From positions 1-64,000 of the forward strand of contig JAGHUX010000008.1 of NCBI GenBank assembly GCA_018064605.1: DNA of 64,000 bases, in the 5' to 3' direction. Below are positions 1 through 64,000 of this stretch, piece after piece. The DNA is from Candidatus Limimorpha caballi. GTDB taxonomy: Bacteria > Bacteroidota > Bacteroidia > Bacteroidales > F082. A program made the translations under genes and the position numbers. The notes beneath the pieces are model-generated. The model made no database searches and was not told the origin of the DNA. It saw only the letters and a list, made by a program, of their open reading frames with translations. Position 1 is the first letter of the stretch. Each line of letters opens with the position of its first letter.

Positions 1-230
1 TGGAAACACCCCGAAAACACCCCGAAATACGCGTTCCCGGCCGCTTTTCCGAGCCGCTTTTGGACAAAATTCACGCCGAAATTACGCCAAATTGGGAAAA
101 AGCTGATTAAAATATCATTCAAAAAACAAGAAACAACATGCAAAACGGGATTGGCATACACAAAAAAAAACAAGACCTTATCATCAGACAAAAAAAGATT
201 TGGGAAATTGTAGAAGTTGTGGCGACAGTA

Positions 231-266
231 CAAAAAAAAAGAAACCCACCCGAACGAGTGAGTTTC
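231..266 (-). terminator. Rho-independent terminator of tRNA-Asp
   Basis: Read on the minus strand this is an 11-bp stem with two G-U wobbles, a GTTC loop and then nine T residues. It begins 6 nt beyond the tRNA 3' end, so it should end the tRNA transcript. Positions 1-230 hold no gene I can support; the short frame there is A-rich and runs into the tRNA. Confidence 0.8.
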
Positions 267-271
267 CATTG

Positions 272-346
272 CGGTGCCGAACGGGCTCGAACCGTCGACC
301 TCCTGCGTGACAGGCAGGCATTCTAACCAAACTGAACTACGGCACC
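272..346 (-). tRNA. tRNA-Asp (GTC)
   Basis: The minus strand folds into a complete cloverleaf. The 7-bp acceptor stem is GGTGCCG with CGGCACC, the anticodon loop CTGTCAC carries GTC, the T-loop is GGTTCGAGCCC, and the discriminator is G as expected for tRNA-Asp. CCA is not fully encoded. A consensus promoter lies about 44 nt upstream and a strong terminator directly downstream, so this is a stand-alone transcription unit. Confidence 0.96.
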
Positions 347-389
347 ATTACCTTTAAGAACCAGTTGAAATCTCTTCGTTTCAACGGCG

Positions 390-419
390 CAAAGATACAG
401 CGTTTTTCAATACGTGCAA
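390..419 (-). promoter_or_regulatory. Promoter of tRNA-Asp
   Basis: On the minus strand TTG (417-419) is followed after exactly 19 nt by TATCTTTG (390-397). This is a perfect match to the Bacteroides primary-sigma consensus TTG-N19-TAnnTTTG. The predicted start near 383 leaves a leader of about 37 nt, which contains the small dyad GTTGAAA/TTTCAAC (364-385). Confidence 0.8.
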
Positions 420-483
420 CAATTTTTTTATAAAATTTTAAAAAATTTTAATTACATTTTGCATCATCTTGATTATCAATATT

Positions 484-2619
484 TTAAAAATTAAATTTCA
501 TAAAAACATACGCACCATTCGTTTTTACATCATAGAATTCCTGCCCGATTTTTTCAGCATTTTCAATGATTTTGTTTCTCCAATAATCAGGAATAGAATT
601 ATCAATTATCAGTAAATCAATAATATAGGTATCGCAAACAGTTTCCAAATCGAATGATTTCACATTTGATACTATAAAATAGTCAAGATGAAGTTTAGGT
701 ACAGATTTTACGCCAAAATACGTTTTTTCTTCTGAAAATGCGAATAATTTGCCGTCAAATGACAATAAATTCCCTTGTTTTTTAACGAAGTGATTCTCGA
801 ATTTCGTGTCGTCAATCAATACATTCCTGCCGTTTCCATATACGCCTTCACATATCAGATTGTTTTCAATGCTGAAGTTTGCGATGTCCGGACTTTCAAA
901 CACGGTCGTGTCGCACAGAAGCACGTGCCGAGTTCCACACACAAAGTCAATGGCAGTGCCTTTCGACAAAGAATACACCGTGAACGACCGCTGTCCTCGT
1001 TGAACAACCGCCCTTGATACCTGTGAAACACTGAATATCAACGAAATAGACAACATCACGAAAATCATCTTCTTCCACCTAAATTCCATCATCAACATCA
1101 GCAAAATCAAGATCAGAATCAGACACACAAACTCCAACCTGTTTATATACAACCCTTTTACGATAGAAAAAGGCATATTTTCAATTGAAGTAACCACATA
1201 ATTCATCAAAAATATCGACCATTTAACACAGAAAGCGACACCTATATTAATATAAGGTATGGCGCACATGATCAGCATTGTCATCCCGCCAATGATCACG
1301 ACAGTTGAAATCGGAGTCATAAACAGGTTGCTCAGCCAGAAATAGACCGGAAACTGATGGAAGAAGAAAATCGAGAACGGTGCCGTTGCTATTTGCGCGG
1401 CCAAAGTCACCGATGTCATCTCCCAAATTTTGTCCAACGGTTTGAATTTGATGTAGAAAATGTTGTAAACCGGCTTCTGCAACACGACAATACCCACGAC
1501 GGCGGTGTATGAAAGCAAAAACCCGACATCAAAAAGGTTTGCGGGCTTTATGCAAAGCAGCAAGAAAGCCGATGCCGCCAAGCTGTTGAGCAACACGCCT
1601 TTACGATTGAGCATATCGCCGATGATAACAAACGAGAGCATTATTGTGGCGCGTAAAATCGACGGCGCGAGTCCTGCAAGCAATGCGTACATCCATATCA
1701 GAAGCAGAAGCAGCGAATGCTTGACGACATGCTGCCAGCGTTTCCGTTTGTCAAGAAATGCAAGCATGTACGAGAAGACCATAAACACCACTCCGACATG
1801 CATTCCCGACACACACAGAATATGCATGGAGCCGGCGGCGACATAACTTTGTCTCAGTTCCTGCGGCAGCGTGTCGTCAAAACCGATGAGAATGGCGGCG
1901 GCGACAGCATATTCGTCGCCTTCGACCCCGAGACTCCGCATTGTCGCGAGCAAAAAATCACGAAGTGAATATGATGACCTGTAAATCGGATTCGGCATGT
2001 TCATTTCAAGGCCGAGCCATCTGTCGTTTCTCACATATAGTTGATGTGTAATGTTCTTTCGCAAGAGATACGTCTGATAATCAAACTGTTGCGGATTTCC
2101 AGGCGGATCGACGACATCTGGCGGGTCGAAAAAAACTATCATATCGCCATATTTCAGGGATTCGGCGCGTGCCGTCTTTTCAAAATAGGCCATAACCATG
2201 CCCGAGACGTGCTCCTTCTCGCCGTCGTCTCTTACAATCTCCTTCAGCTCCAAAACCATCTTGACAGTTTTCTCCCTGGCGGCCGGACAATCATAAACTC
2301 TTGCCACATAACACGTAACGCCATCAAAATCACAATGCGAGACATGATCCGGAGACAAATCATCGTCGCGGATGTGGACCACGAAAACACCTATTAATAT
2401 AAGGTACACATTTAAAACGGCGCCGAACAGCCAACGCAGACGATAATTTCTCATATAAACCGACACGACAAACATCGTGGCGAGCAGCAGCAGGAGCGTT
2501 GACACACAAACGAAGTCGGAGACACCAGCATCGTCAGGCCGGAAAGTGTAAGCGAGCCAGATGCCGGAAGCGAAAGGCATCAGCAACCTTATGAACGGGT
2601 ATTTGTACCAATTAATCAT
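484..2619 (-). CDS. comEC: ComEC/Rec2-family DNA uptake channel protein
   Basis: This 711-residue polytopic inner-membrane protein belongs to the ComEC/Rec2 family, the channel that carries single-stranded DNA into the cytoplasm during transformation. The N-terminus has several membrane segments (about 10-80), followed by a soluble DUF4131-like part (about 90-200) and the Competence domain with the family signature HILCVSGMHVG (266-276) and many further helices. After the last helix (about 550) a degenerate tail of about 150 residues replaces the metallo-beta-lactamase domain of Gram-positive ComEC; I see no HxHxDH motif, which is usual for Bacteroidota. It is the last gene of the minus-strand kdsC-lpxB cluster, 138 nt after lpxB. 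Whether the cell is naturally competent cannot be told from this gene. Confidence 0.92.
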   Translation of the reverse strand: MINWYKYPFIRLLMPFASGIWLAYTFRPDDAGVSDFVCVSTLLLLLATMFVVSVYMRNYRLRWLFGAVLNVYLILIGVFVVHIRDDDLSPDHVSHCDFDGVTCYVARVYDCPAAREKTVKMVLELKEIVRDDGEKEHVSGMVMAYFEKTARAESLKYGDMIVFFDPPDVVDPPGNPQQFDYQTYLLRKNITHQLYVRNDRWLGLEMNMPNPIYRSSYSLRDFLLATMRSLGVEGDEYAVAAAILIGFDDTLPQELRQSYVAAGSMHILCVSGMHVGVVFMVFSYMLAFLDKRKRWQHVVKHSLLLLLIWMYALLAGLAPSILRATIMLSFVIIGDMLNRKGVLLNSLAASAFLLLCIKPANLFDVGFLLSYTAVVGIVVLQKPVYNIFYIKFKPLDKIWEMTSVTLAAQIATAPFSIFFFHQFPVYFWLSNLFMTPISTVVIIGGMTMLIMCAIPYINIGVAFCVKWSIFLMNYVVTSIENMPFSIVKGLYINRLEFVCLILILILLMLMMEFRWKKMIFVMLSISLIFSVSQVSRAVVQRGQRSFTVYSLSKGTAIDFVCGTRHVLLCDTTVFESPDIANFSIENNLICEGVYGNGRNVLIDDTKFENHFVKKQGNLLSFDGKLFAFSEEKTYFGVKSVPKLHLDYFIVSNVKSFDLETVCDTYIIDLLIIDNSIPDYWRNKIIENAEKIGQEFYDVKTNGAYVFMKFNF

Positions 2620-2757
2620 ATCTGCATGTCAAAAACGGTCTGCAAGTTACGAATAATTTTGATACGAAAAACAATTATTTTACTGATTATCAAACAAAAA
2701 ACGGATATTTTCGAAGTCACGAAAACACCCGTTTGTAAATTATTTTTTACAAATTTT

Positions 2758-3882
2758 TTACAATTTCTTCACACATGAGATGATGGTTTCGGCGGCATTA
2801 TCTGACGCGCCGGCACTACCGAGGACAATTTTCAGATCTTCATAATCCTCAAGCAGTTGACGTTGACGTTTATTGTTGTGAAGCAATTCGTCCAACTCAG
2901 CCTTTATGTTTTCCGGTGTCAGGTCATCCTGTATCAACTCCTTGACAACCAGTCTGTCCATAATCAGATTCACCAGACAGATGAACTTGACCTTGGTCAA
3001 ACGTTTTGCGATTGCGTAAGAGATTTTGTTGGCCTTGTAGCACACGACTTCCGGCACGTCGAGGAGAGCCGTCTCAAGTGTGGCGGTCCCGGAAGTGACA
3101 AGGGCCGCGCTTGACAATTGCAGCAGCTGGTACGTCCTGTTGACCACCAGACGCACATTAGCCCTGTCACCAATGATTTTCTTGTAATAACTCACCGGCA
3201 GCGAAGGCGCGCAGCCGACAACAAACTGATAATCAGGATATTGCCTAACCACATTCAGCATAACCTCAAGCATACGGCTCACTTCCTGCCGACGGCTTCC
3301 GGGCAACAACGCTATGATTTCCTTTTTCGGATTCAGCCGGTTCGCTTTGATGAACTTGTCTTTGTCAACCGGTGTCATCTTTGATATTTCGTCAAGCAAC
3401 GGATGTCCGACATATTGACAATCAACATTATAACCATCATAAAATTTCTTCTCGAAAGGCAGGATGCACAGCATTTTATCGACAACTCTTCTGATCTTGT
3501 ACACTCGGCGGCGTTTCCAGGCCCAAACCTGAGGCGAGATGTAATAGAACACCTTATACCCTTTTTTATGCGCCCATTTCGCGACATTCAGGTTGAAGCC
3601 AGGATAATCAATGAGGACTATTACATCCGGGTTGAATTTTTTGATGTCTTTTTTACAAATGTTAAAATTTTTTAAGATAGTGTATAAATTCATTAACACT
3701 TCCACGAATCCCATGAACGCCAAATCGTGATAATTTTTCACCACATTCGCGCCGTTTTTACGCATTTTTTCGCCGCCCCACGCTCTTATTTTCGCCTCAG
3801 GGTCCTTCTTTCTGAGTGATGCCACGAGGTTGGAGCCGTGCAAATCGCCGGAAGCTTCGCCAGCGATGATGTAATATTTCAT
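2758..3882 (-). CDS. lpxB: Lipid-A-disaccharide synthase
   Basis: LpxB joins UDP-2,3-diacylglucosamine to lipid X to form the disaccharide of lipid A, working at the inner face of the cytoplasmic membrane. The 374-residue length is normal for this GT19 glycosyltransferase. Signatures are GEASGDLHGS (8-17), YYISPQVWAWKRRR (113-126), LPGSRRQE (193-200) and SGTATLET (264-271) in the UDP-binding half. The ATG overlaps the stop of surE by 4 nt (3879-3882), so translation is probably coupled. Its place beside kdsC-like and surE genes fits an envelope operon conserved in Bacteroidota. Confidence 0.96.
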   Translation of the reverse strand: MKYYIIAGEASGDLHGSNLVASLRKKDPEAKIRAWGGEKMRKNGANVVKNYHDLAFMGFVEVLMNLYTILKNFNICKKDIKKFNPDVIVLIDYPGFNLNVAKWAHKKGYKVFYYISPQVWAWKRRRVYKIRRVVDKMLCILPFEKKFYDGYNVDCQYVGHPLLDEISKMTPVDKDKFIKANRLNPKKEIIALLPGSRRQEVSRMLEVMLNVVRQYPDYQFVVGCAPSLPVSYYKKIIGDRANVRLVVNRTYQLLQLSSAALVTSGTATLETALLDVPEVVCYKANKISYAIAKRLTKVKFICLVNLIMDRLVVKELIQDDLTPENIKAELDELLHNNKRQRQLLEDYEDLKIVLGSAGASDNAAETIISCVKKL

Positions 3883-4646
3883 TTCTCCCAGGATTTAAAA
3901 TTATCAATAAACTTATATGCACTCCAGTCGTACTGTGTCGGAACGATTGATATGTAATTGTTTCTCAACGCATTCATATCAGAGTCTTCATCGAGAACGT
4001 CTTCAACGAAATCGCCGGTAATCCAGAAATAGTCGCGTCCGAACGGGTCAACGCGGCGTTCGTACTTCTCTTCCCAGTGTCCGTCAGCCTGGTGGCAGAC
4101 TCTTACGCCTTTTATTCCACCTTCCGAGAACTTCGGGAAATTGACATTCAGGCAGACACCTTTCGGAAGGCCATCTTCAAGCACCTTCTTCGTGAAATCG
4201 ACAATAAAACTGTCTATATGGTCGAAATATGCGTCTGACGAATATTCGTCGAGACTGAAACCAATCGCCGGAACTCCATTCATGCACGCCTCCACGACCG
4301 CCGACATGGTGCCGGAATAGATGACGTTCACCGAGGCATTCGAGCCATGATTGATGCCGGAGACTACGATGTCGGGTTTCTCCGGCAGCAGATACTGACA
4401 GCCGAACTTCACGCAGTCAACGGGACGGCCACTACACACGTATTTAACATAGCCGGAATCCTTCTCTAACAACCTGACTTTCAACGGATCACGGATTGTC
4501 ATGGAATGTGACTGCGCCGACATCTGCTGTTCGGTGGAGACCACCGTCACATCTCCGATCTGCCGCATCAAATCGGTCAGTTTCACGAGACCCTTCGCCT
4601 GATATCCGTCATCGTTGGAGATTAAGATTTTCGGTTTCCTGCTCAT
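3879..4646 (-). CDS. surE: 5'/3'-nucleotidase SurE
   Basis: SurE is a divalent-metal-dependent phosphatase that removes phosphate from nucleoside 5'- and 3'-monophosphates. The 255 residues begin with the metal-binding motif SNDDG (10-14), keep the SAQSHS segment (43-48), and carry SGINHG (96-101), all hallmarks of the family. It follows maf after 1 nt and overlaps lpxB by 4 nt, so it is deep inside an operon. No signal peptide is seen; the protein is cytoplasmic. Confidence 0.96.
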   Translation of the reverse strand: MSRKPKILISNDDGYQAKGLVKLTDLMRQIGDVTVVSTEQQMSAQSHSMTIRDPLKVRLLEKDSGYVKYVCSGRPVDCVKFGCQYLLPEKPDIVVSGINHGSNASVNVIYSGTMSAVVEACMNGVPAIGFSLDEYSSDAYFDHIDSFIVDFTKKVLEDGLPKGVCLNVNFPKFSEGGIKGVRVCHQADGHWEEKYERRVDPFGRDYFWITGDFVEDVLDEDSDMNALRNNYISIVPTQYDWSAYKFIDNFKSWEK

Positions 4647-4647
4647 A

Positions 4648-5229
4648 TCAGAATTTTTTCAACACCTTATATAATTTATGCGTCGGAAGCCCCATCACAT
4701 TGAAATACGAGCCTTCGACACCACTGACACCGATATAGCCGATCCACTCCTGAATGCCATACGCACCCGCCTTGTCGAAAGGTCTGTAATTGTCAACATA
4801 ATACTCAATCTCTTGACAGTCAAGCAGATCAAATATCACTTTCGACACGACGGAGAATGTTTTTGACGTTTCTTTCGTATGTATTGTCACACCTGTGACG
4901 ACACGATGCGTCTTTCCCGAGAGGAGACTGAGCATTCTTAAAGCGTCGTCGCGGTCTTTCGGTTTGCCGAGAATCTCGTCTCCGGCAATCACGACAGTGT
5001 CGGCGGTTATCACCATGAAATCATCAGGAAGTTCCTGGTTTTCAAATGCTTTGGCTTTTTTCCAGCTCAGATACGGCGCGACGTCAATCGGCGGCAGTTT
5101 TGACGGATAACTCTCATCGACATCTTTTGTAAGAACCGTGAAATCGACGCCGAGTCCTTTCAGAAGTTCCTGTCTCCGAGGTGATTTCGAAGCCAGAACC
5201 ACATTATATTTCTTGATATTCTCTAACAT
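4648..5229 (-). CDS. maf: Maf-family nucleoside triphosphate pyrophosphatase
   Basis: Maf proteins hydrolyse dTTP, UTP and some modified nucleotides to monophosphate plus pyrophosphate. The 193 residues contain the signature LASKSPRRQELL (12-23) and the catalytic ADTVV motif with Asp77. An LSGKTHRVVTGV segment follows, typical of the dTTP/UTP-type (YhdE) branch. The gene sits 2 nt after the UbiA-like gene and 1 nt before surE. The branch assignment (dTTP/UTP versus m7GTP) is by eye. Confidence 0.93.
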   Translation of the reverse strand: MLENIKKYNVVLASKSPRRQELLKGLGVDFTVLTKDVDESYPSKLPPIDVAPYLSWKKAKAFENQELPDDFMVITADTVVIAGDEILGKPKDRDDALRMLSLLSGKTHRVVTGVTIHTKETSKTFSVVSKVIFDLLDCQEIEYYVDNYRPFDKAGAYGIQEWIGYIGVSGVEGSYFNVMGLPTHKLYKVLKKF

Positions 5230-5231
5230 TT

Positions 5232-6179
5232 CTATCGGTTAAAATTTACAAAACCCATTGATAATACGCCAATTAGAATTATGATTTTCATAACGACAGA
5301 CAAGCCGTGCAATATTTTCTCCGGATTTTTCATCATCTCTCTTCCGAGCATCACCAAGGTCACAAAAACGACGAACAGCAGTACGCAAATCAGGAACAGA
5401 GCGTATGATGTGACTTCCGAAACGCGGAGGCTTTCAGAATGGTTCATCACGAAAATCAGCAAGACGAAGAGCAGCAGGATGAGGAATTCAGCGATGTAAC
5501 CTGCGGTTCTGCCGCCCCAAACCACCGGTATCGTGCGGCAATGAGTGCGTCCGTCGCCGTCAGCGTCCTCCATGTCTTTGATAATCTCACGAATCATTGT
5601 CGCAAGAAATGCGAAAGCCGTGTAAATCAGCACAATACGAAACGACGACATGACAAATTCACCATGTGACTGAAGCAACAGCGGATCGCCAAGCATATAC
5701 AGCAGCACGTAAAGCCACGGCAAAAACACAGCGAATGCTACTGATAATGAAACGATTACATTGCCTATGATTAATTTTTTCTTGTATGTGCTCGAATATG
5801 AGTACAGGATTCCGGCGAGCAGCAACAGACAGGCGAAAATGAGATAGAACCGTGAGCCGAAAGCGATTATCGATGAAGCCAGGCCACAGCACAACCCGAT
5901 GATTGTCAACGCCCAATAGAACATTTCGCTTTGTCTTTCAGAAAACACCACGCCCACAATCACCTTGTCGGGCTTGTTGATGGAGTCGGTTTCGACGTCG
6001 AAGATGTCGTTGATGACGTAGCCGCCGGCGACGACAAGCACCATGGAAATCACGAAAAGAGTGAATGCCATTGAGCTTTGCATCATGATGACGCAGTGAT
6101 AGACAAGGCACATCATCAGTGTGATTATGAGGAGGTTAGGCCAGCGCACGAGCCTGAAGAAAGAGCCGATCTTGTTCAT
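5232..6179 (-). CDS. UbiA-family prenyltransferase
   Basis: This is a polytopic membrane prenyltransferase of about 315 residues. The open frame extends upstream to 6332 but that part lies entirely inside the kdsC-like gene; the ATG at 6179, 3 nt after that gene's stop, gives a natural N-terminus beginning MNKIGSFFRLVRWPN. The first aspartate-rich motif, NDIFDVETD (57-65), and the second, DMEDADGDG, mark the prenyl-diphosphate and magnesium sites of the family. About eight membrane helices are apparent. Bacteroidota homologues are often annotated as geranylgeranylglycerol-phosphate geranylgeranyltransferase, but the acceptor is not known. Confidence 0.88.
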   Translation of the reverse strand: MNKIGSFFRLVRWPNLLIITLMMCLVYHCVIMMQSSMAFTLFVISMVLVVAGGYVINDIFDVETDSINKPDKVIVGVVFSERQSEMFYWALTIIGLCCGLASSIIAFGSRFYLIFACLLLLAGILYSYSSTYKKKLIIGNVIVSLSVAFAVFLPWLYVLLYMLGDPLLLQSHGEFVMSSFRIVLIYTAFAFLATMIREIIKDMEDADGDGRTHCRTIPVVWGGRTAGYIAEFLILLLFVLLIFVMNHSESLRVSEVTSYALFLICVLLFVVFVTLVMLGREMMKNPEKILHGLSVVMKIIILIGVLSMGFVNFNR

Positions 6180-6181
6180 TT

Positions 6182-6706
6182 TCACCAGATATGTATTTCG
6201 TAATCCTTCATCCATTTGTCCTGCGCCTTCATCACCTGCTCGATGATGTCGCGCACCGCGCCCTTGCCGCCTTTCTGATGGCTGACATAGACACTTATCT
6301 GCTTGATTTCCTCGGCGGCGTCGGCGGGGCACACGGGCACTCCTACCTTTTGCATCACCGGATAGTCGGGGATGTCGTCGCCCATGTAAACGACTTCTTC
6401 CCTCTTCAGTCCGCGTTCTTTCATGTACTCATCCAACTTGATGATTTTGTTCGGGATATGAAGGAACACATCCTTCACACCGAGAGCCTTCATCCGTTGT
6501 TCCATCGACTTGGCATAGCCGCCGGAGATGACAGCGACGTTATAACCCATCCTGACCGCGAGTTGGAGAGCGAAGCCATCTTTGACATTTGTCGCGCGCA
6601 ACGCTTCCCCATCAGGCAGGACAAAAACGTCACCTTGCGTCATAACTCCATCATAATCAAAGATAAACGTCGTAACTCCCTTCAAAAGTTCCTTATAATT
6701 TTTCAT
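6182..6706 (-). CDS. HAD-superfamily phosphatase, KdsC (KDO-8-phosphate phosphatase) type
   Basis: The 174-residue protein has the HAD nucleophile motif FDYDGVMTQGD (16-26, Asp17 and Asp19), a VISGG motif II, and YMGDDIPDY as motif III/IV. No cap domain is present, the layout of KdsC/YrbI-type tetrameric phosphatases that make KDO for the LPS core. It heads an operon ending in lpxB, which supports an LPS role. A weak -7-like TATCTTCG lies at 6733-6740. A related function on another sugar acid or nucleotide cannot be excluded. Confidence 0.88.
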   Translation of the reverse strand: MKNYKELLKGVTTFIFDYDGVMTQGDVFVLPDGEALRATNVKDGFALQLAVRMGYNVAVISGGYAKSMEQRMKALGVKDVFLHIPNKIIKLDEYMKERGLKREEVVYMGDDIPDYPVMQKVGVPVCPADAAEEIKQISVYVSHQKGGKGAVRDIIEQVMKAQDKWMKDYEIHIW

Positions 6707-6821
6707 AAATTATCAATATAAATTTTAAACGGCGAAGATACGAAAAATTTCTGAAGGAACGTCATTCACACCGATTTAAATTTTCAACGCTCAAAATTCT
6801 CAAAAACTGAATAATTTTTAA

Positions 6822-6851
6822 TTGTCAATCCAATTTTTTACAATATTTTTG
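6822..6851 (+). promoter_or_regulatory. Promoter of the Bat operon
   Basis: TTG (6822-6824), 19 nt, then TATTTTTG (6844-6851): a perfect Bacteroides-type promoter. The predicted transcription start near 6858 lies two bases before an in-frame TTG (6860), so translation must begin downstream at the ATG at 6899. Confidence 0.82.
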
Positions 6852-6898
6852 CAGATTTTTTGTTATTCAAGTCAAGACAATTCATAAAAAATACTGAG

Positions 6899-7891
6899 AT
6901 GATTGAAACAGACATTCGTGAGTTAAACGAGAAGATTCAAAGGGAGAGTCAGTTCATTGACCTCATCAATATGGAAATGAGCAAGGTCATCATAGGGCAG
7001 AAGCAGATGACGGAGCGGTTACTTATCGGTTTATTGTCGAACGGCCACATACTTCTGGAAGGTGTTCCTGGTTTGGCCAAGACACTGGCAATCAAGACAT
7101 TGTCGAGCATTGTCGATGCCAATTTCAGCCGCATACAGTTCACTCCCGACCTTTTGCCCGCCGACCTCATCGGAACGATGATATACAGTCAGAAGACGGA
7201 GGAGTTCATGGTGAAGAAGGGGCCTGTTTTCGCCAATTTCGTATTGGCCGACGAGATCAACCGTTCGCCCGCGAAGGTGCAGAGTGCGTTGCTTGAGGCG
7301 ATGCAGGAGCATCAGGTGACGATTGGCGAGAGCACTTTCGCGCTTCCCGACCCGTTCCTGGTCATGGCGACGCAGAACCCGATCGAGCAGGAAGGCACGT
7401 ACCCGCTCCCGGAGGCACAGGTTGACCGTTTCATGCTCAAGGTCGTGATCGACTATCCGAAGAAGGAAGAGGAGAAGATCATCCTCAGGCAGAATATAAA
7501 CAGGGAGTACCCCGAAGTGAGGAAGGTGACCACGACACAGGACATCCTCAACGCGAGGAAGGTGTGCCGAGAAGTGTATCTTGACGAGAAGATTGAGAAC
7601 TACATCACCGACATCGTCTTCGCGTCGCGTTATCCCAACGACTTCAGGCTCAGCAAGTTCGCGGGCATGATCAGTTACGGCGGCTCACCGCGTGCCACCA
7701 TCAGCCTGGCGGCGGCGGCCAAGGCCTACGCCTTCATCAAACGACGCGGCTACGTCATCCCGGAAGACGTACGCGCCGTCGCGCCGGATGTGATGCGCCA
7801 CCGCATCGGCCTGACCTACGAGGCCGAGGCCGAGAACATCACGACAGAGGAAATCGTCAACGAGATCCTGAACACAGTGGAGGTGCCGTGA
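6899..7891 (+). CDS. MoxR-family AAA+ ATPase (first gene of the Bat operon)
   Basis: This 330-residue MoxR-type AAA+ ATPase is thought to act as a chaperone for the von Willebrand factor A (vWA) proteins encoded after it. Walker A is GVPGLAKT (55-62), Walker B VLADE (115-119) followed by INRSP, and a sensor segment ATQNPIEQEGTYPLPEAQ is typical of the family. An upstream in-frame TTG (6860) would start at the predicted transcription start, so I choose the ATG at 6899. In Bacteroides fragilis this position of the aerotolerance operon has been called batI. A tandem repeat separates it from the next gene. Confidence 0.94.
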   Translation: MIETDIRELNEKIQRESQFIDLINMEMSKVIIGQKQMTERLLIGLLSNGHILLEGVPGLAKTLAIKTLSSIVDANFSRIQFTPDLLPADLIGTMIYSQKTEEFMVKKGPVFANFVLADEINRSPAKVQSALLEAMQEHQVTIGESTFALPDPFLVMATQNPIEQEGTYPLPEAQVDRFMLKVVIDYPKKEEEKIILRQNINREYPEVRKVTTTQDILNARKVCREVYLDEKIENYITDIVFASRYPNDFRLSKFAGMISYGGSPRATISLAAAAKAYAFIKRRGYVIPEDVRAVAPDVMRHRIGLTYEAEAENITTEEIVNEILNTVEVP

Positions 7892-7895
7892 TTCA

Positions 7896-7963
7896 GTTAG
7901 AAAGTTCATAAAGTTATAAAGTTCATAAAGTTATAAAGTTCATAAAGTTAGAAAGTTGAAAGT
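7896..7963. repeat. Short AT-rich tandem repeat (AAAGTTnATAAAGTT family)
   Basis: About four and a half copies of a 17-nt unit, roughly GTTCATAAAGTTATAAA, fill nearly the whole gap between the MoxR gene and the DUF58 gene and stop 11 nt before the next ATG. The same words occur at 30961-31051 and 32889-32938. Confidence 0.85.
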
Positions 7964-7974
7964 AAAAAGGTCAA

Positions 7975-8853
7975 ATGGAAGCGACTGATTTATTCAAGAA
8001 AATCAGGAAGATTGAGATCAAGACGCGCGGACTGAGCAACCACATTTTCTCGGGGCAGTACCACAGTGCGTTCAAGGGTCGCGGCATGACATTCAGCGAA
8101 GTGCGTGAGTATCAATATGGTGACGACATACGCAACATCGACTGGAACGTCACGGCGCGTTTCCACAGGCCATTCGTGAAGATCTTCGAGGAAGAGCGCG
8201 AGATGACGGTCATGCTGCTCATTGACGTCTCGGGCTCTAATGATTTCGGCTCCTTCAGCGCGACGAAACGCGACATCACGGCGGAGCTGGCGGCGGTCCT
8301 CGCATTCTCGGCGATACAAAACAACGACAAGGTCGGCGTCATCTTTTTCAGCGACCAGGTCGAGAAATTCATCCCGCCGAAGAAAGGGTCGAGCCACATC
8401 CTGCGCATCATCAGCGAGATCGTGACGTTCAAGCCGCAGCACAAAGGCACGGACATCGGCGAGGGCCTGAGGTTTCTGACAAGCGCCATCAAGAAACGCA
8501 CGACGGCATTCCTCATCTCCGACTTTGTGACTGGCAAGCCGTTCGAGCAGGAACTGCGGATCGCGGGAAGGAAACACGACCTCATCTCATTGAGAGTCAC
8601 CGACAAACGTGAGCTTCGCATCCCAAAAATCGGGCTGGTGAAATTCCGCGACAGCGAGACTGGCGAAGAGAGATGGGTTGACACGTCAACGAACGCATGG
8701 AACCAGGCTTATCAGAAATACGTGCAGCACGAGACGGCGGCGCTGAACCACGCCTTTGCAAACAACGGCATCGACAACACTCTGATATTCACCGACGAAG
8801 ACTACGTCAAACCACTCATGCAACTTTTCAAGAGGAGAGAATCAAGAAAATGA
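7975..8853 (+). CDS. DUF58 / vWA-like protein of the Bat operon
   Basis: The 292-residue cytoplasmic protein has the DUF58 signature YGDDIRNIDWN (48-58) followed by a vWA-like fold with DVSGS (84-88), the DxSxS metal-ion-dependent adhesion site. DUF58 proteins are regular partners of MoxR ATPases; in B. fragilis the equivalent gene has been called batH. The stop overlaps the next start (ATGA at 8850-8853), so translation is coupled. No membrane segment is present, unlike BatA and BatB. The molecular activity is unknown. Confidence 0.9.
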   Translation: MEATDLFKKIRKIEIKTRGLSNHIFSGQYHSAFKGRGMTFSEVREYQYGDDIRNIDWNVTARFHRPFVKIFEEEREMTVMLLIDVSGSNDFGSFSATKRDITAELAAVLAFSAIQNNDKVGVIFFSDQVEKFIPPKKGSSHILRIISEIVTFKPQHKGTDIGEGLRFLTSAIKKRTTAFLISDFVTGKPFEQELRIAGRKHDLISLRVTDKRELRIPKIGLVKFRDSETGEERWVDTSTNAWNQAYQKYVQHETAALNHAFANNGIDNTLIFTDEDYVKPLMQLFKRRESRK

Positions 8854-9878
8854 GAAAGATATTTTTCATAGCGTTTTTCACCCTGTTTGCCACCTGCCTC
8901 AACGGCTTGTCGCAACAGGTTTTCATCAGCGGGAAGACCGACAAGGACAGCATATTAGTCGGGCAGCCTTTTGATTATCAGCTGACTCTGTCAATCCCGA
9001 AGGACTATTACGTCGAGTGGCAGCAGTACGGCGACACGCTGAGCAAATCGATCGAGGTCATCAAGGCGGGCGAAATAGAGACCACGCCCATTGGCGGCAG
9101 CGACGTTCTCATGACGCAGCATCTGACTCTGACATCGTTCGACACCGGCTACGTTTACATCCCCGAGATTTCGGTTTCGTATGCGGAGAGCGTGAAAGAC
9201 AGCATAAAACGCACACTTCGCACCGACGAGCTCGAGCTTTACGTCGGCACCGTCACCGTTGACACGACGCAGGCGTTCAAGCCCATCAAAGGCATCATAA
9301 AACAAAGAGTCACAGCAAAAGAAATCTTCCCTTGGGCGGCTGTCGCGATAGTGGTTGCAGGCATCGCATTTCTGATCCTCTTCCTGACCAAGAAGAAGAA
9401 ACACACGGTGGTTGTCAAGGACGAGAAGCCGAGACCAACGATTCCGGCCATCATCACGGCGAGGGAGAAACTCGCTGAAGTCAAGGCGAATGAGGCCTGG
9501 AAGACGTCGCAGGTGAAGGAATACTACACCGTCATCACGGGTATCGCACGCGAATACTTGGAAGGGCAGTTCGACATTGATGCCGTTGAGATGACGACGG
9601 ACGAAATCGTGGATTCAGTCAAAGCGTTGAATATCAGCGAAGACACAATCAGGAAATTCCACGACACGTTGATCACCGCCGACTTCGTCAAGTTCGCGAA
9701 GGCAAATCCGACGGTCGAGCAGAACGAGCGTTCGTACATACACATCAACGATTTCGTCGAGAGCGCCTTCGTTTTCTTCGAGCAGGAGGAGAAACGCAAG
9801 GCGGAGGAAGAGAGAAACAGGAAAAGCGCTGAGAGATTAGTGTCAGGAAATCAGGAAAACACGGAGGGCAAGCAATGA
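8850..9878 (+). CDS. BatG-like membrane protein of the Bat operon
   Basis: The 342-residue product starts MRKIFFIAFF with a cleavable signal peptide (about 1-21). A beta-rich periplasmic domain follows (about 22-158), then one membrane helix (160-180) with a KKKK stop-transfer, and a helical, charged cytoplasmic tail. The frame is open further upstream but overlaps the DUF58 gene; the ATGA overlap at 8850 is the natural start. Position between DUF58 and BatA matches the gene called batG in B. fragilis. The N-terminal half resembles a short BatD. The last 30 residues are lysine/glutamate-rich. Confidence 0.8.
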   Translation: MRKIFFIAFFTLFATCLNGLSQQVFISGKTDKDSILVGQPFDYQLTLSIPKDYYVEWQQYGDTLSKSIEVIKAGEIETTPIGGSDVLMTQHLTLTSFDTGYVYIPEISVSYAESVKDSIKRTLRTDELELYVGTVTVDTTQAFKPIKGIIKQRVTAKEIFPWAAVAIVVAGIAFLILFLTKKKKHTVVVKDEKPRPTIPAIITAREKLAEVKANEAWKTSQVKEYYTVITGIAREYLEGQFDIDAVEMTTDEIVDSVKALNISEDTIRKFHDTLITADFVKFAKANPTVEQNERSYIHINDFVESAFVFFEQEEKRKAEEERNRKSAERLVSGNQENTEGKQ

Positions 9879-10873
9879 GTTCCTTTGAATTTGCATCGCC
9901 ATATTTTCTTTACGGACTGATAATCATTCCGTTGCTGATTGTATGGTATATTTTTAGAGGCAGACGTCAGTCGGCGTACATCAGATTTGCCGACACGAGT
10001 TTTTTCAGCAGGCTGCCCAGGAGTTGGCGTGCATATTGTCGTCACATGCTTTTCGTTTTGGAATTGTCGGCGATGACGTTGTTATTCATCGCGTTGGCAC
10101 GTCCGCAGAGCAGTTCCACCAACCAGAAGGTCAACGTGGAGGGCATCGACATCGTGATGACGATAGACATCTCAAGCAGCATGCTGGCTCAGGACCTGAA
10201 GCCCGACCGTCTGGAGGCCGCGAAGGAAGTCGGGGCCGACTTCATCAAGGGGCGTCCTGACGACAGGATCGGACTTGTCGTTTTCGCGAGCGAGACGTTC
10301 ACACAGGTGCCGTTGACGACGGACCACGGGATGATCCTCAACATGTTGAAGGACATGAGGTGCGGCATGCTTGAGGACGGCACCGCCATCGGCGACGGGC
10401 TTGCGTCGTCGGTGAGCAGGCTCAAGGACAGCGAGGCGATATCCAAGGTGGTGATTCTGATGACCGACGGTGACAACAACGCCGGTTCCGTAGATCCGTC
10501 AACGGCGGCCGAGATGGCCAAGCTGTTCGGCATCAGGGTATATACCATCGGTGTCGGCACGCGCGGCAAGGCGCCGTACCCGGTGCACGACCCTTACGGA
10601 CGCACCTATTTCCAACAACTCGACGTCAACATCAACGAGCCGCTGCTGCAACAGATCGCCGACGAGACCGGCGGCAAATACTTCAGGGCGACATCGAATG
10701 AGAAACTCGAGCAGATCTACGCCGAGATCGACCAGCTCGAACGCTCCAAGATCGAAGTGAACGAGTTCAAACGCGTCCACGAGGAGTTCCTGCCGTTCGT
10801 GCTGTGGGCGACAGCGTTGCTCCTGCTGGCTTTTGCACTAAGACATACTGTTTTCAAAACATTAACAGACTAA
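9875..10873 (+). CDS. batA: BatA, membrane-anchored vWA protein
   Basis: BatA (332 residues) has an N-terminal BatA-type membrane segment (about 10-28), a second helix (about 57-76), then a vWA domain with an intact metal site DISSS (98-102) and the later TDG motif (LMTDGDNN), and a C-terminal helix (about 306-322). It should display the vWA domain on the periplasmic face with BatB. In B. fragilis the operon contributes to oxygen tolerance; the mechanism is unproven. Start and upstream stop overlap by 4 nt. Confidence 0.93.
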   Translation: MSSFEFASPYFLYGLIIIPLLIVWYIFRGRRQSAYIRFADTSFFSRLPRSWRAYCRHMLFVLELSAMTLLFIALARPQSSSTNQKVNVEGIDIVMTIDISSSMLAQDLKPDRLEAAKEVGADFIKGRPDDRIGLVVFASETFTQVPLTTDHGMILNMLKDMRCGMLEDGTAIGDGLASSVSRLKDSEAISKVVILMTDGDNNAGSVDPSTAAEMAKLFGIRVYTIGVGTRGKAPYPVHDPYGRTYFQQLDVNINEPLLQQIADETGGKYFRATSNEKLEQIYAEIDQLERSKIEVNEFKRVHEEFLPFVLWATALLLLAFALRHTVFKTLTD

Positions 10874-10882
10874 GACAACATC

Positions 10883-11947
10883 ATGGAACCCAACATATTA
10901 AGATTTGAGAATCCACAATATCTGTACTGGCTGCTCGTCATCCCGGTGCTTGTGGCAATCTACATCCTGACCCGTCTGTGGAAAAAGAGGCAGTTCACAC
11001 GTTTCGCGAACATCAGCCTCAGGGAGTTCCTCATACCGAATTTCTCGACGGCGAGGGCGAACACCAAATTTGTGATTTTCACGGTCATCATCACCTTATT
11101 AATATTAGGTGCGGCGAACCTCCAGTCGGGCTCGAAGATGGAGAGGGCGAAGCGCGAGGGCATCGACATGTTCCTATGCCTCGACATTTCCAACTCCATG
11201 CATGCCGAGGACATTGAGCCGAACCGTCTCGCCCGCGCGAAACAGTCAATCAACAAGCTCATCTCGAAACTCGGCGGCGACAGGATCGGCATCATCGTCT
11301 TTGCCGGGAACGCATACGTGCAGCTGCCGATCACGACAGACTACTCGGCCGCCAAGATGTTCCTCTCGACCGTTGAGACCGACATGATCCCGACACAGGG
11401 GACGGAAATCGGGAGGGCCATCGAGCTGGCGGTGAAATCGTTCGGCGAAGGCGAGAACAGCAAGGCCATCGTCATCATCTCCGACGGCGAAGACCACGAA
11501 AACGGCGACGCGGTGAAGGCCGCGCAGGAAGCCGCGAAACTCGGCATCAAGATCTATTCCATCGGGATGGGCCTCGAGGAAGGAGCCCCCATCCCACTCT
11601 ACAACCAATACGGCAAAAGGACCGGCTACAAGAAAGACAAGAAAGGCGACATCGTCATCACGAAACTCGACGACAACATGCTGAGACAGATCGCACAGAT
11701 CGGCGACGGCATCTACGTGAGAGCCAGCAACTCCAACGTCGGCCTTGACAAGATATACGAAGACATCAGCAAAGCCGACAAAAGCGAGTTCGAGTCGATG
11801 GTTTTCACCGACTACGACGACCAGTTCCAATGGTTCATAGGTGCCGCCATACTGTTGTTAATCATAGAGATCCTCATCTCTTCCGGAAAGAAATCATGGG
11901 AATCGAAGTTTAATTTTTTTGAACCTGAAGATGAAAATGTCAAATAA
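10883..11947 (+). CDS. batB: BatB, membrane-anchored vWA protein
   Basis: BatB (354 residues) is a paralogue of BatA with the same plan: helices at about 13-30 and 61-80, a vWA domain with DISNS (101-105) and a SDGEDHENGD segment, and a terminal helix near 316-333. It lies 9 nt after batA and overlaps the start of batC. The cognate MoxR ATPase is encoded at the head of the operon. Confidence 0.93.
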   Translation: MEPNILRFENPQYLYWLLVIPVLVAIYILTRLWKKRQFTRFANISLREFLIPNFSTARANTKFVIFTVIITLLILGAANLQSGSKMERAKREGIDMFLCLDISNSMHAEDIEPNRLARAKQSINKLISKLGGDRIGIIVFAGNAYVQLPITTDYSAAKMFLSTVETDMIPTQGTEIGRAIELAVKSFGEGENSKAIVIISDGEDHENGDAVKAAQEAAKLGIKIYSIGMGLEEGAPIPLYNQYGKRTGYKKDKKGDIVITKLDDNMLRQIAQIGDGIYVRASNSNVGLDKIYEDISKADKSEFESMVFTDYDDQFQWFIGAAILLLIIEILISSGKKSWESKFNFFEPEDENVK

Positions 11948-12656
11948 AATAGCAATATTTCTGCTGATAGCGAGCATGACGTCGGTCGCGGATGCGCAGA
12001 CAAAGGAGAGCCACATACGCAGCGGCAACAGCAACTTCAAGAGGGGCAACTACAACGTCGCGGCTGATTTCTACAAGAAATCGCTCGACAAGAAATACAA
12101 CGACAAGGCGCAGTTCAACCTCGGCGACGCCTATTACTGCCAAAAGAACTTCGAGGAGGCCGCGAGAAGTTTCAAGAGCGTGACCGACAGGAACGTCACC
12201 CCGCAGATGGAGGCCGACGCCTATTACAACCTCGGCAACAGCATGATGGAGCAACAGAAATACGACGAGGCGTTCCAGGCATACAAGGAATGCATCAAAC
12301 TAAACCCGGATGACGAAGACGCACGCTACAACCTCGAATACGCGAGGCGGAAAATGATCCTGCAACAGCAGCAGCAACAAAACCAGCAGCAAGAACAACA
12401 GGAACAGGAACAGGAGCAGAAACAAGAGCAGGAACAACAGCAGAACCAGCAACAGGAGCAGGAGCAAAAGCAGGAGCAGGAGCAGGAGCAAAAGCAAGAC
12501 CAACAGCAGCAGCAACAACAACAGCAGCAGATGTCGAAGGAAGATGCCGAGAGGATGTTGCAGGCCTTGGAGGAGCAGGAGAAGAAGACGATGGACAAGA
12601 TGAACGAGGCGAAGGCGGCGCAGATGCAGAAACGCAAGATCCAGAAAGATTGGTAG
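11931..12656 (+). CDS. batC: BatC, TPR protein with Q/E-rich low-complexity tail
   Basis: About 241 residues. A signal peptide (1-22) is followed by three TPR units (about 26-135) and then about 60 residues made almost only of Q, E and K, ending in a charged helix. The open frame begins at 11919 and has ATGs at 11919, 11931 and 11937; I choose 11931 because the peptide then starts MKMSNKIAIFLL, but 11937 is equally possible. All overlap the end of batB. The DNA of the tail is a CAR-type triplet tract (12361-12532) that may vary in length. Confidence 0.85.
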   Translation: MKMSNKIAIFLLIASMTSVADAQTKESHIRSGNSNFKRGNYNVAADFYKKSLDKKYNDKAQFNLGDAYYCQKNFEEAARSFKSVTDRNVTPQMEADAYYNLGNSMMEQQKYDEAFQAYKECIKLNPDDEDARYNLEYARRKMILQQQQQQNQQQEQQEQEQEQKQEQEQQQNQQQEQEQKQEQEQEQKQDQQQQQQQQQQMSKEDAERMLQALEEQEKKTMDKMNEAKAAQMQKRKIQKDW

Positions 12657-12688
12657 AATAAGTCAGTTTGAAAATAACAGCGAGGCAA

Positions 12689-14521
12689 ATGAGAAAGATT
12701 TTAACAGTATTTTTCGCGGTCCTATTGAACATCACGGTGGTGGCTCAGGACGAGAATCCGTTCAACGTGATATGCAAGAAGCAGGTAATGGTCGGGGAGC
12801 AGTTCAACGTGTCTTACGAGCTTGACGGCAACGGGAAGAACTTCACGGGACCGAATTTCATGGACTTCGAGGTCGTCGGCGGGCCGTTCTCGTCGTCGAG
12901 TTCCAGCGTCCAGATCATCAACGGCACGGTGACGAAATCCGACAAGACCACATATTCGTTCTACCTGCGCGCCATCAAGGAAGGCACGTTCACGATTCCG
13001 GCGGCCACGATAACCATCGACAAGAAGAAGGTCAAGAGCAGCACGATGGAGATCACCGTCGTTGCCGGGAACGGAGGCGGCTCATCATCAGGCGCCAAGC
13101 GTGGCGGCGGAAACATGGCGGCGGAAAACACCGACGAAGTGTTCCTTGAAGCGGTCCCGAACAAGAGAACCGCATATCTCGGAGAACAGATAGTGCTCAC
13201 GTACAAGATCTACTACAACATCGGCATCTCGCAGCTCACGATATCGAAAGCGCCTTCGTATTCTGGCTTTTGGACGAAAGACATCACAGACAACAACGGC
13301 ACATTGCAGCAGTCGTCGTGCGTGAAGGACGGCAAGCAATACGCCGTCGCAACGGTACAGGAGGTCGTCCTGATCCCGCAGAAGACCGGCATCCTGACCA
13401 TCGACCCGTTGGACATCAGCTGCATAGCGCAGATACGCACGCAGAGGCAGAGGCAGCGCGGCTACGACCCGTTCGAGGACTTCTTCGGCGACGTGATGGG
13501 GACGAGCTACACCAACGTCAAAAAAGAAATCAAGTCGCAACCGATCAGCATAGAGGTCAAACCGACACCGGCCGCCGACAAGCCTGACACCTTCAAGGGA
13601 GCCGTCGGGCAGTTCACGTTCAACTCCTCAATCGACAAGACCGAGATGCAGTCGAACGACGCCTTCACGCTGACGTATGTCGTCTCCGGGAAAGGCAACA
13701 TCGAGCTTCTGGAGATGCCGAAACCCGTCTTCCCGCCCGATTTCGAGGTTTACGACCCGAAAATAACCACATCGACGAAAAACAACTCCTACGGGATCAG
13801 CGGCACGAAAAAGGCCGAATACATCGTCATCCCGAGAGTGTCGGGGCAGTTCAGGATCGGAAAGACCGACTTCACATATTTCGACCCGCAGAAAGGCAGG
13901 TATGTCACGTTGCCGTCAGACGAATACACCCTCAACGTGGCGAGGAGTGACGGCGAAGGCGGCAGCGGCGTGATTTACGCCGGCGGACAGGAAGCCATCA
14001 AGATTGTCGGGAGCGACATCAGACACATCATGACAGATGCGAGACTCAGGAGGTTTTCCGGGACGCTGTTCACGACCCGGTCGTATTACATAGTCATGGC
14101 GGTGATAGCCGCTCTGTTTGTCGCGGCACTCATCACGCACAGAAAAGTCAGGAAATTCAACAGCGACGAGGTCCTGGTCAGGAACAAGAAGGCGACGAAG
14201 ATTGCGAGGAGACGCTTGCAGAATGCTTACAATTACCTTAAAATCAATGATCAAAGTCATTTCTATGAAGAGTTCGCGCAGGCGTTGTGGGGTTATATCT
14301 CCGACAAGCTCAACATAGCTCGCTCGCAGCTCTCAATGGACACGGTCAGAGAGATGATGTCGGGCAAGAAAGCACCGGAAGACATTGTGAATCAATTCAT
14401 TGAATTACTAAACAGCTGTGAGTTCGCCAGATTTGCGCCAGGCGACCCGGGCAAGAAGATGGACGACCTCTACCAAAAAGGTGTCGAGGTCATCTCGCAG
14501 GCAGAAAGAGTATTAAGTTAG
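12689..14521 (+). CDS. batD: BatD, large periplasmic protein with C-terminal anchor
   Basis: BatD (610 residues) has a signal peptide (MRKILTVFFAVLLNITVVAQ) and a long beta-rich periplasmic part made of repeated Ig-like modules, including a Gly/Ser-rich linker (GGGSSSG). One membrane helix near residues 470-490 is followed by a basic cytoplasmic tail. I prefer the ATG at 12689, which begins a proper signal sequence, over an in-frame TTG at 12668. The oxygen tolerance domain (Pfam BatD) is the expected hit. It is 32 nt after batC and 6 nt before batE. Confidence 0.9.
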   Translation: MRKILTVFFAVLLNITVVAQDENPFNVICKKQVMVGEQFNVSYELDGNGKNFTGPNFMDFEVVGGPFSSSSSSVQIINGTVTKSDKTTYSFYLRAIKEGTFTIPAATITIDKKKVKSSTMEITVVAGNGGGSSSGAKRGGGNMAAENTDEVFLEAVPNKRTAYLGEQIVLTYKIYYNIGISQLTISKAPSYSGFWTKDITDNNGTLQQSSCVKDGKQYAVATVQEVVLIPQKTGILTIDPLDISCIAQIRTQRQRQRGYDPFEDFFGDVMGTSYTNVKKEIKSQPISIEVKPTPAADKPDTFKGAVGQFTFNSSIDKTEMQSNDAFTLTYVVSGKGNIELLEMPKPVFPPDFEVYDPKITTSTKNNSYGISGTKKAEYIVIPRVSGQFRIGKTDFTYFDPQKGRYVTLPSDEYTLNVARSDGEGGSGVIYAGGQEAIKIVGSDIRHIMTDARLRRFSGTLFTTRSYYIVMAVIAALFVAALITHRKVRKFNSDEVLVRNKKATKIARRRLQNAYNYLKINDQSHFYEEFAQALWGYISDKLNIARSQLSMDTVREMMSGKKAPEDIVNQFIELLNSCEFARFAPGDPGKKMDDLYQKGVEVISQAERVLS

Positions 14522-14527
14522 ACAGTC

Positions 14528-15286
14528 ATGAGAAGATATATTTTGATTTTAGCGCTGACGCTGGCCGGAGTGAGCCTGAACGCGCAGAAGATGCAGGAGG
14601 ACGCCTTCGCGAGGGCGAACGCATATTACAACAACAGCCAGTACGACTCGGCACTGATAGTTTACAACAGAATCATCAGCGACGGATACATCTCCACACC
14701 TTTATTATATAATATGGGCAACGCTTATTTCAAACTGCGCAACGTCCCGATGTCGATATTCTATTACGAGCGTGCCTTGAAACTCGATCCGAACAACGAG
14801 GATGTCAGGAACAACTTGGCAATCGCCAACGCATTGACTACAGACAAGATAGAGCCGTTGCCCGTCTTTTTCCTGACGCGGTGGCACCGCAGCGTCGGCA
14901 ACATTTTCACCGCCGACGGATGGGCTCTCCTCTCGATCATTCTTTTCGCGGCACTGCTCCTCACCATATTTTTGTATCTCACGGCACGGAGGAAAGGCCT
15001 GAAGAAAAGCATGTTCTTCACCGGAATCTTCGCGTTGCTGCTGTTTGTCGTAAGCATCGTGTTTTCAGTGCAGAAGAGCAGATACATGAACAGTCACGAC
15101 GAGGCCATCATCACTATTCCGACCATCACGGTGAAGAGTTCGCCTTCATCATCGGGTGTTGACCTGTTCGTGCTTCACGAGGGCACGAAAGTGGAAGTCA
15201 AGGAGACGGATGGCAGCTGGGACAAAATCAGGATGGCCGACGGCAGCGTGGGCTGGCTTCCGGGTGACGCGCTGATAAGATTTTAG
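14528..15286 (+). CDS. batE: BatE, TPR and SH3 membrane protein
   Basis: BatE (252 residues) begins with a signal peptide (1-19), has two or three TPR units (about 25-100), two membrane helices (about 133-152 and 160-178), and a C-terminal bacterial SH3 domain that ends VGWLPGDALIRF. The last gene of the Bat operon; the order MoxR-DUF58-G-A-B-C-D-E is the complete Bacteroidota arrangement. It probably scaffolds the membrane complex. Confidence 0.88.
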   Translation: MRRYILILALTLAGVSLNAQKMQEDAFARANAYYNNSQYDSALIVYNRIISDGYISTPLLYNMGNAYFKLRNVPMSIFYYERALKLDPNNEDVRNNLAIANALTTDKIEPLPVFFLTRWHRSVGNIFTADGWALLSIILFAALLLTIFLYLTARRKGLKKSMFFTGIFALLLFVVSIVFSVQKSRYMNSHDEAIITIPTITVKSSPSSSGVDLFVLHEGTKVEVKETDGSWDKIRMADGSVGWLPGDALIRF

Positions 15287-15304
15287 CGGTTTTACAGGGT
15301 TCCG

Positions 15305-15339
15305 GCAAATTTTGTAATATTTTTTCAAAAAAAATTTGC
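15305..15339 (+). terminator. Possible weak terminator after the Bat operon
   Basis: Inverted repeat GCAAATTTT (15305-15313) and AAAATTTGC (15331-15339) with a T-rich loop, 19 nt after batE. It overlaps the -33 box of the next promoter, so it may not be independent. Confidence 0.35.
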
Positions 15340-15365
15340 TGAATGCAAAAAATGTTGTATTTTTG
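15335..15365 (+). promoter_or_regulatory. Promoter of the T9SS beta-propeller gene
   Basis: TTTG (15335-15338), 19 nt, TATTTTTG (15358-15365): perfect consensus. Predicted start near 15372, leaving a leader of about 46 nt before the ATG at 15418. Confidence 0.82.
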
Positions 15366-15417
15366 AGGCTTTAAAATCAGAGTACTAATTATGTAATAAA
15401 TTTTTAAATTACGTGAT

Positions 15418-18372
15418 ATGAAAAAAAGAATTTTACCGTTAAGTATGGTTTTGATAACCATGATGTTAGCTCAGGCAGGCTTGATTTCAAACGCTGCTGA
15501 AACACAGGGGCGTTACGTTCCGAGAACTAACACAAAGGCTACAGTTTCTTCGTACATGAAGAGCATTCGCGCCAACCAAGAGACAGGTTTAATCGACCCG
15601 GCATTGATGTTGAAGGCTCAAAAGGAGGCGCAGACATCGACACGAGGCGCAGGCGATTGGAAAGTCATGGGACCGGACAACTACGGCGCACTGACAAGAG
15701 CCATGATTTACGACCAGAATGACGCGACCGGCAACACACTCCTCATCGGCACCATGGGCGGTCACATCTACAAGTCGGTGAACGGAGGCATCACGATGGG
15801 ACAGCTTTACGAACTCAACTCGACAATCAGCTGCATGATCCAGGTTGACGGCGTCACATTTGTCGGCACAGGCGACGGACGTTCACAATACGAGGTCAAC
15901 GGACTCAGCAATTTGAACTACGAGACAGGTTTCATCGGCGAGGGCATCTACAAAATCGCCAAGGACGGCTCGATCACACTGCTTCCAAGCACGGCGCCTA
16001 CAGCGGCAAACGGCTGGGGTTTTGTCAATGAGATGGCAAGACTCAACGAGACGAGCGCCATCCTTGCAGCGACGGATGGCGGTCTTTACAGGTCGTCAGA
16101 CATGGGCGAGACATGGTCGTTGGTCGTTGAAGGTTTAGCCACAGCAGTGAGATCCAACTCGAAATACACTCTCGCTGTCGTCAACGAGGACATCCTTCTC
16201 ATCACGGCCGACGAAGCCGGCGAGCTCAACGCCACGTCACTCACGGAAGCAGGTCTGCTCCCCGTCCAAGAGGGACCAAAAGTGGTCGCAGTCTCACAGT
16301 CAGATCCCGAATATCTCTACGCAGCATACATCAAGAGGACGACAAGCAACAACGTCGTATCATACGTCACCGATAACATTTTCTACACGTCCGACGGCGG
16401 CAACGAATGGAATGTGGCACTTGCAGCCACTAACATGTACGACATCTTCGGCTCACGCGGCAATGTTGACAACGCCATCGAAGTGTTCCCGAACAATCCG
16501 AGGAAAGTCCTTCTCGGCGGTTCAGCGTACGTCTGGACACTTGAAGATGAAACAGCCACAGGCATATACAGACCGATAATCATTTCTACTCCCGGCAACG
16601 AATTGGCATCAACACCTTTGTATGTCCACAGAGGCATCCAGAGTTTCATATTCAACCCGAAGAACGCCAACGTGTTCTTCGTAGGCACAGAAGGCGGCGT
16701 GTCGAAAGGCACATACGCTGAAGGCGTCTTCACATTCGCAGGCTGCAACCGTTACTTCATCACCGAAAGCCAGCATACGTCAGTGGCACGCATGTTCGGT
16801 GTCGGTGTCGGAGGCTACGACAACAGAGTCCTCGGAGGATGCCTGGACCACGGCACAATCCTCATCGAAGGCGACGAGAACCTCAACAACATGGAGACAG
16901 GCAGAGCCATCTTCCCGCACTTCGACCCGAACTCGAACACAGCCGTTGAAAACGGATACGCAGTGTTCGATGAGAGCTTCGCAGGCGGCCACGCTGAGAT
17001 CTCGGCAATCGACAAGAACATCATGTTCGTATCAGCCACAGGTTCAATGGCGACAGGGACACCGCTCTACAGATCAGAGACATCAGGCTCCGACTACGAC
17101 GCCACAAACTTCTACAATCCTGACAGCACATTCAGCAAGGTGATCACAAATGCCAACGCATTCAGGACACCATTTGCACTGTATGAGAACTTCAACGATG
17201 TCAACTCGACAGAAACCACGATATATGTCGCAATCAATGAATTGAGCGCGGGCACCGTCGTGAACGCACACAGTAACATCGCCAACTATCCGTTTGAATA
17301 CACGCTTCCTAAAGACGTGGTGCCGGGCGACACCATCTTCGGCATCAAGGACATCATCAGCACGACAATGGTTTGCGGCGTTGAAGGCGCGATTTTCATG
17401 ACAAGAAACTCGCACCGTTTCAACCAGGCTTCACAGTGGTGGAAAGTCGGTGCAATCGAAGGTCTCCCGACAGCCGTCGCTTTGAGCGAAGACGGTGACA
17501 TGGCCATCGTCGGCACAGCAGAAGGCACACTCTACAGAGTCAGCAACCTCCAGGCCGCCGTCTCGGCAGAACTCGCCACAATCGACTCAACTTCATGCGT
17601 CGTAGTCTGCGACTCACTCACAGCATTCGAAGGCCGCGCCATCACGGCAGTAAGCATCGCCGATGGCAATGTCCTCCTCACACTTGGTAACTATGGCAAC
17701 AACGACTATGTCTATTTCTCACAGAACAACGGCGACAGCTTCACCTCAATCCAGGGTGACCTCCCGAAAGCCCCTGTCTATTCATGCCTCATCGAAAGCA
17801 GCAAGGGCACAGGCGACCTTTTCGTCGGAACAGAACACGGCATCTACTCAAGAAGAGGCGACAGCCAGACCTGGACTAAAGAAGGCAACCTCAACATCCC
17901 TGTGACAGAACTCAGACAGGCCATCGTCGAGAACCACGAGACACCTTATGACTCAATCGTCGATGTCGTGACAGGTGAAGTCAGCTACACATACTACTCA
18001 GATGTCGTGAACCAGGGTGTCATCTACGCCGCGACATACGGCAACGGCATCATCAAGTGCAACGACTACAGGATTATCCCGGTTGAACTCGGCATTGATG
18101 AGAACGAAGCCGCGACAAGCACACTCCTGAACGTTTACCCGAACCCGGTCAGAGGCACAGCCAACATCAAGATAGAACTCACCGAGACAGCGACAGTGAG
18201 CTATCAGTTGTACGACCTCTCAGGCAGAATGGTCATGAACGACGTGCTCGGCACATACGGACAAGGTCAGAACACGCTGACATTCAGCACCAACGACCTC
18301 ACAAGCGGTTCATACATCCTCCGCGTCCAGGCCGGCAGCAAGGTCAGCACAGCAAAGATTATGGTTCTCTAA
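15418..18372 (+). CDS. T9SS-secreted beta-propeller protein
   Basis: The 984-residue protein has a signal peptide (about 1-27) and a body rich in Asp-box/VPS10-like repeats, recognisable as DGGLYRSSDMGETW, TSDGGNEW and SQNNGDSF. These indicate one or two beta-propellers of the sialidase/VPS10 superfamily. The last 80 residues form a type A T9SS sorting domain beginning VYPNPVRG and ending KIMVL. It should pass the inner membrane by Sec and the outer membrane by T9SS and end up surface-bound or released. Binding target is unknown; I see no catalytic set that would justify calling it a sialidase. Monocistronic, with its own promoter and terminator. Confidence 0.85.
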   Translation: MKKRILPLSMVLITMMLAQAGLISNAAETQGRYVPRTNTKATVSSYMKSIRANQETGLIDPALMLKAQKEAQTSTRGAGDWKVMGPDNYGALTRAMIYDQNDATGNTLLIGTMGGHIYKSVNGGITMGQLYELNSTISCMIQVDGVTFVGTGDGRSQYEVNGLSNLNYETGFIGEGIYKIAKDGSITLLPSTAPTAANGWGFVNEMARLNETSAILAATDGGLYRSSDMGETWSLVVEGLATAVRSNSKYTLAVVNEDILLITADEAGELNATSLTEAGLLPVQEGPKVVAVSQSDPEYLYAAYIKRTTSNNVVSYVTDNIFYTSDGGNEWNVALAATNMYDIFGSRGNVDNAIEVFPNNPRKVLLGGSAYVWTLEDETATGIYRPIIISTPGNELASTPLYVHRGIQSFIFNPKNANVFFVGTEGGVSKGTYAEGVFTFAGCNRYFITESQHTSVARMFGVGVGGYDNRVLGGCLDHGTILIEGDENLNNMETGRAIFPHFDPNSNTAVENGYAVFDESFAGGHAEISAIDKNIMFVSATGSMATGTPLYRSETSGSDYDATNFYNPDSTFSKVITNANAFRTPFALYENFNDVNSTETTIYVAINELSAGTVVNAHSNIANYPFEYTLPKDVVPGDTIFGIKDIISTTMVCGVEGAIFMTRNSHRFNQASQWWKVGAIEGLPTAVALSEDGDMAIVGTAEGTLYRVSNLQAAVSAELATIDSTSCVVVCDSLTAFEGRAITAVSIADGNVLLTLGNYGNNDYVYFSQNNGDSFTSIQGDLPKAPVYSCLIESSKGTGDLFVGTEHGIYSRRGDSQTWTKEGNLNIPVTELRQAIVENHETPYDSIVDVVTGEVSYTYYSDVVNQGVIYAATYGNGIIKCNDYRIIPVELGIDENEAATSTLLNVYPNPVRGTANIKIELTETATVSYQLYDLSGRMVMNDVLGTYGQGQNTLTFSTNDLTSGSYILRVQAGSKVSTAKIMVL

Positions 18373-18390
18373 CCGATAATTTCCGAATAA

Positions 18391-18420
18391 AAAAAAGAGC
18401 TTCTAACGAAGCTCTTTTTT
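18391..18420. terminator. Bidirectional terminator between convergent genes
   Basis: A perfect 13-bp inverted repeat (AAAAAAGAGCTTC / GAAGCTCTTTTTT) with a TAAC loop. It has a T-tract in both directions and so can end both the propeller gene and the small lipoprotein gene on the other strand. Confidence 0.9.
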
Positions 18421-18432
18421 TATTCAATCTGC

Positions 18433-18552
18433 TCATCTCCTCTGGTACTGCCGGTATTCCCCGTAAGCAGGACAGCCGCCCGACGAGCGGCATGAAGACA
18501 TGACCGCAGCCATGGCCATGACCAATGTCAAAACAATTGCAATTCTTTTCAT
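18433..18552 (-). CDS. Small predicted lipoprotein (39 residues)
   Basis: A minus-strand frame of 39 codons encodes MKRIAIVLTLVMAMAAVMSS followed by Cys21. This is a basic start, a hydrophobic stretch and a lipobox-like VMSSC. The mature part has only 19 residues and includes a second cysteine and CPAYGEYRQYQ. The length, signal and correct placement just ahead of a bidirectional terminator argue for a real gene. I see no known domain. A TTTCTTTG at about 18585-18592 (minus) could be a poor -7 box, back to back with the ung promoter. Function unknown; expected location is the periplasmic or outer leaflet membrane. Confidence 0.7.
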   Translation of the reverse strand: MKRIAIVLTLVMAMAAVMSSCRSSGGCPAYGEYRQYQRR

Positions 18553-18582
18553 ATTTCCAATAATTTACTTTTCTGAATTCGT

Positions 18583-18614
18583 TTTGCAAAGAAACGATTT
18601 TTTTTCTAATTTTG
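18583..18614 (+). promoter_or_regulatory. Promoter of ung-rdgB
   Basis: TTTG (18583-18586), 20 nt, TAATTTTG (18607-18614). It places the transcript start near 18621, which rules out the upstream in-frame ATGs and fixes the ung start at 18641. Confidence 0.75.
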
Positions 18615-18640
18615 TACAATTATTTTTTCAAAATTTGAAG

Positions 18641-19324
18641 ATGGTAACTGTAAGAAGACCAGACATAGAAGACGGTTGGTATCAAGCACTTAGGACGGAA
18701 TTTGAATCGCCATATTTCGCCAATATCAAGGCATTCCTCATTGAGGAGAAGAAAAACAACATCGTATATCCGCCATCGCCGCTGATTTTCAACGCATTCA
18801 ACCTGACACCTTTCGACAAGGTGAAAGTGGTAATTTTAGGTCAGGATCCATACCACAATGTGGGGCAGGCGCACGGGCTGGCGTTCTCGGTGCCCGACGG
18901 GGTGCAGCCGCCGCCGAGTCTTCAGAACATCTTCAAGGAGCTCAACAACGACATTGGGATGCCGACACCGAGGACAGGCAACCTCGAGCAATGGGCCAGA
19001 GAAGGCGTGCTGCTGCTCAACGCGTCGCTGACCGTCAGGGCGAACATTGCGGCGTCGCACGCGAAAATCGGCTGGCAACAGTTCACCGATGCGGCAATCA
19101 GAGCGCTCTCGGCAAGCAAAGAACATCTCGTCTTCATCCTCTGGGGCAACTACGCAATCGCAAAAGAAAGTCTCATCGACCAACACAAACACTTGGTTTT
19201 GAAGACAGTACACCCCTCCCCACTCTCCGCAAGCCGCGGATTCTTCGGCTGCCACCACTTCTCCAGGACAAACCAATACCTTGTCAGCAACGGAATTGAA
19301 CCGATTAATTGGACAATTAGTTAA
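18641..19324 (+). CDS. ung: Uracil-DNA glycosylase
   Basis: Ung removes uracil from DNA as the first step of base excision repair. The 227-residue family-1 enzyme has the catalytic water-activating loop GQDPYH (67-72, Asp69), and the C-terminal HPSPLSASRGFFGCHHF leucine-loop region with its histidine. An open frame extends 47 codons further upstream, but that part encodes nothing like Ung and precedes the promoter, so the start is the ATG at 18641. It is followed after 2 nt by rdgB, giving a two-gene genome-protection operon. Confidence 0.96.
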   Translation: MVTVRRPDIEDGWYQALRTEFESPYFANIKAFLIEEKKNNIVYPPSPLIFNAFNLTPFDKVKVVILGQDPYHNVGQAHGLAFSVPDGVQPPPSLQNIFKELNNDIGMPTPRTGNLEQWAREGVLLLNASLTVRANIAASHAKIGWQQFTDAAIRALSASKEHLVFILWGNYAIAKESLIDQHKHLVLKTVHPSPLSASRGFFGCHHFSRTNQYLVSNGIEPINWTIS

Positions 19325-19326
19325 AT

Positions 19327-19899
19327 ATGAGAAAGTTAGTATTTGCGACACATAATCTCAACAAGTTAGAGGAGATTAGAGAGATTTTGAAAAGTTATGA
19401 TGTTGTCGGGCTGCGCGACATCGGATGCGACGAGGACATCGTGGAAGACGCCGACGACCTGCGCGGGAACGCGAAGATAAAGGCGGATTACGTGACCGGC
19501 AACTTCCACATCGACTGTTTCGCCGATGACACCGGGCTCGAAGTCGAGGCGCTTGACGGCGCACCTGGAGTCTATTCGGCACGTTACGCCGGCGAAGGCT
19601 GCTCGTATCACGACAACGTGGTGAAACTGCTCGGCGCGATGAAAGGCATAGAAAACAGGAAGGCGCGTTTCAGGACCGTCATCGCGTTGAATCTCAATGG
19701 TGAGCAGCATTTCTTCGAAGGCATTGTGAACGGGAAAATACTCACCGAAGAACACGGCGAGGGCGGATTCGGCTACGACCCGATCTTCCAACCCGACGGC
19801 TTTGAACAGTCATTCGCCGAGTTGGGCATGGAAATGAAAAACAAAATCTCGCACCGAGGCCGCGCCATAGCGAAACTGATGGAATTTCTTGAGAAATAA
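19327..19899 (+). CDS. rdgB: Non-canonical purine NTP pyrophosphatase (RdgB/HAM1)
   Basis: The 190-residue enzyme hydrolyses dITP, ITP and XTP to monophosphates and so keeps deaminated purines out of DNA. The family signatures are THNLNKLEEI near the N-terminus, FADDTGLEVEALDGAPGVYS in the middle and GFGYDPIFQPDG later, ending with a KNKISHRGRA motif. It shares the ung transcript (2-nt gap), a sensible pairing with uracil repair. Confidence 0.95.
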   Translation: MRKLVFATHNLNKLEEIREILKSYDVVGLRDIGCDEDIVEDADDLRGNAKIKADYVTGNFHIDCFADDTGLEVEALDGAPGVYSARYAGEGCSYHDNVVKLLGAMKGIENRKARFRTVIALNLNGEQHFFEGIVNGKILTEEHGEGGFGYDPIFQPDGFEQSFAELGMEMKNKISHRGRAIAKLMEFLEK

Positions 19900-19900
19900 C

Positions 19901-19930
19901 AAAAAAGCCCCACATGAAGTGAGGCTTTTT
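19901..19930. terminator. Bidirectional terminator between rdgB and alaS
   Basis: The stem AAAAAGCC-C-CAC / GTG-A-GGCTTTTT has one internal mismatch and an ATGAA loop, with T-tracts on both strands. It lies between two convergent genes. Confidence 0.85.
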
Positions 19931-19946
19931 CAATTAAAGATATAAA

Positions 19947-22565
19947 TCACTTGAATGACTCCATGAGGATCTCCATCGCTTTTCCGACACCTGCCGCATT
20001 CTTCCCGCCGGCTGTCGCAAGCGTCTTCTGACCGCCGCCACCGCCCTGTATCTCCTTGGCGGCCGAACGTATTATAGCGCCGGCATCCATCTTCCTGTCA
20101 TCGACGAGGCTCTGCGGAAGCATCACGCACAATATCGGTTTCTCTTCAAAGACACCGCCCAACACAGCAACAACTTCAGGATCAATGTCTTTCAATGCCA
20201 TAGCTATGTTTCTCATCTGGTTCATGTCAACGTTGACTCTTGTAAAAACGAACTTATGACCTTCCCATTCCGTAGCGTCATTGTAAGCGTTTTTAGCATC
20301 GGAGACGGCCTGCGCCATCATCATCGACTCAATTTTCTTCTGCAACAACGTATTTTGAGCTGTCAGCGTCTCGACAGCCTTGACGACATCGCTTGATGAT
20401 TTCACCAAGCCTTTAATCTTGTTAAGTGTATCTATCTGATTGTCAAGATAATCAATGACAGCCTCACCTGTTATCGCCTCGATACGGCGCACTCCGGCAG
20501 CGATGGCGCCTTCGCTCAGAATCTTGAACGCACCGATGCGGCCCGTCGAAGCGATGTGTGTTCCGCCACAAAGCTCGCGTGAGAAGTCCTCGCCGAAAGT
20601 CACGACACGTACCTTGTCGCCGTATTTCTCACCAAACAAAGCCATGGCTCCCATCTTGCGTGCCTCGTCAATCGGGATATTGACGGCCGTCTTATTCTGC
20701 AAATCCTCTCTAATCTTCTGATTCACAATGGTTTCGACTTCATGTATTTCTTCTTCGCTCATTTTTGCGAAATGGCTGAAGTCGAAACGGAGACGTTCGT
20801 CGTCAACCATAGAACCTTTCTGTTCGACGTGTGTTCCAAGCACCTGACGCAGAGCCGCGTGCATGAGGTGCGTCGCGGTGTGGTTGCCTTCAATCCTGAG
20901 ACGTCTCGCGACATCGATTTTTGCCGTGAAGACAGACTCTGCATTCTGCGGGAGTGCGTCGGTGATATGGATGCTCAGATCGTTTTCCTTGACGGTGTTG
21001 ATGACGTTAATCGTTTCATTTTCAGAGACGAGCACGCCCTTATCGCCGACTTGTCCGCCCATCTCCGCATAGAACGGCGTCCTGTCGAGGACGATTTCAA
21101 AATGTTTCTTTCCTTTTGCCACGACCTCTCTGAACTTCATGATGCGGGCTTCGCATTCCGTCTCGTCGTAGCCCACGAAACAAGTTGGTTTGTCATCGGT
21201 GACGAGTTCAACCCAGTCGCCGGAGGTCTTCTCGGCGGCCTTGCGCGAGCGGTCTTTCTGCTCGGCGAGGTATTTGTTGAAGCCGTCCATGTCAACTTCG
21301 AGACCTTTTTCCTCGGCCATCAGATTCGTAAGGTCAACAGGGAATCCGTAAGTGTCGAAAAGCTCGAAAGCAAACGCGCCGTCAACGGCCTTCGCATCTG
21401 TATTTTGTTCGACATAATTCTCAAAACGCCTTATTCCCTGCGCCAAAGTACGAAGGAACGAGGCCTCTTCCTCAAAAATGACCTTCGAGACGAGCGTCTG
21501 CTGTGCTTTGAGTTCGGTGTATTGCCCGCCCATTTCGGCGACGAGTGTCGGCAGAAGCTTATGGACAAACGGTTCGTTGAACTTCAGGAAAGTGTAGCCG
21601 TAACGCACGGCGCGTCGGAGGATGCGTCGGATGACGTAGCCGGCGCCGTTGTTCGACGGCAGCTGTCCGTCGGTGATGGCGAAGCTGACGGCACGGAGAT
21701 GGTCGGCGATGACGCGGATGGCGATGTCGCATTTCTCATCCTTGCCGTATTCGATGCCGGAGAGATGCGCTATCTCATTGATAATCGGCATGAAGACATC
21801 GGTGTCGTAGTTTGATTTCTTGCCTTGCATGACGCGGACGAGACGTTCGAAGCCCATGCCGGTGTCAACATGGCAGGCCGGCAGATTCACCAGGGATCCG
21901 TTGGCGAGACGGTTATACTGCATGAACACGAGATTCCATATCTCGATGACTTCCGGGTCGTCCTTGTTGACGAGGTCGCGGCCGCTGACTTTCCTGCGGG
22001 CTTCTTCGTCGCGGATGTCAACGTGTATCTCCGAGCACGGGCCGCACGGGCCGGTCTCACCCATCTCCCAGAAGTTGTCTTTCTTGTTGCCATAAATAAT
22101 CCTTGATGCATCGACGTGCTTGAGCCAGAAGTCAAATGCCTCATTATCAGGGGCGAGGCCGTCTTTCTCATCACCGCCGAACACCGTGACATACAGTTTG
22201 TCCTTGTCAATCTTCATCACTTCGGTAAGGAATTCCCAGCCCCACGCGATGGCATCTTCCTTGAAATAGTCGCCGAACGACCAGTTGCCCATCATCTCGA
22301 ACATGGTGTGGTGGTAGGTGTCGCGCCCGACTTCCTCGAGGTCGTTATGTTTGCCCGACACGCGGAGACACTTCTGGATGTCGGTCACACGCGGCGCCTT
22401 GCGCGGGTTGTTGCCCAAAAATACATCCTTGAACTGGTTCATACCCGCGTTGGTGAACATCAAAGTCGGGTCGTTTTTCACAACTATAGGGGCCGACGGC
22501 ATCACAAGGTGCTGTTTCGACTGGAAGAAATCCAGGAAACTCTTACGGATTTCGTTTGCTTTCAT
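19947..22565 (-). CDS. alaS: Alanyl-tRNA synthetase
   Basis: AlaS charges tRNA-Ala. All parts of the 872-residue class II enzyme are present. They are the catalytic core with motif 2 (RVSGKHNDLEEVG), the editing domain with the zinc motif NHTATHLMHAALR and CGGTHIA, and a C-terminal DHHA1 part ending with a glycine-rich GGGGGQKTLATAGG segment. The start has an unusually good ribosome site for this genome, GGAGGA about 6-11 nt before the ATG. Confidence 0.97.
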   Translation of the reverse strand: MKANEIRKSFLDFFQSKQHLVMPSAPIVVKNDPTLMFTNAGMNQFKDVFLGNNPRKAPRVTDIQKCLRVSGKHNDLEEVGRDTYHHTMFEMMGNWSFGDYFKEDAIAWGWEFLTEVMKIDKDKLYVTVFGGDEKDGLAPDNEAFDFWLKHVDASRIIYGNKKDNFWEMGETGPCGPCSEIHVDIRDEEARRKVSGRDLVNKDDPEVIEIWNLVFMQYNRLANGSLVNLPACHVDTGMGFERLVRVMQGKKSNYDTDVFMPIINEIAHLSGIEYGKDEKCDIAIRVIADHLRAVSFAITDGQLPSNNGAGYVIRRILRRAVRYGYTFLKFNEPFVHKLLPTLVAEMGGQYTELKAQQTLVSKVIFEEEASFLRTLAQGIRRFENYVEQNTDAKAVDGAFAFELFDTYGFPVDLTNLMAEEKGLEVDMDGFNKYLAEQKDRSRKAAEKTSGDWVELVTDDKPTCFVGYDETECEARIMKFREVVAKGKKHFEIVLDRTPFYAEMGGQVGDKGVLVSENETINVINTVKENDLSIHITDALPQNAESVFTAKIDVARRLRIEGNHTATHLMHAALRQVLGTHVEQKGSMVDDERLRFDFSHFAKMSEEEIHEVETIVNQKIREDLQNKTAVNIPIDEARKMGAMALFGEKYGDKVRVVTFGEDFSRELCGGTHIASTGRIGAFKILSEGAIAAGVRRIEAITGEAVIDYLDNQIDTLNKIKGLVKSSSDVVKAVETLTAQNTLLQKKIESMMMAQAVSDAKNAYNDATEWEGHKFVFTRVNVDMNQMRNIAMALKDIDPEVVAVLGGVFEEKPILCVMLPQSLVDDRKMDAGAIIRSAAKEIQGGGGGQKTLATAGGKNAAGVGKAMEILMESFK

Positions 22566-22597
22566 TATTTTCCTCCGTTAATTTTATCTTAAAAAAA

Positions 22598-22629
22598 TTG
22601 TGCAAATTTACCAAAAAATATTATCTTTG
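22598..22629 (+). promoter_or_regulatory. Promoter of the M23 peptidase / MerR genes
   Basis: TTG (22598-22600), 21 nt, TATCTTTG (22622-22629). The predicted start at about 22636 fixes the first usable ATG at 22673. It overlaps the alaS promoter on the other strand. Confidence 0.65.
22603..22610 (-). promoter_or_regulatory. -7 box of the alaS promoter
   Basis: On the minus strand the sequence is TAAATTTG, an exact TAnnTTTG match, about 38 nt before the alaS ATG. No clear TTG is seen at the -33 position. It lies inside the 21-nt spacer of the divergent promoter. Confidence 0.55.
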
Positions 22630-22672
22630 CGGCACTAAAAGAATATTTATTTCGTTTCTTGTACTCCTTGAA

Positions 22673-23650
22673 ATGTCAATGTCGAAAAAGAAGTTTATAT
22701 ATAACAGTCAAACGCTTGAATATGAAGAATTTAAGACATCTTGGAAACAGCGTCTCGCAAGATTCTTCATCTATATTTTCACAGCCGGGTTGCTGGGGAC
22801 AGGCATATATTCCCTCATCATAAAACTGGTGGGTTCGCCGAAAGAACGTGCGCAGGCGCATGAGATCGCGTTTTTGAGGCTGCAATACAAGATAATGAAC
22901 GACAGGGTCTCCGACATCGACGAATTGTTGGGCGAGCTTCAGGACCGCGACGACAACATATACAGGATCATCTTCGAGGCCGAGCCGATTCCGTCTTCAA
23001 TAAGGGAAGCGGGCTACGGCGACGAGAACCGCCACCACGTGCTGAACGGCTACGAAAACTCCAGAATAGTCTCGGAACTCGCAAACAGAGTCGATGTACT
23101 TGAAAGTCAACTATATGTGCAGTCAAGGTCGTTTGACGAGATATACCGCATGGCCATCAACAAGAAAGACATGCTCGGCTGCATACCGGCCATCATGCCG
23201 TTGAAAAACGTCGATGTGGCGCGCATCTCTTCGCACTTCGGCTACAGGATCGACCCGTTCTACAAAGTCCAGAAGTTTCACAGCGGCACCGATTTCAGCG
23301 CGGCGATGGGGACGCCCATTTTCTGCACCGGCAACGGCAAAATCATAAAGGTCGAGAAAGCCAAGGGCGGCTACGGCAACTATATCCTCGTTGACCACGG
23401 CTACGGCTACATGACACGATACGCGCACATCAGCAAGTCGCTCGTGAAGACAGGACAGGAAGTCAAAAGAGGCGAAGAAATCGCCAAAGTGGGCAACAGC
23501 GGCAAATCGACAGCACCACATCTGCATTACGAAGTCATCAAAAACGGCAAGACAGTCAACCCCATCAACTTCTTTTTCAACGACATAACAGAAGAAGAAT
23601 ACGACCTGATCCTTGAGCTGTCGGAGTTGCCGTCACAAACAATGGATTAA
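22673..23650 (+). CDS. M23-family (LytM) metallopeptidase
   Basis: This 325-residue protein has one N-terminal membrane anchor (about 28-50), a coiled-coil-like periplasmic linker (about 60-175), and a C-terminal M23 peptidase domain. The zinc site is intact: HSGTDFS, then the HLHYEV motif with a preceding RYAHIS. It probably cuts peptidoglycan cross-links or regulates amidases. I start at the ATG at 22673 because the frame upstream precedes the promoter; 22679 is an alternative. MerR follows after 2 nt. Confidence 0.92.
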   Translation: MSMSKKKFIYNSQTLEYEEFKTSWKQRLARFFIYIFTAGLLGTGIYSLIIKLVGSPKERAQAHEIAFLRLQYKIMNDRVSDIDELLGELQDRDDNIYRIIFEAEPIPSSIREAGYGDENRHHVLNGYENSRIVSELANRVDVLESQLYVQSRSFDEIYRMAINKKDMLGCIPAIMPLKNVDVARISSHFGYRIDPFYKVQKFHSGTDFSAAMGTPIFCTGNGKIIKVEKAKGGYGNYILVDHGYGYMTRYAHISKSLVKTGQEVKRGEEIAKVGNSGKSTAPHLHYEVIKNGKTVNPINFFFNDITEEEYDLILELSELPSQTMD

Positions 23651-23652
23651 CG

Positions 23653-24003
23653 ATGGAGACAAGAAAGTTATATTACAAGATCAGTGAGGTCGCGAAGATG
23701 TTCGACCTCAACGCATCCACGATACGTTTCTGGGAAAGTGAATTTGACGTGCTGCGCCCACGGAAAGGCAACTCCGGCAACCGTCTTTACACCGAACGCG
23801 ACATCCGTCACCTGCAGGTCATCTACCAACTCGTCAAAGTCAAAGGCTTCACGCTTCAGGGCGCAAAAGAAGCCATGAGGACAAAGTTCGACAAGCTCGA
23901 AGAGAACGCGCTGACGCTCAGGGCATTGCTGCACGCCAAAGACTTCCTCACCGACCTCGACAGCAAACTCGCGGCAAAACAAAAGTCGTTCTCATCAAGA
24001 TAA
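23653..24003 (+). CDS. MerR-family transcriptional regulator
   Basis: The 116-residue protein is essentially a MerR winged-helix domain. It has KLYYKISEVAKMFDLNASTIRFWESEF at the start, followed by the wing (NRLYTERDIRHL) and a short helical tail without an effector domain or cysteine pair. This short form is common in Bacteroidota next to M23 peptidases and its targets are not known. The C-terminal codons form the left arm of a hairpin shared with the opposing gene. Confidence 0.88.
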   Translation: METRKLYYKISEVAKMFDLNASTIRFWESEFDVLRPRKGNSGNRLYTERDIRHLQVIYQLVKVKGFTLQGAKEAMRTKFDKLEENALTLRALLHAKDFLTDLDSKLAAKQKSFSSR

Positions 24004-24010
24004 CGACTTT
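23982..24010. terminator. Hairpin at the overlapping ends of merR and the opposing gene
   Basis: AAAGTCGTT (23982-23990) and AACGACTTT (24002-24010) form a 9-bp stem with an 11-nt loop. The two reading frames overlap here by 9 nt, so the hairpin is inside coding sequence of both. No long T-tract follows on either strand. Confidence 0.5.
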
Positions 24011-24474
24011 CGCGGGTCACCGCGAAGCGACGAAGGCCGGACGCGGTAGGAAAAGTCACCATTTTCATCATAAAAGTCTTCTTCAAGGCAGAATATGCTG
24101 TCTATCGGTTTCTGGTCAACTATCATGAAATCCGAATCGGATTTTTGTTCGGCAACGTAGCAAGGCACGACCCACCAGCCGCAGTCACAACTTATGAATC
24201 TCGTATCTGTTTTTCCATTTTTGTCATGAAATTTGAAATATTCGCCTTCCATTTCACGATTTCCTTTTGCATTATGCGGAATTATGATTGCTGTATCTCC
24301 TTCACATAAAATGACGCTTCGATAGCCGTATTCACCATCTCCGGTGCACAGGCTAAATTCATATTCATCATGATTGAATATGTTATGATACAGCATCACA
24401 CCTCCTGTTATCAGCAAAAATAATATCAATGGCGCGAATATTGCGCCGACTACCATCAAGCAGCCTTTTGTCAT
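23995..24474 (-). CDS. Hypothetical membrane-anchored protein
   Basis: I do not recognise this 159-residue protein. It has a single hydrophobic helix (about 6-30, preceded by a lysine) and then a soluble, acidic, cysteine-containing domain that should face the periplasm. Notable are FISCDCGWWVVPCYV and RGDPRKS at the end. Its composition is AT-richer than the flanking core genes. It ends convergently with merR and overlaps it by 9 nt. It may belong with the RHS debris next to it as a former accessory or immunity gene, but nothing proves this. Confidence 0.6.
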   Translation of the reverse strand: MTKGCLMVVGAIFAPLILFLLITGGVMLYHNIFNHDEYEFSLCTGDGEYGYRSVILCEGDTAIIIPHNAKGNREMEGEYFKFHDKNGKTDTRFISCDCGWWVVPCYVAEQKSDSDFMIVDQKPIDSIFCLEEDFYDENGDFSYRVRPSSLRGDPRKSLS

Positions 24475-24563
24475 TTATTTATTTTCATGGTTTTGGATTT
24501 ATATGTATTTTTCCAACAAAATATATTATAAAACCACCAGATACACAACGATGTGTATTGCCA

Positions 24564-24749
24564 TTAATTGTATAACGAATCAAGCCTCCTAAAAATGTCC
24601 CAACATTCCGAATTCAGTCCGTTCAGTTTGTCGGTCATTGATGAAGCGTCAACGTAAATACCCTGATTGTTCCCGCATAAATAATTCATGTAGCATGTCA
24701 AAAAGAGGTTTTCTGCATCCATTGCGGTTTCAGCGGGTTGTTCAGGCAA
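24564..24749 (-). pseudogene. Short unassigned frame fused to the RHS remnant
   Basis: A 61-codon minus-strand frame partly overlaps the RHS remnant in another frame. The part after its internal methionine (DAENLFLTCYMNYL, then an acidic C-terminus ending FRRLDSLYN) looks like the tail of a different protein joined by a deletion. No domain is recognised and no promoter is seen. I regard it as debris, possibly a former RHS toxin tip. Confidence 0.3.
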
Positions 24750-25021
24750 TATGCATACCCGTTGAAGTTCTGCGAGTTGTCGGAAGCTTGTATGACGATG
24801 TCGGGCGAGAGCATTCGGCCTACGAGCGGGTCGTACATGCGGCCGTTCTTATTGATGAGGCCAAAGTTGTAGAGGTGCTCGTGGGCGGTGAAGCCGCGGT
24901 CTAAAAGCGGAGCGTCGTGGGCGGAGCCATACCACGTTGAGGCATTGCGGCGGTTGCCAAGTTCTCCGTATGCCCTTCTGCACGTGTCCATTTTCTCTTC
25001 TAATTTGCGGCAAATATACAA
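24698..25021 (-). pseudogene. Remnant of an RHS-repeat protein (RHS-associated core)
   Basis: The 107-codon frame contains the conserved end of the RHS core: RGFTAHEHLYNFGLINKNGR then MYDPLVGRMLSP and NFNGYAYCLNNPLK. In full proteins this closes a shell of many YD repeats and is followed by a variable toxin. Here the shell is absent and the frame breaks immediately after NNPLK. Only a fragment of a gene that is normally several kilobases long remains. No promoter is evident. Confidence 0.8.
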
Positions 25022-25134
25022 ATATTTATGATTATCAAAGAGTTTTATTCATAATTGCCCAAAAGAAATCCACACAAACCGTCAAATAAAAAGATTATTT
25101 TACAACACATCACCCAAATCTGAAAACTTTTCCA

Positions 25135-25142
25135 TATCTTTG
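25135..25142 (+). promoter_or_regulatory. -7 box of the hisS promoter
   Basis: TATCTTTG, exact match to TAnnTTTG, 22 nt before the ATG of hisS. The -33 region lacks a clear TTG. Confidence 0.5.
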
Positions 25143-25164
25143 CACCTTAATTAATTTACAGAAA

Positions 25165-26523
25165 ATGGCACAGAAACCTTCAATTCCCAAAGGCACTCGC
25201 GACTTCCTTCCGGATGTCATGATGCGCCGCAATTATATATTCGACACGATCAAGACCGTCTTCAAACGCTTTGGTTTTCAACCGATTGAGACTCCGTCGA
25301 TGGAGAATCTCTCCACTCTGATGGGGAAATACGGCGAGGAGGGCGACAAGCTCCTGTTCAGAATCCTCAATTCCGGCGACTTCATGTCGGGCGTCGAACA
25401 GAACGGCGAAGAGCTTCATTCCGAGAAGATAACCGGCAAAATCTGCGAGAAAGGCCTCCGCTACGACCTGACGGTGCCGTTCGCGCGTTTCGTCGTGCAG
25501 TACCGCGACCAGATCGCGTTCCCGTTCAAACGCTACCAGATGCAACCCGTCTGGCGCGCCGACCGCCCGCAGAAAGGACGTTACCGCGAGTTCCATCAGT
25601 GCGACGTCGATATCATCGGCAGCGACTCCCTTTTGAACGAGGCCGAACTCGTGCAGATCGTCGATGAGGTGTTCAACAAACTGGGAATCAACGTGGTTCT
25701 TAAGATCAACAACCGCAAGGTCCTTGCCGGGATAGCGGAATACATCGGCAAGCCCGACGCACTCGTTGACATCACCGTCGCCATCGACAAGCTCGACAAG
25801 ATCGGCATCGAGGCCGTCAACGCGGAACTCGCTGCCAAAGGCCTTGACGATGGGGCGATTGCGAAACTGCAGCCTATCCTCTTCATGACAGGCACAGCCC
25901 GCGAGAAGATGTCGCAGCTGAAATCACTGATGAGCGGAATCGAAGTCGGGACGAAAGGCATCGAGGAACTTGAGACGTTGTTCAACTATCTGGATGTCAT
26001 GGGATTGAGTATTGAATATGAATTAGACCTGACTCTCGCCCGCGGCCTGAATTATTACACCGGGGCCATCTTCGAGGTCAAGGCGAAGGACGTGGCGATG
26101 GGCAGCATCAGCGGCGGCGGACGCTACGACAACCTCACCGGCATCTTCGGCCTCCCGAACGTCTCCGGCGTCGGCATCAGCTTCGGCGCCGACCGCATCT
26201 ACGACGTCCTCAACGAACTGAACCTCTTCCCCGAGAAAAACGCCGAGAACACTGAGGTCATCTTCCTGAACTTCGGAAAGAACGAAGAGCTTTACTGCCT
26301 GCCTTATCTGCAACAGCTTCGCCGTCAGGGTGTAAACGCGGAGATCTACCCCGACGCCGCCAAGATCCAGAAACAGATGAAATACGCCGACCAGCGCAAC
26401 ATCCCGGTCGTCGTCATCGCCGGCGAACAGGAAGTCAACGACAAGACCTTCAACGTCAAATGGATGAAAGAAGGAAGACAGGAAAGCGTGAAAGCAGAAG
26501 AACTAATGCAGAAAATAAGTTAG
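25165..26523 (+). CDS. hisS: Histidyl-tRNA synthetase
   Basis: HisS charges tRNA-His. The 452-residue class II enzyme has motif 1 near [10 protein letters not shown], motif 2 as [21 protein letters not shown], the histidine-A motif [14 protein letters not shown], motif 3 ([11 protein letters not shown]) and a C-terminal anticodon-binding domain. The restriction gene starts 5 nt after its stop, so the core gene may now drive an acquired module. Confidence 0.97.
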
Positions 26524-26528
26524 TAGTT

Positions 26529-27302
26529 ATGACAAAAAACGAATTTCTTCAACTCCTTCAGCAAGAAGCTGCTTCTATGCAAAAAGCGGTTTCAACACCT
26601 AATGGCGATTGGATTGTAAAAGGTTTTATTGACATTTCAAAAAATATTTATACTATTTCGGCTGACACGAAAGTGATTTCCAAAATCATGGAGTTGTTGA
26701 TATTCCCAAAAATCAATGAGTTTGCATCACGGAACGGATTAGAATGGAAACCTTGTAGTGAACAGAATTTCTATCCTGACATTACATTTATTGATAATGA
26801 AGGAAACAAATTCGCCGTTGATGTGAAATCAACTTACCGTAAGGATGATGAACACGTCAACGGAATGACGTTAGGCGCGTTTACAGGTTATTTCAGAAAC
26901 AGAACCAGCACTAAGAATATTATGTTTCCATATAACGAATATGCAGGTCATTTCGTTTTGGGACTGATTTATTCGAGATGCGATGGCGTAAACGAAGGCG
27001 AAATTCATCAATTGGACGATTTGCAGAACATTCGGTCCGTTGCGAAAGACTTTGTTTTCTTTGCTCAGGAAAAATATAGGATTGCCATGGACAGACCTGG
27101 AAGCGGCAACACAAAAAATATAGGCGGTGTCACAAAAACAGAGGACTTAATTAACGGAAACGGATTGTTTTCGACATTGGGAGAAAGCGTTTTTGATGAT
27201 TATTGGATGTTCTACCTGACGAGTGATATGGCGAAAGCCGCCGAACTGCCGGCACCATATTACAAAAATATCGGAGAATACAAAAAATTCAAAGGCATCT
27301 AA
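26529..27302 (+). CDS. Type II restriction endonuclease, EcoRV-like
   Basis: The 257-residue protein is strikingly like R.EcoRV along most of its length. It has the SADTKVISKIMELL segment (45-57), QNFYPDI with catalytic Asp84, DVK (98-100) completing the PD-(D/E)xK site, and the DNA-recognition loop GSGNT (191-195), which corresponds to EcoRV residues 182-186. From known EcoRV biology I predict cleavage at GATATC. The frame opens upstream inside hisS, but the ATG at 26529 gives the homologous start. AT-rich compared with hisS and hutH, so recently transferred. The methylase follows after 2 nt; no controller (C) protein gene is present. Confidence 0.9.
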   Translation: MTKNEFLQLLQQEAASMQKAVSTPNGDWIVKGFIDISKNIYTISADTKVISKIMELLIFPKINEFASRNGLEWKPCSEQNFYPDITFIDNEGNKFAVDVKSTYRKDDEHVNGMTLGAFTGYFRNRTSTKNIMFPYNEYAGHFVLGLIYSRCDGVNEGEIHQLDDLQNIRSVAKDFVFFAQEKYRIAMDRPGSGNTKNIGGVTKTEDLINGNGLFSTLGESVFDDYWMFYLTSDMAKAAELPAPYYKNIGEYKKFKGI

Positions 27303-27304
27303 TT

Positions 27305-28366
27305 ATGTTTGAACAGATGAATCTTTTTGATATAGAAGTTGTTCCTACGTTTCCATCAACACGTTATCAGGGAAGTAAGTTGAAATATGTTGATTGGATT
27401 TGGGAATGCGTAAAAGATTTGTCTTTTGATACTGTTTTGGATGCTTTTGGCGGCACCGGCTGCATTGCATATAAGATGAAGAGTGAGGGAAAATGTGTTA
27501 CATACAACGACATTCTCACTTTCAACTCTATGATTGGACGTGCACTTGTCGAAAATGATTCAGTTAGAGTTTCAGACGATGTTTTGGACTATGTGTTGAC
27601 TCGTCATTCTGATATTCAGTATCCGACATTCATAACAGACACGTTCTCTGACATTTATTATACGGATGAGGAGAATCAATGGCTTGATTTTGTCGTGACT
27701 AACATCAGGTCGGTTAAAAATAAATATGAACAAGCTATTTTGTATTTCGCCTTGTTCCAAGCCTGCATCATTAAACGACCGTATAATCTTTTCCACCGAA
27801 AAAATCTCTATATCAGATTACAAGACGTTGAAAGAAGTTTTGGTAACAAGGTCACTTGGGACACACCTTTTGAGGAGCATTTCAAGACTTTTGTAACAGA
27901 AGCCAACAATGCTGTGTTCTCTAATGGAAATCGTAACAAGTCCATCAACAAAGATGCTGCCGCAATATCCAATCACTTTGATTTCGTGTATATTGACACT
28001 CCGTATGTTTCATCGGACGGCATCGGTGTAAACTATGCCGACTTCTATCATTTTTTGGAGGGATTGATTGACTATGAATGTTGGCACGAAAAAATTGATT
28101 ATACGAGTAAGCATCGCCGCCTGAGAATCGTTCCGTCAGAATGGACAAATCCAAAAACAGTCACAACGGCTTTTGAGAGGCTAATTCACAACTTCAAAAA
28201 TAGTATTCTGGCTATCTCCTATCGGTCTGATGGGATTCCTTCTGTTGATGTCATCGTTGACATGCTGGAAAGAGAAGGTAAGAATGTAAAAGTCCACGAA
28301 AGCCGTAAAATAAAGTATGTATTAAGCAACAAAATATCATCTGAAACACTGATAATTGCAACATGA
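27305..28366 (+). CDS. DNA adenine-N6 methyltransferase, partner of the EcoRV-like nuclease
   Basis: The 353-residue D12-class methyltransferase has RYQGSK (20-25), the SAM-binding DAFGGTG (46-52, motif I), and the catalytic DTPY (231-234), a known variant of DPPY. The stretch between motifs I and IV would hold the target-recognition region, the alpha-class order. It should methylate adenine in the site cut by the nuclease encoded 2 nt upstream. The gene order is R then M with tight spacing. Composition is AT-rich like the nuclease gene. That it modifies GATATC is inferred from the partner. Confidence 0.88.
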   Translation: MFEQMNLFDIEVVPTFPSTRYQGSKLKYVDWIWECVKDLSFDTVLDAFGGTGCIAYKMKSEGKCVTYNDILTFNSMIGRALVENDSVRVSDDVLDYVLTRHSDIQYPTFITDTFSDIYYTDEENQWLDFVVTNIRSVKNKYEQAILYFALFQACIIKRPYNLFHRKNLYIRLQDVERSFGNKVTWDTPFEEHFKTFVTEANNAVFSNGNRNKSINKDAAAISNHFDFVYIDTPYVSSDGIGVNYADFYHFLEGLIDYECWHEKIDYTSKHRRLRIVPSEWTNPKTVTTAFERLIHNFKNSILAISYRSDGIPSVDVIVDMLEREGKNVKVHESRKIKYVLSNKISSETLIIAT

Positions 28367-28409
28367 TTTCAAAATATTCAAAAAAAATAATTTATAAATC
28401 AACATAAAA

Positions 28410-29921
28410 ATGGATAAGATACATTACATCTCGACAGAAACCCTCACATTTGAGGAAGTCAACAGAATCATCAGCGAGAACTACAAACTCGCGCTTTCGG
28501 AAGACGCCATCCGCCGCATCCAGAAATGCCGCGACTATCTCGACAAGAAGATGGAGAACCAGTCAACACCGATTTACGGCGTGACGACAGGCTTCGGCTC
28601 GCTCTGCGACCACAACATCTCGAAGGAAGACCTCAGCAAACTCCAGAAAAACCTCGTGATGTCGCATGCCTGCGGCACCGGCGACTACGTCCCTGAAGAG
28701 ATCATCCGCATCATGCTTCTTTTGAAGATCCAGAACATGTCGTACGGCAACTCCGGCGTGCAGCTCGTCACGGTCCAGCGCCTCATCGACTTCTTCAACA
28801 ACGACGTGCTTCCTGTCGTCTATGACCTCGGCTCTCTCGGCGCGTCGGGCGACCTCGCGCCGCTGGCGAACCTCATGCTTCCGTTGCTCGGCCTCGGCGA
28901 GGTCCACTACAAAGGCCAGATCCGTCCGGCGGCTGAAGTCTGCAAGGAGTTCGGCTGGGAGCCGATCACGCTTCAGTCGAAGGAAGGCCTCGCGCTGCTC
29001 AACGGCACGCAGTTCATGTGCTCGTATGGCACCTACGTCCTGCTCAAGGCGTTCCGCCTCCAGTATCTCGCCGACATGATCGGCGCCGTGTCATTGGACG
29101 CTTTCGACGGCAGAATCGAGCCGTTCTACGACCAGATCCATCAGATACGTCATCACAGAGGACAGATTCTCACGGCCGAGCGTTACCGTAACTTCTTGAA
29201 AGGCAGCGAGATGATCTCACGAGAGAAGAAACACGTGCAGGACCCGTATTCGTTCCGCTGCATCCCGCAGGTCCACGGCGCATCAAAAGACGCCATCGCC
29301 TACGTGACACAGATCCTCGGCGAGGAGATCAACGCCGTCACCGACAACCCGACGGTCTTCCCGGATGAAGACCTCGTCATCTCGGCGGGCAACTTCCACG
29401 GACAGCCGCTCGCCTTGAGCCTCGACTTCCTGGCGATTGCCATGGCGGAATTGGGAAATATCTCGGAGAGAAGAACTTACCAGCTCATCGCCGGCAAGCG
29501 CGGCCTCCCTTCATTCCTGGTCGCCGAGCCAGGCTTGAACTCAGGCTTCATGATTCCACAATATGCCGCCGCCGCCATCGTCAGCCAGAACAAGCAGCTC
29601 TGCACGCCGGCCTCCGTCGATAGCATCGAGTCGTCACAGGGCCAGGAAGACCACGTGAGCATGGGCGGCAACGCAGCCACAAAAGCATTGCGCGTGGCGA
29701 ACAACCTTGAGCGCATCCTCGCCATCGAGCTGTTCAACGCAGCGCAGGCACTCGACTTCCGCCGCCCGGTAAAGTCGTCGGAGTTCATCGAGAACTTCGT
29801 CGCCGAATACCGCAAACACGTTGAGTTCGTGAAGGTTGACAAGGTGATGTACACCGAAATCGCCAAGTCTGTTGACTTCCTGAAGAACTACAACCTCGGC
29901 GACAAGATTTTCGAAAAGTAA
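28410..29921 (+). CDS. hutH: Histidine ammonia-lyase
   Basis: HutH deaminates histidine to urocanate. The 503-residue enzyme has YGVTTGFG (56-63) and the MIO-forming triad Ala145-Ser146-Gly147 in GASGDLAPL. It also has the GSSQGQ-like SSQGQEDHVSMG segment, so it appears active. hutU, hutI and ftcD are not next to it, and no promoter of the standard form is visible in the 43-nt gap after the methylase. It may once have followed hisS directly. A tyrosine ammonia-lyase-like role is possible in this superfamily, but the sequence reads as HutH. Confidence 0.92.
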   Translation: MDKIHYISTETLTFEEVNRIISENYKLALSEDAIRRIQKCRDYLDKKMENQSTPIYGVTTGFGSLCDHNISKEDLSKLQKNLVMSHACGTGDYVPEEIIRIMLLLKIQNMSYGNSGVQLVTVQRLIDFFNNDVLPVVYDLGSLGASGDLAPLANLMLPLLGLGEVHYKGQIRPAAEVCKEFGWEPITLQSKEGLALLNGTQFMCSYGTYVLLKAFRLQYLADMIGAVSLDAFDGRIEPFYDQIHQIRHHRGQILTAERYRNFLKGSEMISREKKHVQDPYSFRCIPQVHGASKDAIAYVTQILGEEINAVTDNPTVFPDEDLVISAGNFHGQPLALSLDFLAIAMAELGNISERRTYQLIAGKRGLPSFLVAEPGLNSGFMIPQYAAAAIVSQNKQLCTPASVDSIESSQGQEDHVSMGGNAATKALRVANNLERILAIELFNAAQALDFRRPVKSSEFIENFVAEYRKHVEFVKVDKVMYTEIAKSVDFLKNYNLGDKIFEK

Positions 29922-29932
29922 ATGATAACAAG

Positions 29933-29966
29933 GAGATTGCCCGACCGCAAAAAGCCGGGCAATCTC
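29933..29966 (+). terminator. Strong hairpin after hutH
   Basis: A perfect 11-bp stem GAGATTGCCCG / CGGGCAATCTC with a 12-nt loop lies 12 nt after the hutH stop. No T-tract follows, so it may act as an mRNA-stabilising or pausing element rather than a terminator. Confidence 0.55.
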
Positions 29967-29982
29967 ATAAAGACAAGACACC

Positions 29983-30477
29983 ATGGAAGAAGTACAATAC
30001 GACAACGGACAGTTTCTGAACCCGAAGCCGCAGAGGCCGACGGTGCTCTCTGTAATCTGCATACTGTCGTTCATCAGCGGGGCATGGAACGCACTGTACA
30101 ATTTCTGCCTCTTCGGAATGCACGACACATTCAACAAGATGCTCGCCGACGACGAAATGATGGAGAAACTGTCGGGCATGATGGACGGTGCGCAGTACGA
30201 GGCGGTGCAGAGCGTCTATCATACGATGTTCTCAATAGACAAGGTCTATTATCTCCTGACGTCGCTGCTTTACGTCGGCTCATTCGTGGGCGCGGTGTTC
30301 ATGTGGAAAATGCGGAAAACAGGCTTCCACGTCTATGCAATAGCACAGATTCTCATACTCATCGCCGCCGCGTTGTTCTTCTACGGTCCGACAGGCGCTT
30401 CACCGTGGATGGATGTCATCATGACAGCGATCTTCATCACATGGTATTACACGTTTTACAAAAAGGAAATGCAGTAA
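29983..30477 (+). CDS. Small integral membrane protein
   Basis: The 164-residue protein has a short polar N-terminus (ending KPQRPTVLSV), then four membrane helices (about 20-42, 86-104, 113-130 and 134-150), with a soluble helical loop of about 40 residues between helices 1 and 2. I recognise no named family; such four-helix proteins are common in Bacteroidota. The next gene overlaps by 1 nt (TAATG), so the pair is co-translated. Confidence 0.75.
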   Translation: MEEVQYDNGQFLNPKPQRPTVLSVICILSFISGAWNALYNFCLFGMHDTFNKMLADDEMMEKLSGMMDGAQYEAVQSVYHTMFSIDKVYYLLTSLLYVGSFVGAVFMWKMRKTGFHVYAIAQILILIAAALFFYGPTGASPWMDVIMTAIFITWYYTFYKKEMQ

Positions 30478-30962
30478 TGGAAGAGAAAAACAGAGAGGAA
30501 GAAAGGAGCATATTCGTCGAGCGTCAACGTGTCACATTAGGCCTCAAGCTCGTCGGCACGTTTGCGACCGTGTACTACGGCCTGTACTTTCTCTTCATGG
30601 TATATCTCGGCATTTTCTACAATACCGTCTATGACCCGGCATATTTCGGCGATACCATCAACGAACAGAGCGGTTCCGCCGTGCTTCTTGCCTTCATAAC
30701 ACGGACCACGCTTCTCGGCATGATAATCGCAAGTCTGATCATGATGTTCAGGAAAAGACGTCACGGCAAATCCATCTTTTTGGCTTGCACCATCATACTG
30801 CTTGTCATACAGATCCTGACGACAACGCCGCCGGCGTGGATAAGCTACATCATCGAGACACTGCTCGCACTGATAATCGCACCGCTGAAAATCGTCAGAA
30901 AATTCAACGAGAGAATTGCCGAAGAAACCCAGAAAATCAACAACACCCCAAAAGAAGATTAA
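30477..30962 (+). CDS. Small integral membrane protein, partner of the preceding gene
   Basis: The 161-residue product starts MEEKNREEERSIFVERQRVT and has three or four helices (about 22-42, 60-82, 90-108 and possibly 112-130) and a basic, polar tail. The frame is open far upstream but that part is a shadow of the preceding gene; the TAATG junction at 30475-30479 is the natural start. The topology resembles that of its neighbour. Function unknown. Confidence 0.72.
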   Translation: MEEKNREEERSIFVERQRVTLGLKLVGTFATVYYGLYFLFMVYLGIFYNTVYDPAYFGDTINEQSGSAVLLAFITRTTLLGMIIASLIMMFRKRRHGKSIFLACTIILLVIQILTTTPPAWISYIIETLLALIIAPLKIVRKFNERIAEETQKINNTPKED

Positions 30963-31051
30963 CTTTATAACTTTACAAACTTTATAACTTTATAACTTTA
31001 TAACTTTACAAACTTTATAAACTTTACAAACTTTATGAACTTCATAACTTT
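30961..31051. repeat. AACTTTAT tandem repeat running into a start codon
   Basis: About ten imperfect units of 7-9 nt (AACTTTAT, AACTTTACA) fill the gap before the next gene. They continue through its ATG, so codons 2-6 are also repeat-derived (ATGAACTTCATAACTTT). This is the complement of the words in the 7.9-kb tract. Confidence 0.85.
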
Positions 31052-31772
31052 AACCGGAGAACTCGGAAGCGGCAAGAGCACCGTGGCCAACTTTCTGATA
31101 AGTAAAATTCCGTTTAGGATTGTATCGGCCGGGCTGTTGTTCAGGCAGTTGGCGGCGGAGCACAACATGTCGGCGAAGGAGTTCAACGAGTTCATCGAGA
31201 ACAACCCGAAGTACGACAACTACGTTGACGACACCATCGCCGCGCTTGGGAAGACCGACGAGAAGATCATCTTCGACTCTCGGATGGCGTGGCATTTCGT
31301 GCCTGACTCATTCAAGATATACCTTTATGTTGACGTCGATGTCGCCACCGACCGCATCTTCAGCGACACGGGCCGCGTGAGCGAGTCGTATTCCGACAAG
31401 GCGACGGCACGCCGGGAAATCATTGACAGGAGGAAAAGCGAGATTTTACGATACAAGACTTTCTACGGCTGCGACGTGAGCAACTACAACAACTTCGACC
31501 TCGTCGTTGACACAAGCTTCGCCACGAAAGATGAGATCAATGAATTGGTTCTCAAATGTTTTAATGATTTCGAAGAAGGGCGGCCTTACTCAAAGGTCTG
31601 GCTCGCGCCACAGTCGATAAAGATGGCGTGCGACTCATGCGGCTGCACCTGCGAACCTGTCGAGATCGTGAGAAAAGACGGCTTGTTCCTGCTGTCCAAA
31701 GGCGCGGCGAAAGTGCGCAGAGCCTTGGAGGAAGGCTGCAACCTCATCGCCATCGACAAGGTGATTCAGTGA
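31035..31772 (+). CDS. Cytidylate-kinase-like P-loop protein
   Basis: The 245-residue protein begins MNFITLTGELGSGKSTVA with a P-loop (GELGSGKST, 8-16) and continues with an NMP-kinase-like fold (about 1-170). It includes a lid-like stretch rich in arginine (TARREIIDRRKSEILRY), as in the cytidylate-kinase-like family. The last 60 residues add a separate segment with CDSCGCTCEP. The start is fixed by the P-loop distance and sits inside the upstream repeat tract. It faces the M20 gene convergently with an 8-nt gap. The true substrate may be something other than CMP. Confidence 0.78.
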   Translation: MNFITLTGELGSGKSTVANFLISKIPFRIVSAGLLFRQLAAEHNMSAKEFNEFIENNPKYDNYVDDTIAALGKTDEKIIFDSRMAWHFVPDSFKIYLYVDVDVATDRIFSDTGRVSESYSDKATARREIIDRRKSEILRYKTFYGCDVSNYNNFDLVVDTSFATKDEINELVLKCFNDFEEGRPYSKVWLAPQSIKMACDSCGCTCEPVEIVRKDGLFLLSKGAAKVRRALEEGCNLIAIDKVIQ

Positions 31773-31780
31773 ATCAGCAT

Positions 31781-32878
31781 TCAGCACTGACGGATAACCC
31801 TCTCGAAGACATCAACGCCGGTCTTTAAGATCCCGTCCTCGAACTCGTAGCCGGGGTTGTGGAGCGGCAGGTGGTCAGTGCCGCAGCCGAGTCCGAACAT
31901 CGCGCACGGGCACACGCCAGCGAAACGCCCGAAGTCCTCCGACCAGCGGAACGGCTCGTCGAGATATTGGTATTCGAGGCCGAGGCTCTCGGCGGCGTTT
32001 CTTATCGCAACTACTTCATTGTCAGAGTTCATCGTGGCCGGAAACGCCTCGTGTATGCTGCTGTTGAAGCGTAATCCCTGCTTGTCGGCGACCATTTTGC
32101 AGAGCTGCACCACGTCGGCGGTGAGGTGTTGCAGTTTGTCGTTGTCGTATGACCGCAGCGTCATCCAGATCTCCGCGTGACCCGGCGCGACGCCGAACGA
32201 CTCCTCGCCTAAGACAGCGTGCGTAACGGTGAGCATCGTCAGCGGCACCTCGTCTAAAAGCATGTCGGCCTTCTTCTTGAAGATGTCGAGCAACGCCGCC
32301 ATCACGTGCATCGGGCTGCGTCCCGTCTCCGGCTGCGAGGCGTGCGCGGTGACACCTTCAAAGATGAGCTTCAGCCCCAACGAAGCCGCCGCGAAACAGC
32401 CGTTCTTTATCAAAATCATGTTTTTCTCATACCCCGGAAGGTTGTGGAGCGCAAATGCCACATCAGGCTTAATCTGTTGAAACTGTGGGTCTTCGAGAAC
32501 CGCCTTGGCACCCTGTCCGGTCTCTTCGGCAGGCTGGAAGAGCAGCACCACCTCGCCGTTGTCGGGGCGTCTCTCCGCGAGCCGTTGCGCCAGCCCCGCG
32601 ATGATGGCGGCGTGCCCGTCGTGACCGCAGCGGTGCGAGCAGCGGCGGTCGCCTTCGGGGATGTTCAGCGCGTCGATGTCACCGCGCACCATGACGCGAC
32701 GACCTTTGTTTTTGCCTTTGAAAACGACAGCGACACCGTTCCCGCCGATGTTGCGGATGTGAACGTCGGGGTTTAATTTCTCAAGAAAAGCGTTGAGTAT
32801 CTCATTGGTTCTCACTTCCTTGCCGGAAATCTCGGCACTGTCGTGAAGCGTATGTCTCAAGTTGATGATGTTTTGCAT
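31781..32878 (-). CDS. M20-family amidohydrolase (N-acyl amino acid / hippurate type)
   Basis: The 365-residue zinc amidohydrolase has the metal-binding CGHDGH motif after CSHR, and QPAEETGQGA with the catalytic glutamate pair, plus a bacterial dimerisation domain in the middle. Enzymes of this branch release amino acids from N-acyl, N-acetyl or benzoyl conjugates. No signal peptide, so it is cytoplasmic. Its upstream region is a repeat tract, with no visible TAnnTTTG promoter. Confidence 0.88.
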   Translation of the reverse strand: MQNIINLRHTLHDSAEISGKEVRTNEILNAFLEKLNPDVHIRNIGGNGVAVVFKGKNKGRRVMVRGDIDALNIPEGDRRCSHRCGHDGHAAIIAGLAQRLAERRPDNGEVVLLFQPAEETGQGAKAVLEDPQFQQIKPDVAFALHNLPGYEKNMILIKNGCFAAASLGLKLIFEGVTAHASQPETGRSPMHVMAALLDIFKKKADMLLDEVPLTMLTVTHAVLGEESFGVAPGHAEIWMTLRSYDNDKLQHLTADVVQLCKMVADKQGLRFNSSIHEAFPATMNSDNEVVAIRNAAESLGLEYQYLDEPFRWSEDFGRFAGVCPCAMFGLGCGTDHLPLHNPGYEFEDGILKTGVDVFERVIRQC

Positions 32879-32888
32879 GATGTTTGGA

Positions 32889-32938
32889 GTTGAAAGTTTG
32901 TAAAGTTAGAAAGTTTATAAAGTTTGTAAAGTTGAAAG
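32889..32938. repeat. AAAGTTTGTAAAGTT tandem repeat upstream of the M20 gene
   Basis: Five to six imperfect units of AAAGTTnn(n)TA. Relative to the M20 gene the coding strand reads AACTTTACAAACTTT, the same orientation as the tract upstream of the kinase-like gene, so the two genes are bracketed by inverted copies. Confidence 0.8.
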
Positions 32939-33013
32939 ATTCTTTTAAAATCGCGGCAAAATTACATAAAAACATCTTTCGTGAATAATTATTATTCCTT
33001 TAAAAAAAATTCG

Positions 33014-33021
33014 TATTTTTG
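33014..33021 (+). promoter_or_regulatory. -7 box of the manA promoter
   Basis: TATTTTTG, exact TAnnTTTG match, 28 nt before the ATG. No clear TTG at the usual distance upstream. Confidence 0.45.
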
Positions 33022-33049
33022 CGCTTTGGAAAATTAGGAAATAACAGCA

Positions 33050-34033
33050 ATGAATATACTTTATCCACTGAAATTCACGCCGATATTCAAGGAGAAAGTC
33101 TGGGGCGGACAAAATGTCAAGACGTTGCTGCACAAGGACTTCGGTAATCTGATGAACTGCGGCGAGATGTGGCTTCTCTCTGGTGTTGACGGCGAAAACA
33201 GCGTTGTGTGCAACGGAAATTTCGAGGGCGATGAACTCAACGACCTCGTGGAGACGTTCATGGGCGACCTCGTCGGGGAACATGTATTCGACAGATACGG
33301 CGAGACTTTTCCGTTGCTAATCAAGATAATAGACCCGCTGACATGGCTTTCGGTGCAGGTTCATCCCGACGATGAGATAGCGCAGAAGATCGGTCTTGAA
33401 AACGGAAAGACCGAAATGTGGTACGTGCTGAACGCCGAGAAAGACGCCGAACTCGTCACCGGCTTCAGCGAGGAAGTGACTAAAGAACAGTTCAAACGTC
33501 TCCTTGATGAGAAGAAAGTGGAGCAAGTGCTTAATTATGAAAAGGTTGAGGCAGGCGACGTGTTCTTCATCCCGGCAAGGCGCATCCACGCCCTCGGACC
33601 GGGCTGCATGGTGGCGGAGATCCAGCAGACAAGCGACACGACATACCGCGTCTATGACTGGGACCGCATCGACCAATACGGCATGTACCGCGAACTACAT
33701 GTGCCACAGGCGCTTTACACCTTGGATTTCAAGAAAGAAGACAGCTACAGGACAGAGTACGACCGGACGAAGAAAGACGCAACCGTCGAGATGGTGAGCT
33801 GCCCTTATTTCACAACCAACTTCATCAACCTCGACGCGACATTGGCGAAAGACTACTCCGAACTCGACTCATTCGTGATCCTGATGAGCGTCGGCGGAAA
33901 TTTCACTCTGAGATACGATGGCGGCGAAGAAAACGTCAGCTTCGGTGAGTGCATCTTGATTCCGAACGCGGTGAACAAAGTGGAGATTCACGCTCAGGGC
34001 GAATGCAGGATTTTGGAGAGTTATATTTTGTAA
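33050..34033 (+). CDS. manA: Mannose-6-phosphate isomerase, class I
   Basis: ManA interconverts mannose 6-phosphate and fructose 6-phosphate. The 327-residue type I cupin enzyme shows KEKVWGGQ near the start, the zinc-site VQVHPDDE, FFIPARRIHALGPG and the C-terminal cupin strands with ILIPNAVNKVEI. It is a short form typical of Bacteroidota and Firmicutes. It is transcribed alone from the promoter just upstream. Confidence 0.93.
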   Translation: MNILYPLKFTPIFKEKVWGGQNVKTLLHKDFGNLMNCGEMWLLSGVDGENSVVCNGNFEGDELNDLVETFMGDLVGEHVFDRYGETFPLLIKIIDPLTWLSVQVHPDDEIAQKIGLENGKTEMWYVLNAEKDAELVTGFSEEVTKEQFKRLLDEKKVEQVLNYEKVEAGDVFFIPARRIHALGPGCMVAEIQQTSDTTYRVYDWDRIDQYGMYRELHVPQALYTLDFKKEDSYRTEYDRTKKDATVEMVSCPYFTTNFINLDATLAKDYSELDSFVILMSVGGNFTLRYDGGEENVSFGECILIPNAVNKVEIHAQGECRILESYIL

Positions 34034-34079
34034 ATAATTGATAAATAAATAATTGTACAATTTTAAAACGTTTTAAAAA

Positions 34080-34577
34080 ATGAAAAAGTTATTATCATTC
34101 ATCCTTTTGGGATTTCTGGGCTTCGGCATGATGGCTCAAGAGAAGTCAGACCTCCCGAACATCACTTTGAAGAACCTTGACGGCGAGAGCGTCAACGTCT
34201 CTGAAATCAACAACGACGGCAAGCCGTTCGTGATGACATTCTGGGCGACATGGTGCGGGCCGTGCGTGAAGGAACACAACGCCCTGACCGACGTTTACGA
34301 CGACTGGGTTGAGGAGACAGGCGTGAAGATCGTCTCCGTCTCCATCGACGACTCGCGCTCCTCGGCACGCATCAAGCCTTTCGTCGAAGGCAAGGGCTGG
34401 CCTTTCGAAATCCTCCTCGACGTGAACAAGGAACTCGCACGCGCCATGAACGTCGTGAACCCGCCTCACACTTTCCTCTTTGACGGCAACGGCAAGGTCG
34501 TGTGGCAGCACACAGGCTACCTCGAAGGCGGCGAAGAAGATGTCTATAACGAAATCAAGAAACTCATAGAGAAATGA
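34080..34577 (+). CDS. TlpA-like thioredoxin, exported
   Basis: The 165-residue protein has a signal peptide (about 1-20) and a TlpA/ResA-type thioredoxin fold with the redox pair in WATWCGPC (Cys59 and Cys62). It should work in the periplasm, perhaps keeping partner cysteines reduced. The stop overlaps the next gene by 4 nt (ATGA at 34574), and the third gene encodes a lipoprotein with its own CxxC, so the trio may be a functional redox unit. An A/T-rich palindrome precedes the start (34063-34079). Confidence 0.88.
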   Translation: MKKLLSFILLGFLGFGMMAQEKSDLPNITLKNLDGESVNVSEINNDGKPFVMTFWATWCGPCVKEHNALTDVYDDWVEETGVKIVSVSIDDSRSSARIKPFVEGKGWPFEILLDVNKELARAMNVVNPPHTFLFDGNGKVVWQHTGYLEGGEEDVYNEIKKLIEK

Positions 34578-36325
34578 AGAAGATATTGATTCTCGTGGCT
34601 GCAATCATTTGCTCCACAATGACATACGGACAATCTGTCCTCTCCGGATCGCGCGTGAGCGGCAGCTTTCAGGTTGACGGTAACTACTACTGGCCCGACA
34701 GCGGCATCGGCATCACCGAAGAGAACATCAACGGCGAGAAGTTCGGCGCCTACGGATTCGGGAAGCTGCAATACAACCTCGGCGACTTCACCGCCGGGAT
34801 GCGTTTCGAGGCTTACCAGAACACACCGATGTCGGGCTTCGACATGAGGACCAAAGGCATGGGCGTGGCTAACTTCTTCGCCACATACGACAACGGCACC
34901 GTGGGCTTCACCGTCGGTGACATCTACGACCAGTTCGGCAACGGCTTGATCTTCAGGACTTACGAAGAATGGACTCTCGGCTTCGACAACTCGCTCCGTG
35001 GCGTACGCGCCGTATATCGTCCGGTCAACGGAGTGACAGTCAAGGGCCTGTACGGAATGCAGCGGCTTTATTGGGAGCCGTATTACAACGAAAACACCAA
35101 CGCGCCGACAAGAGGCCTCGTGCGCGGCGCCGACGCCGAATGGGACATCAACCAGAGCATCGCGGCAATCAGCGACGCGGATGTGAGGGCCATCGTCGGA
35201 GCGAGCTTCGTGAACAAATACGAAAACGAGAAGACACGCGAGGTGGGCGGCGTCATCTACAACCTCCCGCAGAACGTGGCGGCATACGCCGGACGCGCGA
35301 ATCTCGGGTTCTGGAGATTCAACCTCGGCGCCGAATACGCCCGCAAGATCAACGACCCGTCGGCGTTCAACAACTGGATCTACCGCGACGGACAGGAACT
35401 TCTGGCGTCGCTGTCATACACGCAGAAAGGCCTCGGCGCCGTGCTTCAGGTGAAACGCGTTGACAACATGAGCTTCAAGTCGGACCACTCCGCCACGCAG
35501 AACGACCTCGACCTCGGCTTCGTGCCGCCGCTCAACTACACGCACACGCACAGCCTGCCCTCGATGTTCTCTTACGCCTCGCAGCCGCTCGGCGAGATGG
35601 GAATCCAGTTCCAGATCAACTACATAATTCCAAAGAAGACCGCCCTCGGCGGGAAATACGGGACGAAACTCGCGTTCAACTACAGCCAGGTCAATGACAT
35701 CAAACGCGACTCCGTCATGTACGGCGGACAGAACGTCATCGACATGCCGGGGACAAAAGGCTACGAATCAGACTTCTTCGCCATCGGCGACCGCATGTTC
35801 TACCGTGACTTCAACTTCGAGATCGACAAGAAGATAAGCAAGAAATGGAATCTCACCCTGATGTACATCAACCTGTATTACGACATGGAAGTCATTGAGA
35901 ATCATCCGGGCGCGGAAGTAGTCAAGGCGAACATCGCCTTCGGCGAGGTGATTTACAAGATCAACAGCAAACACAGCCTGCGTCTTGAGATGCAGCACAT
36001 GTGGGACAACGTCGGGAAGAATCACGAGATCGAGGAAGGCCACGAGGCATATTACGTGAAACGCGGCAACTGGGCGGCGTTCCTCCTGGAATACACCATC
36101 GCGCCGAAATGGTTCGTCTCTGTCGCCGACAAATACAACTACGGCAACCCCATCGCCGACAACCGCGACCATTACTTCACCGGCTCGTTCGGCTTCATCA
36201 AAGACCAGACACGTATCGCCATCAGCGGCGGCCGTCAGAGCGAAGGCCTCGTCTGCGTCGGCGGCGTGTGCCGTACAGTGCCTGCATCGAGCGGCGTGCA
36301 ATTGACAATAACGACCTCATTCTAA
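34574..36325 (+). CDS. DUF6029-type outer-membrane protein
   Basis: The 583-residue protein has a signal peptide (1-19) and alternating aromatic beta-strands throughout, such as LQYNLGDFTAGMRFEAYQNT and YDQFGNGLIFRTYEEWTL, ending in a strand that closes with phenylalanine (VQLTITTSF). This is the pattern of a large beta-barrel. The N-terminal SGSFQVDGNYYW segment is typical of the Bacteroidota family listed as DUF6029. It is translationally coupled to the TlpA-like gene. Function unknown; genes of this family occur beside T9SS-related proteins. Confidence 0.75.
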   Translation: MKKILILVAAIICSTMTYGQSVLSGSRVSGSFQVDGNYYWPDSGIGITEENINGEKFGAYGFGKLQYNLGDFTAGMRFEAYQNTPMSGFDMRTKGMGVANFFATYDNGTVGFTVGDIYDQFGNGLIFRTYEEWTLGFDNSLRGVRAVYRPVNGVTVKGLYGMQRLYWEPYYNENTNAPTRGLVRGADAEWDINQSIAAISDADVRAIVGASFVNKYENEKTREVGGVIYNLPQNVAAYAGRANLGFWRFNLGAEYARKINDPSAFNNWIYRDGQELLASLSYTQKGLGAVLQVKRVDNMSFKSDHSATQNDLDLGFVPPLNYTHTHSLPSMFSYASQPLGEMGIQFQINYIIPKKTALGGKYGTKLAFNYSQVNDIKRDSVMYGGQNVIDMPGTKGYESDFFAIGDRMFYRDFNFEIDKKISKKWNLTLMYINLYYDMEVIENHPGAEVVKANIAFGEVIYKINSKHSLRLEMQHMWDNVGKNHEIEEGHEAYYVKRGNWAAFLLEYTIAPKWFVSVADKYNYGNPIADNRDHYFTGSFGFIKDQTRIAISGGRQSEGLVCVGGVCRTVPASSGVQLTITTSF

Positions 36326-36339
36326 AAAATACGAATAAA

Positions 36340-37179
36340 ATGAAGAAATTATCATTAATACTTGCAGGCATGGCGGTCGCTTTCGCCATGTCGTCATGCG
36401 ACAAACTTGATGAACCATATTTCATCGAACCAATAGCCGCCGAGAGCGACACTATCCCTTTGACGAATGATGATACAATAAACTTTGACGGCAAGATTGT
36501 GGTGCTTCTCGAAGACTACACCGGCGTGAAATGCAACAACTGCCCGGCGGCTGGCGAGATCGCGCTTCAGCTTCAGCAGCAATACGGGCACCAGCTTATC
36601 GTTTTGGGTGTCCATCCGAAAGGAGCCCTTCAGAATCCAGCCGGCGGCTTCCCTGATTTCAGGACCGACGACGGCAACGAGTGGAACAACACCTTCAATA
36701 TCGGGGCATATCCGAACGGACTCGTCAACCGCAACGGCGTGGTCGGGCCTGCGGAATGGGCGACGGCTGTGGGAGATGTCATCGACGACCCTGCTCCGGC
36801 GAGAATGGTCATCAAATCGGAGTACGACGCCGCCGACAGAGAGCTGAAACTCAGCGTCCACACGAAGATTCTCACCGACCTGCCGAAGTCGAGACTGACA
36901 ATCTGCATGATGGAAGACAACATCCTTGGCAAACAAGTCACTCCGAACGGCATTGACACGGCCTACATGCACCGCCATGTGTTCCGCGGCACCGCCGACG
37001 GTAACACTTGGGGCAGGAGCCTCGGCGATGAGGATCTGAAGGCCGGCATGAACCTCATCACGAATTTAAAATTCAACGTCGATGAGAAATACGATGACGG
37101 AGACTTCTACATCGTGGCTTTCATTGCCGACGAGAGCAGCAGGAAGGTCTATATGGCCGCAGAGAAGAAGATAAAATGA
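36340..37179 (+). CDS. Omp28-related lipoprotein
   Basis: The 279-residue product has a lipoprotein signal (MKKLSLILAGMAVAFAMSSC, Cys20) and the Omp28 family core. It starts VVLLEDYTGVKCNNCP, a thioredoxin-like segment with CNNC, and later GAYPNGLVNRNG. The frame is open well upstream but that is a shadow of the barrel gene; the ATG at 36340 gives the signal peptide. Porphyromonas Omp28 is a surface lipoprotein. The downstream hairpin suits the opposing tRNA better than this gene. Confidence 0.87.
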   Translation: MKKLSLILAGMAVAFAMSSCDKLDEPYFIEPIAAESDTIPLTNDDTINFDGKIVVLLEDYTGVKCNNCPAAGEIALQLQQQYGHQLIVLGVHPKGALQNPAGGFPDFRTDDGNEWNNTFNIGAYPNGLVNRNGVVGPAEWATAVGDVIDDPAPARMVIKSEYDAADRELKLSVHTKILTDLPKSRLTICMMEDNILGKQVTPNGIDTAYMHRHVFRGTADGNTWGRSLGDEDLKAGMNLITNLKFNVDEKYDDGDFYIVAFIADESSRKVYMAAEKKIK

Positions 37180-37181
37180 AA

Positions 37182-37203
37182 AAGGAGGTCTTCGGACCTC
37201 CTT
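37182..37203 (-). terminator. Terminator of initiator tRNA-Met
   Basis: A 9-bp stem AAGGAGGTC / GACCTCCTT with a TTCG (plus) or CGAA (minus) tetraloop. The T-run follows on the minus strand, so it ends the tRNA transcript; on the plus strand it may also stop the Omp28 gene. Confidence 0.8.
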
Positions 37204-37209
37204 GCCTTG

Positions 37210-37283
<74 letters not shown>

Positions 37284-37303
37284 TCATGTTTGAAATGCGA
37301 GTG

Positions 37304-37334
37304 CAAAATTACATCTATTTTCCGCTCGTGTCAA
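37304..37334 (-). promoter_or_regulatory. Promoter of tRNA-fMet
   Basis: Minus strand: TTG (37332-37334), 20 nt, TAATTTTG (37304-37311), then about 20 nt to the tRNA 5' end. Confidence 0.75.
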
Positions 37335-37381
37335 GTGTTTTTTAATTTTTTTGAAAATATTTTGGAAATATTATAATTAAT

Positions 37382-38263
37382 ATGGATCATAAAGCAGGTT
37401 ACGTCAATATAATTGGCAAGCCAAATGTCGGAAAATCAACGCTTATGAACGATCTGGTGGGCGAGAAAATCTCCATCATAACGTCGAAGGCGCAGACTAC
37501 ACGTCACCGCATTTTGGGCATCGTGAACGGTGATGACTTCCAGATTGTGTTCTCCGACACCCCCGGAATCATCAAGAAACCGGCCTACAAGATGCACGAA
37601 ATCATGAATCAGTTCATCAATGTCGCATTCATCGACGCCGATTTGATACTCTACGTCGTAGATATTACGGACAAGAAAATCGATGAGGAGACAATAGAAA
37701 GGGTGAAGAAAACGAACCTCCCGGTGTTCGTCTTGCTCAACAAGATCGACCTGTCGAGCCAGGATGAGGTGGCAAAAGCGGTTGAATTCTGGCAGAGCGC
37801 ACTGCCGGAATCGACGGTGTTCCCCGTGTCGGCATTGCATCAGGCGAACATAAAATTCGTGTTCGAGAGCATCATCGAGAAACTGCCGAAATGCCCGCCG
37901 TACTTCCCGAAAGACGAGCTTACCGACCGCTCGATGCGTTTTTTCATCACGGAGATAATACGCGAGAAAATCCTTCTGAACTATCAGCAGGAGATACCTT
38001 ACTGCGTGGAGGTCGCCGTCGATGCCTACGAGGAAAGCAAGAACCTCATCAACATCAAGGCCACGATCTACGTCTCGCGCGACTCGCAGAAAGCTATTAT
38101 AATAGGTAGGGGCGGCAGCGCGATAAAGAAGGTCGGCATACAGTCACGCGCCGACATCGAGGAGTTCGTCGGGAAGAAGGTGTTCCTCGACCTCAACGTG
38201 AAGGTTGACAAGGACTGGCGTGACAACGAGGAGGAGCTGAGACATTTCGGGTACGAAGCGTGA
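37382..38263 (+). CDS. era: GTPase Era
   Basis: Era binds 16S rRNA and helps mature the 30S subunit. The 293-residue protein has the P-loop GKPNVGKST (12-20), the DTPG motif after FQIVFS, NKID, and a C-terminal KH domain with IIGRGGSAIKK. It is followed by a short repeat and then der, another ribosome-assembly GTPase. Confidence 0.96.
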   Translation: MDHKAGYVNIIGKPNVGKSTLMNDLVGEKISIITSKAQTTRHRILGIVNGDDFQIVFSDTPGIIKKPAYKMHEIMNQFINVAFIDADLILYVVDITDKKIDEETIERVKKTNLPVFVLLNKIDLSSQDEVAKAVEFWQSALPESTVFPVSALHQANIKFVFESIIEKLPKCPPYFPKDELTDRSMRFFITEIIREKILLNYQQEIPYCVEVAVDAYEESKNLINIKATIYVSRDSQKAIIIGRGGSAIKKVGIQSRADIEEFVGKKVFLDLNVKVDKDWRDNEEELRHFGYEA

Positions 38264-38270
38264 TAGATGA

Positions 38271-38311
38271 TAGGTAATTAGGTGTTAGGTAATTAGGAAT
38301 TTAAGGTAATT
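38271..38311. repeat. GGTAATTAGG repeat upstream of der
   Basis: Two or three units of TAGGTAATTAGG(A/TGT) end directly at the der start codon. The complement of this tract occurs as a near-identical 41-nt stretch after der (39658-39698), so der is flanked by inverted copies. Confidence 0.85.
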
Positions 38312-39619
38312 ATGAGCAATATAGTAGCAATAGTAGGAAGGCCGAATGTAGGCAAATCGACATTATTCAACCGTCTGGTGCAGTCGCGTCAGGCCATTGT
38401 GGAAGCCACGAGCGGCGTCACGCGCGACCGTCATTACGGCCACAGCGACTGGTGCGGCAAGACGTTCACGGTGATCGACACCGGCGGTTATGTCGTTGGT
38501 TCCGAAGACATTTTTGAAGAGGAAATCAGAAAGCAGGTTGACCTCGCCATCGACGAGGCTGATGTCATCATCTTCGTCGTTGACGGTCAGGAAGGCATCC
38601 ACGTCCTCGACGAAGACGTCGCAGTCATCTTGCGCAGATGCAAGAAGCACGTGATCCTCGCGGTCAACAAGACCGACATACCGAGCAAGTTCGGGCTGGC
38701 GGCGGAGTTCTACGCCCTCGGCCTCGGCGAGATATTCCCGTTCTCGGCGATGACCGGCACAGGCACCGGCGAGCTTCTCGATGAGGTGATAAAATATCTG
38801 CCGCAAGACGAGACGGAAGACTATTCCGGGCTTCCGAGGTTCGCCGTCGTGGGACGCCCAAACGTCGGCAAGTCGTCGATAATCAACGCGTTCCTCGGAC
38901 AGGAACGACATATCGTGACCGACATCGCCGGCACGACACGCGACACCAACAACACACGTTTCAACGCCTTCGGCATGGACTTCATGCTCGTTGACACCGC
39001 CGGACTGCGCAAGAAATCGAAGGTGTATGAAAACATCGAGTTCTATTCGGTGATGCGTTCCATCCGCGCCATCGAGGAGTGCGACGTCGCCGTGCTTATG
39101 ATCGACGCGACGCAAGGCTTTGAGTCACAGGACATGAACATACTCCGCCTCATCGAGAAAAACAAGAAAGGCCTCGTCATGGTCGTCAACAAATGGGACC
39201 TGATAGAGAAAGACTCCAACACTCACCTCAAGTTCGAGAACGCCATCCGCGAGAAAACCGCGCCGTTTGTCGATTACCCGATAATCTTCACCTCGGCGGT
39301 CAACAAGCAGAGGACGTTCAAGGTGCTTGAGACGCTGCACGAGGTCTATGAGAACCGTGAGCGCAAAGTGCCGGTCCGCGAACTCAACGACACGATGCTC
39401 GAGATCATCAACTCACAGCCGCCGCAGATAGCGTCGCGTGGCAGATTCCTGAAAATCAAATATATAACGCAGCTCAAGAGCCCGACACCGCAGTTCATCT
39501 TCTTCTGCAACCTGCCGAAGGACGTCAAGGAACCGTATGTGCGCTATCTTGAGAACAAGATCAGGAGTCTGTGGGACTTCCACGGAGTGCCGATACAACT
39601 GTTTTTCAGGGAGAAATAG
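38312..39619 (+). CDS. der: GTPase Der (EngA)
   Basis: Der is a double GTPase needed for 50S assembly. The 435 residues contain two G domains. The first has GRPNVGKST (9-17), the second GRPNVGKSS (about 182-190); each is followed by a DT(A/G)G motif and an NK(T/W)D motif. A C-terminal KH-like domain ends [20 protein letters not shown]. The short flanking repeats would allow the 5' and 3' untranslated parts of the mRNA to pair. Confidence 0.97.
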
Positions 39620-39621
39620 TT

Positions 39622-39718
39622 GTTAGGAGTTTGAGGAGTTTAGGACCTTAAACTCCTAATTACCTTAAACTCCTAATTACCTAAAACACCTAATTACCTA
39701 AAACACCTAATTACCTGA
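39622..39718. repeat. CCTAATTACC repeat downstream of der
   Basis: It starts with GTTAGGAGTTTGAGGAGTTTAG, which pairs with the following TTAAACTCCT, and continues with about five units of CCTAATTACCTTAAACT or CCTAATTACCTAAAACA. It stops 3 nt before the next gene. The stretch 39658-39698 is nearly the reverse complement of the tract before der. Confidence 0.85.
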
Positions 39719-39721
39719 ACC

Positions 39722-40099
39722 ATGGACGAACTGAGGATAGACAAATGGCTGTGGTGCGCGCGATTGTTCAAGACACGCACTCTGGCGGCTGACGCCTGCA
39801 AGGGCGGCAAGGTTAAGGTCAACGACGTGTCGGTGAAACCGTCGCGCGACGTAAGGATCGGCGAGGTCATCGCGGTGCAGCAAGGACAGCTTCACAAGGT
39901 TGTCGAAGTGCTGAGCATCCCCAAAAGCAGGGTGTCGCCGAAAGACGTGACGAACATCTATGCCGATAGGACGCCGGCGGAGGAATACGAGCGCATCGAG
40001 TTCATGCACGCCTACAAGACCGAGTTCCGCGACAAAGGCACGGGCCGCCCGACGAAGAAGGAACGCAGGATACTCGACAGACTCAAAGGCGAAGATTGA
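39722..40099 (+). CDS. S4-domain RNA-binding protein, Hsp15 (HslR)-like
   Basis: The 125-residue basic protein opens with an S4 domain: RIDKWLWCARLFKTRTLA, then KGGKVKVNDVSVKPSRDVRIGE. A lysine/arginine-rich tail follows (TGRPTKKERR). This is the layout of Hsp15, which rescues 50S subunits carrying stalled peptidyl-tRNA. It fits the ribosome-assembly neighbourhood of era and der. The repeat tract lies immediately upstream. Confidence 0.88.
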   Translation: MDELRIDKWLWCARLFKTRTLAADACKGGKVKVNDVSVKPSRDVRIGEVIAVQQGQLHKVVEVLSIPKSRVSPKDVTNIYADRTPAEEYERIEFMHAYKTEFRDKGTGRPTKKERRILDRLKGED

Positions 40100-40119
40100 C
40101 GAGATTATATTGAAAACAA

Positions 40120-40575
40120 ATGAATAATATTGAAGAAATAATTGAAAAACTGGACCTTGCGCCTCATCCCGAAGGCGGCTGGTACCGTCAGGTCTTCGGC
40201 AACGACGCTGACGGCAAGAAACAGGCTTCCACGATTTACTACATGCTCAACGGCGGGAACTTCTCGGCGTTCCACCGCCTGCACGGCATGACGGAAATAT
40301 GGTACCATCACGCAGGGACGCAGCTCGACATCCATGTCATCGGCCTTGACGGGAAGCTGACCACGCATCATCTCTCCGCCGGCGGCGAGATGCAGGTCGT
40401 GATAACACCCGGGCAGTGGTTCGCTGCGGAGATCCCGTCGCGACAAGGATTCTGCCTCGTCGGCTGCGCCGTGGCACCGGCGTTTGAGTTTGAGAACTTC
40501 GAACTCGGAAAGAAAGAGGAACTCCTGGAAAAGTTCCCGCAACATAAAGAAGTCATTGAAAGACTTTGCAGATAA
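40120..40575 (+). CDS. Cupin protein, DUF985 family
   Basis: The 151-residue cupin has the DUF985 pattern: LAPHPEGGWYRQV, FSAFHRLHGMTEIWYHHAG with two metal-type histidines, and QWFAAEIP, then CAVAPAFEFENFEL. Related proteins are annotated as uncharacterised cupins or RmlC-like. Substrate unknown. It is probably co-transcribed with the S4 gene (20-nt gap). Confidence 0.85.
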   Translation: MNNIEEIIEKLDLAPHPEGGWYRQVFGNDADGKKQASTIYYMLNGGNFSAFHRLHGMTEIWYHHAGTQLDIHVIGLDGKLTTHHLSAGGEMQVVITPGQWFAAEIPSRQGFCLVGCAVAPAFEFENFELGKKEELLEKFPQHKEVIERLCR

Positions 40576-40580
40576 ATTTG
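40573..40580 (+). promoter_or_regulatory. Possible -7 box before the M6 protease gene
   Basis: TAAATTTG, a full TAnnTTTG match that includes the cupin stop codon, 24 nt before the next ATG. No TTG at proper spacing, so moderate confidence. Confidence 0.4.
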
Positions 40581-40603
40581 GACAAACAAAAGAAAGATAA
40601 ACC

Positions 40604-43600
40604 ATGAAAAGAGTATTGTTTTTCATCGTAATGTTCGGTTCTTTGTTTTTCGCAAAGGCCGCTTATCTTGAAAATGTGCCGATGATATTGACACAGCCAG
40701 ATGGTACCAAATTGGAATGTTTCGCATCGGGCGATGAGTTTTATAACTATCTCCATGATGCACAAGGTTTCACAATCATCAAAGACCACGCAAACGGTTT
40801 TTATGTCTATGCCGACTTGAGGGACGGCGAACTCGTGCCGACCGATCTGGTTGCCGGACGCTCGAACCCGGCGGGCCGCCTGAAACCGTATCTCAACATC
40901 TCGCCGGAGAAACGCATGGAGAGGCGTAAGGCCTGGGACGTGCCAGAACATCTGCGGAAGCCGGAGACCAAAAACAGGGATACAAACCACGGCACTCTGA
41001 ACAACATAGTGATTTTCATACGTTTCGCCGATGACGCCGAATTCACAAACACCTTCAGCTCGGTGAACAACATGTTCAACGAAAATCAGTCAGGAGTGTC
41101 GATGCAGAGCTATTTCAAAGAGGCCTCGTACAACCAGATAAACATCCCGACCACGTTCTATCCGGCACCGGACGGAGAAAATATCCTCTCGTATCAGGAC
41201 ACGTATAACAGGAGTTTTTTCCAGCCTTACAATGCGGCGACGAACCCTAACGGCTACAATGGTGATGATGAGCGGACCGAGAGAGAACACGCACTTTTGG
41301 AAAGAACTGTCAACTATATCAATGACAACAACATGATTCCCAGCGATTTGAATGTCGATTACAACAAGGATGGTTATGTTGACAATGTGTGTTTTGTGGT
41401 GAGAGGTGATGTCGGCGCGTGGAGCAGTCTTCTGTGGCCGCATCAATGGAGCTTATATACAAGGAGTGTATATATAAACGAGAAAAGGGTTTATACGTTC
41501 AACTTCCAGTTGGCGGATGCCGTCGGTAATTTCAACACCTCGACCATGTGCCATGAGATGAACCACTCGCTGGGCGCGCCCGACCTGTACCATTACAGCT
41601 ATACCGGCCCGACACCCGTCGGCAGATGGGACCTGATGCAGAGCAACGCCACGCCGCCGCAGCACATGGGCGCGTATATGAAATATATGTATGGCAACTG
41701 GATTGACGAAATCCCGGAGATAACAGAACCTGGCGTTTACACTCTGCACGACATCTCGTCAAGCACCAACAACTGCTATAAGATCGCAAGTCCTGAAAGC
41801 AATCAGTATTATGTTTTGGAATACAGGAAAAAAAGTGTGGAGGCAGCGATTCCTGGCACGGGACTTCTCATCTACAGAATCAATACCGATGAAGAAGGGT
41901 ACGGCAACAGATATTGGGACGGGGTGACCAGATTTGACGAGGTTTATATTTTCCGTCCTGATGGAACGACGACAGCGGAAGGATTGATCAACAGCGCGTA
42001 TTTCAGCGCGGGCAGCGGCCGCACCACCTTCGACGCCTCAACGAATCCCAAGCCGTTTTTGATTGACGGTACGGTTGACGACAATCTGATGATTTCGGAC
42101 ATCTCGGCGGCGGGAGAGACAATCTCCTTCAGGGTCGGATCCGCCTGTGACGCGCCGACCAACCTGACGGCTTCCCTGTCGGGCAATGAGGTGACATTGA
42201 CATGGGACGACGTTGAAGACATCGAGTCTTATAGTGTCATGCGTGACGGCGTGATTGTCGCCGACAATGTCTCTCTCACGACATACGTTGACCATCTCGG
42301 CTCTTACGGAACTTATTCATACTGTGTGAAAAGCAACTGCCCGGGCGGCGGCAACTCGATGGCCTCCAACTCGGTCAGCGTGAGTTATGTTTATCCAGGC
42401 CCCGTTGTCACCGACCTCACCGGCGACGTCGATGGTAACGCCGTGACTTTGGAATGGACAGAACCTGAAAGCGGGACGACGGAACTGCATTATGGAACTT
42501 CCTTGACAAATATTGCATCATATAACTATTGGGCTCAAGTCTATGAACCATCGCAATTAGCAACCTGCTTCGGCATGGCAGTAAGTGGAGTATCTTTCTG
42601 TACATATACAACAGGTATAACTTACACTCTTAAAATACATAATGGAGATACGCCAAACAATGGGAATCTCATAGCAACGGAATCATTCACTCCAACAAAT
42701 AGTTGGATTTGGCATGATGTTACTTTGGATAACCCCGCATATATCGACTGCACGAAAAAGCTCTGGGTGACGTTTTGCTGTATGTCAAGTAGTGCTATCA
42801 CTATGGGACCTTATGAGAATGGCGATTATGCAAATGCAATGATGCTTTCAGATGATGGAATAACATATTTCGTGCCTAATTGGGACGGTGGTAACACATA
42901 TTCTGCTTGCGTAAAGACATTCCTCACAGATGGGACATTCACTTACAACATCTCAAAAGACGGTGTCAAAATCGCCGAAGACCAATCTGGCTCAAGCTAT
43001 AATTACACCGAAAACGACAACGGCTTCCATGAATATCACGTTACGACAAACTATTTCGGGATGGAGTCGCAGCCGTCAAATTCGGTCTTTGTCCCCGCAG
43101 GAGCCACGAAGCAGTTCCTCGGAAATGTGGATGCCGACTGGTCAGACAATGCAAACTGGCTTGAAGGTTCAAAACCGGCCGCATCGGACGCCGTCTGGGT
43201 GAAAAATGACGTTGCCGTCGATGAAAACGTTAATGTTGGTGGTTTTTATGTTGACAGAGGTATGACCGCCACGGTGAGTTCCGGAAATATTTTGAGAGTC
43301 GCAGATGATGTGGAGAGCCTCTCTGAAAACGAATGGCTCACAGTCGAGTCGGATGCCGCCTTCATGAGCGACGCCGCCGGAGTGAACGGCACGGTGAAAC
43401 GTCAATTCACAGTGGACTCGAAAGACGAAATCGCAGGGAAATGGCATTTCATGTCATCGCCTGTCGCCGCAGCCCCTGTGTCTGACTTCGTCGGAAACGC
43501 AGACGGGCAAGTTTATGATTTGTATCTTTACAACGAACTTGATCATTTTTGGTATAATGAAAAAGAAGGTAATCACAGTGTGGATAATGAGTTTTATACT

Positions 43601-44590
43601 GCAAACGGCATGAGCTTCAAGCCCGGCCGCGGTTATCTCGCCTCATACGGCATCACGGCCGAAATGGCGTTCAACGGCGTGTTTAACACGGGCGAGGTCG
43701 CAATCCCCGTCACCGCCAGCTCATCGGTGCTGAGAGGCTTCAACCTCATCGGGAACCCGTACCCGTGCAGCATCGACTGGGACGCTGAAAACGGCTGGAC
43801 ACGCGATGTGCTCGGCGACAATCCGTATATCTGGATTTACAACGACGACGTTCATCAATACGGAGTCTATCAACTTGGAAATGAAGGCGTTGGAACAAAC
43901 GGCGTGACAAACGTCATCGCTTCATGCCAGGGATTCTTCGTCAAAGCCGTGGAAAACGGAAATTTGATTATAAACGATGACGTAAAGTCAACGGCGACGG
44001 GTGTTTTCCGTAAGGGAAATGATTCAAAATCAATAAGTATCAGGGTCTCGGGCCAGAACGGAAGCGATGAGGTGATGATCCGCCCGACAGACGGTGTTTT
44101 AAACAACGCCGAGAAGCTTTTCAGCAGAAGCGAGACAGCGCCGTCGTTGTATCTTGAGATTGACGGCGAAAACTATTCTATAGTCAACGTAAGTGAAAAT
44201 GAAACAGTTACAATCCCGCTCGGGTTCGAGTGCGGCGCAACAGGTAAATTCACCATCTCTTCAAATTCAGACGTTGAACTTGTCGATGTCCTTACGGGAA
44301 ATGTAACGAATTTGTCATCAAATAGTTATGAGTTTATCGGCTCGATGGCCGATGGCAGCGACAGGTTCATGGTCAGAATCGCAAACGGCTCTGAAAACGA
44401 CGAGTTTGTGTATCAGAACGGCGATGAGCTCATTGTGAACTGTATCGGACGTGTTCAAATCTTCGACTGCCTCGGCAGAGTGGTCGCCGATGAGTTCGTG
44501 GACAACGGGAAGATTGACATAAGTGCTTTGAACACAGGCGTTTATATTGTCAGAATGGAAAACAGAAATCACAAAATAGTTATCAGATAA
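40604..44590 (+). CDS. M6-family metalloprotease with T9SS sorting domain
   Basis: This 1328-residue secreted protein has a signal peptide (1-18), a propeptide-like region (about 20-125) and an M6 (immune inhibitor A-like) protease domain. Its zinc motif is HEMNHSLGAPD (317-327), with RWDLMQS after it as the Met-turn. Fibronectin-type and jelly-roll modules follow (about 520-950) and then repeats around EWLTVESDAAF. It ends with a T9SS type A domain (FDCLGRVVADEF, then NTGVYIVRMENRN). It should be exported by T9SS and degrade external protein. Codons in about 42490-42950 are markedly AT-richer than the rest, suggesting an imported module. Confidence 0.88.
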   Translation: MKRVLFFIVMFGSLFFAKAAYLENVPMILTQPDGTKLECFASGDEFYNYLHDAQGFTIIKDHANGFYVYADLRDGELVPTDLVAGRSNPAGRLKPYLNISPEKRMERRKAWDVPEHLRKPETKNRDTNHGTLNNIVIFIRFADDAEFTNTFSSVNNMFNENQSGVSMQSYFKEASYNQINIPTTFYPAPDGENILSYQDTYNRSFFQPYNAATNPNGYNGDDERTEREHALLERTVNYINDNNMIPSDLNVDYNKDGYVDNVCFVVRGDVGAWSSLLWPHQWSLYTRSVYINEKRVYTFNFQLADAVGNFNTSTMCHEMNHSLGAPDLYHYSYTGPTPVGRWDLMQSNATPPQHMGAYMKYMYGNWIDEIPEITEPGVYTLHDISSSTNNCYKIASPESNQYYVLEYRKKSVEAAIPGTGLLIYRINTDEEGYGNRYWDGVTRFDEVYIFRPDGTTTAEGLINSAYFSAGSGRTTFDASTNPKPFLIDGTVDDNLMISDISAAGETISFRVGSACDAPTNLTASLSGNEVTLTWDDVEDIESYSVMRDGVIVADNVSLTTYVDHLGSYGTYSYCVKSNCPGGGNSMASNSVSVSYVYPGPVVTDLTGDVDGNAVTLEWTEPESGTTELHYGTSLTNIASYNYWAQVYEPSQLATCFGMAVSGVSFCTYTTGITYTLKIHNGDTPNNGNLIATESFTPTNSWIWHDVTLDNPAYIDCTKKLWVTFCCMSSSAITMGPYENGDYANAMMLSDDGITYFVPNWDGGNTYSACVKTFLTDGTFTYNISKDGVKIAEDQSGSSYNYTENDNGFHEYHVTTNYFGMESQPSNSVFVPAGATKQFLGNVDADWSDNANWLEGSKPAASDAVWVKNDVAVDENVNVGGFYVDRGMTATVSSGNILRVADDVESLSENEWLTVESDAAFMSDAAGVNGTVKRQFTVDSKDEIAGKWHFMSSPVAAAPVSDFVGNADGQVYDLYLYNELDHFWYNEKEGNHSVDNEFYTANGMSFKPGRGYLASYGITAEMAFNGVFNTGEVAIPVTASSSVLRGFNLIGNPYPCSIDWDAENGWTRDVLGDNPYIWIYNDDVHQYGVYQLGNEGVGTNGVTNVIASCQGFFVKAVENGNLIINDDVKSTATGVFRKGNDSKSISIRVSGQNGSDEVMIRPTDGVLNNAEKLFSRSETAPSLYLEIDGENYSIVNVSENETVTIPLGFECGATGKFTISSNSDVELVDVLTGNVTNLSSNSYEFIGSMADGSDRFMVRIANGSENDEFVYQNGDELIVNCIGRVQIFDCLGRVVADEFVDNGKIDISALNTGVYIVRMENRNHKIVIR

Positions 44591-44847
44591 TGAAATACCA
44601 ATACAGGACAGAAGGCACATGCAGTCAGGCGATTGAGTTTGAGATCGAAGACGGCATTTTGAGGAACGTTAGGTTTTACGGCGGGTGCAACGGCAATACG
44701 CAGGGTGTCGCCCGCCTTGTCGAGGGCATGAAAGCCGCCGACGTGGTGGCACGCCTCGAGGGAATCCGTTGCGGCTTCAAGCCCACGTCATGCCCCGACC
44801 AGCTCAGCCGCGCGATAAAGGCGGCACTGGAGAAAAAGGAGAATTAG
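44590..44847 (+). CDS. TSCPD-domain protein (TIGR03905 family)
   Basis: The 85-residue protein contains GGCNGNTQGVARLVEG and ends with the family signature TSCPDQLSRAIKAAL. The TSCPD module also occurs at the end of some ribonucleotide reductases, but stand-alone copies have no known function; the cysteines (GGC, GIRCG and SCPD) suggest metal or redox binding. The ATG overlaps the protease stop by 1 nt (TAATG). It precedes queA by 4 nt. Confidence 0.88.
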   Translation: MKYQYRTEGTCSQAIEFEIEDGILRNVRFYGGCNGNTQGVARLVEGMKAADVVARLEGIRCGFKPTSCPDQLSRAIKAALEKKEN

Positions 44848-44851
44848 CCAG

Positions 44852-46093
44852 ATGATTTCAGACGTTCAAAATATCAACATCGCGGAGTACGACTATCCGC
44901 TTCCCGACGGGAGAATTGCGAAATATCCTTTGGCCGAGAGAGACGCATCAAAACTTTTGGTGCTGAAAGACAATGAGATACATGAAGACCGTTTCAGGAA
45001 CATCGGCAAGTATCTTCCTGAAAAATCAGTTTTGGTCTTCAATGAGACGAAGGTGGTGCGTGCGCGTCTTCAGTTCGTGAAAGACTCCGGCGCCGCCATC
45101 GAGGTGTTCTGTCTGGAGCCGATAACGGGCGACGGCGACTATCAACTCGCGTTCTCCGCAGGCTCGCCCGTCGAGTGGCGCTGTCTCGTCGGCAACTCAC
45201 GCCGCTGGAAAGACGGACCGCTCACGATGCCGCTGAAAATCAAAGACAAAGACATCACTCTGACCGCCGAGCGCATGGAGAAGACCGACGCTTATTCTGT
45301 GATACGCTTCTCCTGGAATCCGGCTGACATCAGCTTCGCGGAGGTGCTTGAAACGGCCGGTGAGATTCCGCTCCCGCCGTATCTTCACCGTGAGGCGGAG
45401 GCTGGCGACCGCGAACGCTACCAGACCGTGTTCGCGAAGTATGAAGGCTCCGTCGCCGCCCCCACAGCATCGCTGCATCTCACCAAACCGCTGATAGCCA
45501 AACTGAAAGAACAAGGCCACGACATCGAAGAGGTGACACTCCACGTCGGGGCCGGCACCTTCCGCCCCGTCGCCACCGACACCATAGGCGAACACGAGAT
45601 GCACTCCGAGTCGATAATAGTCAAAAAACATTGTATCGAAAACCTTCGTGACAACATTGGCCGCACAATCATTCCGGTAGGCACGACATCAATGCGCACC
45701 ATCGAGTCGGTCTATTGGATCGGCGTGATGTTCATCGAACAAGGCTTTGAGGAACGCAACATCCATGTGAACCAATGGTTTCCGTATCAGAAGAGAGAAA
45801 TTCTGCCGGCAGCGAAGGAGTCGCTCGACGCGATCTTGAAATATCTCGACATTCACCACCTCGACGCGCTTCACGCCACGACCGCCCTGATGATCGCGCC
45901 GTCGTGCCCGATAAGAATCACCAAGGCATTGATCACCAACTTCCATCAGCCGAAAAGCACCTTGCTGCTATTAGTGTCGGCACTCATCGGCGACCGCTGG
46001 AAAGATGCGTACCGCTACGCCCTCGACCACGACTTCAGGTTCCTGAGCTACGGCGACAGCTGCCTTTTTGTGCCGGAGAGCCCGAAATTTTAA
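44852..46093 (+). CDS. queA: tRNA preQ1(34) S-adenosylmethionine ribosyltransferase-isomerase (QueA)
   Basis: QueA transfers and isomerises ribose from SAM to preQ1 in tRNA to give epoxyqueuosine. The 413 residues include YPLPDGRIAKYPLAERDASK near the N-terminus, VFNETKVVRARL, the VAAPTASLHLT motif, ITLHVGAGTFRPV-like VTLHVGAGTFRPV, and NFHQPKSTLLLLVSAL. It is longer than the usual 340-360 residues, as in many Bacteroidota. Its stop overlaps the stop of ddl on the other strand. Confidence 0.94.
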   Translation: MISDVQNINIAEYDYPLPDGRIAKYPLAERDASKLLVLKDNEIHEDRFRNIGKYLPEKSVLVFNETKVVRARLQFVKDSGAAIEVFCLEPITGDGDYQLAFSAGSPVEWRCLVGNSRRWKDGPLTMPLKIKDKDITLTAERMEKTDAYSVIRFSWNPADISFAEVLETAGEIPLPPYLHREAEAGDRERYQTVFAKYEGSVAAPTASLHLTKPLIAKLKEQGHDIEEVTLHVGAGTFRPVATDTIGEHEMHSESIIVKKHCIENLRDNIGRTIIPVGTTSMRTIESVYWIGVMFIEQGFEERNIHVNQWFPYQKREILPAAKESLDAILKYLDIHHLDALHATTALMIAPSCPIRITKALITNFHQPKSTLLLLVSALIGDRWKDAYRYALDHDFRFLSYGDSCLFVPESPKF

Positions 46094-47058
46094 AGGTCTT
46101 CGAGGACCATCCCGAACAGTTTCTCCAGAGAGATGCCCATTGCGGCAGCCTGTTTCGGCATGATTGAAGCCTCCGACATGCCCGGGACGATGTTCACCTC
46201 AATGAACGTCAGCTGTTTAGGGGTGAGGATATAGTCGAATCGCGCGAAGCCTTTGCATTCGAGCTTGTCGTAAAGCATCGCGGATGTTGACTTCACCTCA
46301 AGTTCCGTCGCTTCGTCCAGGTCGGCGGGCGTTATCTCGTCCGACAAGCCGTCGGTGTATTTCGCCTCGTAATCGAAGAAATCGTTTTTGCTTATGACTT
46401 CGGTCACCGGCAGCACCATGACCCGTCCTTTCGACGAGACCACGGAGCACGCCAGTTCGCGGCCGTTGACGAATTTCTCGCACATGAGCTGGTCGCCGCC
46501 GCGGAACGCCTTCTCAACAGCGGCGTCGAATTCGTCTTCGCAGTGCACTTTGGTGACACCGACAGACGAGCCGTTGCGTGTGGGCTTGATGAACAGAGGA
46601 AGCCCCAATGCTTTGATAATCTTTGTTTTATCGTATTTTTCACCCTTGTTGACAATTATTGAAGGTGCGACATTGGCGCCGGCCGCAGCCGCGATGATCT
46701 TGCAGAACTCCTTGTGGAAGGTGAGTGCGCAGGTCGTGAAATTCGACGAGCTGTAAGGTATGCCGAGCATTTCGAAGTATCCGAGCAGCTGCCCGTCCTC
46801 GCCCGGAACACCGTGCACCGCGTTGAAAACCGCGTCGAAAGTTATCTTCCTCCCGTCCAAAACAATGGAGAAGTCATTCTTGTCAACATCGGTGCGGACA
46901 CCGTCATCTGAGAGATGATACCAGTTACCCTTTTGAATTATAATGATATACGACTCGTATTTCTCCGGATTCAGATGTTTTTTCACAACCTTTGCGCTTT
47001 TGATGGAAATCTCGAATTCCCCCGAGTATCCACCACATACAATCGCGATTTTTTTCAT
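46090..47058 (-). CDS. ddl: D-alanine--D-alanine ligase
   Basis: Ddl makes D-Ala-D-Ala for peptidoglycan. The 322-residue ATP-grasp enzyme has VCGGYSGEFEIS at the start, NAVHGVPGEDGQLLGYFEMLGIPYSSS, KPTRNGSSVGV, EKFVNGRELACSVV and the final EVNIVPGMSEASIMPKQAA. A -7 box (TATTTTTG, minus, 47104-47111) lies 46 nt upstream, overlapping the PASTA-gene promoter. Confidence 0.96.
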   Translation of the reverse strand: MKKIAIVCGGYSGEFEISIKSAKVVKKHLNPEKYESYIIIIQKGNWYHLSDDGVRTDVDKNDFSIVLDGRKITFDAVFNAVHGVPGEDGQLLGYFEMLGIPYSSSNFTTCALTFHKEFCKIIAAAAGANVAPSIIVNKGEKYDKTKIIKALGLPLFIKPTRNGSSVGVTKVHCEDEFDAAVEKAFRGGDQLMCEKFVNGRELACSVVSSKGRVMVLPVTEVISKNDFFDYEAKYTDGLSDEITPADLDEATELEVKSTSAMLYDKLECKGFARFDYILTPKQLTFIEVNIVPGMSEASIMPKQAAAMGISLEKLFGMVLEDL

Positions 47059-47089
47059 TTCAAATAGACTTTAAATTCAAAAAAATGGT

Positions 47090-47097
47090 TATCTTTG
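47090..47097 (+). promoter_or_regulatory. -7 box of the PASTA-gene promoter
   Basis: TATCTTTG 53 nt before the ATG; the predicted start near 47104 falls within the divergent ddl -7 box. Confidence 0.5.
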
Positions 47098-47103
47098 CGG
47101 CTT

Positions 47104-47111
47104 CAAAAATA
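47104..47111 (-). promoter_or_regulatory. -7 box of the ddl promoter
   Basis: Minus strand TATTTTTG, exact consensus. TTTG at 47128-47131 is only 16 nt away, shorter than normal spacing. Confidence 0.5.
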
Positions 47112-47149
47112 CGAAAAATAGCATTATCAAAGCGAAAAAATAAAAAATA

Positions 47150-48190
47150 ATGAAAGTTCCGAAATTTTTGAAAGACAGATGGTTTTATATCAGCATAGGC
47201 ATTATTATCATATTGATAGTCAGTGCTTTTGAGATTACATTCCATTCACTTGACAGTTTCACGCGCCATGGCGAGGAGATTGTCGTCCCCGACCTGACAG
47301 CCAAGGATTACAAAGATGTCAGGACTGAATATAGCGATGTTTTCAACTTCCAACTCATTGACAGTGTATATATTAAGAATTTCCCGGAAGGTGCGGTTTA
47401 CCAGCAGGATCCGAAGCCTGGCGCGAAGGTGAAAAAAGGACGTAACATGTACATCATAATGACGTCTGTCGCTCCGGAGATTGTCAGGATGCCGAATCTG
47501 CGCAATCTGTCGCTCCGTCAGGCGATGGTGTCGCTCGGCTCCGTCGGGCTGAGAGTCGAGACCCTGGTGTTCGTCGACTATTTCGCGCGTAACGCCGTCG
47601 TTGACCAGCTGGTGTCGGGCGAGGTCGTCGAGCCGGAGACAGAGCTGGTGAAAGGCACGGCCGTGACGCTGCATGTGGGGCTGGGCAAAGGCGACATGAC
47701 GACACATCTCCCCGACCTCGTCGCCGCCGACAAATTCTCCGTCAAGGAGAGGATTAACGGCGCGTCACTCAACCTCGGCTCGGAGATCTTCATCGATGAC
47801 GACGAACCCGAAAACCTCGTCGTATGGAGAATGGAACCGGAATACGACATCAACACTTTGGTGCCGCTCGGCTCCAATGTCAATGTCTGGTACAAATCAG
47901 TGAAAAACTTTGACGTCGAATGGTACAGGCGCGAACAATTCCTTCGCGACTCCATCGTCGAGAAACTCAGGCTGAAAAAAACCGAACCTGAGATAATAAA
48001 ATACATGTTGGACAGTTTCAATTACATCCTGTCGCACCGCAGTTTTTCGTTCGACGAAGCACAGCGTGAAAGGGACATGGGACTGATTTTCACGCCGGTG
48101 GCTGACATCGACAGCCTGCGGTTTGACGACAACGACAGTTTGTATTTTAATGACAATGAAACAGATACAATTTTATATTATGACGAATAA
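47150..48190 (+). CDS. Membrane-anchored PASTA-domain protein
   Basis: The 346-residue protein has one N-terminal membrane helix (about 13-33) and then three PASTA-like modules (about 45-110, 112-180 and 183-255), seen as PDLTAKDYKDV, MPNLRNLSLRQA and PDLVAADKFSV. An acidic tail follows. PASTA modules bind peptidoglycan fragments; here there is no kinase or PBP domain, so it may simply tether to the wall. The divergent neighbour is ddl. It overlaps the next start by 11 nt. Confidence 0.88.
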   Translation: MKVPKFLKDRWFYISIGIIIILIVSAFEITFHSLDSFTRHGEEIVVPDLTAKDYKDVRTEYSDVFNFQLIDSVYIKNFPEGAVYQQDPKPGAKVKKGRNMYIIMTSVAPEIVRMPNLRNLSLRQAMVSLGSVGLRVETLVFVDYFARNAVVDQLVSGEVVEPETELVKGTAVTLHVGLGKGDMTTHLPDLVAADKFSVKERINGASLNLGSEIFIDDDEPENLVVWRMEPEYDINTLVPLGSNVNVWYKSVKNFDVEWYRREQFLRDSIVEKLRLKKTEPEIIKYMLDSFNYILSHRSFSFDEAQRERDMGLIFTPVADIDSLRFDDNDSLYFNDNETDTILYYDE

Positions 48191-50084
48191 AAGAATTTTC
48201 ATATTGGCAGCCGTGCTGGTCATTGCGATGACCGGCCGTTCGCAGGAATATCTGACCATTTTCGGAAGAAGTTCAGAATCAAGGGATTGGCAGGACAGGA
48301 TTGTGAGGAACGACAACGTGGCGACACTTCCGTTTTTTGATGATTTCACGTCGGAGTCGTCGTTTCCGGCGGAGCAGAGATGGCAGAGCGGTTGCGTCTT
48401 CGTGAACTCCGGATTCCCTTACAAGCCGGTGAATTACCGCGCCGCGACACTCGACATCCTCGACGGCTCCGGCGTAGTTTACAACAACGGCAGCAGCAAC
48501 CCGTTCATCGCCGACTCGCTGTTGTCGGTCGCGATACGTCTCGACAGCATCGCCGGACGCGCCTTGTCGCCCGCCGACTCAGTCTATCTGAGTTTCTATT
48601 ATCAGGCCGGAGGCTATGGCGACGCACCCGACGAGAACGACTCGCTCGTGCTATGCTTCGGCTATGGCTATCAACAAGTTGACACCATCGACGGCGTGGT
48701 GTACACATACGAGAAAACCGGTTGGCAACACGTCTGGAGCACTTCGGGATCAGACTTCGACAGCACGTTCAAAAAAGTGATGATACCCGTCACCGGCCAA
48801 CACCTTTTCACCGACAGGTTCTATGTCCTGTTCTACAACTACGCCACCCTGCCGTCCACAATGTATCCGAACGACAGAAGCAACATGGACATCTGGAACA
48901 TCGACTTTGTCTATCTTGATGCCGGCAGGTCGGTGCTGACAACGGATTCGTATCCAAAAGTAAGCCTCACAGGACTTGAACCGAAATTCCTGAAACGTTA
49001 TGTATCAATGCCTTACGAGCATTACAAAGAGACAAGCCCCGATGTCACAATGAATTACGTCTATGACATCAGCGTCTCGAATCTCGACTCGCTATCTCAT
49101 CAGGTCCGTTATCATTGCACGGTCGAGGATGAGAACACAGGCAGAGTCTATTCCGTCAACGACACGAGTTTTGTGGCGTACGACTTTTCAAATTCCGGCA
49201 TCGAAGACTTCAGCATCAGGTTGAGGAACTTCAGGTTTCCCGACAACGAACAGTTTGACTCCGCCATGTTCGTGATTCGCCAGTATGTGGAAGTCACCGA
49301 CCAGTACAGCGACGTCGTCGCGGGCGACTCTATGGTGAGCCGGCATGGATTCTACAATTATTATGCATACGATGACGGCATCCCGGAAGGCGGCTACGGC
49401 CTCACGCCCGACGACACGTATTTCGCGACGCAGTTCAACGTGGCGTCACCGCAAAAACTCCACGGCGTCCAGATGCTTTTCAACGAGACTTTCAAGGAGG
49501 CCAACTACAATTTCTTCGATGTCTATGTATGGGGCAACAACAACGGCAAGCCCGGCGAGGTGATTTATGTGCTTGAGAACCAACGGCCCAAGTGGACAGA
49601 AAACATTTATCAGTTCGCATATTACAAGTTCGACAAACCTGTCACGGTGAGCGGCATCTTCTACGTCGGCATCCGGCAGCAGGAGAAGAAATCGATAAAC
49701 ATCGGCTTTGACATGTCGCGCGACAACAGCAACTACAATTTCTACAAGGTCGATGCGGACTGGAAAAACAGCAGCATCCCCGGTTCACTGATGATAAGGC
49801 CGATGACAGGCAAGGAATATTTCATCGGACTTGGTGAGAGTCAGGATGTCACGGAGGACATTGCCGTTTATCCGAACCCTGCGCGTGACGTTGTCTTCAT
49901 TGGCGGAATAAATGCTGATGAGCATGTTGTGCTGTCTGTCTTTGACATCACCGGCCGTGAAGTCAAATCGGCACTGAGCACCAACGAACTGGACGTCAGT
50001 GACTTGAGCGACGGAGTGTATATGATTCGCGCGGTCACAGAGGGCGGGTCCGTCGTCACGTCAAAATTCATCATTTCAAAATAG
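48180..50084 (+). CDS. T9SS sorting-domain secreted protein
   Basis: The 634-residue protein begins at the ATG at 48180 with a signal peptide (MTNKRIFILAAVLVIAMTGR); the frame upstream is a shadow of the PASTA gene. The body is beta-rich with a jelly-roll-like segment (TFSKEAN-type FKEANYNFFDVYVWGNNNG). The last 85 residues are a T9SS type A domain (VYPNPARDVVFI, then SDGVYMIRAVTEGG). The cargo family is not recognised. Co-translated with the PASTA gene (11-nt overlap) and 6 nt before the pseudouridine synthase. Confidence 0.82.
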   Translation: MTNKRIFILAAVLVIAMTGRSQEYLTIFGRSSESRDWQDRIVRNDNVATLPFFDDFTSESSFPAEQRWQSGCVFVNSGFPYKPVNYRAATLDILDGSGVVYNNGSSNPFIADSLLSVAIRLDSIAGRALSPADSVYLSFYYQAGGYGDAPDENDSLVLCFGYGYQQVDTIDGVVYTYEKTGWQHVWSTSGSDFDSTFKKVMIPVTGQHLFTDRFYVLFYNYATLPSTMYPNDRSNMDIWNIDFVYLDAGRSVLTTDSYPKVSLTGLEPKFLKRYVSMPYEHYKETSPDVTMNYVYDISVSNLDSLSHQVRYHCTVEDENTGRVYSVNDTSFVAYDFSNSGIEDFSIRLRNFRFPDNEQFDSAMFVIRQYVEVTDQYSDVVAGDSMVSRHGFYNYYAYDDGIPEGGYGLTPDDTYFATQFNVASPQKLHGVQMLFNETFKEANYNFFDVYVWGNNNGKPGEVIYVLENQRPKWTENIYQFAYYKFDKPVTVSGIFYVGIRQQEKKSINIGFDMSRDNSNYNFYKVDADWKNSSIPGSLMIRPMTGKEYFIGLGESQDVTEDIAVYPNPARDVVFIGGINADEHVVLSVFDITGREVKSALSTNELDVSDLSDGVYMIRAVTEGGSVVTSKFIISK

Positions 50085-50090
50085 AACGGC

Positions 50091-51134
50091 ATGTCGGAAG
50101 ATTTTGTAGGCGTTTTGGGCGACAACAACGAGGAGAGCACAGAGCTTTTCGAGCATTTCAGGATTGTCGCCGACAAAGGTCAGTCGCTGACACGTGTTGA
50201 CAAGTTCTTGCAGAACCATCTTGAGAACGTGTCGCGCAACCGTGTGCAGAATGCGGCCAAAGCCGGGAGCATCATGGTCAACGACAAGGCGGTGAAGCAG
50301 AATTACCGTGTGAAGCCGTTCGATGTCGTCACTGTCGTCCTGGCGTATCCGCCGCGCGAGGTGGTGATTTCGCCGGAGGACATCCCGCTTGACGTCGTGT
50401 ATGAAGACGATGACATCATCGTTGTCAACAAACAGGCCGGGCTTGTGGTGCATCCGGGTCACGGCAACTTCAGCGGGACGCTGCTCAACGCGCTGGCGTA
50501 TCATTTCAGGGAGAACGGCGCGAAAGTTGACAACGGCTTCGGCTACCTGGTGCACCGCATCGACAAGGACACCACCGGGCTGATGGTCGTCGCGAAGAAC
50601 GAGACGGCCCAGACAGGGCTCGCGGCACAGTTCTTCGTGCATTCGACGACACGTCGTTACCATGCACTCGTATGGGGTGATTTCACTGATGACGAAGGTG
50701 TTATAGAAGGTAACATCGGCCGTTCACTCAAGGACAGAGTCGCAATGGCAGTCTATCCCGACGGTTCGCAGGGCAAGTCGGCGGTCACGCATTACAAGGT
50801 CATCGAGCGTTTCAACTACGTCACGCTCATCGAGTGCCGTCTCGAGACCGGACGCACCCATCAGATCAGGGCACACATGCAACATGTCGGGCACCCGCTG
50901 TTCAACGACGGGCTCTACGGCGGCGACATCATCCTCAAGGGGACGACGTTCTCAAAATACCGCCAGTTCATCAGCAACTGCTTCGAGGAAATCCCGCGCC
51001 ACTGCCTGCACGCCAAGGTCCTCGGCTTCGTCCACCCGTCAACGGGCAAGGAACTTCATTTTGATTCGCAACTGCCAACCGACATGACATCTGTCATCGA
51101 ACGCTGGCGCAGATATATCACAATTAACAAATAA
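50091..51134 (+). CDS. RluD-type ribosomal pseudouridine synthase
   Basis: The 347 residues comprise an N-terminal S4 domain (about 33-95) and an RluA-family catalytic domain with HRIDKDTTG (155-163, catalytic Asp158), then LETGRTHQIRAHM. The domain layout and size fit RluD, which modifies helix 69 of 23S rRNA, but RluA-family substrate cannot be settled by sequence alone. Confidence 0.93.
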   Translation: MSEDFVGVLGDNNEESTELFEHFRIVADKGQSLTRVDKFLQNHLENVSRNRVQNAAKAGSIMVNDKAVKQNYRVKPFDVVTVVLAYPPREVVISPEDIPLDVVYEDDDIIVVNKQAGLVVHPGHGNFSGTLLNALAYHFRENGAKVDNGFGYLVHRIDKDTTGLMVVAKNETAQTGLAAQFFVHSTTRRYHALVWGDFTDDEGVIEGNIGRSLKDRVAMAVYPDGSQGKSAVTHYKVIERFNYVTLIECRLETGRTHQIRAHMQHVGHPLFNDGLYGGDIILKGTTFSKYRQFISNCFEEIPRHCLHAKVLGFVHPSTGKELHFDSQLPTDMTSVIERWRRYITINK

Positions 51135-51179
51135 GGACAACTGCAGCCGCATAGCGGCCACATCTCAACAAAAACGACA

Positions 51180-52145
51180 ATGATAGTAATTACAGGAGCA
51201 GCAGGTTTCATCGCGAGCGTAGTCGCCGGGTACCTCAACGAACAAGGCAGGACAGACCTCGTCCTCGTTGACGACTTCTCAAAGAAACAAAAGGAAAACA
51301 ACTACAAAAACAAGGCATACAAGTTGCTCGTTGACCGATCGGTCTTCCCATCATGGCTGAAGGAAAACCACGCCGATGTGGATTTCATAGTGCATCTTGG
51401 AGCGAGAACCGACACCACGGAGTTCGACTGGAACATCTTCGTGGAGCTGAACGTCAACTACACTGAACGCCTGTTCTCACTGTGCACCGAATACGAGATC
51501 CCGTTTGTATATGCCTCATCGGCGGCCACCTACGGCGCCGGGGAGCTCGGCTATTCCGACAGTCACGATGTCGTCGGCAGTCTCAAGCCGCTCAACCCTT
51601 ACGGACGCTCGAAGAACGAAGTTGACAAGTGGATCCTCTCGCAGAGGAAATGCCCGCCGTTCTGGGCAGGCCTGAAGTTTTTCAATGTGTATGGCCCCAA
51701 CGAATACCACAAAGGCAGGATGGCTTCCGTAATACTTCACTCCTTCCATCAGATCAAAGAGTCGGACGAGGTGACGCTGTTCCGCTCACATCGTCCCGAT
51801 TACGTTGACGGCCAGCAACTTAGAGACTTTATCTATGTCAAGGACATCGCTTCAGTCATTCTCTTCCTGATTGAGAGACGTCCTGAAAACGGGCTCTACA
51901 ACCTCGGCACCGGCAAGGCACGCTCGTTCTACGACCTCGCCGCCAACACGTTCAGGGCCATGAACCTGGAACCGAACATCAGATTCATCGACATGCCTCT
52001 CGACATACGCGACAAATACCAGTATTTCACCGAGGCGAAGATGGACAAGCTCCGCGCCGCCGGTTACAACAAGCCGTTCACGTCGCTCGAAGACGGCGTC
52101 TGTGATTACGTCAGAAACTATCTGGCGCCAAACAGGAATTTCTAA
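51180..52145 (+). CDS. hldD: ADP-L-glycero-D-manno-heptose-6-epimerase
   Basis: HldD (RfaD) epimerises ADP-heptose for the LPS core. The 321-residue SDR protein has a Rossmann TGAAGFIAS start, VHLGARTDTTEFDW, SSAATYGAGE and the catalytic YGRSKNEVDKW. FNVYGPNEYHKGRMASV is typical of HldD. The final residues end RNYLAPNRNF. The terminator at 52237 follows. Confidence 0.93.
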   Translation: MIVITGAAGFIASVVAGYLNEQGRTDLVLVDDFSKKQKENNYKNKAYKLLVDRSVFPSWLKENHADVDFIVHLGARTDTTEFDWNIFVELNVNYTERLFSLCTEYEIPFVYASSAATYGAGELGYSDSHDVVGSLKPLNPYGRSKNEVDKWILSQRKCPPFWAGLKFFNVYGPNEYHKGRMASVILHSFHQIKESDEVTLFRSHRPDYVDGQQLRDFIYVKDIASVILFLIERRPENGLYNLGTGKARSFYDLAANTFRAMNLEPNIRFIDMPLDIRDKYQYFTEAKMDKLRAAGYNKPFTSLEDGVCDYVRNYLAPNRNF

Positions 52146-52236
52146 ATCATCCACCGGCTTGTTTTTCTAATTTTATAACGTAATTATCCCGGCCGACTGA
52201 GGGTTTGTTTTTCCGAACACCATGTCACCGCTGCAA

Positions 52237-52280
52237 AAAAAAGATACACATTCCGCCTGTGAAGAATGTGTATCTTTTTT
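52237..52280. terminator. Strong terminator after hldD
   Basis: A perfect 17-bp stem with six A before and six T after (AAAAAAGATACACATTC / GAATGTGTATCTTTTTT) and a 10-nt loop. Active on both strands in principle. The rest of the 246-bp gap holds the next promoter; I see no riboswitch. Confidence 0.92.
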
Positions 52281-52305
52281 CCATCTTATTTTTTGAAAAA
52301 ATTTC

Positions 52306-52336
52306 TTGCATTTTTACATTATCATTTCTACATTTG
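52306..52336 (+). promoter_or_regulatory. Promoter of the fused dehydrogenase gene
   Basis: TTG (52306-52308), 20 nt, TACATTTG (52329-52336). The predicted start near 52343 leaves about 49 nt of leader. Confidence 0.75.
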
Positions 52337-52391
52337 CAAAATTTTTCATCAGGAAACAATAATTTTACTGCAATTAAACCTTTAAATTAAA

Positions 52392-55300
52392 ATGTATAAA
52401 ATCACCTCACACCCCATCCTCGACATCGCCGAGAGCGAGAGCGTCGAGTTCACTTTCAACGGTAAGACAGTCAGTGGCCGTAAGGGCTACACCATCGCAG
52501 CCGCCTTGCACCAGGCGGGATTTCCAATACACAGCCACAGCATCGACGGCCGCGTGCGCTCGCTTGAGTGCGGCATCGGCAAATGCGGCGCCTGCGAGAT
52601 GCTCGTTGACGGCAAGATACGCCGCATCTGCGTCACACTTGTTGACGGCGTGAAAGAGGTCCGTGAGATCCCGAAGGACCACCAGCCGGAGACCAGCGAC
52701 AACGCCCAGACCGAAATGAAGATCTACAAGACCACCGTCGCCATCATCGGCGCCGGCCCGGCCGGTCTCGCCTGCCGCGAACAACTCAACAAACTCGGCA
52801 TCCCGAACATCGTCATCGACAACAACGCCAAGATCGGCGGACAGTTCAACATGCAGACACACCAGTTCTTCTTCTTCGAGAAAGAAAAGAAATTCGGCGG
52901 CATGCGCGGCTTTGACATCGCCAAGACACTCGCCGGCGACAACCATGAAGGCATACTGCTCAACAACGTGGTATGGGACATCCTCGAAGGACAACGTGTG
53001 GGTATCAAAAATATTGAGACACAAGAGATTGCATACGTCGATGCGGAACATATCGTGGTGGCGACAGGTGCGCTGCCGTTCATGCCGACGTTTGAAAACG
53101 ACGACCTCCCCGGCGTCTATACCGCCGCCGTCTTCCAGAAGATGATGAACCAGGAGCACACGCTCCTCGGCAAGAAAGTGCTTACCGTCGGCGCGGGCAA
53201 CATCGGCTACCTCACCTCTTACCAGGGGATGCAGGCCGGAGCGCACATCAGAGCCATTATCGAAGGTATGGATCACGAGGGCGGCTTCCCTGTGCAGGCC
53301 AACCGCGTGCGTCGTCTCGGCATCCCGATCATGACATCACACGTGCTGCTGAAGGCCATTCCTAACGAAGACCACACAGGCATCGTCGGGGCGGTCATCG
53401 CCGAATGCAAGAACTTCAAGCCCATCGCGGGAACGGAAAAGGTCATCGACGACATCGACATCATTAATATATGTACAGGCCTCATCCCCGACAACAGGAT
53501 GCTGACCAAGGCGAAGAACGTGTTCGGCCTGAACTCCTACGGCGTCGGCGACGCGGTGCGTATCGGCGAAGGCACAAGCGCGGTGCTGCGCGGACGTCAG
53601 GCGGCGTTCGAGATCGCGATGAACATGTCGGTGCGCTTCAACTACGACGAATACCTCGATGTTTCAAAGCAATACGTCGAGTCGCAGCAACATCCTGTCA
53701 GGGTCATCGAAGAGCCGCGCAAGCCCTCGGCGGAACGCATGACAGCGAAGCCTTTCGTCATGGCCGACTGCCTCTACGGTTTCGCCTGCAACCCGTGCTC
53801 GTTCTCCTGCCCGCAAGGCGCGATAACGAAGATCAGCACCTCGCTGACACCCGTCATCGACTACGACAAGTGCATCGGCTGCATGCAATGCGTCAACCAC
53901 TGCCCGGGCCTCGCCATCTTCGGCTACGACCTGAAGAAGAACACGCTGTTCCTCCCTGTCGAATACGACGTCCCGGAAGGCGCAGACGTCTATCTCGTCG
54001 ATAACAACGGAAAGAAAGTCGGAGAAGGTGTCGTGGAGAAGGTTCTGAAGAAAGACAACAAGACCAACGTAGCCCGTGTGAAAGCCGAGAACATTGAAGG
54101 CGAGGCACTTACCGACGCACGTGGTTTCATCATAAAAGAAAAATATCCGGAGCCGATAGAGTTCAAGCCGACAACGGAGGTGGAGGCGGAGACATACGTC
54201 TGCCACTGCGAAGACGTGAAGTTGGAGGACCTGCTTGAGGTCATCGGCAGCCGCAAGTTCATCTCCGTTGACGAGCTGAAGCACATCACGCGTCTCGGCA
54301 TGGGGCCGTGCCGCGGACGTCGTTGCATCGCCCGCGCGAAGCAGATCCTGCGCGGCTACGGCATCGAGGTGACGGGCGACAGCACGCCACGCGCACCGAT
54401 GGCGGCGGCGGTGACACTCGGCGACATCTATAACGAGAAAGCCAAGGAAGTGTTCGTGTTCCCCGAAAACAACGACGTGAAGAAGGAAGAGGTGCGCGTC
54501 CTCGTGGCGGGCGGCGGCATGGCGGGCTCGGCACTGTTCAGATATTTCGCCGAGGCGGGGATGAACCCTGTCCTCGTCAACTTCGAGCGAGGCTCGACAT
54601 GGCGCTGCATCGGCGGCGGACGCCCGGCGTTCTCCAACCCCGACATCTCCGACATCGCCAACCACAACCTCGAGATCTTCAAGGAGAACCAGGCAAAACA
54701 CAACATCGGACTGAAGATGACGCGCTACGTCAACCTCGTCCACGACGAGGCGACATACAAGGCCCTCGACGCCTCACGCGCATGGTCGGACGCATATATG
54801 ATTGAGAAGAAAGACTTCCAGAAGGAGATCTCCCCGCTCTGGAACATGAACAACAACGCATATTCGCACGCCTTGATCTCCAACGACTGCTGGCAGGCGA
54901 TACCCGGAAAGACCATCGACTACGTGCGCGGCATCGCCCGCGACCTCGGCGGACGCCTCATGGAAGACTGCGAACTGCTTGAGGTACACAAGAGCGGCGA
55001 CAAATACGTGGCTTTGGTCAGGACGCACGAGAAACAATACGTCGAGTTCACCTGCGAGCACTTCGTCAACGCAATGGGGCCGGGAGCGGAGAAGTTCACC
55101 GACATGCTCGGCATCGACACGCGCCTCTACCCTGTCAAGCACCAGGCGTTCATCACGCGACGCATCGCCAACCTCGGCGTCAGGGGCGACTCCCTCGACA
55201 TGATCATCGACCGCCGTCATTATAAAGGATTCAGCGCGGTGTATGGGCAGCAGTTCGCGCACACCGGACAGATCATCGGCTGCGCCTCGCCCGACTGCGA

Positions 55301-55616
55301 TGCCTACGAAGCCAACAAGAACCTGAAATTCAACAGCAAGGAGTTCCTGCAGGTGGTGAGCGAGATGTTCGCCGACTGGATTCCGAACCTCGCGAGCGTC
55401 GGCTTCCACGCCTGCTGGGCCGGCTACTACACCGAGCCGCGTTACATCGTTGACCCCGAGGTCGGTCTGCTCGTCGGACTGCGCGGCCACGGCTTCATGC
55501 TCAGCCAGTACCTCGCCAAGATCTATGTTGACAAATATCTCGGAAAGCCGGTCCCAGGTTACATGGAAGACCTGAAACTCAACGGCAACGGCTTGAGCGA
55601 GAACGCGTTCAAGTAG
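52392..55616 (+). CDS. Fused HcnABC/opine-oxidase-type FAD, Fe-S dehydrogenase
   Basis: The 1074-residue cytoplasmic protein strings together parts that are separate subunits elsewhere. A [2Fe-2S] ferredoxin domain carries Cys60, 65, 68 and 80. An FAD/NAD(P) disulfide-oxidoreductase module follows, with GAGPAG (120-125) and a second dinucleotide site VGAGNIG (266-272). Next come two ferredoxin cysteine sets (466, 469, 473; and 494, 497, 500, 504), a BFD-like [2Fe-2S] site (Cys604, 606, 640, 645), and finally a DAO-type FAD oxidase domain (GGGMAG, 707-712). This matches HcnA+B+C, OoxAB or dye-linked proline/hydroxyproline dehydrogenases. The substrate is probably a secondary or alpha amine such as proline, sarcosine, glycine or an opine; which one cannot be said. 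Transcribed alone. Confidence 0.85.
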   Translation: MYKITSHPILDIAESESVEFTFNGKTVSGRKGYTIAAALHQAGFPIHSHSIDGRVRSLECGIGKCGACEMLVDGKIRRICVTLVDGVKEVREIPKDHQPETSDNAQTEMKIYKTTVAIIGAGPAGLACREQLNKLGIPNIVIDNNAKIGGQFNMQTHQFFFFEKEKKFGGMRGFDIAKTLAGDNHEGILLNNVVWDILEGQRVGIKNIETQEIAYVDAEHIVVATGALPFMPTFENDDLPGVYTAAVFQKMMNQEHTLLGKKVLTVGAGNIGYLTSYQGMQAGAHIRAIIEGMDHEGGFPVQANRVRRLGIPIMTSHVLLKAIPNEDHTGIVGAVIAECKNFKPIAGTEKVIDDIDIINICTGLIPDNRMLTKAKNVFGLNSYGVGDAVRIGEGTSAVLRGRQAAFEIAMNMSVRFNYDEYLDVSKQYVESQQHPVRVIEEPRKPSAERMTAKPFVMADCLYGFACNPCSFSCPQGAITKISTSLTPVIDYDKCIGCMQCVNHCPGLAIFGYDLKKNTLFLPVEYDVPEGADVYLVDNNGKKVGEGVVEKVLKKDNKTNVARVKAENIEGEALTDARGFIIKEKYPEPIEFKPTTEVEAETYVCHCEDVKLEDLLEVIGSRKFISVDELKHITRLGMGPCRGRRCIARAKQILRGYGIEVTGDSTPRAPMAAAVTLGDIYNEKAKEVFVFPENNDVKKEEVRVLVAGGGMAGSALFRYFAEAGMNPVLVNFERGSTWRCIGGGRPAFSNPDISDIANHNLEIFKENQAKHNIGLKMTRYVNLVHDEATYKALDASRAWSDAYMIEKKDFQKEISPLWNMNNNAYSHALISNDCWQAIPGKTIDYVRGIARDLGGRLMEDCELLEVHKSGDKYVALVRTHEKQYVEFTCEHFVNAMGPGAEKFTDMLGIDTRLYPVKHQAFITRRIANLGVRGDSLDMIIDRRHYKGFSAVYGQQFAHTGQIIGCASPDCDAYEANKNLKFNSKEFLQVVSEMFADWIPNLASVGFHACWAGYYTEPRYIVDPEVGLLVGLRGHGFMLSQYLAKIYVDKYLGKPVPGYMEDLKLNGNGLSENAFK

Positions 55617-55641
55617 CCTCACGCAAATACAATAATCTCAT

Positions 55642-55680
55642 GCGGAAACAGCAGTTTTTTCTGTTGTTTCCGCTGTTTTT
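55642..55680 (+). terminator. Terminator after the fused dehydrogenase gene
   Basis: A 13-bp stem (one G-U) GCGGAAACAGCAG / CTGTTGTTTCCGC with a six-T loop, followed by TGTTTTTG, 25 nt after the stop codon. Confidence 0.85.
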
Positions 55681-55696
55681 GTTGAAAAATTCTCGG

Positions 55697-55763
55697 TGTC
55701 CGATAAAACTTTTTTGAAGACGAAAAACAAGTGCTGATTTCCGTTTTCAGTTTTTATCGGACA
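55697..55763. repeat. 12-bp inverted repeat beside the AAA ATPase gene
   Basis: TGTCCGATAAAA (55697-55708) and TTTTATCGGACA (55752-55763), 43 nt apart, next to the 3' end of the ATPase gene. It could be a long hairpin terminator or the scar of an insertion. Confidence 0.65.
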
Positions 55764-55771
55764 GCAATAGT

Positions 55772-56902
55772 CTAAAACATTCGTTTCAACCATTGATCCA
55801 TGAAGCGATCGTAAACCATATAACCTTCTGGGAGACGATAGAGAAGCTCTTTTTCAGTGAGGACATCAAGTGCGGTTTTGACGCTGCTGGCTCCGGCAAG
55901 ATTGTGCTTGCCGATGAACTCTTTGCTTAGAGGTTGCCCAACGATTCCTTCGACAGCTATGGCACGCAAAAGCGATGACTGATTGATTGTGAGGAAAGAC
56001 ATAAGATTTTCGTATTGTGGCGACTTGCTTTTGACAACATCGAGAACTGTTTCTTTGAGTTGAGAAACAGTGGATATGTTTTTGTATTGTTCGTAGAAAC
56101 GGTTTAAAATTGTTTGGATATACCATGTGTAGCCGTCGAACATGATGTAGAGCTCGTGAAAGATATCGTGACTTAGGCTGCCCTTGTTTTTTACAAAAAA
56201 GCCGTTGGCGAACTGATAATAGGTTTCTTCCTCAAGCGGGGCAAGATTCATCATTTCGGTGCTTTGATAGAAAGGACGCTTCGGCGATGTAAACATCTCA
56301 AACATGAGATGTTTTTTACTGCCGGAGAATATGAAGTGCACATTGTGGGCGAACTGGATGTAGGATCGTAACAAGGCTTCGGTGCCAGTTTCGGGATATT
56401 CGTTGATTTGCTGAAACTCGTCGATGGCTATGAAAACCTCGCGCTGGAGCTTGCCGAGATAGCCGAAGATGTTGCGTATGGTAATGTCGGACTGTGAGGG
56501 TTCGACACTAACCGACACGCTTGGCATGCCTGTCAAGGCATCAAGACCTACGACTGGACGCAACGAAGCCAGCATATCGAGAGCCTTGCGGCCGAACATC
56601 CTGGTTCGGGATAGTGATTCGTTCAGAACAGCGCTGCCGAGCATACGCACTAACTCACTCTGATTTTTGGTAGGAAAGATGTCGATGTAGATACAGAGAG
56701 CATCCTTGTTTTCGGCTTTTATTTGATGAAAAGAATTCCAAATAAGTCCTGTTTTGCCTAATCTACGTGGAGAAATAAGTGTAACATTTCGCCCATTATA
56801 GAGGGTTGAAGACAGTTTTTTAGTTTCTTCGATGCGGTCACAAAAATAATCGGGATCTTCGTAACCTTGGCAAATAAAAGGGTTTACAAGTTTTTTCTTC
56901 AT
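55772..56902 (-). CDS. AAA (archaeal-type) ATPase with C-terminal winged helix
   Basis: The 376-residue protein resembles the ATPases of COG1672 that are frequent and mobile in Bacteroidota. It has an N-terminal NPFICQGYEDPDYFCDR region, a variant P-loop SPRRLGKTG (about 44-52), a Walker B VFIAIDEFQQ (about 164-173), an FSGSKKHLM sensor, and a C-terminal winged-helix (KTALDVLTEKELLYRLPEG). The biological role is unknown. A 14-bp direct repeat sits where its transcript should start. Composition differs from its neighbours. Confidence 0.82.
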   Translation of the reverse strand: MKKKLVNPFICQGYEDPDYFCDRIEETKKLSSTLYNGRNVTLISPRRLGKTGLIWNSFHQIKAENKDALCIYIDIFPTKNQSELVRMLGSAVLNESLSRTRMFGRKALDMLASLRPVVGLDALTGMPSVSVSVEPSQSDITIRNIFGYLGKLQREVFIAIDEFQQINEYPETGTEALLRSYIQFAHNVHFIFSGSKKHLMFEMFTSPKRPFYQSTEMMNLAPLEEETYYQFANGFFVKNKGSLSHDIFHELYIMFDGYTWYIQTILNRFYEQYKNISTVSQLKETVLDVVKSKSPQYENLMSFLTINQSSLLRAIAVEGIVGQPLSKEFIGKHNLAGASSVKTALDVLTEKELLYRLPEGYMVYDRFMDQWLKRMF

Positions 56903-56933
56903 AACACTTACATAAAAATTAAATAAAATGCAT

Positions 56934-56961
56934 TACAGAAATTCCGTTACAGAAATTCCGT
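56934..56961 (-). promoter_or_regulatory. Tandem 14-bp direct repeat, likely operator of the AAA ATPase gene
   Basis: TTACAGAAATTCCG occurs twice in a row (56934-56947 and 56948-56961). The pair is bounded by GCATTAC and GTAATGC. It lies just downstream of a minus-strand TATTTTTG (56967-56974), that is at about +1 to +27. Confidence 0.65.
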
Positions 56962-56966
56962 AATGC

Positions 56967-56974
56967 AAAAATAG
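56967..56974 (-). promoter_or_regulatory. -7 box of the AAA ATPase promoter
   Basis: Minus strand TATTTTTG, exact consensus; a TTG at 56998-57000 is 23 nt upstream, longer than usual. Confidence 0.5.
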
Positions 56975-57101
56975 ATAAAATTTGTTTATAACACGCCAAA
57001 ATATTACATTATTTCATATTTTGGCTTGATAAAAGCAAAAAAGTAAAGTAAAAATATTTATTATGGTGCGATAAATCTTTTATTATTTACATGAATTCAT
57101 G

Positions 57102-57131
57102 TTTGTAATGTTCAAAAAAAGAGTACTTTTG
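57102..57131 (+). promoter_or_regulatory. Promoter of the two-component operon
   Basis: TTTG (57102-57105), 18 nt, TACTTTTG (57124-57131); 16 nt separate it from the ATG of the regulator gene. Confidence 0.7.
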
Positions 57132-57147
57132 CAGAAATTTCCCGCCC

Positions 57148-58524
57148 ATGAATCACAGCATCCTCATCGTTGACGACAACCGCGGCATCCTCTCCGCGCT
57201 GAAACTCACTCTGAGTCACGACTTCAAGACAATAACGACACTCTCATCGCCGAAGACGCTCGTCAGCGAACTGTCAGAAAACCAATACGACGTTGTGCTT
57301 CTTGACATGAATTTCACCGAAGACACGAACACCGGCAACGAAGGGCTTTTCTGGCTCTCGGAGATAAAAAGACGTTTCAATGTTGAAGTGGTTCTCTTCA
57401 CCGCCTACGCCGACATCGAGCTTGCCGTCACCGGGATAAAACGCGGCGCATACGACTTCATCGTGAAACCCTGGGACAACGGGAAACTCATCAAGACGCT
57501 TGTCGATGCGGCGAACCTGACAGCAAAGAAACGTGACAAAAACGCCGAGACGCTCAGCACCGCGTCTCAATGCCGGAATGAAGACGAATCCGGGAACGTG
57601 ATGTTTTGGGGCGACTCCGCCGCCATGCAGTCACTGCGCCGCCTCGTGGAGAAAGCCGCGCCGAGCGACGCAAGCGTCCTCATCACAGGCGAGAACGGGA
57701 CTGGCAAAGACCTGCTCGCCAAAGAGATACACGAGCTTTCATTAAGAAAATCAATGCCTTTCGTCGCCGTTGACATGGGTTCGATGCCAGAGACGCTGTT
57801 CGAGAGCGAGCTGTTCGGACACGTCAAAGGAGCCTTCACAGACGCCAAGAGCGACCGCGAAGGCAAGTTCGAAGCCGCCGACAAAGGCACGCTTTTCTTC
57901 GACGAAATCGGAAACATCCCGCTGCATCTACAAGCCAAACTGCTCCGCGTACTGCAAAACCGCACCATCACACGCATCGGCGACAACAAAGTAATCCCCG
58001 TTGACATACGCCTTGTCTGCGCCACAAACATGGACATCGAGAAAATGGTGAAAGACGGCACCTTCCGCGAAGACTTATACTACAGAATCAACACGATAAA
58101 GATGCAGCTGCCGACATTGCGGCAACGCAGCGAAGACATCATCCCGTTGGCGGAAATATTCATCCAACGTTTTGCAAATCAATATAATAAGACAATAGAC
58201 GGAATCAGCGATGAGGCGAAGGAGACGCTCATCGACTGCAAATGGGGTGGCAACATCCGCGAGTTGCAGAACTGCATCGAGAAAGCGGTGGTGCTTTGCG
58301 ACAGCACTACATTGCAGAAATCTGACTTCCAACTGAATTACCTCGAATTATGGAAGCCTGAAGAACCGGCAAAAGCTGAAGAGGACGCGACACTCGACGA
58401 GATAGAGAAAAACGCCATCCTCAACGTGATGAGAAAATACGACGGAAACCTCACTCTCGTTGCCAAGCACCTGAATATCAGCCGGCAGACCCTTTACAAC
58501 AAACTTAACAAATACGGTCTCTGA
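57148..58524 (+). CDS. Sigma-54-dependent response regulator (NtrC family)
   Basis: The 458 residues are a receiver domain (Asp53 in LLDMNF), an AAA+ sigma-54 activator domain and a C-terminal Fis-type helix-turn-helix (LTLVAKHLNISRQTLYNKLN). The activator domain has Walker A GENGTGKD (181-188), Walker B TLFFDEIG (248-255) and the sigma-54 loop in the form GAFTDA (228-233) instead of GAFTGA. It should drive sigma-54 promoters once phosphorylated by the kinase encoded next. The ABC operon 5 kb away carries a matching promoter and palindromes, so it is the likely target. Confidence 0.93.
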   Translation: MNHSILIVDDNRGILSALKLTLSHDFKTITTLSSPKTLVSELSENQYDVVLLDMNFTEDTNTGNEGLFWLSEIKRRFNVEVVLFTAYADIELAVTGIKRGAYDFIVKPWDNGKLIKTLVDAANLTAKKRDKNAETLSTASQCRNEDESGNVMFWGDSAAMQSLRRLVEKAAPSDASVLITGENGTGKDLLAKEIHELSLRKSMPFVAVDMGSMPETLFESELFGHVKGAFTDAKSDREGKFEAADKGTLFFDEIGNIPLHLQAKLLRVLQNRTITRIGDNKVIPVDIRLVCATNMDIEKMVKDGTFREDLYYRINTIKMQLPTLRQRSEDIIPLAEIFIQRFANQYNKTIDGISDEAKETLIDCKWGGNIRELQNCIEKAVVLCDSTTLQKSDFQLNYLELWKPEEPAKAEEDATLDEIEKNAILNVMRKYDGNLTLVAKHLNISRQTLYNKLNKYGL

Positions 58525-59816
58525 TGATCAAGAAAGTCGTCATATCGCTCATCGCGCTCGTTGTTTTCACATTGGGGACGTTCATGCTGTTTCTCAATGA
58601 GTTATATATCGCGGCATCTTTGGCGACACTTGCGACAACAGGGATTTTTGCCGCGCTGATTTTGCAATATCAAGAGAACACAAAGAAACTGATTTTCACA
58701 CTGAACGCCTTGGAGTCAGACGATTTCGCATTTCATTTCGATGACAGATTCTCCAAAAACAAAGACACCGACAAGATCTTCAACTACATGCTGAACCGCA
58801 TCAAGGACATGACGGAGCGTCACAAACTCGAACTTGAGGAACGCGAGCGTTATTACGAGACGATGCTCGAACGCGCCGACACCGGAATCATCGCCGTTGA
58901 CGAAAGGAACAATGTCATATACAGAAACGCCAAGGCATTGAGTCTCATCGGGTTGCCGGTCTTAAACAATTTAGTTCAAATCAAAAACATTGACACGAAC
59001 CTTTACGAGACGTTTCGCGACGCCGACGAAGGCAACGACCGGAAAGTCAGTTTCAGCAACGAGCGCGGCAATGTCACGCTCTCGATTGCCTGTTCAAGGG
59101 TGACGATCAAAGACAAGGATGTCAAGATATTGGCAGTCAACAACATAAGCGACGACATCGAGGCAAACGAAGTCGAGGCGTGGACACGGCTGATCCGCGT
59201 CCTGACACACGAAATAATGAACTCCATCTCCCCTGTCGCCTCGTTAAGCGAGACATTGTCGAAGTTTTACGGCAACGATAACGCCGAGCTGAAGGAAGGC
59301 CTCGACGTAATCAACAGAACCAGCCGCGGACTCATCGACTTCGTTGAATCATACCGCAGCATCACACGAATCAACAAGCCGATGAGGAAAGCCATTCCTT
59401 TCAACCAGCTGATTAACAATATTCTGACACTTGAAAAAGAGGAATTTTCGGCCAACGACATCAGCGTTGAGGTGACAGCCAACCGCGACGACATCATGCT
59501 TTACGTTGACGAAGGCCAGATTTCGCAGGTGATAATCAATGTCATCAAAAACGCCATTCAGGCTAATGCAAGCAAATTGAGAATCAGAGCCTTCATTGAC
59601 AAAGACGAAGTCGTCAGGATTGAGTTCGCCAACAACGGCACTCCGATTTCAAAGTCGATGTCGGAACAGATCTTCGTGCCTTTCTACACCACGAAGCCGT
59701 CGGGCAACGGCATCGGGCTGAGCATCTCGAAAAAGATCATGCAGAGCCACGACGGAGCCATACAGCTTTTGCGGTCGAACGAAAAAGAGACGGTTTTCCT
59801 GATTGTCTTCAGATGA
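58524..59816 (+). CDS. Sensor histidine kinase, partner of the NtrC-type regulator
   Basis: The 430-residue kinase has two N-terminal membrane helices (about 3-23 and 28-46) with almost no periplasmic loop, a PAS-like segment (about 105-195, TGIIAVDERNNVIYRN), a phospho-acceptor box in THEIMNSISP, and a full HATPase domain ending PSGNGIGLSISKKIM. The tiny periplasmic part suggests that it senses something in the membrane or cytoplasm. The start overlaps the regulator stop by 1 nt. Confidence 0.92.
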   Translation: MIKKVVISLIALVVFTLGTFMLFLNELYIAASLATLATTGIFAALILQYQENTKKLIFTLNALESDDFAFHFDDRFSKNKDTDKIFNYMLNRIKDMTERHKLELEERERYYETMLERADTGIIAVDERNNVIYRNAKALSLIGLPVLNNLVQIKNIDTNLYETFRDADEGNDRKVSFSNERGNVTLSIACSRVTIKDKDVKILAVNNISDDIEANEVEAWTRLIRVLTHEIMNSISPVASLSETLSKFYGNDNAELKEGLDVINRTSRGLIDFVESYRSITRINKPMRKAIPFNQLINNILTLEKEEFSANDISVEVTANRDDIMLYVDEGQISQVIINVIKNAIQANASKLRIRAFIDKDEVVRIEFANNGTPISKSMSEQIFVPFYTTKPSGNGIGLSISKKIMQSHDGAIQLLRSNEKETVFLIVFR

Positions 59817-59859
59817 TGAAACGGCTGTAAAACAAACAAGAACCCTTCTATTTTCTCTC

Positions 59860-62253
59860 TTAACTATCCTTCAACGCCTCCACCGGATTGGCATTCGCCG
59901 ACTTCCAACATCTTATCAACACTATTGAAATGGTGATAACCAGCACGATAGCAAGCGAAAGCACGAAGACCCACCAACACATCGGAGTGCGGTAGGCGAA
60001 CTTTTCGAGCCATCTGTCGATGATGAAATACGAGACCGGTGCGGCGACGACAAAGCACACCAGCACGATTTTCACGAACTGACTGCTGAAGATGTCGAGG
60101 ATTTCGCGAACCGTCGCACCGTTCACCCGACGAAGTGCGATTTCTTTCCTACGATATTGAGTCTCAAAGAGAACCAAGCCGAAAACGCCCATCAGCGAGA
60201 TGATGATTGACACCACCGAAAACGTGGTAATCAGCGCCGCGAACTTCCTGTCGTAATCGTATATCCGCGCAAGCTCCTCATCGAAGAAGTCGTAATACAG
60301 ATAGCCGCGCTTCACCTCCGGCACGTACCTCACGACCTCGTCTTTGATGAAATCGATGACGGCCTCAACATCCGCATCCGGTGTTATTCTGACATAAAGA
60401 TTATCGAGCGACTTCCACGAATCCGGCCCGAAGACATAAAACGCAAACGGTTCATTATCATATTGCAACGGCTTGAAATTAAAGTCTTTACAAAAACCGA
60501 CAATCTTTGTCTCTTTGTTATGACCGACAATCTTGTCCTCCAACGTGAGGCCGAATTTATTCTTCGCGACCTCATTGAAAATAAACGTGCCGAGGCTGTC
60601 GTTTTCGGCCACTTTCGAGAAATCTTCACCTTCAACGATGTCTATCCCCATGAATTTCAGGAAATTATACGAAACAGGATAACAGCTGAAATGGATTTCC
60701 TCGTTATTGAAATCACGTCCCCAGCCCATACGGCCGGCCGAGACCATCTGTCCGTTCGCGTATGCGACATCCACAATCTGCGGGTTTTTCTTCAGCTCCG
60801 ACGCGAACGCCTCCCTGTCGGAGAAATGATAGCCGATTTTCGACGGCACTACGCCGGTCAGCAACATCTCCTTGTTGAAACCCATATCGTGCCTTAACAT
60901 GTAATCATGCTGAAGTTTGATAAACAACGAACTGATTATCAATGCAATGGAAACGGCAAACTGCACACCGATGAGCATTGTGCGAAGTCTCTTCCCCGCT
61001 TTTGAGGAAACGAAACTGCCCTTCGCGGCGACCGCCAACGGGAACGACGTGATGTAATTAGCGGGATATATGTTAGCGACCACAGCGAAAACCAACCCGG
61101 CGGCGCAAATCGCAAGGAAAATATCGTAATTGCTTGAAAGTGAAATTGTTGGCGATACAAAACCCGCTATGAACGATGTCTCAACCGATGCGATGACCGG
61201 CAACGAAGCCACAAGCGCGATCACCACAAGACCGACGGCCTCGAAGAGAAAACTGAGTTTCATCTGCGTTTTCGTGCATCCGTAAACACGGTAGGTGTTC
61301 ACGCCACGCAACCGCTGCGGCACCATCGCCATGAAGAAATTCACGAAGTTAATGAACGCTATCACTATGATTAACAAAGCGATGGCAATAAGCATACGCG
61401 TTGTGGCAAGGTTGCCTTTATTCCAGCTTCCGCTTTTCTCATCAAAATAAGTCTTGGTGATCGGTATAACGCGCACCTTCTTGATCTTGTCGGCATAATA
61501 CTGACTTTCGTCTGGATCTGACAGGTCTTCTCCGAAATACCCGGCAAGGTTCGCACGGCAAATCTCAGCCACACGCTCAAGGTCGTCGGTGTTGACTTTT
61601 GCCATGCCATGAAACGACCACTCATTGCGGTCATCAATCCAATCATCACCAATGGAGACAAACGCATTCCACCAATTGAAATCACTGTTTTCAGGCATGT
61701 CGGGAATTATTGCGATAATACTATACACCATATCTTCAACCCATTTTGACGAAAAACAGACACTTCCGCCCACGTCACGGTTCAGTCGTTCGGCTGTCGA
61801 TTCGGTCAGCACGACGGTTTTCGGCTCATCAAACTTGGAAAGAGTGCCACGTACAGGCTCGATTCCCAATACTTCAAAGATTTCGATACTTAATCTTACA
61901 GTGTTCATCGGGCAGGTTTCAAAGCCATCGCCAACACGTATTATCACCCCCTGCGGGCTACAAGTGAACGAGGTCAAAACGCAATGAGATTCCACGCCAG
62001 GATTGTCGCCGAACGCCGACTCAATCATCGGGCGCGAGATAAAATTAGTGTAAGTGTCATCGGCATAAGGGCTTGGCCATTCGAGAGTGACGATATTGTC
62101 GGCATCTTTGAAACTCTTGTTGAAAGTCAGTTCATAGCGCACCTGCACCATGATGACGTAAGCCGTGGCGAAAGCGACCGCCATCCCGACCACGTTGAGA
62201 ACCGACGAGGCGGTGAAACGCTTGAGGAGACCGAGGAAGTTTTTGAAAAACAT
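59860..62253 (-). CDS. ABC transporter permease, MacB/FtsX type
   Basis: The 797-residue protein has an N-terminal helix (about 20-40) followed by a MacB periplasmic core, three helices (about 285-385) with an FtsX domain, a second periplasmic MacB-like domain (about 430-650) and a final FtsX domain with three helices near the C-terminus (FGLVLFETQYRRKEIALRRVNG). Such permeases extrude lipids, peptides or antibiotics, or do mechanotransmission across the envelope. The ATPase is encoded upstream, separated by a tandem repeat. Confidence 0.9.
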   Translation of the reverse strand: MFFKNFLGLLKRFTASSVLNVVGMAVAFATAYVIMVQVRYELTFNKSFKDADNIVTLEWPSPYADDTYTNFISRPMIESAFGDNPGVESHCVLTSFTCSPQGVIIRVGDGFETCPMNTVRLSIEIFEVLGIEPVRGTLSKFDEPKTVVLTESTAERLNRDVGGSVCFSSKWVEDMVYSIIAIIPDMPENSDFNWWNAFVSIGDDWIDDRNEWSFHGMAKVNTDDLERVAEICRANLAGYFGEDLSDPDESQYYADKIKKVRVIPITKTYFDEKSGSWNKGNLATTRMLIAIALLIIVIAFINFVNFFMAMVPQRLRGVNTYRVYGCTKTQMKLSFLFEAVGLVVIALVASLPVIASVETSFIAGFVSPTISLSSNYDIFLAICAAGLVFAVVANIYPANYITSFPLAVAAKGSFVSSKAGKRLRTMLIGVQFAVSIALIISSLFIKLQHDYMLRHDMGFNKEMLLTGVVPSKIGYHFSDREAFASELKKNPQIVDVAYANGQMVSAGRMGWGRDFNNEEIHFSCYPVSYNFLKFMGIDIVEGEDFSKVAENDSLGTFIFNEVAKNKFGLTLEDKIVGHNKETKIVGFCKDFNFKPLQYDNEPFAFYVFGPDSWKSLDNLYVRITPDADVEAVIDFIKDEVVRYVPEVKRGYLYYDFFDEELARIYDYDRKFAALITTFSVVSIIISLMGVFGLVLFETQYRRKEIALRRVNGATVREILDIFSSQFVKIVLVCFVVAAPVSYFIIDRWLEKFAYRTPMCWWVFVLSLAIVLVITISIVLIRCWKSANANPVEALKDS

Positions 62254-62271
62254 AATTCAGAGTTTTTTTTA

Positions 62272-62438
62272 ACACGAGTTGCACAAGTTTTTTATTTTTA
62301 ACACGAGTTACACAAGTTTATGACACGAGTTACGCAAGTTTTTTATTTTTAACACGAGTTGCACAAGTTTATGACACGAGTTGCACAAGTTTTTTCTGCT
62401 CGTGAAACTTGTGTTATCCACTTGTGAAACTTGTGTTT
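62272..62438. repeat. Tandem repeat between ABC ATPase and permease genes
   Basis: Five copies of ACACGAGTT(G/A)C(A/G)CAAGTTT start at 62272, 62301, 62323, 62352 and 62374, so spacings alternate 29 and 22 nt, a 51-nt higher-order unit. Two inverted copies (GTGAAACTTGTGTT) follow at about 62402-62438. The tract ends 19 nt from the permease start codon. Confidence 0.88.
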
Positions 62439-62441
62439 AAA

Positions 62442-63122
62442 TTACAGCTCATCATTCACATTATCAACTATTTTGCCATCGAACAGGTTGATGATTCTGT
62501 CGGCGTATGATGCGTCTTTGCGCGAGTGTGTCACCATGACGACCGTGGTGCCGTCGTTATGAAGTTCGGACAGCAGCTTCATCACTTCCTGGCCGTTTCT
62601 TGAGTCGAGGTTGCCTGTCGGCTCGTCGGCGAGGATTAGTTTCGGGTTGGCGACGACGGCGCGGGCGATGGCCACACGTTGCTGCTGGCCGCCGGAGAGC
62701 TGCTGCGGGAAATGGTCGCAACGATGCAGTATGCCCATGCGGCGCATTATCGCCTCGACCTTCTCGCGGCGTTCCGCCTTGTTGATTCTCAAATAGATAA
62801 GCGGAAGCTCGATGTTTTCATACACGCTCAGCTCATCAATGAGGTTGAAACTCTGAAACACGAATCCGATGTTTCCCTTGCGGAAAAGCGTGCGGTCTTT
62901 CTCCTTCAGTTTGCCCACTTCCCTGCCGAGAAGCTCGTACTCGCCTCCCGTCGGGTTGTCGAGCAGGCCCAAGATGTTCAGCAGCGTTGACTTTCCGCAT
63001 CCGGAAGGTCCCATGATGGCGACAAATTCGCCGTCTTTGATTTCAAACGACACGCCGGCGAGAGCCGTTGTGATGATGTCTTCGGTTCTGAATTCCTTTA
63101 CGAGGTTGTTTACTTTAATCAT
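62442..63122 (-). CDS. ABC transporter ATP-binding protein (MacB/LolD type)
   Basis: The 226-residue ATPase has Walker [10 protein letters not shown], signature LSGGQQQR and Walker [12 protein letters not shown], and fits the LolD/MacB/FtsE group. It is encoded first, then the permease, in one minus-strand operon. The start is preceded by a sigma-54-type promoter (63159-63174) and two upstream palindromes, so expression should need the NtrC-type regulator. Confidence 0.94.
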
Positions 63123-63158
63123 GATATTTTACATTTATAATCAAACCGACGAAAATAC

Positions 63159-63174
63159 ATCATATTTCGTGCCA
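63159..63174 (-). promoter_or_regulatory. Sigma-54 (-24/-12) promoter of the ABC operon
   Basis: Minus strand TGGCACG-AAAT-ATGAT compared with the consensus TGGCACG-N4-TTGCW. The -24 half is perfect; the -12 half keeps the G but has A for C. Predicted start near 63148, 26 nt before the ATG. No TAnnTTTG box is present in this intergenic region for this gene. Confidence 0.65.
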
Positions 63175-63225
63175 AACTTTTAAATCATTAAAAATCAATA
63201 TTTTACAAAACAAGCAAAATAAAAA

Positions 63226-63266
63226 CCGTCCAAAATTTGGACAGTGGCTGTCTAATTTTTGGACAG
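63226..63266 (-). promoter_or_regulatory. Paired palindromes, likely NtrC-type enhancer sites
   Basis: Two 19-bp dyads, CCGTCCAAAATTTGGACAG (63226-63244) and CTGTCTAATTTTTGGACAG (63248-63266), match at 16 of 19 positions and start 22 nt apart. Their centres lie at about -87 and -109 from the predicted sigma-54 start. Confidence 0.7.
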
Positions 63267-63284
63267 TCTTTATTTTGAATCTCA

Positions 63285-63337
63285 TTTGAGTTTTAGCCAA
63301 AAAGTTAATTTTTTTTCGTTTTTGGCTAAAACTCAAA
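63285..63337. repeat. 19-bp inverted repeat
   Basis: TTTGAGTTTTAGCCAAAAA (63285-63303) and its complement (63319-63337) with a 15-nt T-rich loop. It may terminate transcripts coming from the toxin-antitoxin debris to the right, or be the end of a lost mobile element. Confidence 0.7.
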
Positions 63338-63355
63338 GCAAAAAACTGTCAATTT

Positions 63356-63445
63356 TCATCGACGGGCACCTTTGACAACAATTGGTTTATGACCTTTGGT
63401 GTTTTTCCACTCCGACAAAATTTTTTCAATTTTTCGCCTAAACAT
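63356..63445 (-). pseudogene. N-terminal remnant of a DUF4143-type AAA ATPase
   Basis: A 29-codon minus-strand frame encodes MFRRKIEKILSEWKNTKGHK then PIVVKGARR and stops. This is the characteristic start of DUF4143 ATPases, which continues GARQVGKT (the P-loop). The gene is cut exactly before the P-loop. The 19-bp inverted repeat begins 19 nt further on. Confidence 0.6.
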
Positions 63446-63466
63446 ATTCAGTTGTTTTTCAATATG

Positions 63467-63685
63467 TTATAATTTACAAACACATTTTCCACCCGAGTTT
63501 TTTACAAATCTAACACATTTTCCACCCGAGTTTCGGTTGCAAAAGTACAAAAAATCAAAATCCGCAATTGTCAATAAAGAAACCGCACAATTTTCAAGTC
63601 CGACTTGCTTGATTTTTTCCTTAATGCCATATTTATTGCGAAACAAGAAACCACAAATATTTGTGTCGAGCAGATACTTTGCCAT
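63467..63685 (-). pseudogene. Truncated VapC-type PIN toxin
   Basis: The frame opens like a VapC toxin, MAKYLLDTNICGFLFRNKYG then IKEKIKQVGLENCAVSLLTI, with the first catalytic aspartate in LLDTN. After about 45 residues the PIN fold is lost and the frame runs through two copies of a 33-nt repeat, giving NSGGKCV twice. Full VapC proteins have about 130 residues with three more acidic residues; those are missing, so the toxin should be inactive. Confidence 0.7.
63473..63533. repeat. Two copies of a 33-nt unit inside the truncated toxin gene
   Basis: The 20-nt core CACATTTTCCACCCGAGTTT occurs at 63481-63500 and 63514-63533. A third partial element (TTTACAAA) precedes each copy. The period of 33 keeps the reading frame. 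Confidence 0.8.
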
Positions 63686-63687
63686 AA

Positions 63688-63945
63688 TCAGATTTCAACT
63701 ATTTCACGTTTTTTATTTCTCCCCGACTCGCAAACTTCAACAAATTCATCGGCTGTCAGCCCATCATCAGGCCATGAGGATGAGATTTTATCAAGAACAT
63801 CATCACAATCTTCCGCCGTGATTTTTGGCTCTTTTCTTAACGATATATAAATCAATTCAATAAGGTTAAGTTTAACCTCATTACTTGAATTTTTTATTAA
63901 ATTCCAGTATTTTTTTGCGGCTGGAATTGGCACGATGTCATTCAT
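63688..63945 (-). CDS. Antitoxin of the degenerate VapBC-like pair
   Basis: The 85-residue acidic protein lies 2 nt before the toxin start, the usual antitoxin-first order. It begins MNDIVPIPAAKKYWNLIKNS and ends with a basic stretch (ESGRNKKREIVEI), without a clear ribbon-helix-helix or AbrB motif visible to me. It resembles small helical antitoxin-like proteins found with PIN toxins in Bacteroidota. A TACTTTTG -7 box (minus, 63963-63970) lies just upstream. It is intact although its toxin is broken. Confidence 0.65.
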   Translation of the reverse strand: MNDIVPIPAAKKYWNLIKNSSNEVKLNLIELIYISLRKEPKITAEDCDDVLDKISSSWPDDGLTADEFVEVCESGRNKKREIVEI

Positions 63946-63962
63946 ATCAAAATTTTTATTTG

Positions 63963-63970
63963 CAAAAGTA
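63963..63970 (-). promoter_or_regulatory. -7 box of the antitoxin promoter
   Basis: Minus strand TACTTTTG, exact consensus, 18 nt before the ATG. Confidence 0.45.
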
Positions 63971-64000
63971 CACTAAATTTTTGATTCACACATGTATTCT

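What the first reader, a model, noticed from the sequence alone, without database searches (positions are those of the whole stretch)
63159..63266. Sigma-54 promoter with two phased enhancer palindromes before the ABC operon
Seen: TGGCACG-N4-ATGAT upstream of the ABC ATPase gene and two 19-bp dyads (GTCC...GGAC type), 16/19 identical, 22 bp (two helical turns) apart, centred at about -87 and -109. Known: NtrC-family regulators bind such paired sites and activate sigma-54. Inference: the regulator/kinase pair at 57-59.8 kb controls this MacB-like transporter, forming one membrane-sensing efflux circuit.
Basis: partly seen in the sequence, partly recalled or inferred. Interest (0 to 1): 0.75.

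Follow-up and report, generated by a model that had tools for sequence, protein, structure and literature searches.

The report
Paired enhancers switch efflux pump genes
In this bacterium and many of its relatives, a two-gene sensor system sits beside a set of pump genes whose promoters carry a precisely spaced pair of binding sites, so the pumps are very likely switched on together through the alternative sigma factor RpoN; this is predicted from sequence and not yet tested at the bench.

Summary
On the minus strand before the ABC ATPase gene (62442-63122) lie TGGCACGAAATATGAT (63159-63174) and two 19-bp dyads (63226-63244, 63248-63266), 22 bp apart. The genome has rpoN. Genome-wide, 7 such dyads occur at up to 3 mismatches, all on this contig at 63.2-76.4 kb (reversed control 2). 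With one weaker site they form four pairs, each 62-64 bp upstream of a TTTGGCAY box, before four efflux units. In 113 stretches of relatives, picked by kinase similarity, dyad pairs 21-23 bp apart with a phased sigma-54 promoter precede 61 of 141 first efflux genes and 0 of 566 other ORFs. The promoter lies 62-67 or 72-74 bp away, one helical turn apart. Of 114 kinase loci, 110 have the regulator adjacent and 91 have efflux-type genes in the stretch. Best reading: a cognate NtrC-family/sigma-54 module driving a MacAB-TolC-like, multi-permease efflux regulon. Against: 24 of 83 testable loci lack the pair. Binding, activation, signal and substrate are untested. A sigma-54/FtsX-permease link was already predicted in print (PMC12316311).

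The parts
57148..58524 (+). NtrC-family response regulator (receiver + sigma-54 AAA+ domain with GAFTDA loop + Fis-type HTH); proposed activator that binds the paired dyads
   Evidence: Pfam Response_reg, Sigma54_activat, HTH_8; one of 3 strong PF00158 hits in the genome; alignment A2 of 23 regulators
58524..59816 (+). Histidine kinase, two hydrophobic segments about 9 residues apart, PAS, HisKA-like, HATPase_c; proposed partner of the regulator
   Evidence: Pfam (HisKA is below its curated cut-off); hydropathy; regulator adjacent in 110 of 114 kinase loci
59860..62253 (-). FtsX/MacB_PCD duplicated permease (797 aa), second gene of unit 1
   Evidence: Pfam FtsX and MacB_PCD; only solved relative found at E 0.01 is MacB 5nik, E 6e-4
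62442..63122 (-). ABC transporter ATPase (226 aa), first gene of unit 1; the only ABC ATPase found at 62.4-76.4 kb of the contig
   Evidence: Pfam ABC_tran; best NCBIfam model DarD, below its cut-off; other copies in the genome lie elsewhere
63159..63174 (-). Sigma-54-type -24/-12 element TGGCACGAAATATGAT of unit 1
   Evidence: Read in sequence; same kind of element at three further units
63226..63244 (.). Proximal 19-bp dyad, centre 62 bp upstream of the -24 GG; proposed enhancer half
   Evidence: conserved pair in relatives
63248..63266 (.). Distal 19-bp dyad, centre 84 bp upstream of the -24 GG; proposed enhancer half, 22 bp from the proximal one
   Evidence: conserved pair in relatives

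Best explanation
The two dyads are a paired upstream activator site for the NtrC-family response regulator encoded at 57.1-58.5 kb, and TGGCACG...TGAT is the RpoN promoter it activates. The neighbouring kinase is expected to phosphorylate the regulator, probably at Asp53 (invariant). Regulator dimers then sit on two sites two helical turns apart, form the AAA+ ring, and by looping open the RpoN-polymerase complex 62 bp downstream. Four units with the same control region respond together: ATPase+permease, permease, permease, and TolC+HlyD+permease. They would make a MacAB-TolC-like efflux machine in which one ATPase may serve several permeases. Shown here: the sites, their spacing, their conservation, the gene linkage and the presence of rpoN. 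Inferred: binding, phosphorylation, activation rather than repression, the transcript start, and efflux.
For: Seven of seven genome-wide dyads at up to 3 mismatches fall in this cluster. Four pairs, each 22 bp apart, lie 62, 62, 62 and 64 bp from TTTGGCAY, although the four permeases are only 24-37% identical. In 113 stretches picked by kinase similarity, 45 of 54 strict dyad pairs within 100 bp are spaced 21-23; reversed sequence gave 1 pair in all 115 stretches. Where a strict pair faces an efflux gene, the best -24/-12 match anywhere in 200 bp lies at 62-67 (29) or 72-74 bp (12) in 41 of 41 cases, two of them from G025; on the regulator side 1 of 27 is at 65 and the others are weak or elsewhere. 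Relaxed test: 61 of 141 first efflux genes, 0 of 566 other ORFs, 0 of 167 internal efflux genes, 4 of 106 regulators, 0 of 111 kinases; decoy spacings gave 0, 2, 5 and 1 of 145 with G025 included. With spacing (12-60) and promoter distance (40-99) free, 54 hits fall at 21-23 and 14 other spacings occur once each. Regulators with SRPTLY go with TGTA half-sites in 5 loci; 36 with RQTLY average 2.6 C of 4 (range 0-4). In a scan of 197 genomes all three exact 22-bp pairs lie before ABC efflux genes with a phased promoter, including an ATPase on another contig of G277 that is 70% identical to the window's.
Against: There is no experiment: no transcript start, footprint or mutant. The -12 box at the four units has GA or GG rather than the usual GC. 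All 23 aligned regulators carry GAFTDA, GSFTDA or GAYTDA instead of GAFTGA; GAFTDA and GAYTDA are counted as functional in D. vulgaris, GSFTDA is not in that list (PMC4641369, passages). 24 of 83 testable loci with efflux genes have no standard pair; some have variant sites, others none that I saw. 23 of 114 kinase loci show no efflux gene, of which 7 are stretches over 20 kb. In the window's own genus strict dyads recur as pairs only in G025 among 35 relatives, many incomplete; elsewhere dyad counts are about at control level. In the 197-genome scan the reversed control gave 5 matches against 3 real ones, so that scan alone shows no enrichment. One RQTLY locus (L086) has no C at all, and the covariation test ignores relatedness. 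A promoter score of 10.5 or more occurs in 32% of random 200-bp pieces, so position, not score, carries the evidence.
Confidence: 0.88

Rival explanations
1. The dyads are sigma-54 enhancers but are bound by another activator of the genome, so the linked regulator/kinase pair does something else.
For: Two other strong sigma-54 activators exist, on C4 and C5; binding has not been measured.
Against: Their recognition helices differ (SERTLY and DRKTLY, against SRQTLY). The regulator is adjacent to the kinase in 110 of 114 loci, 91 of which have efflux-type genes in the stretch. The dyads vary together with the regulator's helix.
Confidence: 0.05
2. The dyads are operators for repression or for a housekeeping-sigma promoter, and the -24/-12 match is a chance A+T-rich look-alike.
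For: The -12 box lacks GC, and promoter look-alikes are common: 9 found against 8.2 expected with one mismatch.
Against: The look-alike recurs at a fixed, helically phased distance in 41 of 41 efflux-side regions that have a strict pair and in all four units here. Repressor operators would not be expected to keep 62-67 or 72-74 bp from a TGGCAY box.
Confidence: 0.05
3. The palindromes act as RNA hairpins (terminator or attenuator); together they form a 30-nt imperfect inverted repeat.
For: Inverted repeat 63215-63244/63248-63277, 87% complementary.
Against: They lie upstream of the predicted start, so would not be in the transcript. The conserved feature across genomes is the TGT(C/A)-N9-(G/T)ACA core and 21-23 bp spacing, not stem strength. 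I ran no RNA fold or covariation test.
Confidence: 0.02

Closest known systems
NtrC-family two-component activators of sigma-54 promoters (NtrBC, ZraSR, AtoSC type)
   Same: Receiver + AAA+ + Fis-type HTH regulator, paired dyads upstream, -24/-12 promoter; nearest solved relatives are NtrC-family regulators such as 4l4u and ZraR 1ojl.
   Different: GAFTDA-type loop; targets are FtsX/MacB-type efflux units; kinase without an extracytoplasmic sensor domain by hydropathy; below the cut-off of every NCBIfam model in the top 25 shown of 78.
MacAB-TolC tripartite ABC efflux
   Same: ABC ATPase, FtsX/MacB_PCD permease, HlyD adaptor and TolC-like outer-membrane protein; weak sequence match to MacB 5nik.
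   Different: ATPase and permease are separate genes; permeases are about 800 aa with two FtsX stretches each; one ATPase gene with four permeases.
Bce-type modules (BceRS-BceAB) of Gram-positive bacteria
   Same: A two-component system beside an ABC transporter, the kinase having two transmembrane helices and no extracytoplasmic domain (Bce features from PMC8534201, passages; that BceB is FtsX-like is recalled).
   Different: NtrC-family regulator with sigma-54, adaptor and TolC present, many permeases, PAS domain in the kinase; transporter-dependent sensing not shown.
Sigma-54 control of COG0577 permeases in Bacteroidia (PMC12316311)
   Same: That survey reports COG0577 enriched for predicted sigma-54 promoters in Bacteroidia and calls it the first evidence for this FtsX-like family (passages).
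   Different: The passages I saw give no enhancer pair, spacing, cognate regulator/kinase or multi-unit regulon; I did not read the whole paper or its supplements.

Membership tests
Sigma-54 (RpoN) promoter | rpoN gene in the genome | tested here: met
   PF04552 E 1.5e-52 at C34
Sigma-54 (RpoN) promoter | GG at -24 and GC at -12, 10 bp between (consensus recalled) | tested here: inconclusive
   TGGCAC or TGGCAT at -24 met; -12 is GA here, GG or GA at the other three units; several relatives have GC
Sigma-54 (RpoN) promoter | Transcript start about 12 bp downstream of the -12 box, rpoN-dependent | not testable with these tools
   No transcript data
NtrC-family two-component activator | Receiver, sigma-54 AAA+ and Fis-type HTH domains | tested here: met
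NtrC-family two-component activator | GAFTGA sigma-54 contact loop | tested here: inconclusive
   GAFTDA, GSFTDA or GAYTDA in the 23 aligned regulators; GAFTDA and GAYTDA counted as functional in D. vulgaris (PMC4641369 passage)
NtrC-family two-component activator | Adjacent cognate histidine kinase | tested here: met
   Adjacent in the window and in 110 of 114 kinase loci
NtrC-family two-component activator | Paired dyads upstream of the promoter, in helical phase | tested here: met
MacAB-TolC-like efflux | ATPase, MacB-type permease, HlyD adaptor, TolC-type protein | tested here: met
   Pfam; all four kinds of part lie in the cluster of four units
MacAB-TolC-like efflux | Drug or peptide export | not testable with these tools
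   No substrate data
Intramembrane-sensing kinase / Bce module | Two transmembrane helices with a very short loop and no extracytoplasmic domain | tested here: met
   Hydropathy only: segments 5-21 and 31-47 in the window's kinase; of 115 kinases 68 show two segments, 36 one, 7 none, 4 three; of the 72 with two or more, 71 have 2-17 residues between the first two and one reads 86, probably a missed segment. Mechanical start codons may cut some. No structure model: the machine was busy
Intramembrane-sensing kinase / Bce module | Kinase activated by the transporter (flux sensing) | not testable with these tools
   Needs a transporter mutant

The most novel reading that the evidence does not exclude
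This is a Bacteroidota counterpart of the Bce detoxification modules built from unrelated regulatory parts. A kinase with no outside sensor domain is controlled by the FtsX-type transporter it regulates, and signals through an NtrC-family activator and sigma-54 to several promoters at once, so that one shared ATPase is fitted with several alternative permeases feeding one HlyD-TolC channel.
Probability: 0.2. Interest if true: 0.75.

Novelty: new variant of a known kind. Interest (0 to 1): 0.55.

Why it matters
It gives a concrete, checkable cis-regulatory code for efflux genes in Bacteroidota, where I found little in print on sigma-54 control: a dyad of known consensus, a fixed pair spacing, and a promoter at one of two distances one helical turn apart. 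It names the likely regulator, kinase and four target units. It also offers a natural dataset on how enhancer phasing evolves in whole helical turns, and raises the question of how a kinase without an outside sensor detects its signal.

Tried and rejected
Even-centred palindrome patterns were the wrong register and showed no enrichment. The promoter motif alone is not significant. A strict pair pattern at spacing 22 in 197 genomes of the class found only 3 places in 2 genomes (two in the window's genome, one in G277) against 5 in the reversed control; it misses spacings 21 and 23 and even the window's own pair. I set aside a recent-duplication explanation for the four control regions because the permeases are only 24-37% identical; the base identities of the control regions printed in that call come from a gap-tolerant alignment and are not used. 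RNA-hairpin and repressor readings were weighed and put low. Structure prediction of the kinase was asked three times and the machine was busy each time. Literature searches listed no paper whose title or abstract start describes this regulator, its paired sites or its regulon; the library holds open-licence PMC papers only. Passages were read from PMC12316311, PMC4641369, PMC10434189 and PMC8534201; PMC3162934 had no hit for my terms; all other papers were seen as search listings only.

Full report
What is there. The window is the first 64 kb of a 247-kb contig (C37) in a 2.76-Mb genome. Upstream of the ABC ATPase gene 62442-63122 (minus strand) I read TTTGGCACGAAATATGAT and, further up, CTGTCCAAATTTTGGACGG and CTGTCCAAAAATTAGACAG. 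The true palindrome has an odd centre, CTGTCCAAA-N-TTTGGACAG.

More than chance. With up to 3 mismatches this 19-mer occurs 7 times in the genome, and all 7 lie on C37 between 63226 and 76443; the reversed pattern occurs twice. With one weaker site (76403, 4 mismatches) they make four pairs, each 22 bp apart. Fetching the next stretch of the contig showed that each pair stands in front of a separate efflux unit on the minus strand: ATPase (62442-63122) with permease (59860-62253); permease 64052-66394; permease 67754-70123; TolC-type protein 74963-76309 with HlyD 73549-74811 and permease 71096-73552 (domains). The four -24/-12 elements are TGGCACGAAATATGAT, TGGCACAATATTTGGT, TGGCATGATGTTTGGT and TGGCACGATGATTGAT; proximal dyad centres are 62, 62, 62 and 64 bp, and distal ones 84, 84, 84 and 86 bp, upstream of the GG. 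Only one ABC ATPase gene turned up in that stretch. The permeases are 24-37% identical to each other, so the shared control regions are not just the trace of a recent duplication.

The regulator. The regulator at 57148-58524 has receiver, sigma-54 AAA+ and Fis-type HTH domains. It is one of three strong PF00158 hits in the genome; three more are weak. The other two strong ones have different recognition helices. rpoN is present. The contact loop is GAFTDA in place of GAFTGA; the 23 aligned regulators have GAFTDA, GSFTDA or GAYTDA. In D. vulgaris an activator with GAFTDA is listed with a regulon, and the authors count GAFTDA and GAYTDA among variants that keep activity; GSFTDA is not in their list (PMC4641369, passages).

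Relatives. I searched 247 genomes of the order with the kinase; 246 match, many only as distant kinases. I fetched the 29 best-ranked hits outside the own genome, four lower-ranked ones picked by hand (L115-L118), and two overlapping stretches of G025, which had come up in the dyad search. A scan of named genomes with a 20-kinase alignment returned the best 80 of 578 confirmed stretches, including Bacteroides, Phocaeicola, Parabacteroides, Alistipes, Dysgonomonas, Maribacter, Zobellia, Aquimarina, Arenibacter and Echinicola. Of 115 stretches, 114 hold the kinase; in 110 the regulator is adjacent (same strand, within 300 bp), and in 91 at least one ORF scoring 40 bits or more against one of the window cluster's efflux proteins lies in the stretch: 81 have a permease, 2 only an ATPase. 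ATPase, HlyD and TolC hits are to broad families, so a few may be unrelated. Of the 23 without such an ORF, many are short contigs, but 7 are stretches over 20 kb, such as Phocaeicola vulgatus L126. Linkage is common, not universal. The 114 kinases fall into 108 clusters; L087 and L128 appear to be the same contig.

The conserved pair. Choosing loci by the kinase says nothing about DNA sites. Strict sites TGT(C/A)-N9-(G/T)ACA form 57 pairs within 100 bp in the 115 stretches, 48 of them at 21-23; reversed sequence gives one pair. Without the two G025 stretches it is 54 pairs: 19 at 21 bp, 20 at 22, 6 at 23, and 9 at all other distances; leaving out also L128 and the hand-picked four, 40 of 49. 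Turned towards the efflux gene, 41 of 41 regions with a strict pair have their best promoter-like match, sought anywhere in 200 bp, at 62-67 bp (29) or 72-74 bp (12) from the proximal dyad; on the regulator side 1 of 27 has it at 65 bp, 16 are weak, 10 elsewhere. In that call the longer distance, one helical turn more, is found only in flavobacterial genera and Echinicola (classification recalled from the names); in the relaxed test L100, of the window's order, also has 74 bp. The relaxed test, which asks for a pair at 21-23 and a promoter at 60-76 bp, finds 61 of 141 first efflux genes (59 of 83 loci), 4 of 106 regulators, 0 of 111 kinases, 0 of 167 internal efflux genes and 0 of 566 other ORFs of 200 aa or more (with G025 included 64 of 145, 4 of 107, 0 of 112, 0 of 169, 0 of 575). 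Decoy spacings give 0, 2, 5 and 1 of 145; within the allowed range no promoter falls at 60-61, 68-71 or 75-76. With pair spacing 12-60 and promoter distance 40-99 left free, 54 hits lie at 21-23 and 14 other spacings occur once each; two of those, 31 and 32 in L193, keep the proximal dyad at 65-66 bp and look like a three-turn version. Four regulator genes also have a pair and a promoter: L151 and L165 at 65 bp, where no efflux gene was seen in the stretch, suggesting self-control there, and L101 and L183 at 60 and 72 bp, where the regulator shares its upstream region with a TolC gene.

Misses and limits. 31 of 92 loci with efflux parts gave no standard pair; 7 of the 92 had no first gene with enough upstream DNA. 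Without G025 it is 24 of 83 testable loci. Looking at the misses showed GTGTAAAG-type variant sites upstream of high-scoring promoters in L111, L186, L192 and L196, and nothing clear in others. In L084, the nearest relative of the order-wide search, the contig ends 154 bp beyond the outermost permease, so it could not be tested fully. Within the window's own genus only G025 of 35 relatives, many of them incomplete, has the strict pairs; two further same-genus genomes (L115, L116) carry the TGTA version. The 197-genome scan with the strict 22-bp pattern found 3 places, all before efflux genes with a phased promoter, one of them an ATPase in G277 70% identical to the window's, but the reversed control found 5.

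Who binds. Regulators with SRPTLY in the recognition helix (5 loci) go with TGTA half-sites (0, 0, 0, 0 and 1 C among 4 half-sites); those with RQTLY (36 loci) average 2.6 C, range 0-4; one locus fitted neither pattern of my search and was left out (Mann-Whitney p = 0.0007, not corrected for relatedness). This fits direct readout by the linked regulator but does not prove it.

The kinase. Hydropathy puts two segments at 5-21 and 31-47 in the window's kinase. Across 115 kinases 68 show two segments, 36 one, 7 none and 4 three; the gap is 2-17 residues in 71 of the 72 with at least two, the exception being a likely missed segment. Such a kinase has little room for an outside sensor. In Bce modules a kinase of this kind is driven by its ABC transporter (PMC8534201, passages). 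Whether that holds here is open.

Literature. A 2025 survey predicts sigma-54 promoters for COG0577 permeases in Bacteroidia and calls this the first evidence for the FtsX-like family (PMC12316311, passages). My searches listed no account of the regulator, the paired sites or the multi-unit regulon. So the general link is in print, and the enhancer code and circuit appear new as far as those listings go.

Verdict. It is best described as a conserved NtrC-family/sigma-54 efflux module of Bacteroidota, with binding, activation, signal and substrate still to be shown.

Noticed in passing
window 63600-63950 (minus): What reads by eye like a VapC-type PIN fragment with an antitoxin-like gene upstream; possibly a decayed toxin-antitoxin pair. 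Not searched.
   Followed up: no
window 63285-63303 / 63319-63337: Perfect 19-nt inverted repeat with a 15-nt loop just upstream of the enhancer pair; looks like a terminator.
   Followed up: no
window 62266-62395: Tandem repeat (51-bp unit, 2.4 copies, 93% matches) of ACACGAGTTGCACAAG-type sequence between the ATPase and permease genes of unit 1.
   Followed up: partly
window 63479-63533: Two identical 22-nt copies AACACATTTTCCACCCGAGTTT, 33 bp apart.
   Followed up: no
L023:4788-5306 and L023:8281-8730: A DUF3990 gene and an aspartyl-protease-like ORF sit between the efflux units; apparently unrelated cargo in the regulon cluster.
   Followed up: partly
L193: Both efflux promoters have dyads 31 and 32 bp apart (three turns) with the proximal dyad still 65-66 bp from the -24 box.
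   Followed up: partly
L115, L116: Same-genus genomes carry the same kind of module with a shorter kinase (286 and 285 aa), TGTAAA-type dyads and an SRPTLY regulator: two versions of the module in one genus.
   Followed up: partly
L002 (G000:C5:77371-77544): A second, partial match to the sigma-54 DNA-binding domain family in a 353-aa frame.
   Followed up: no
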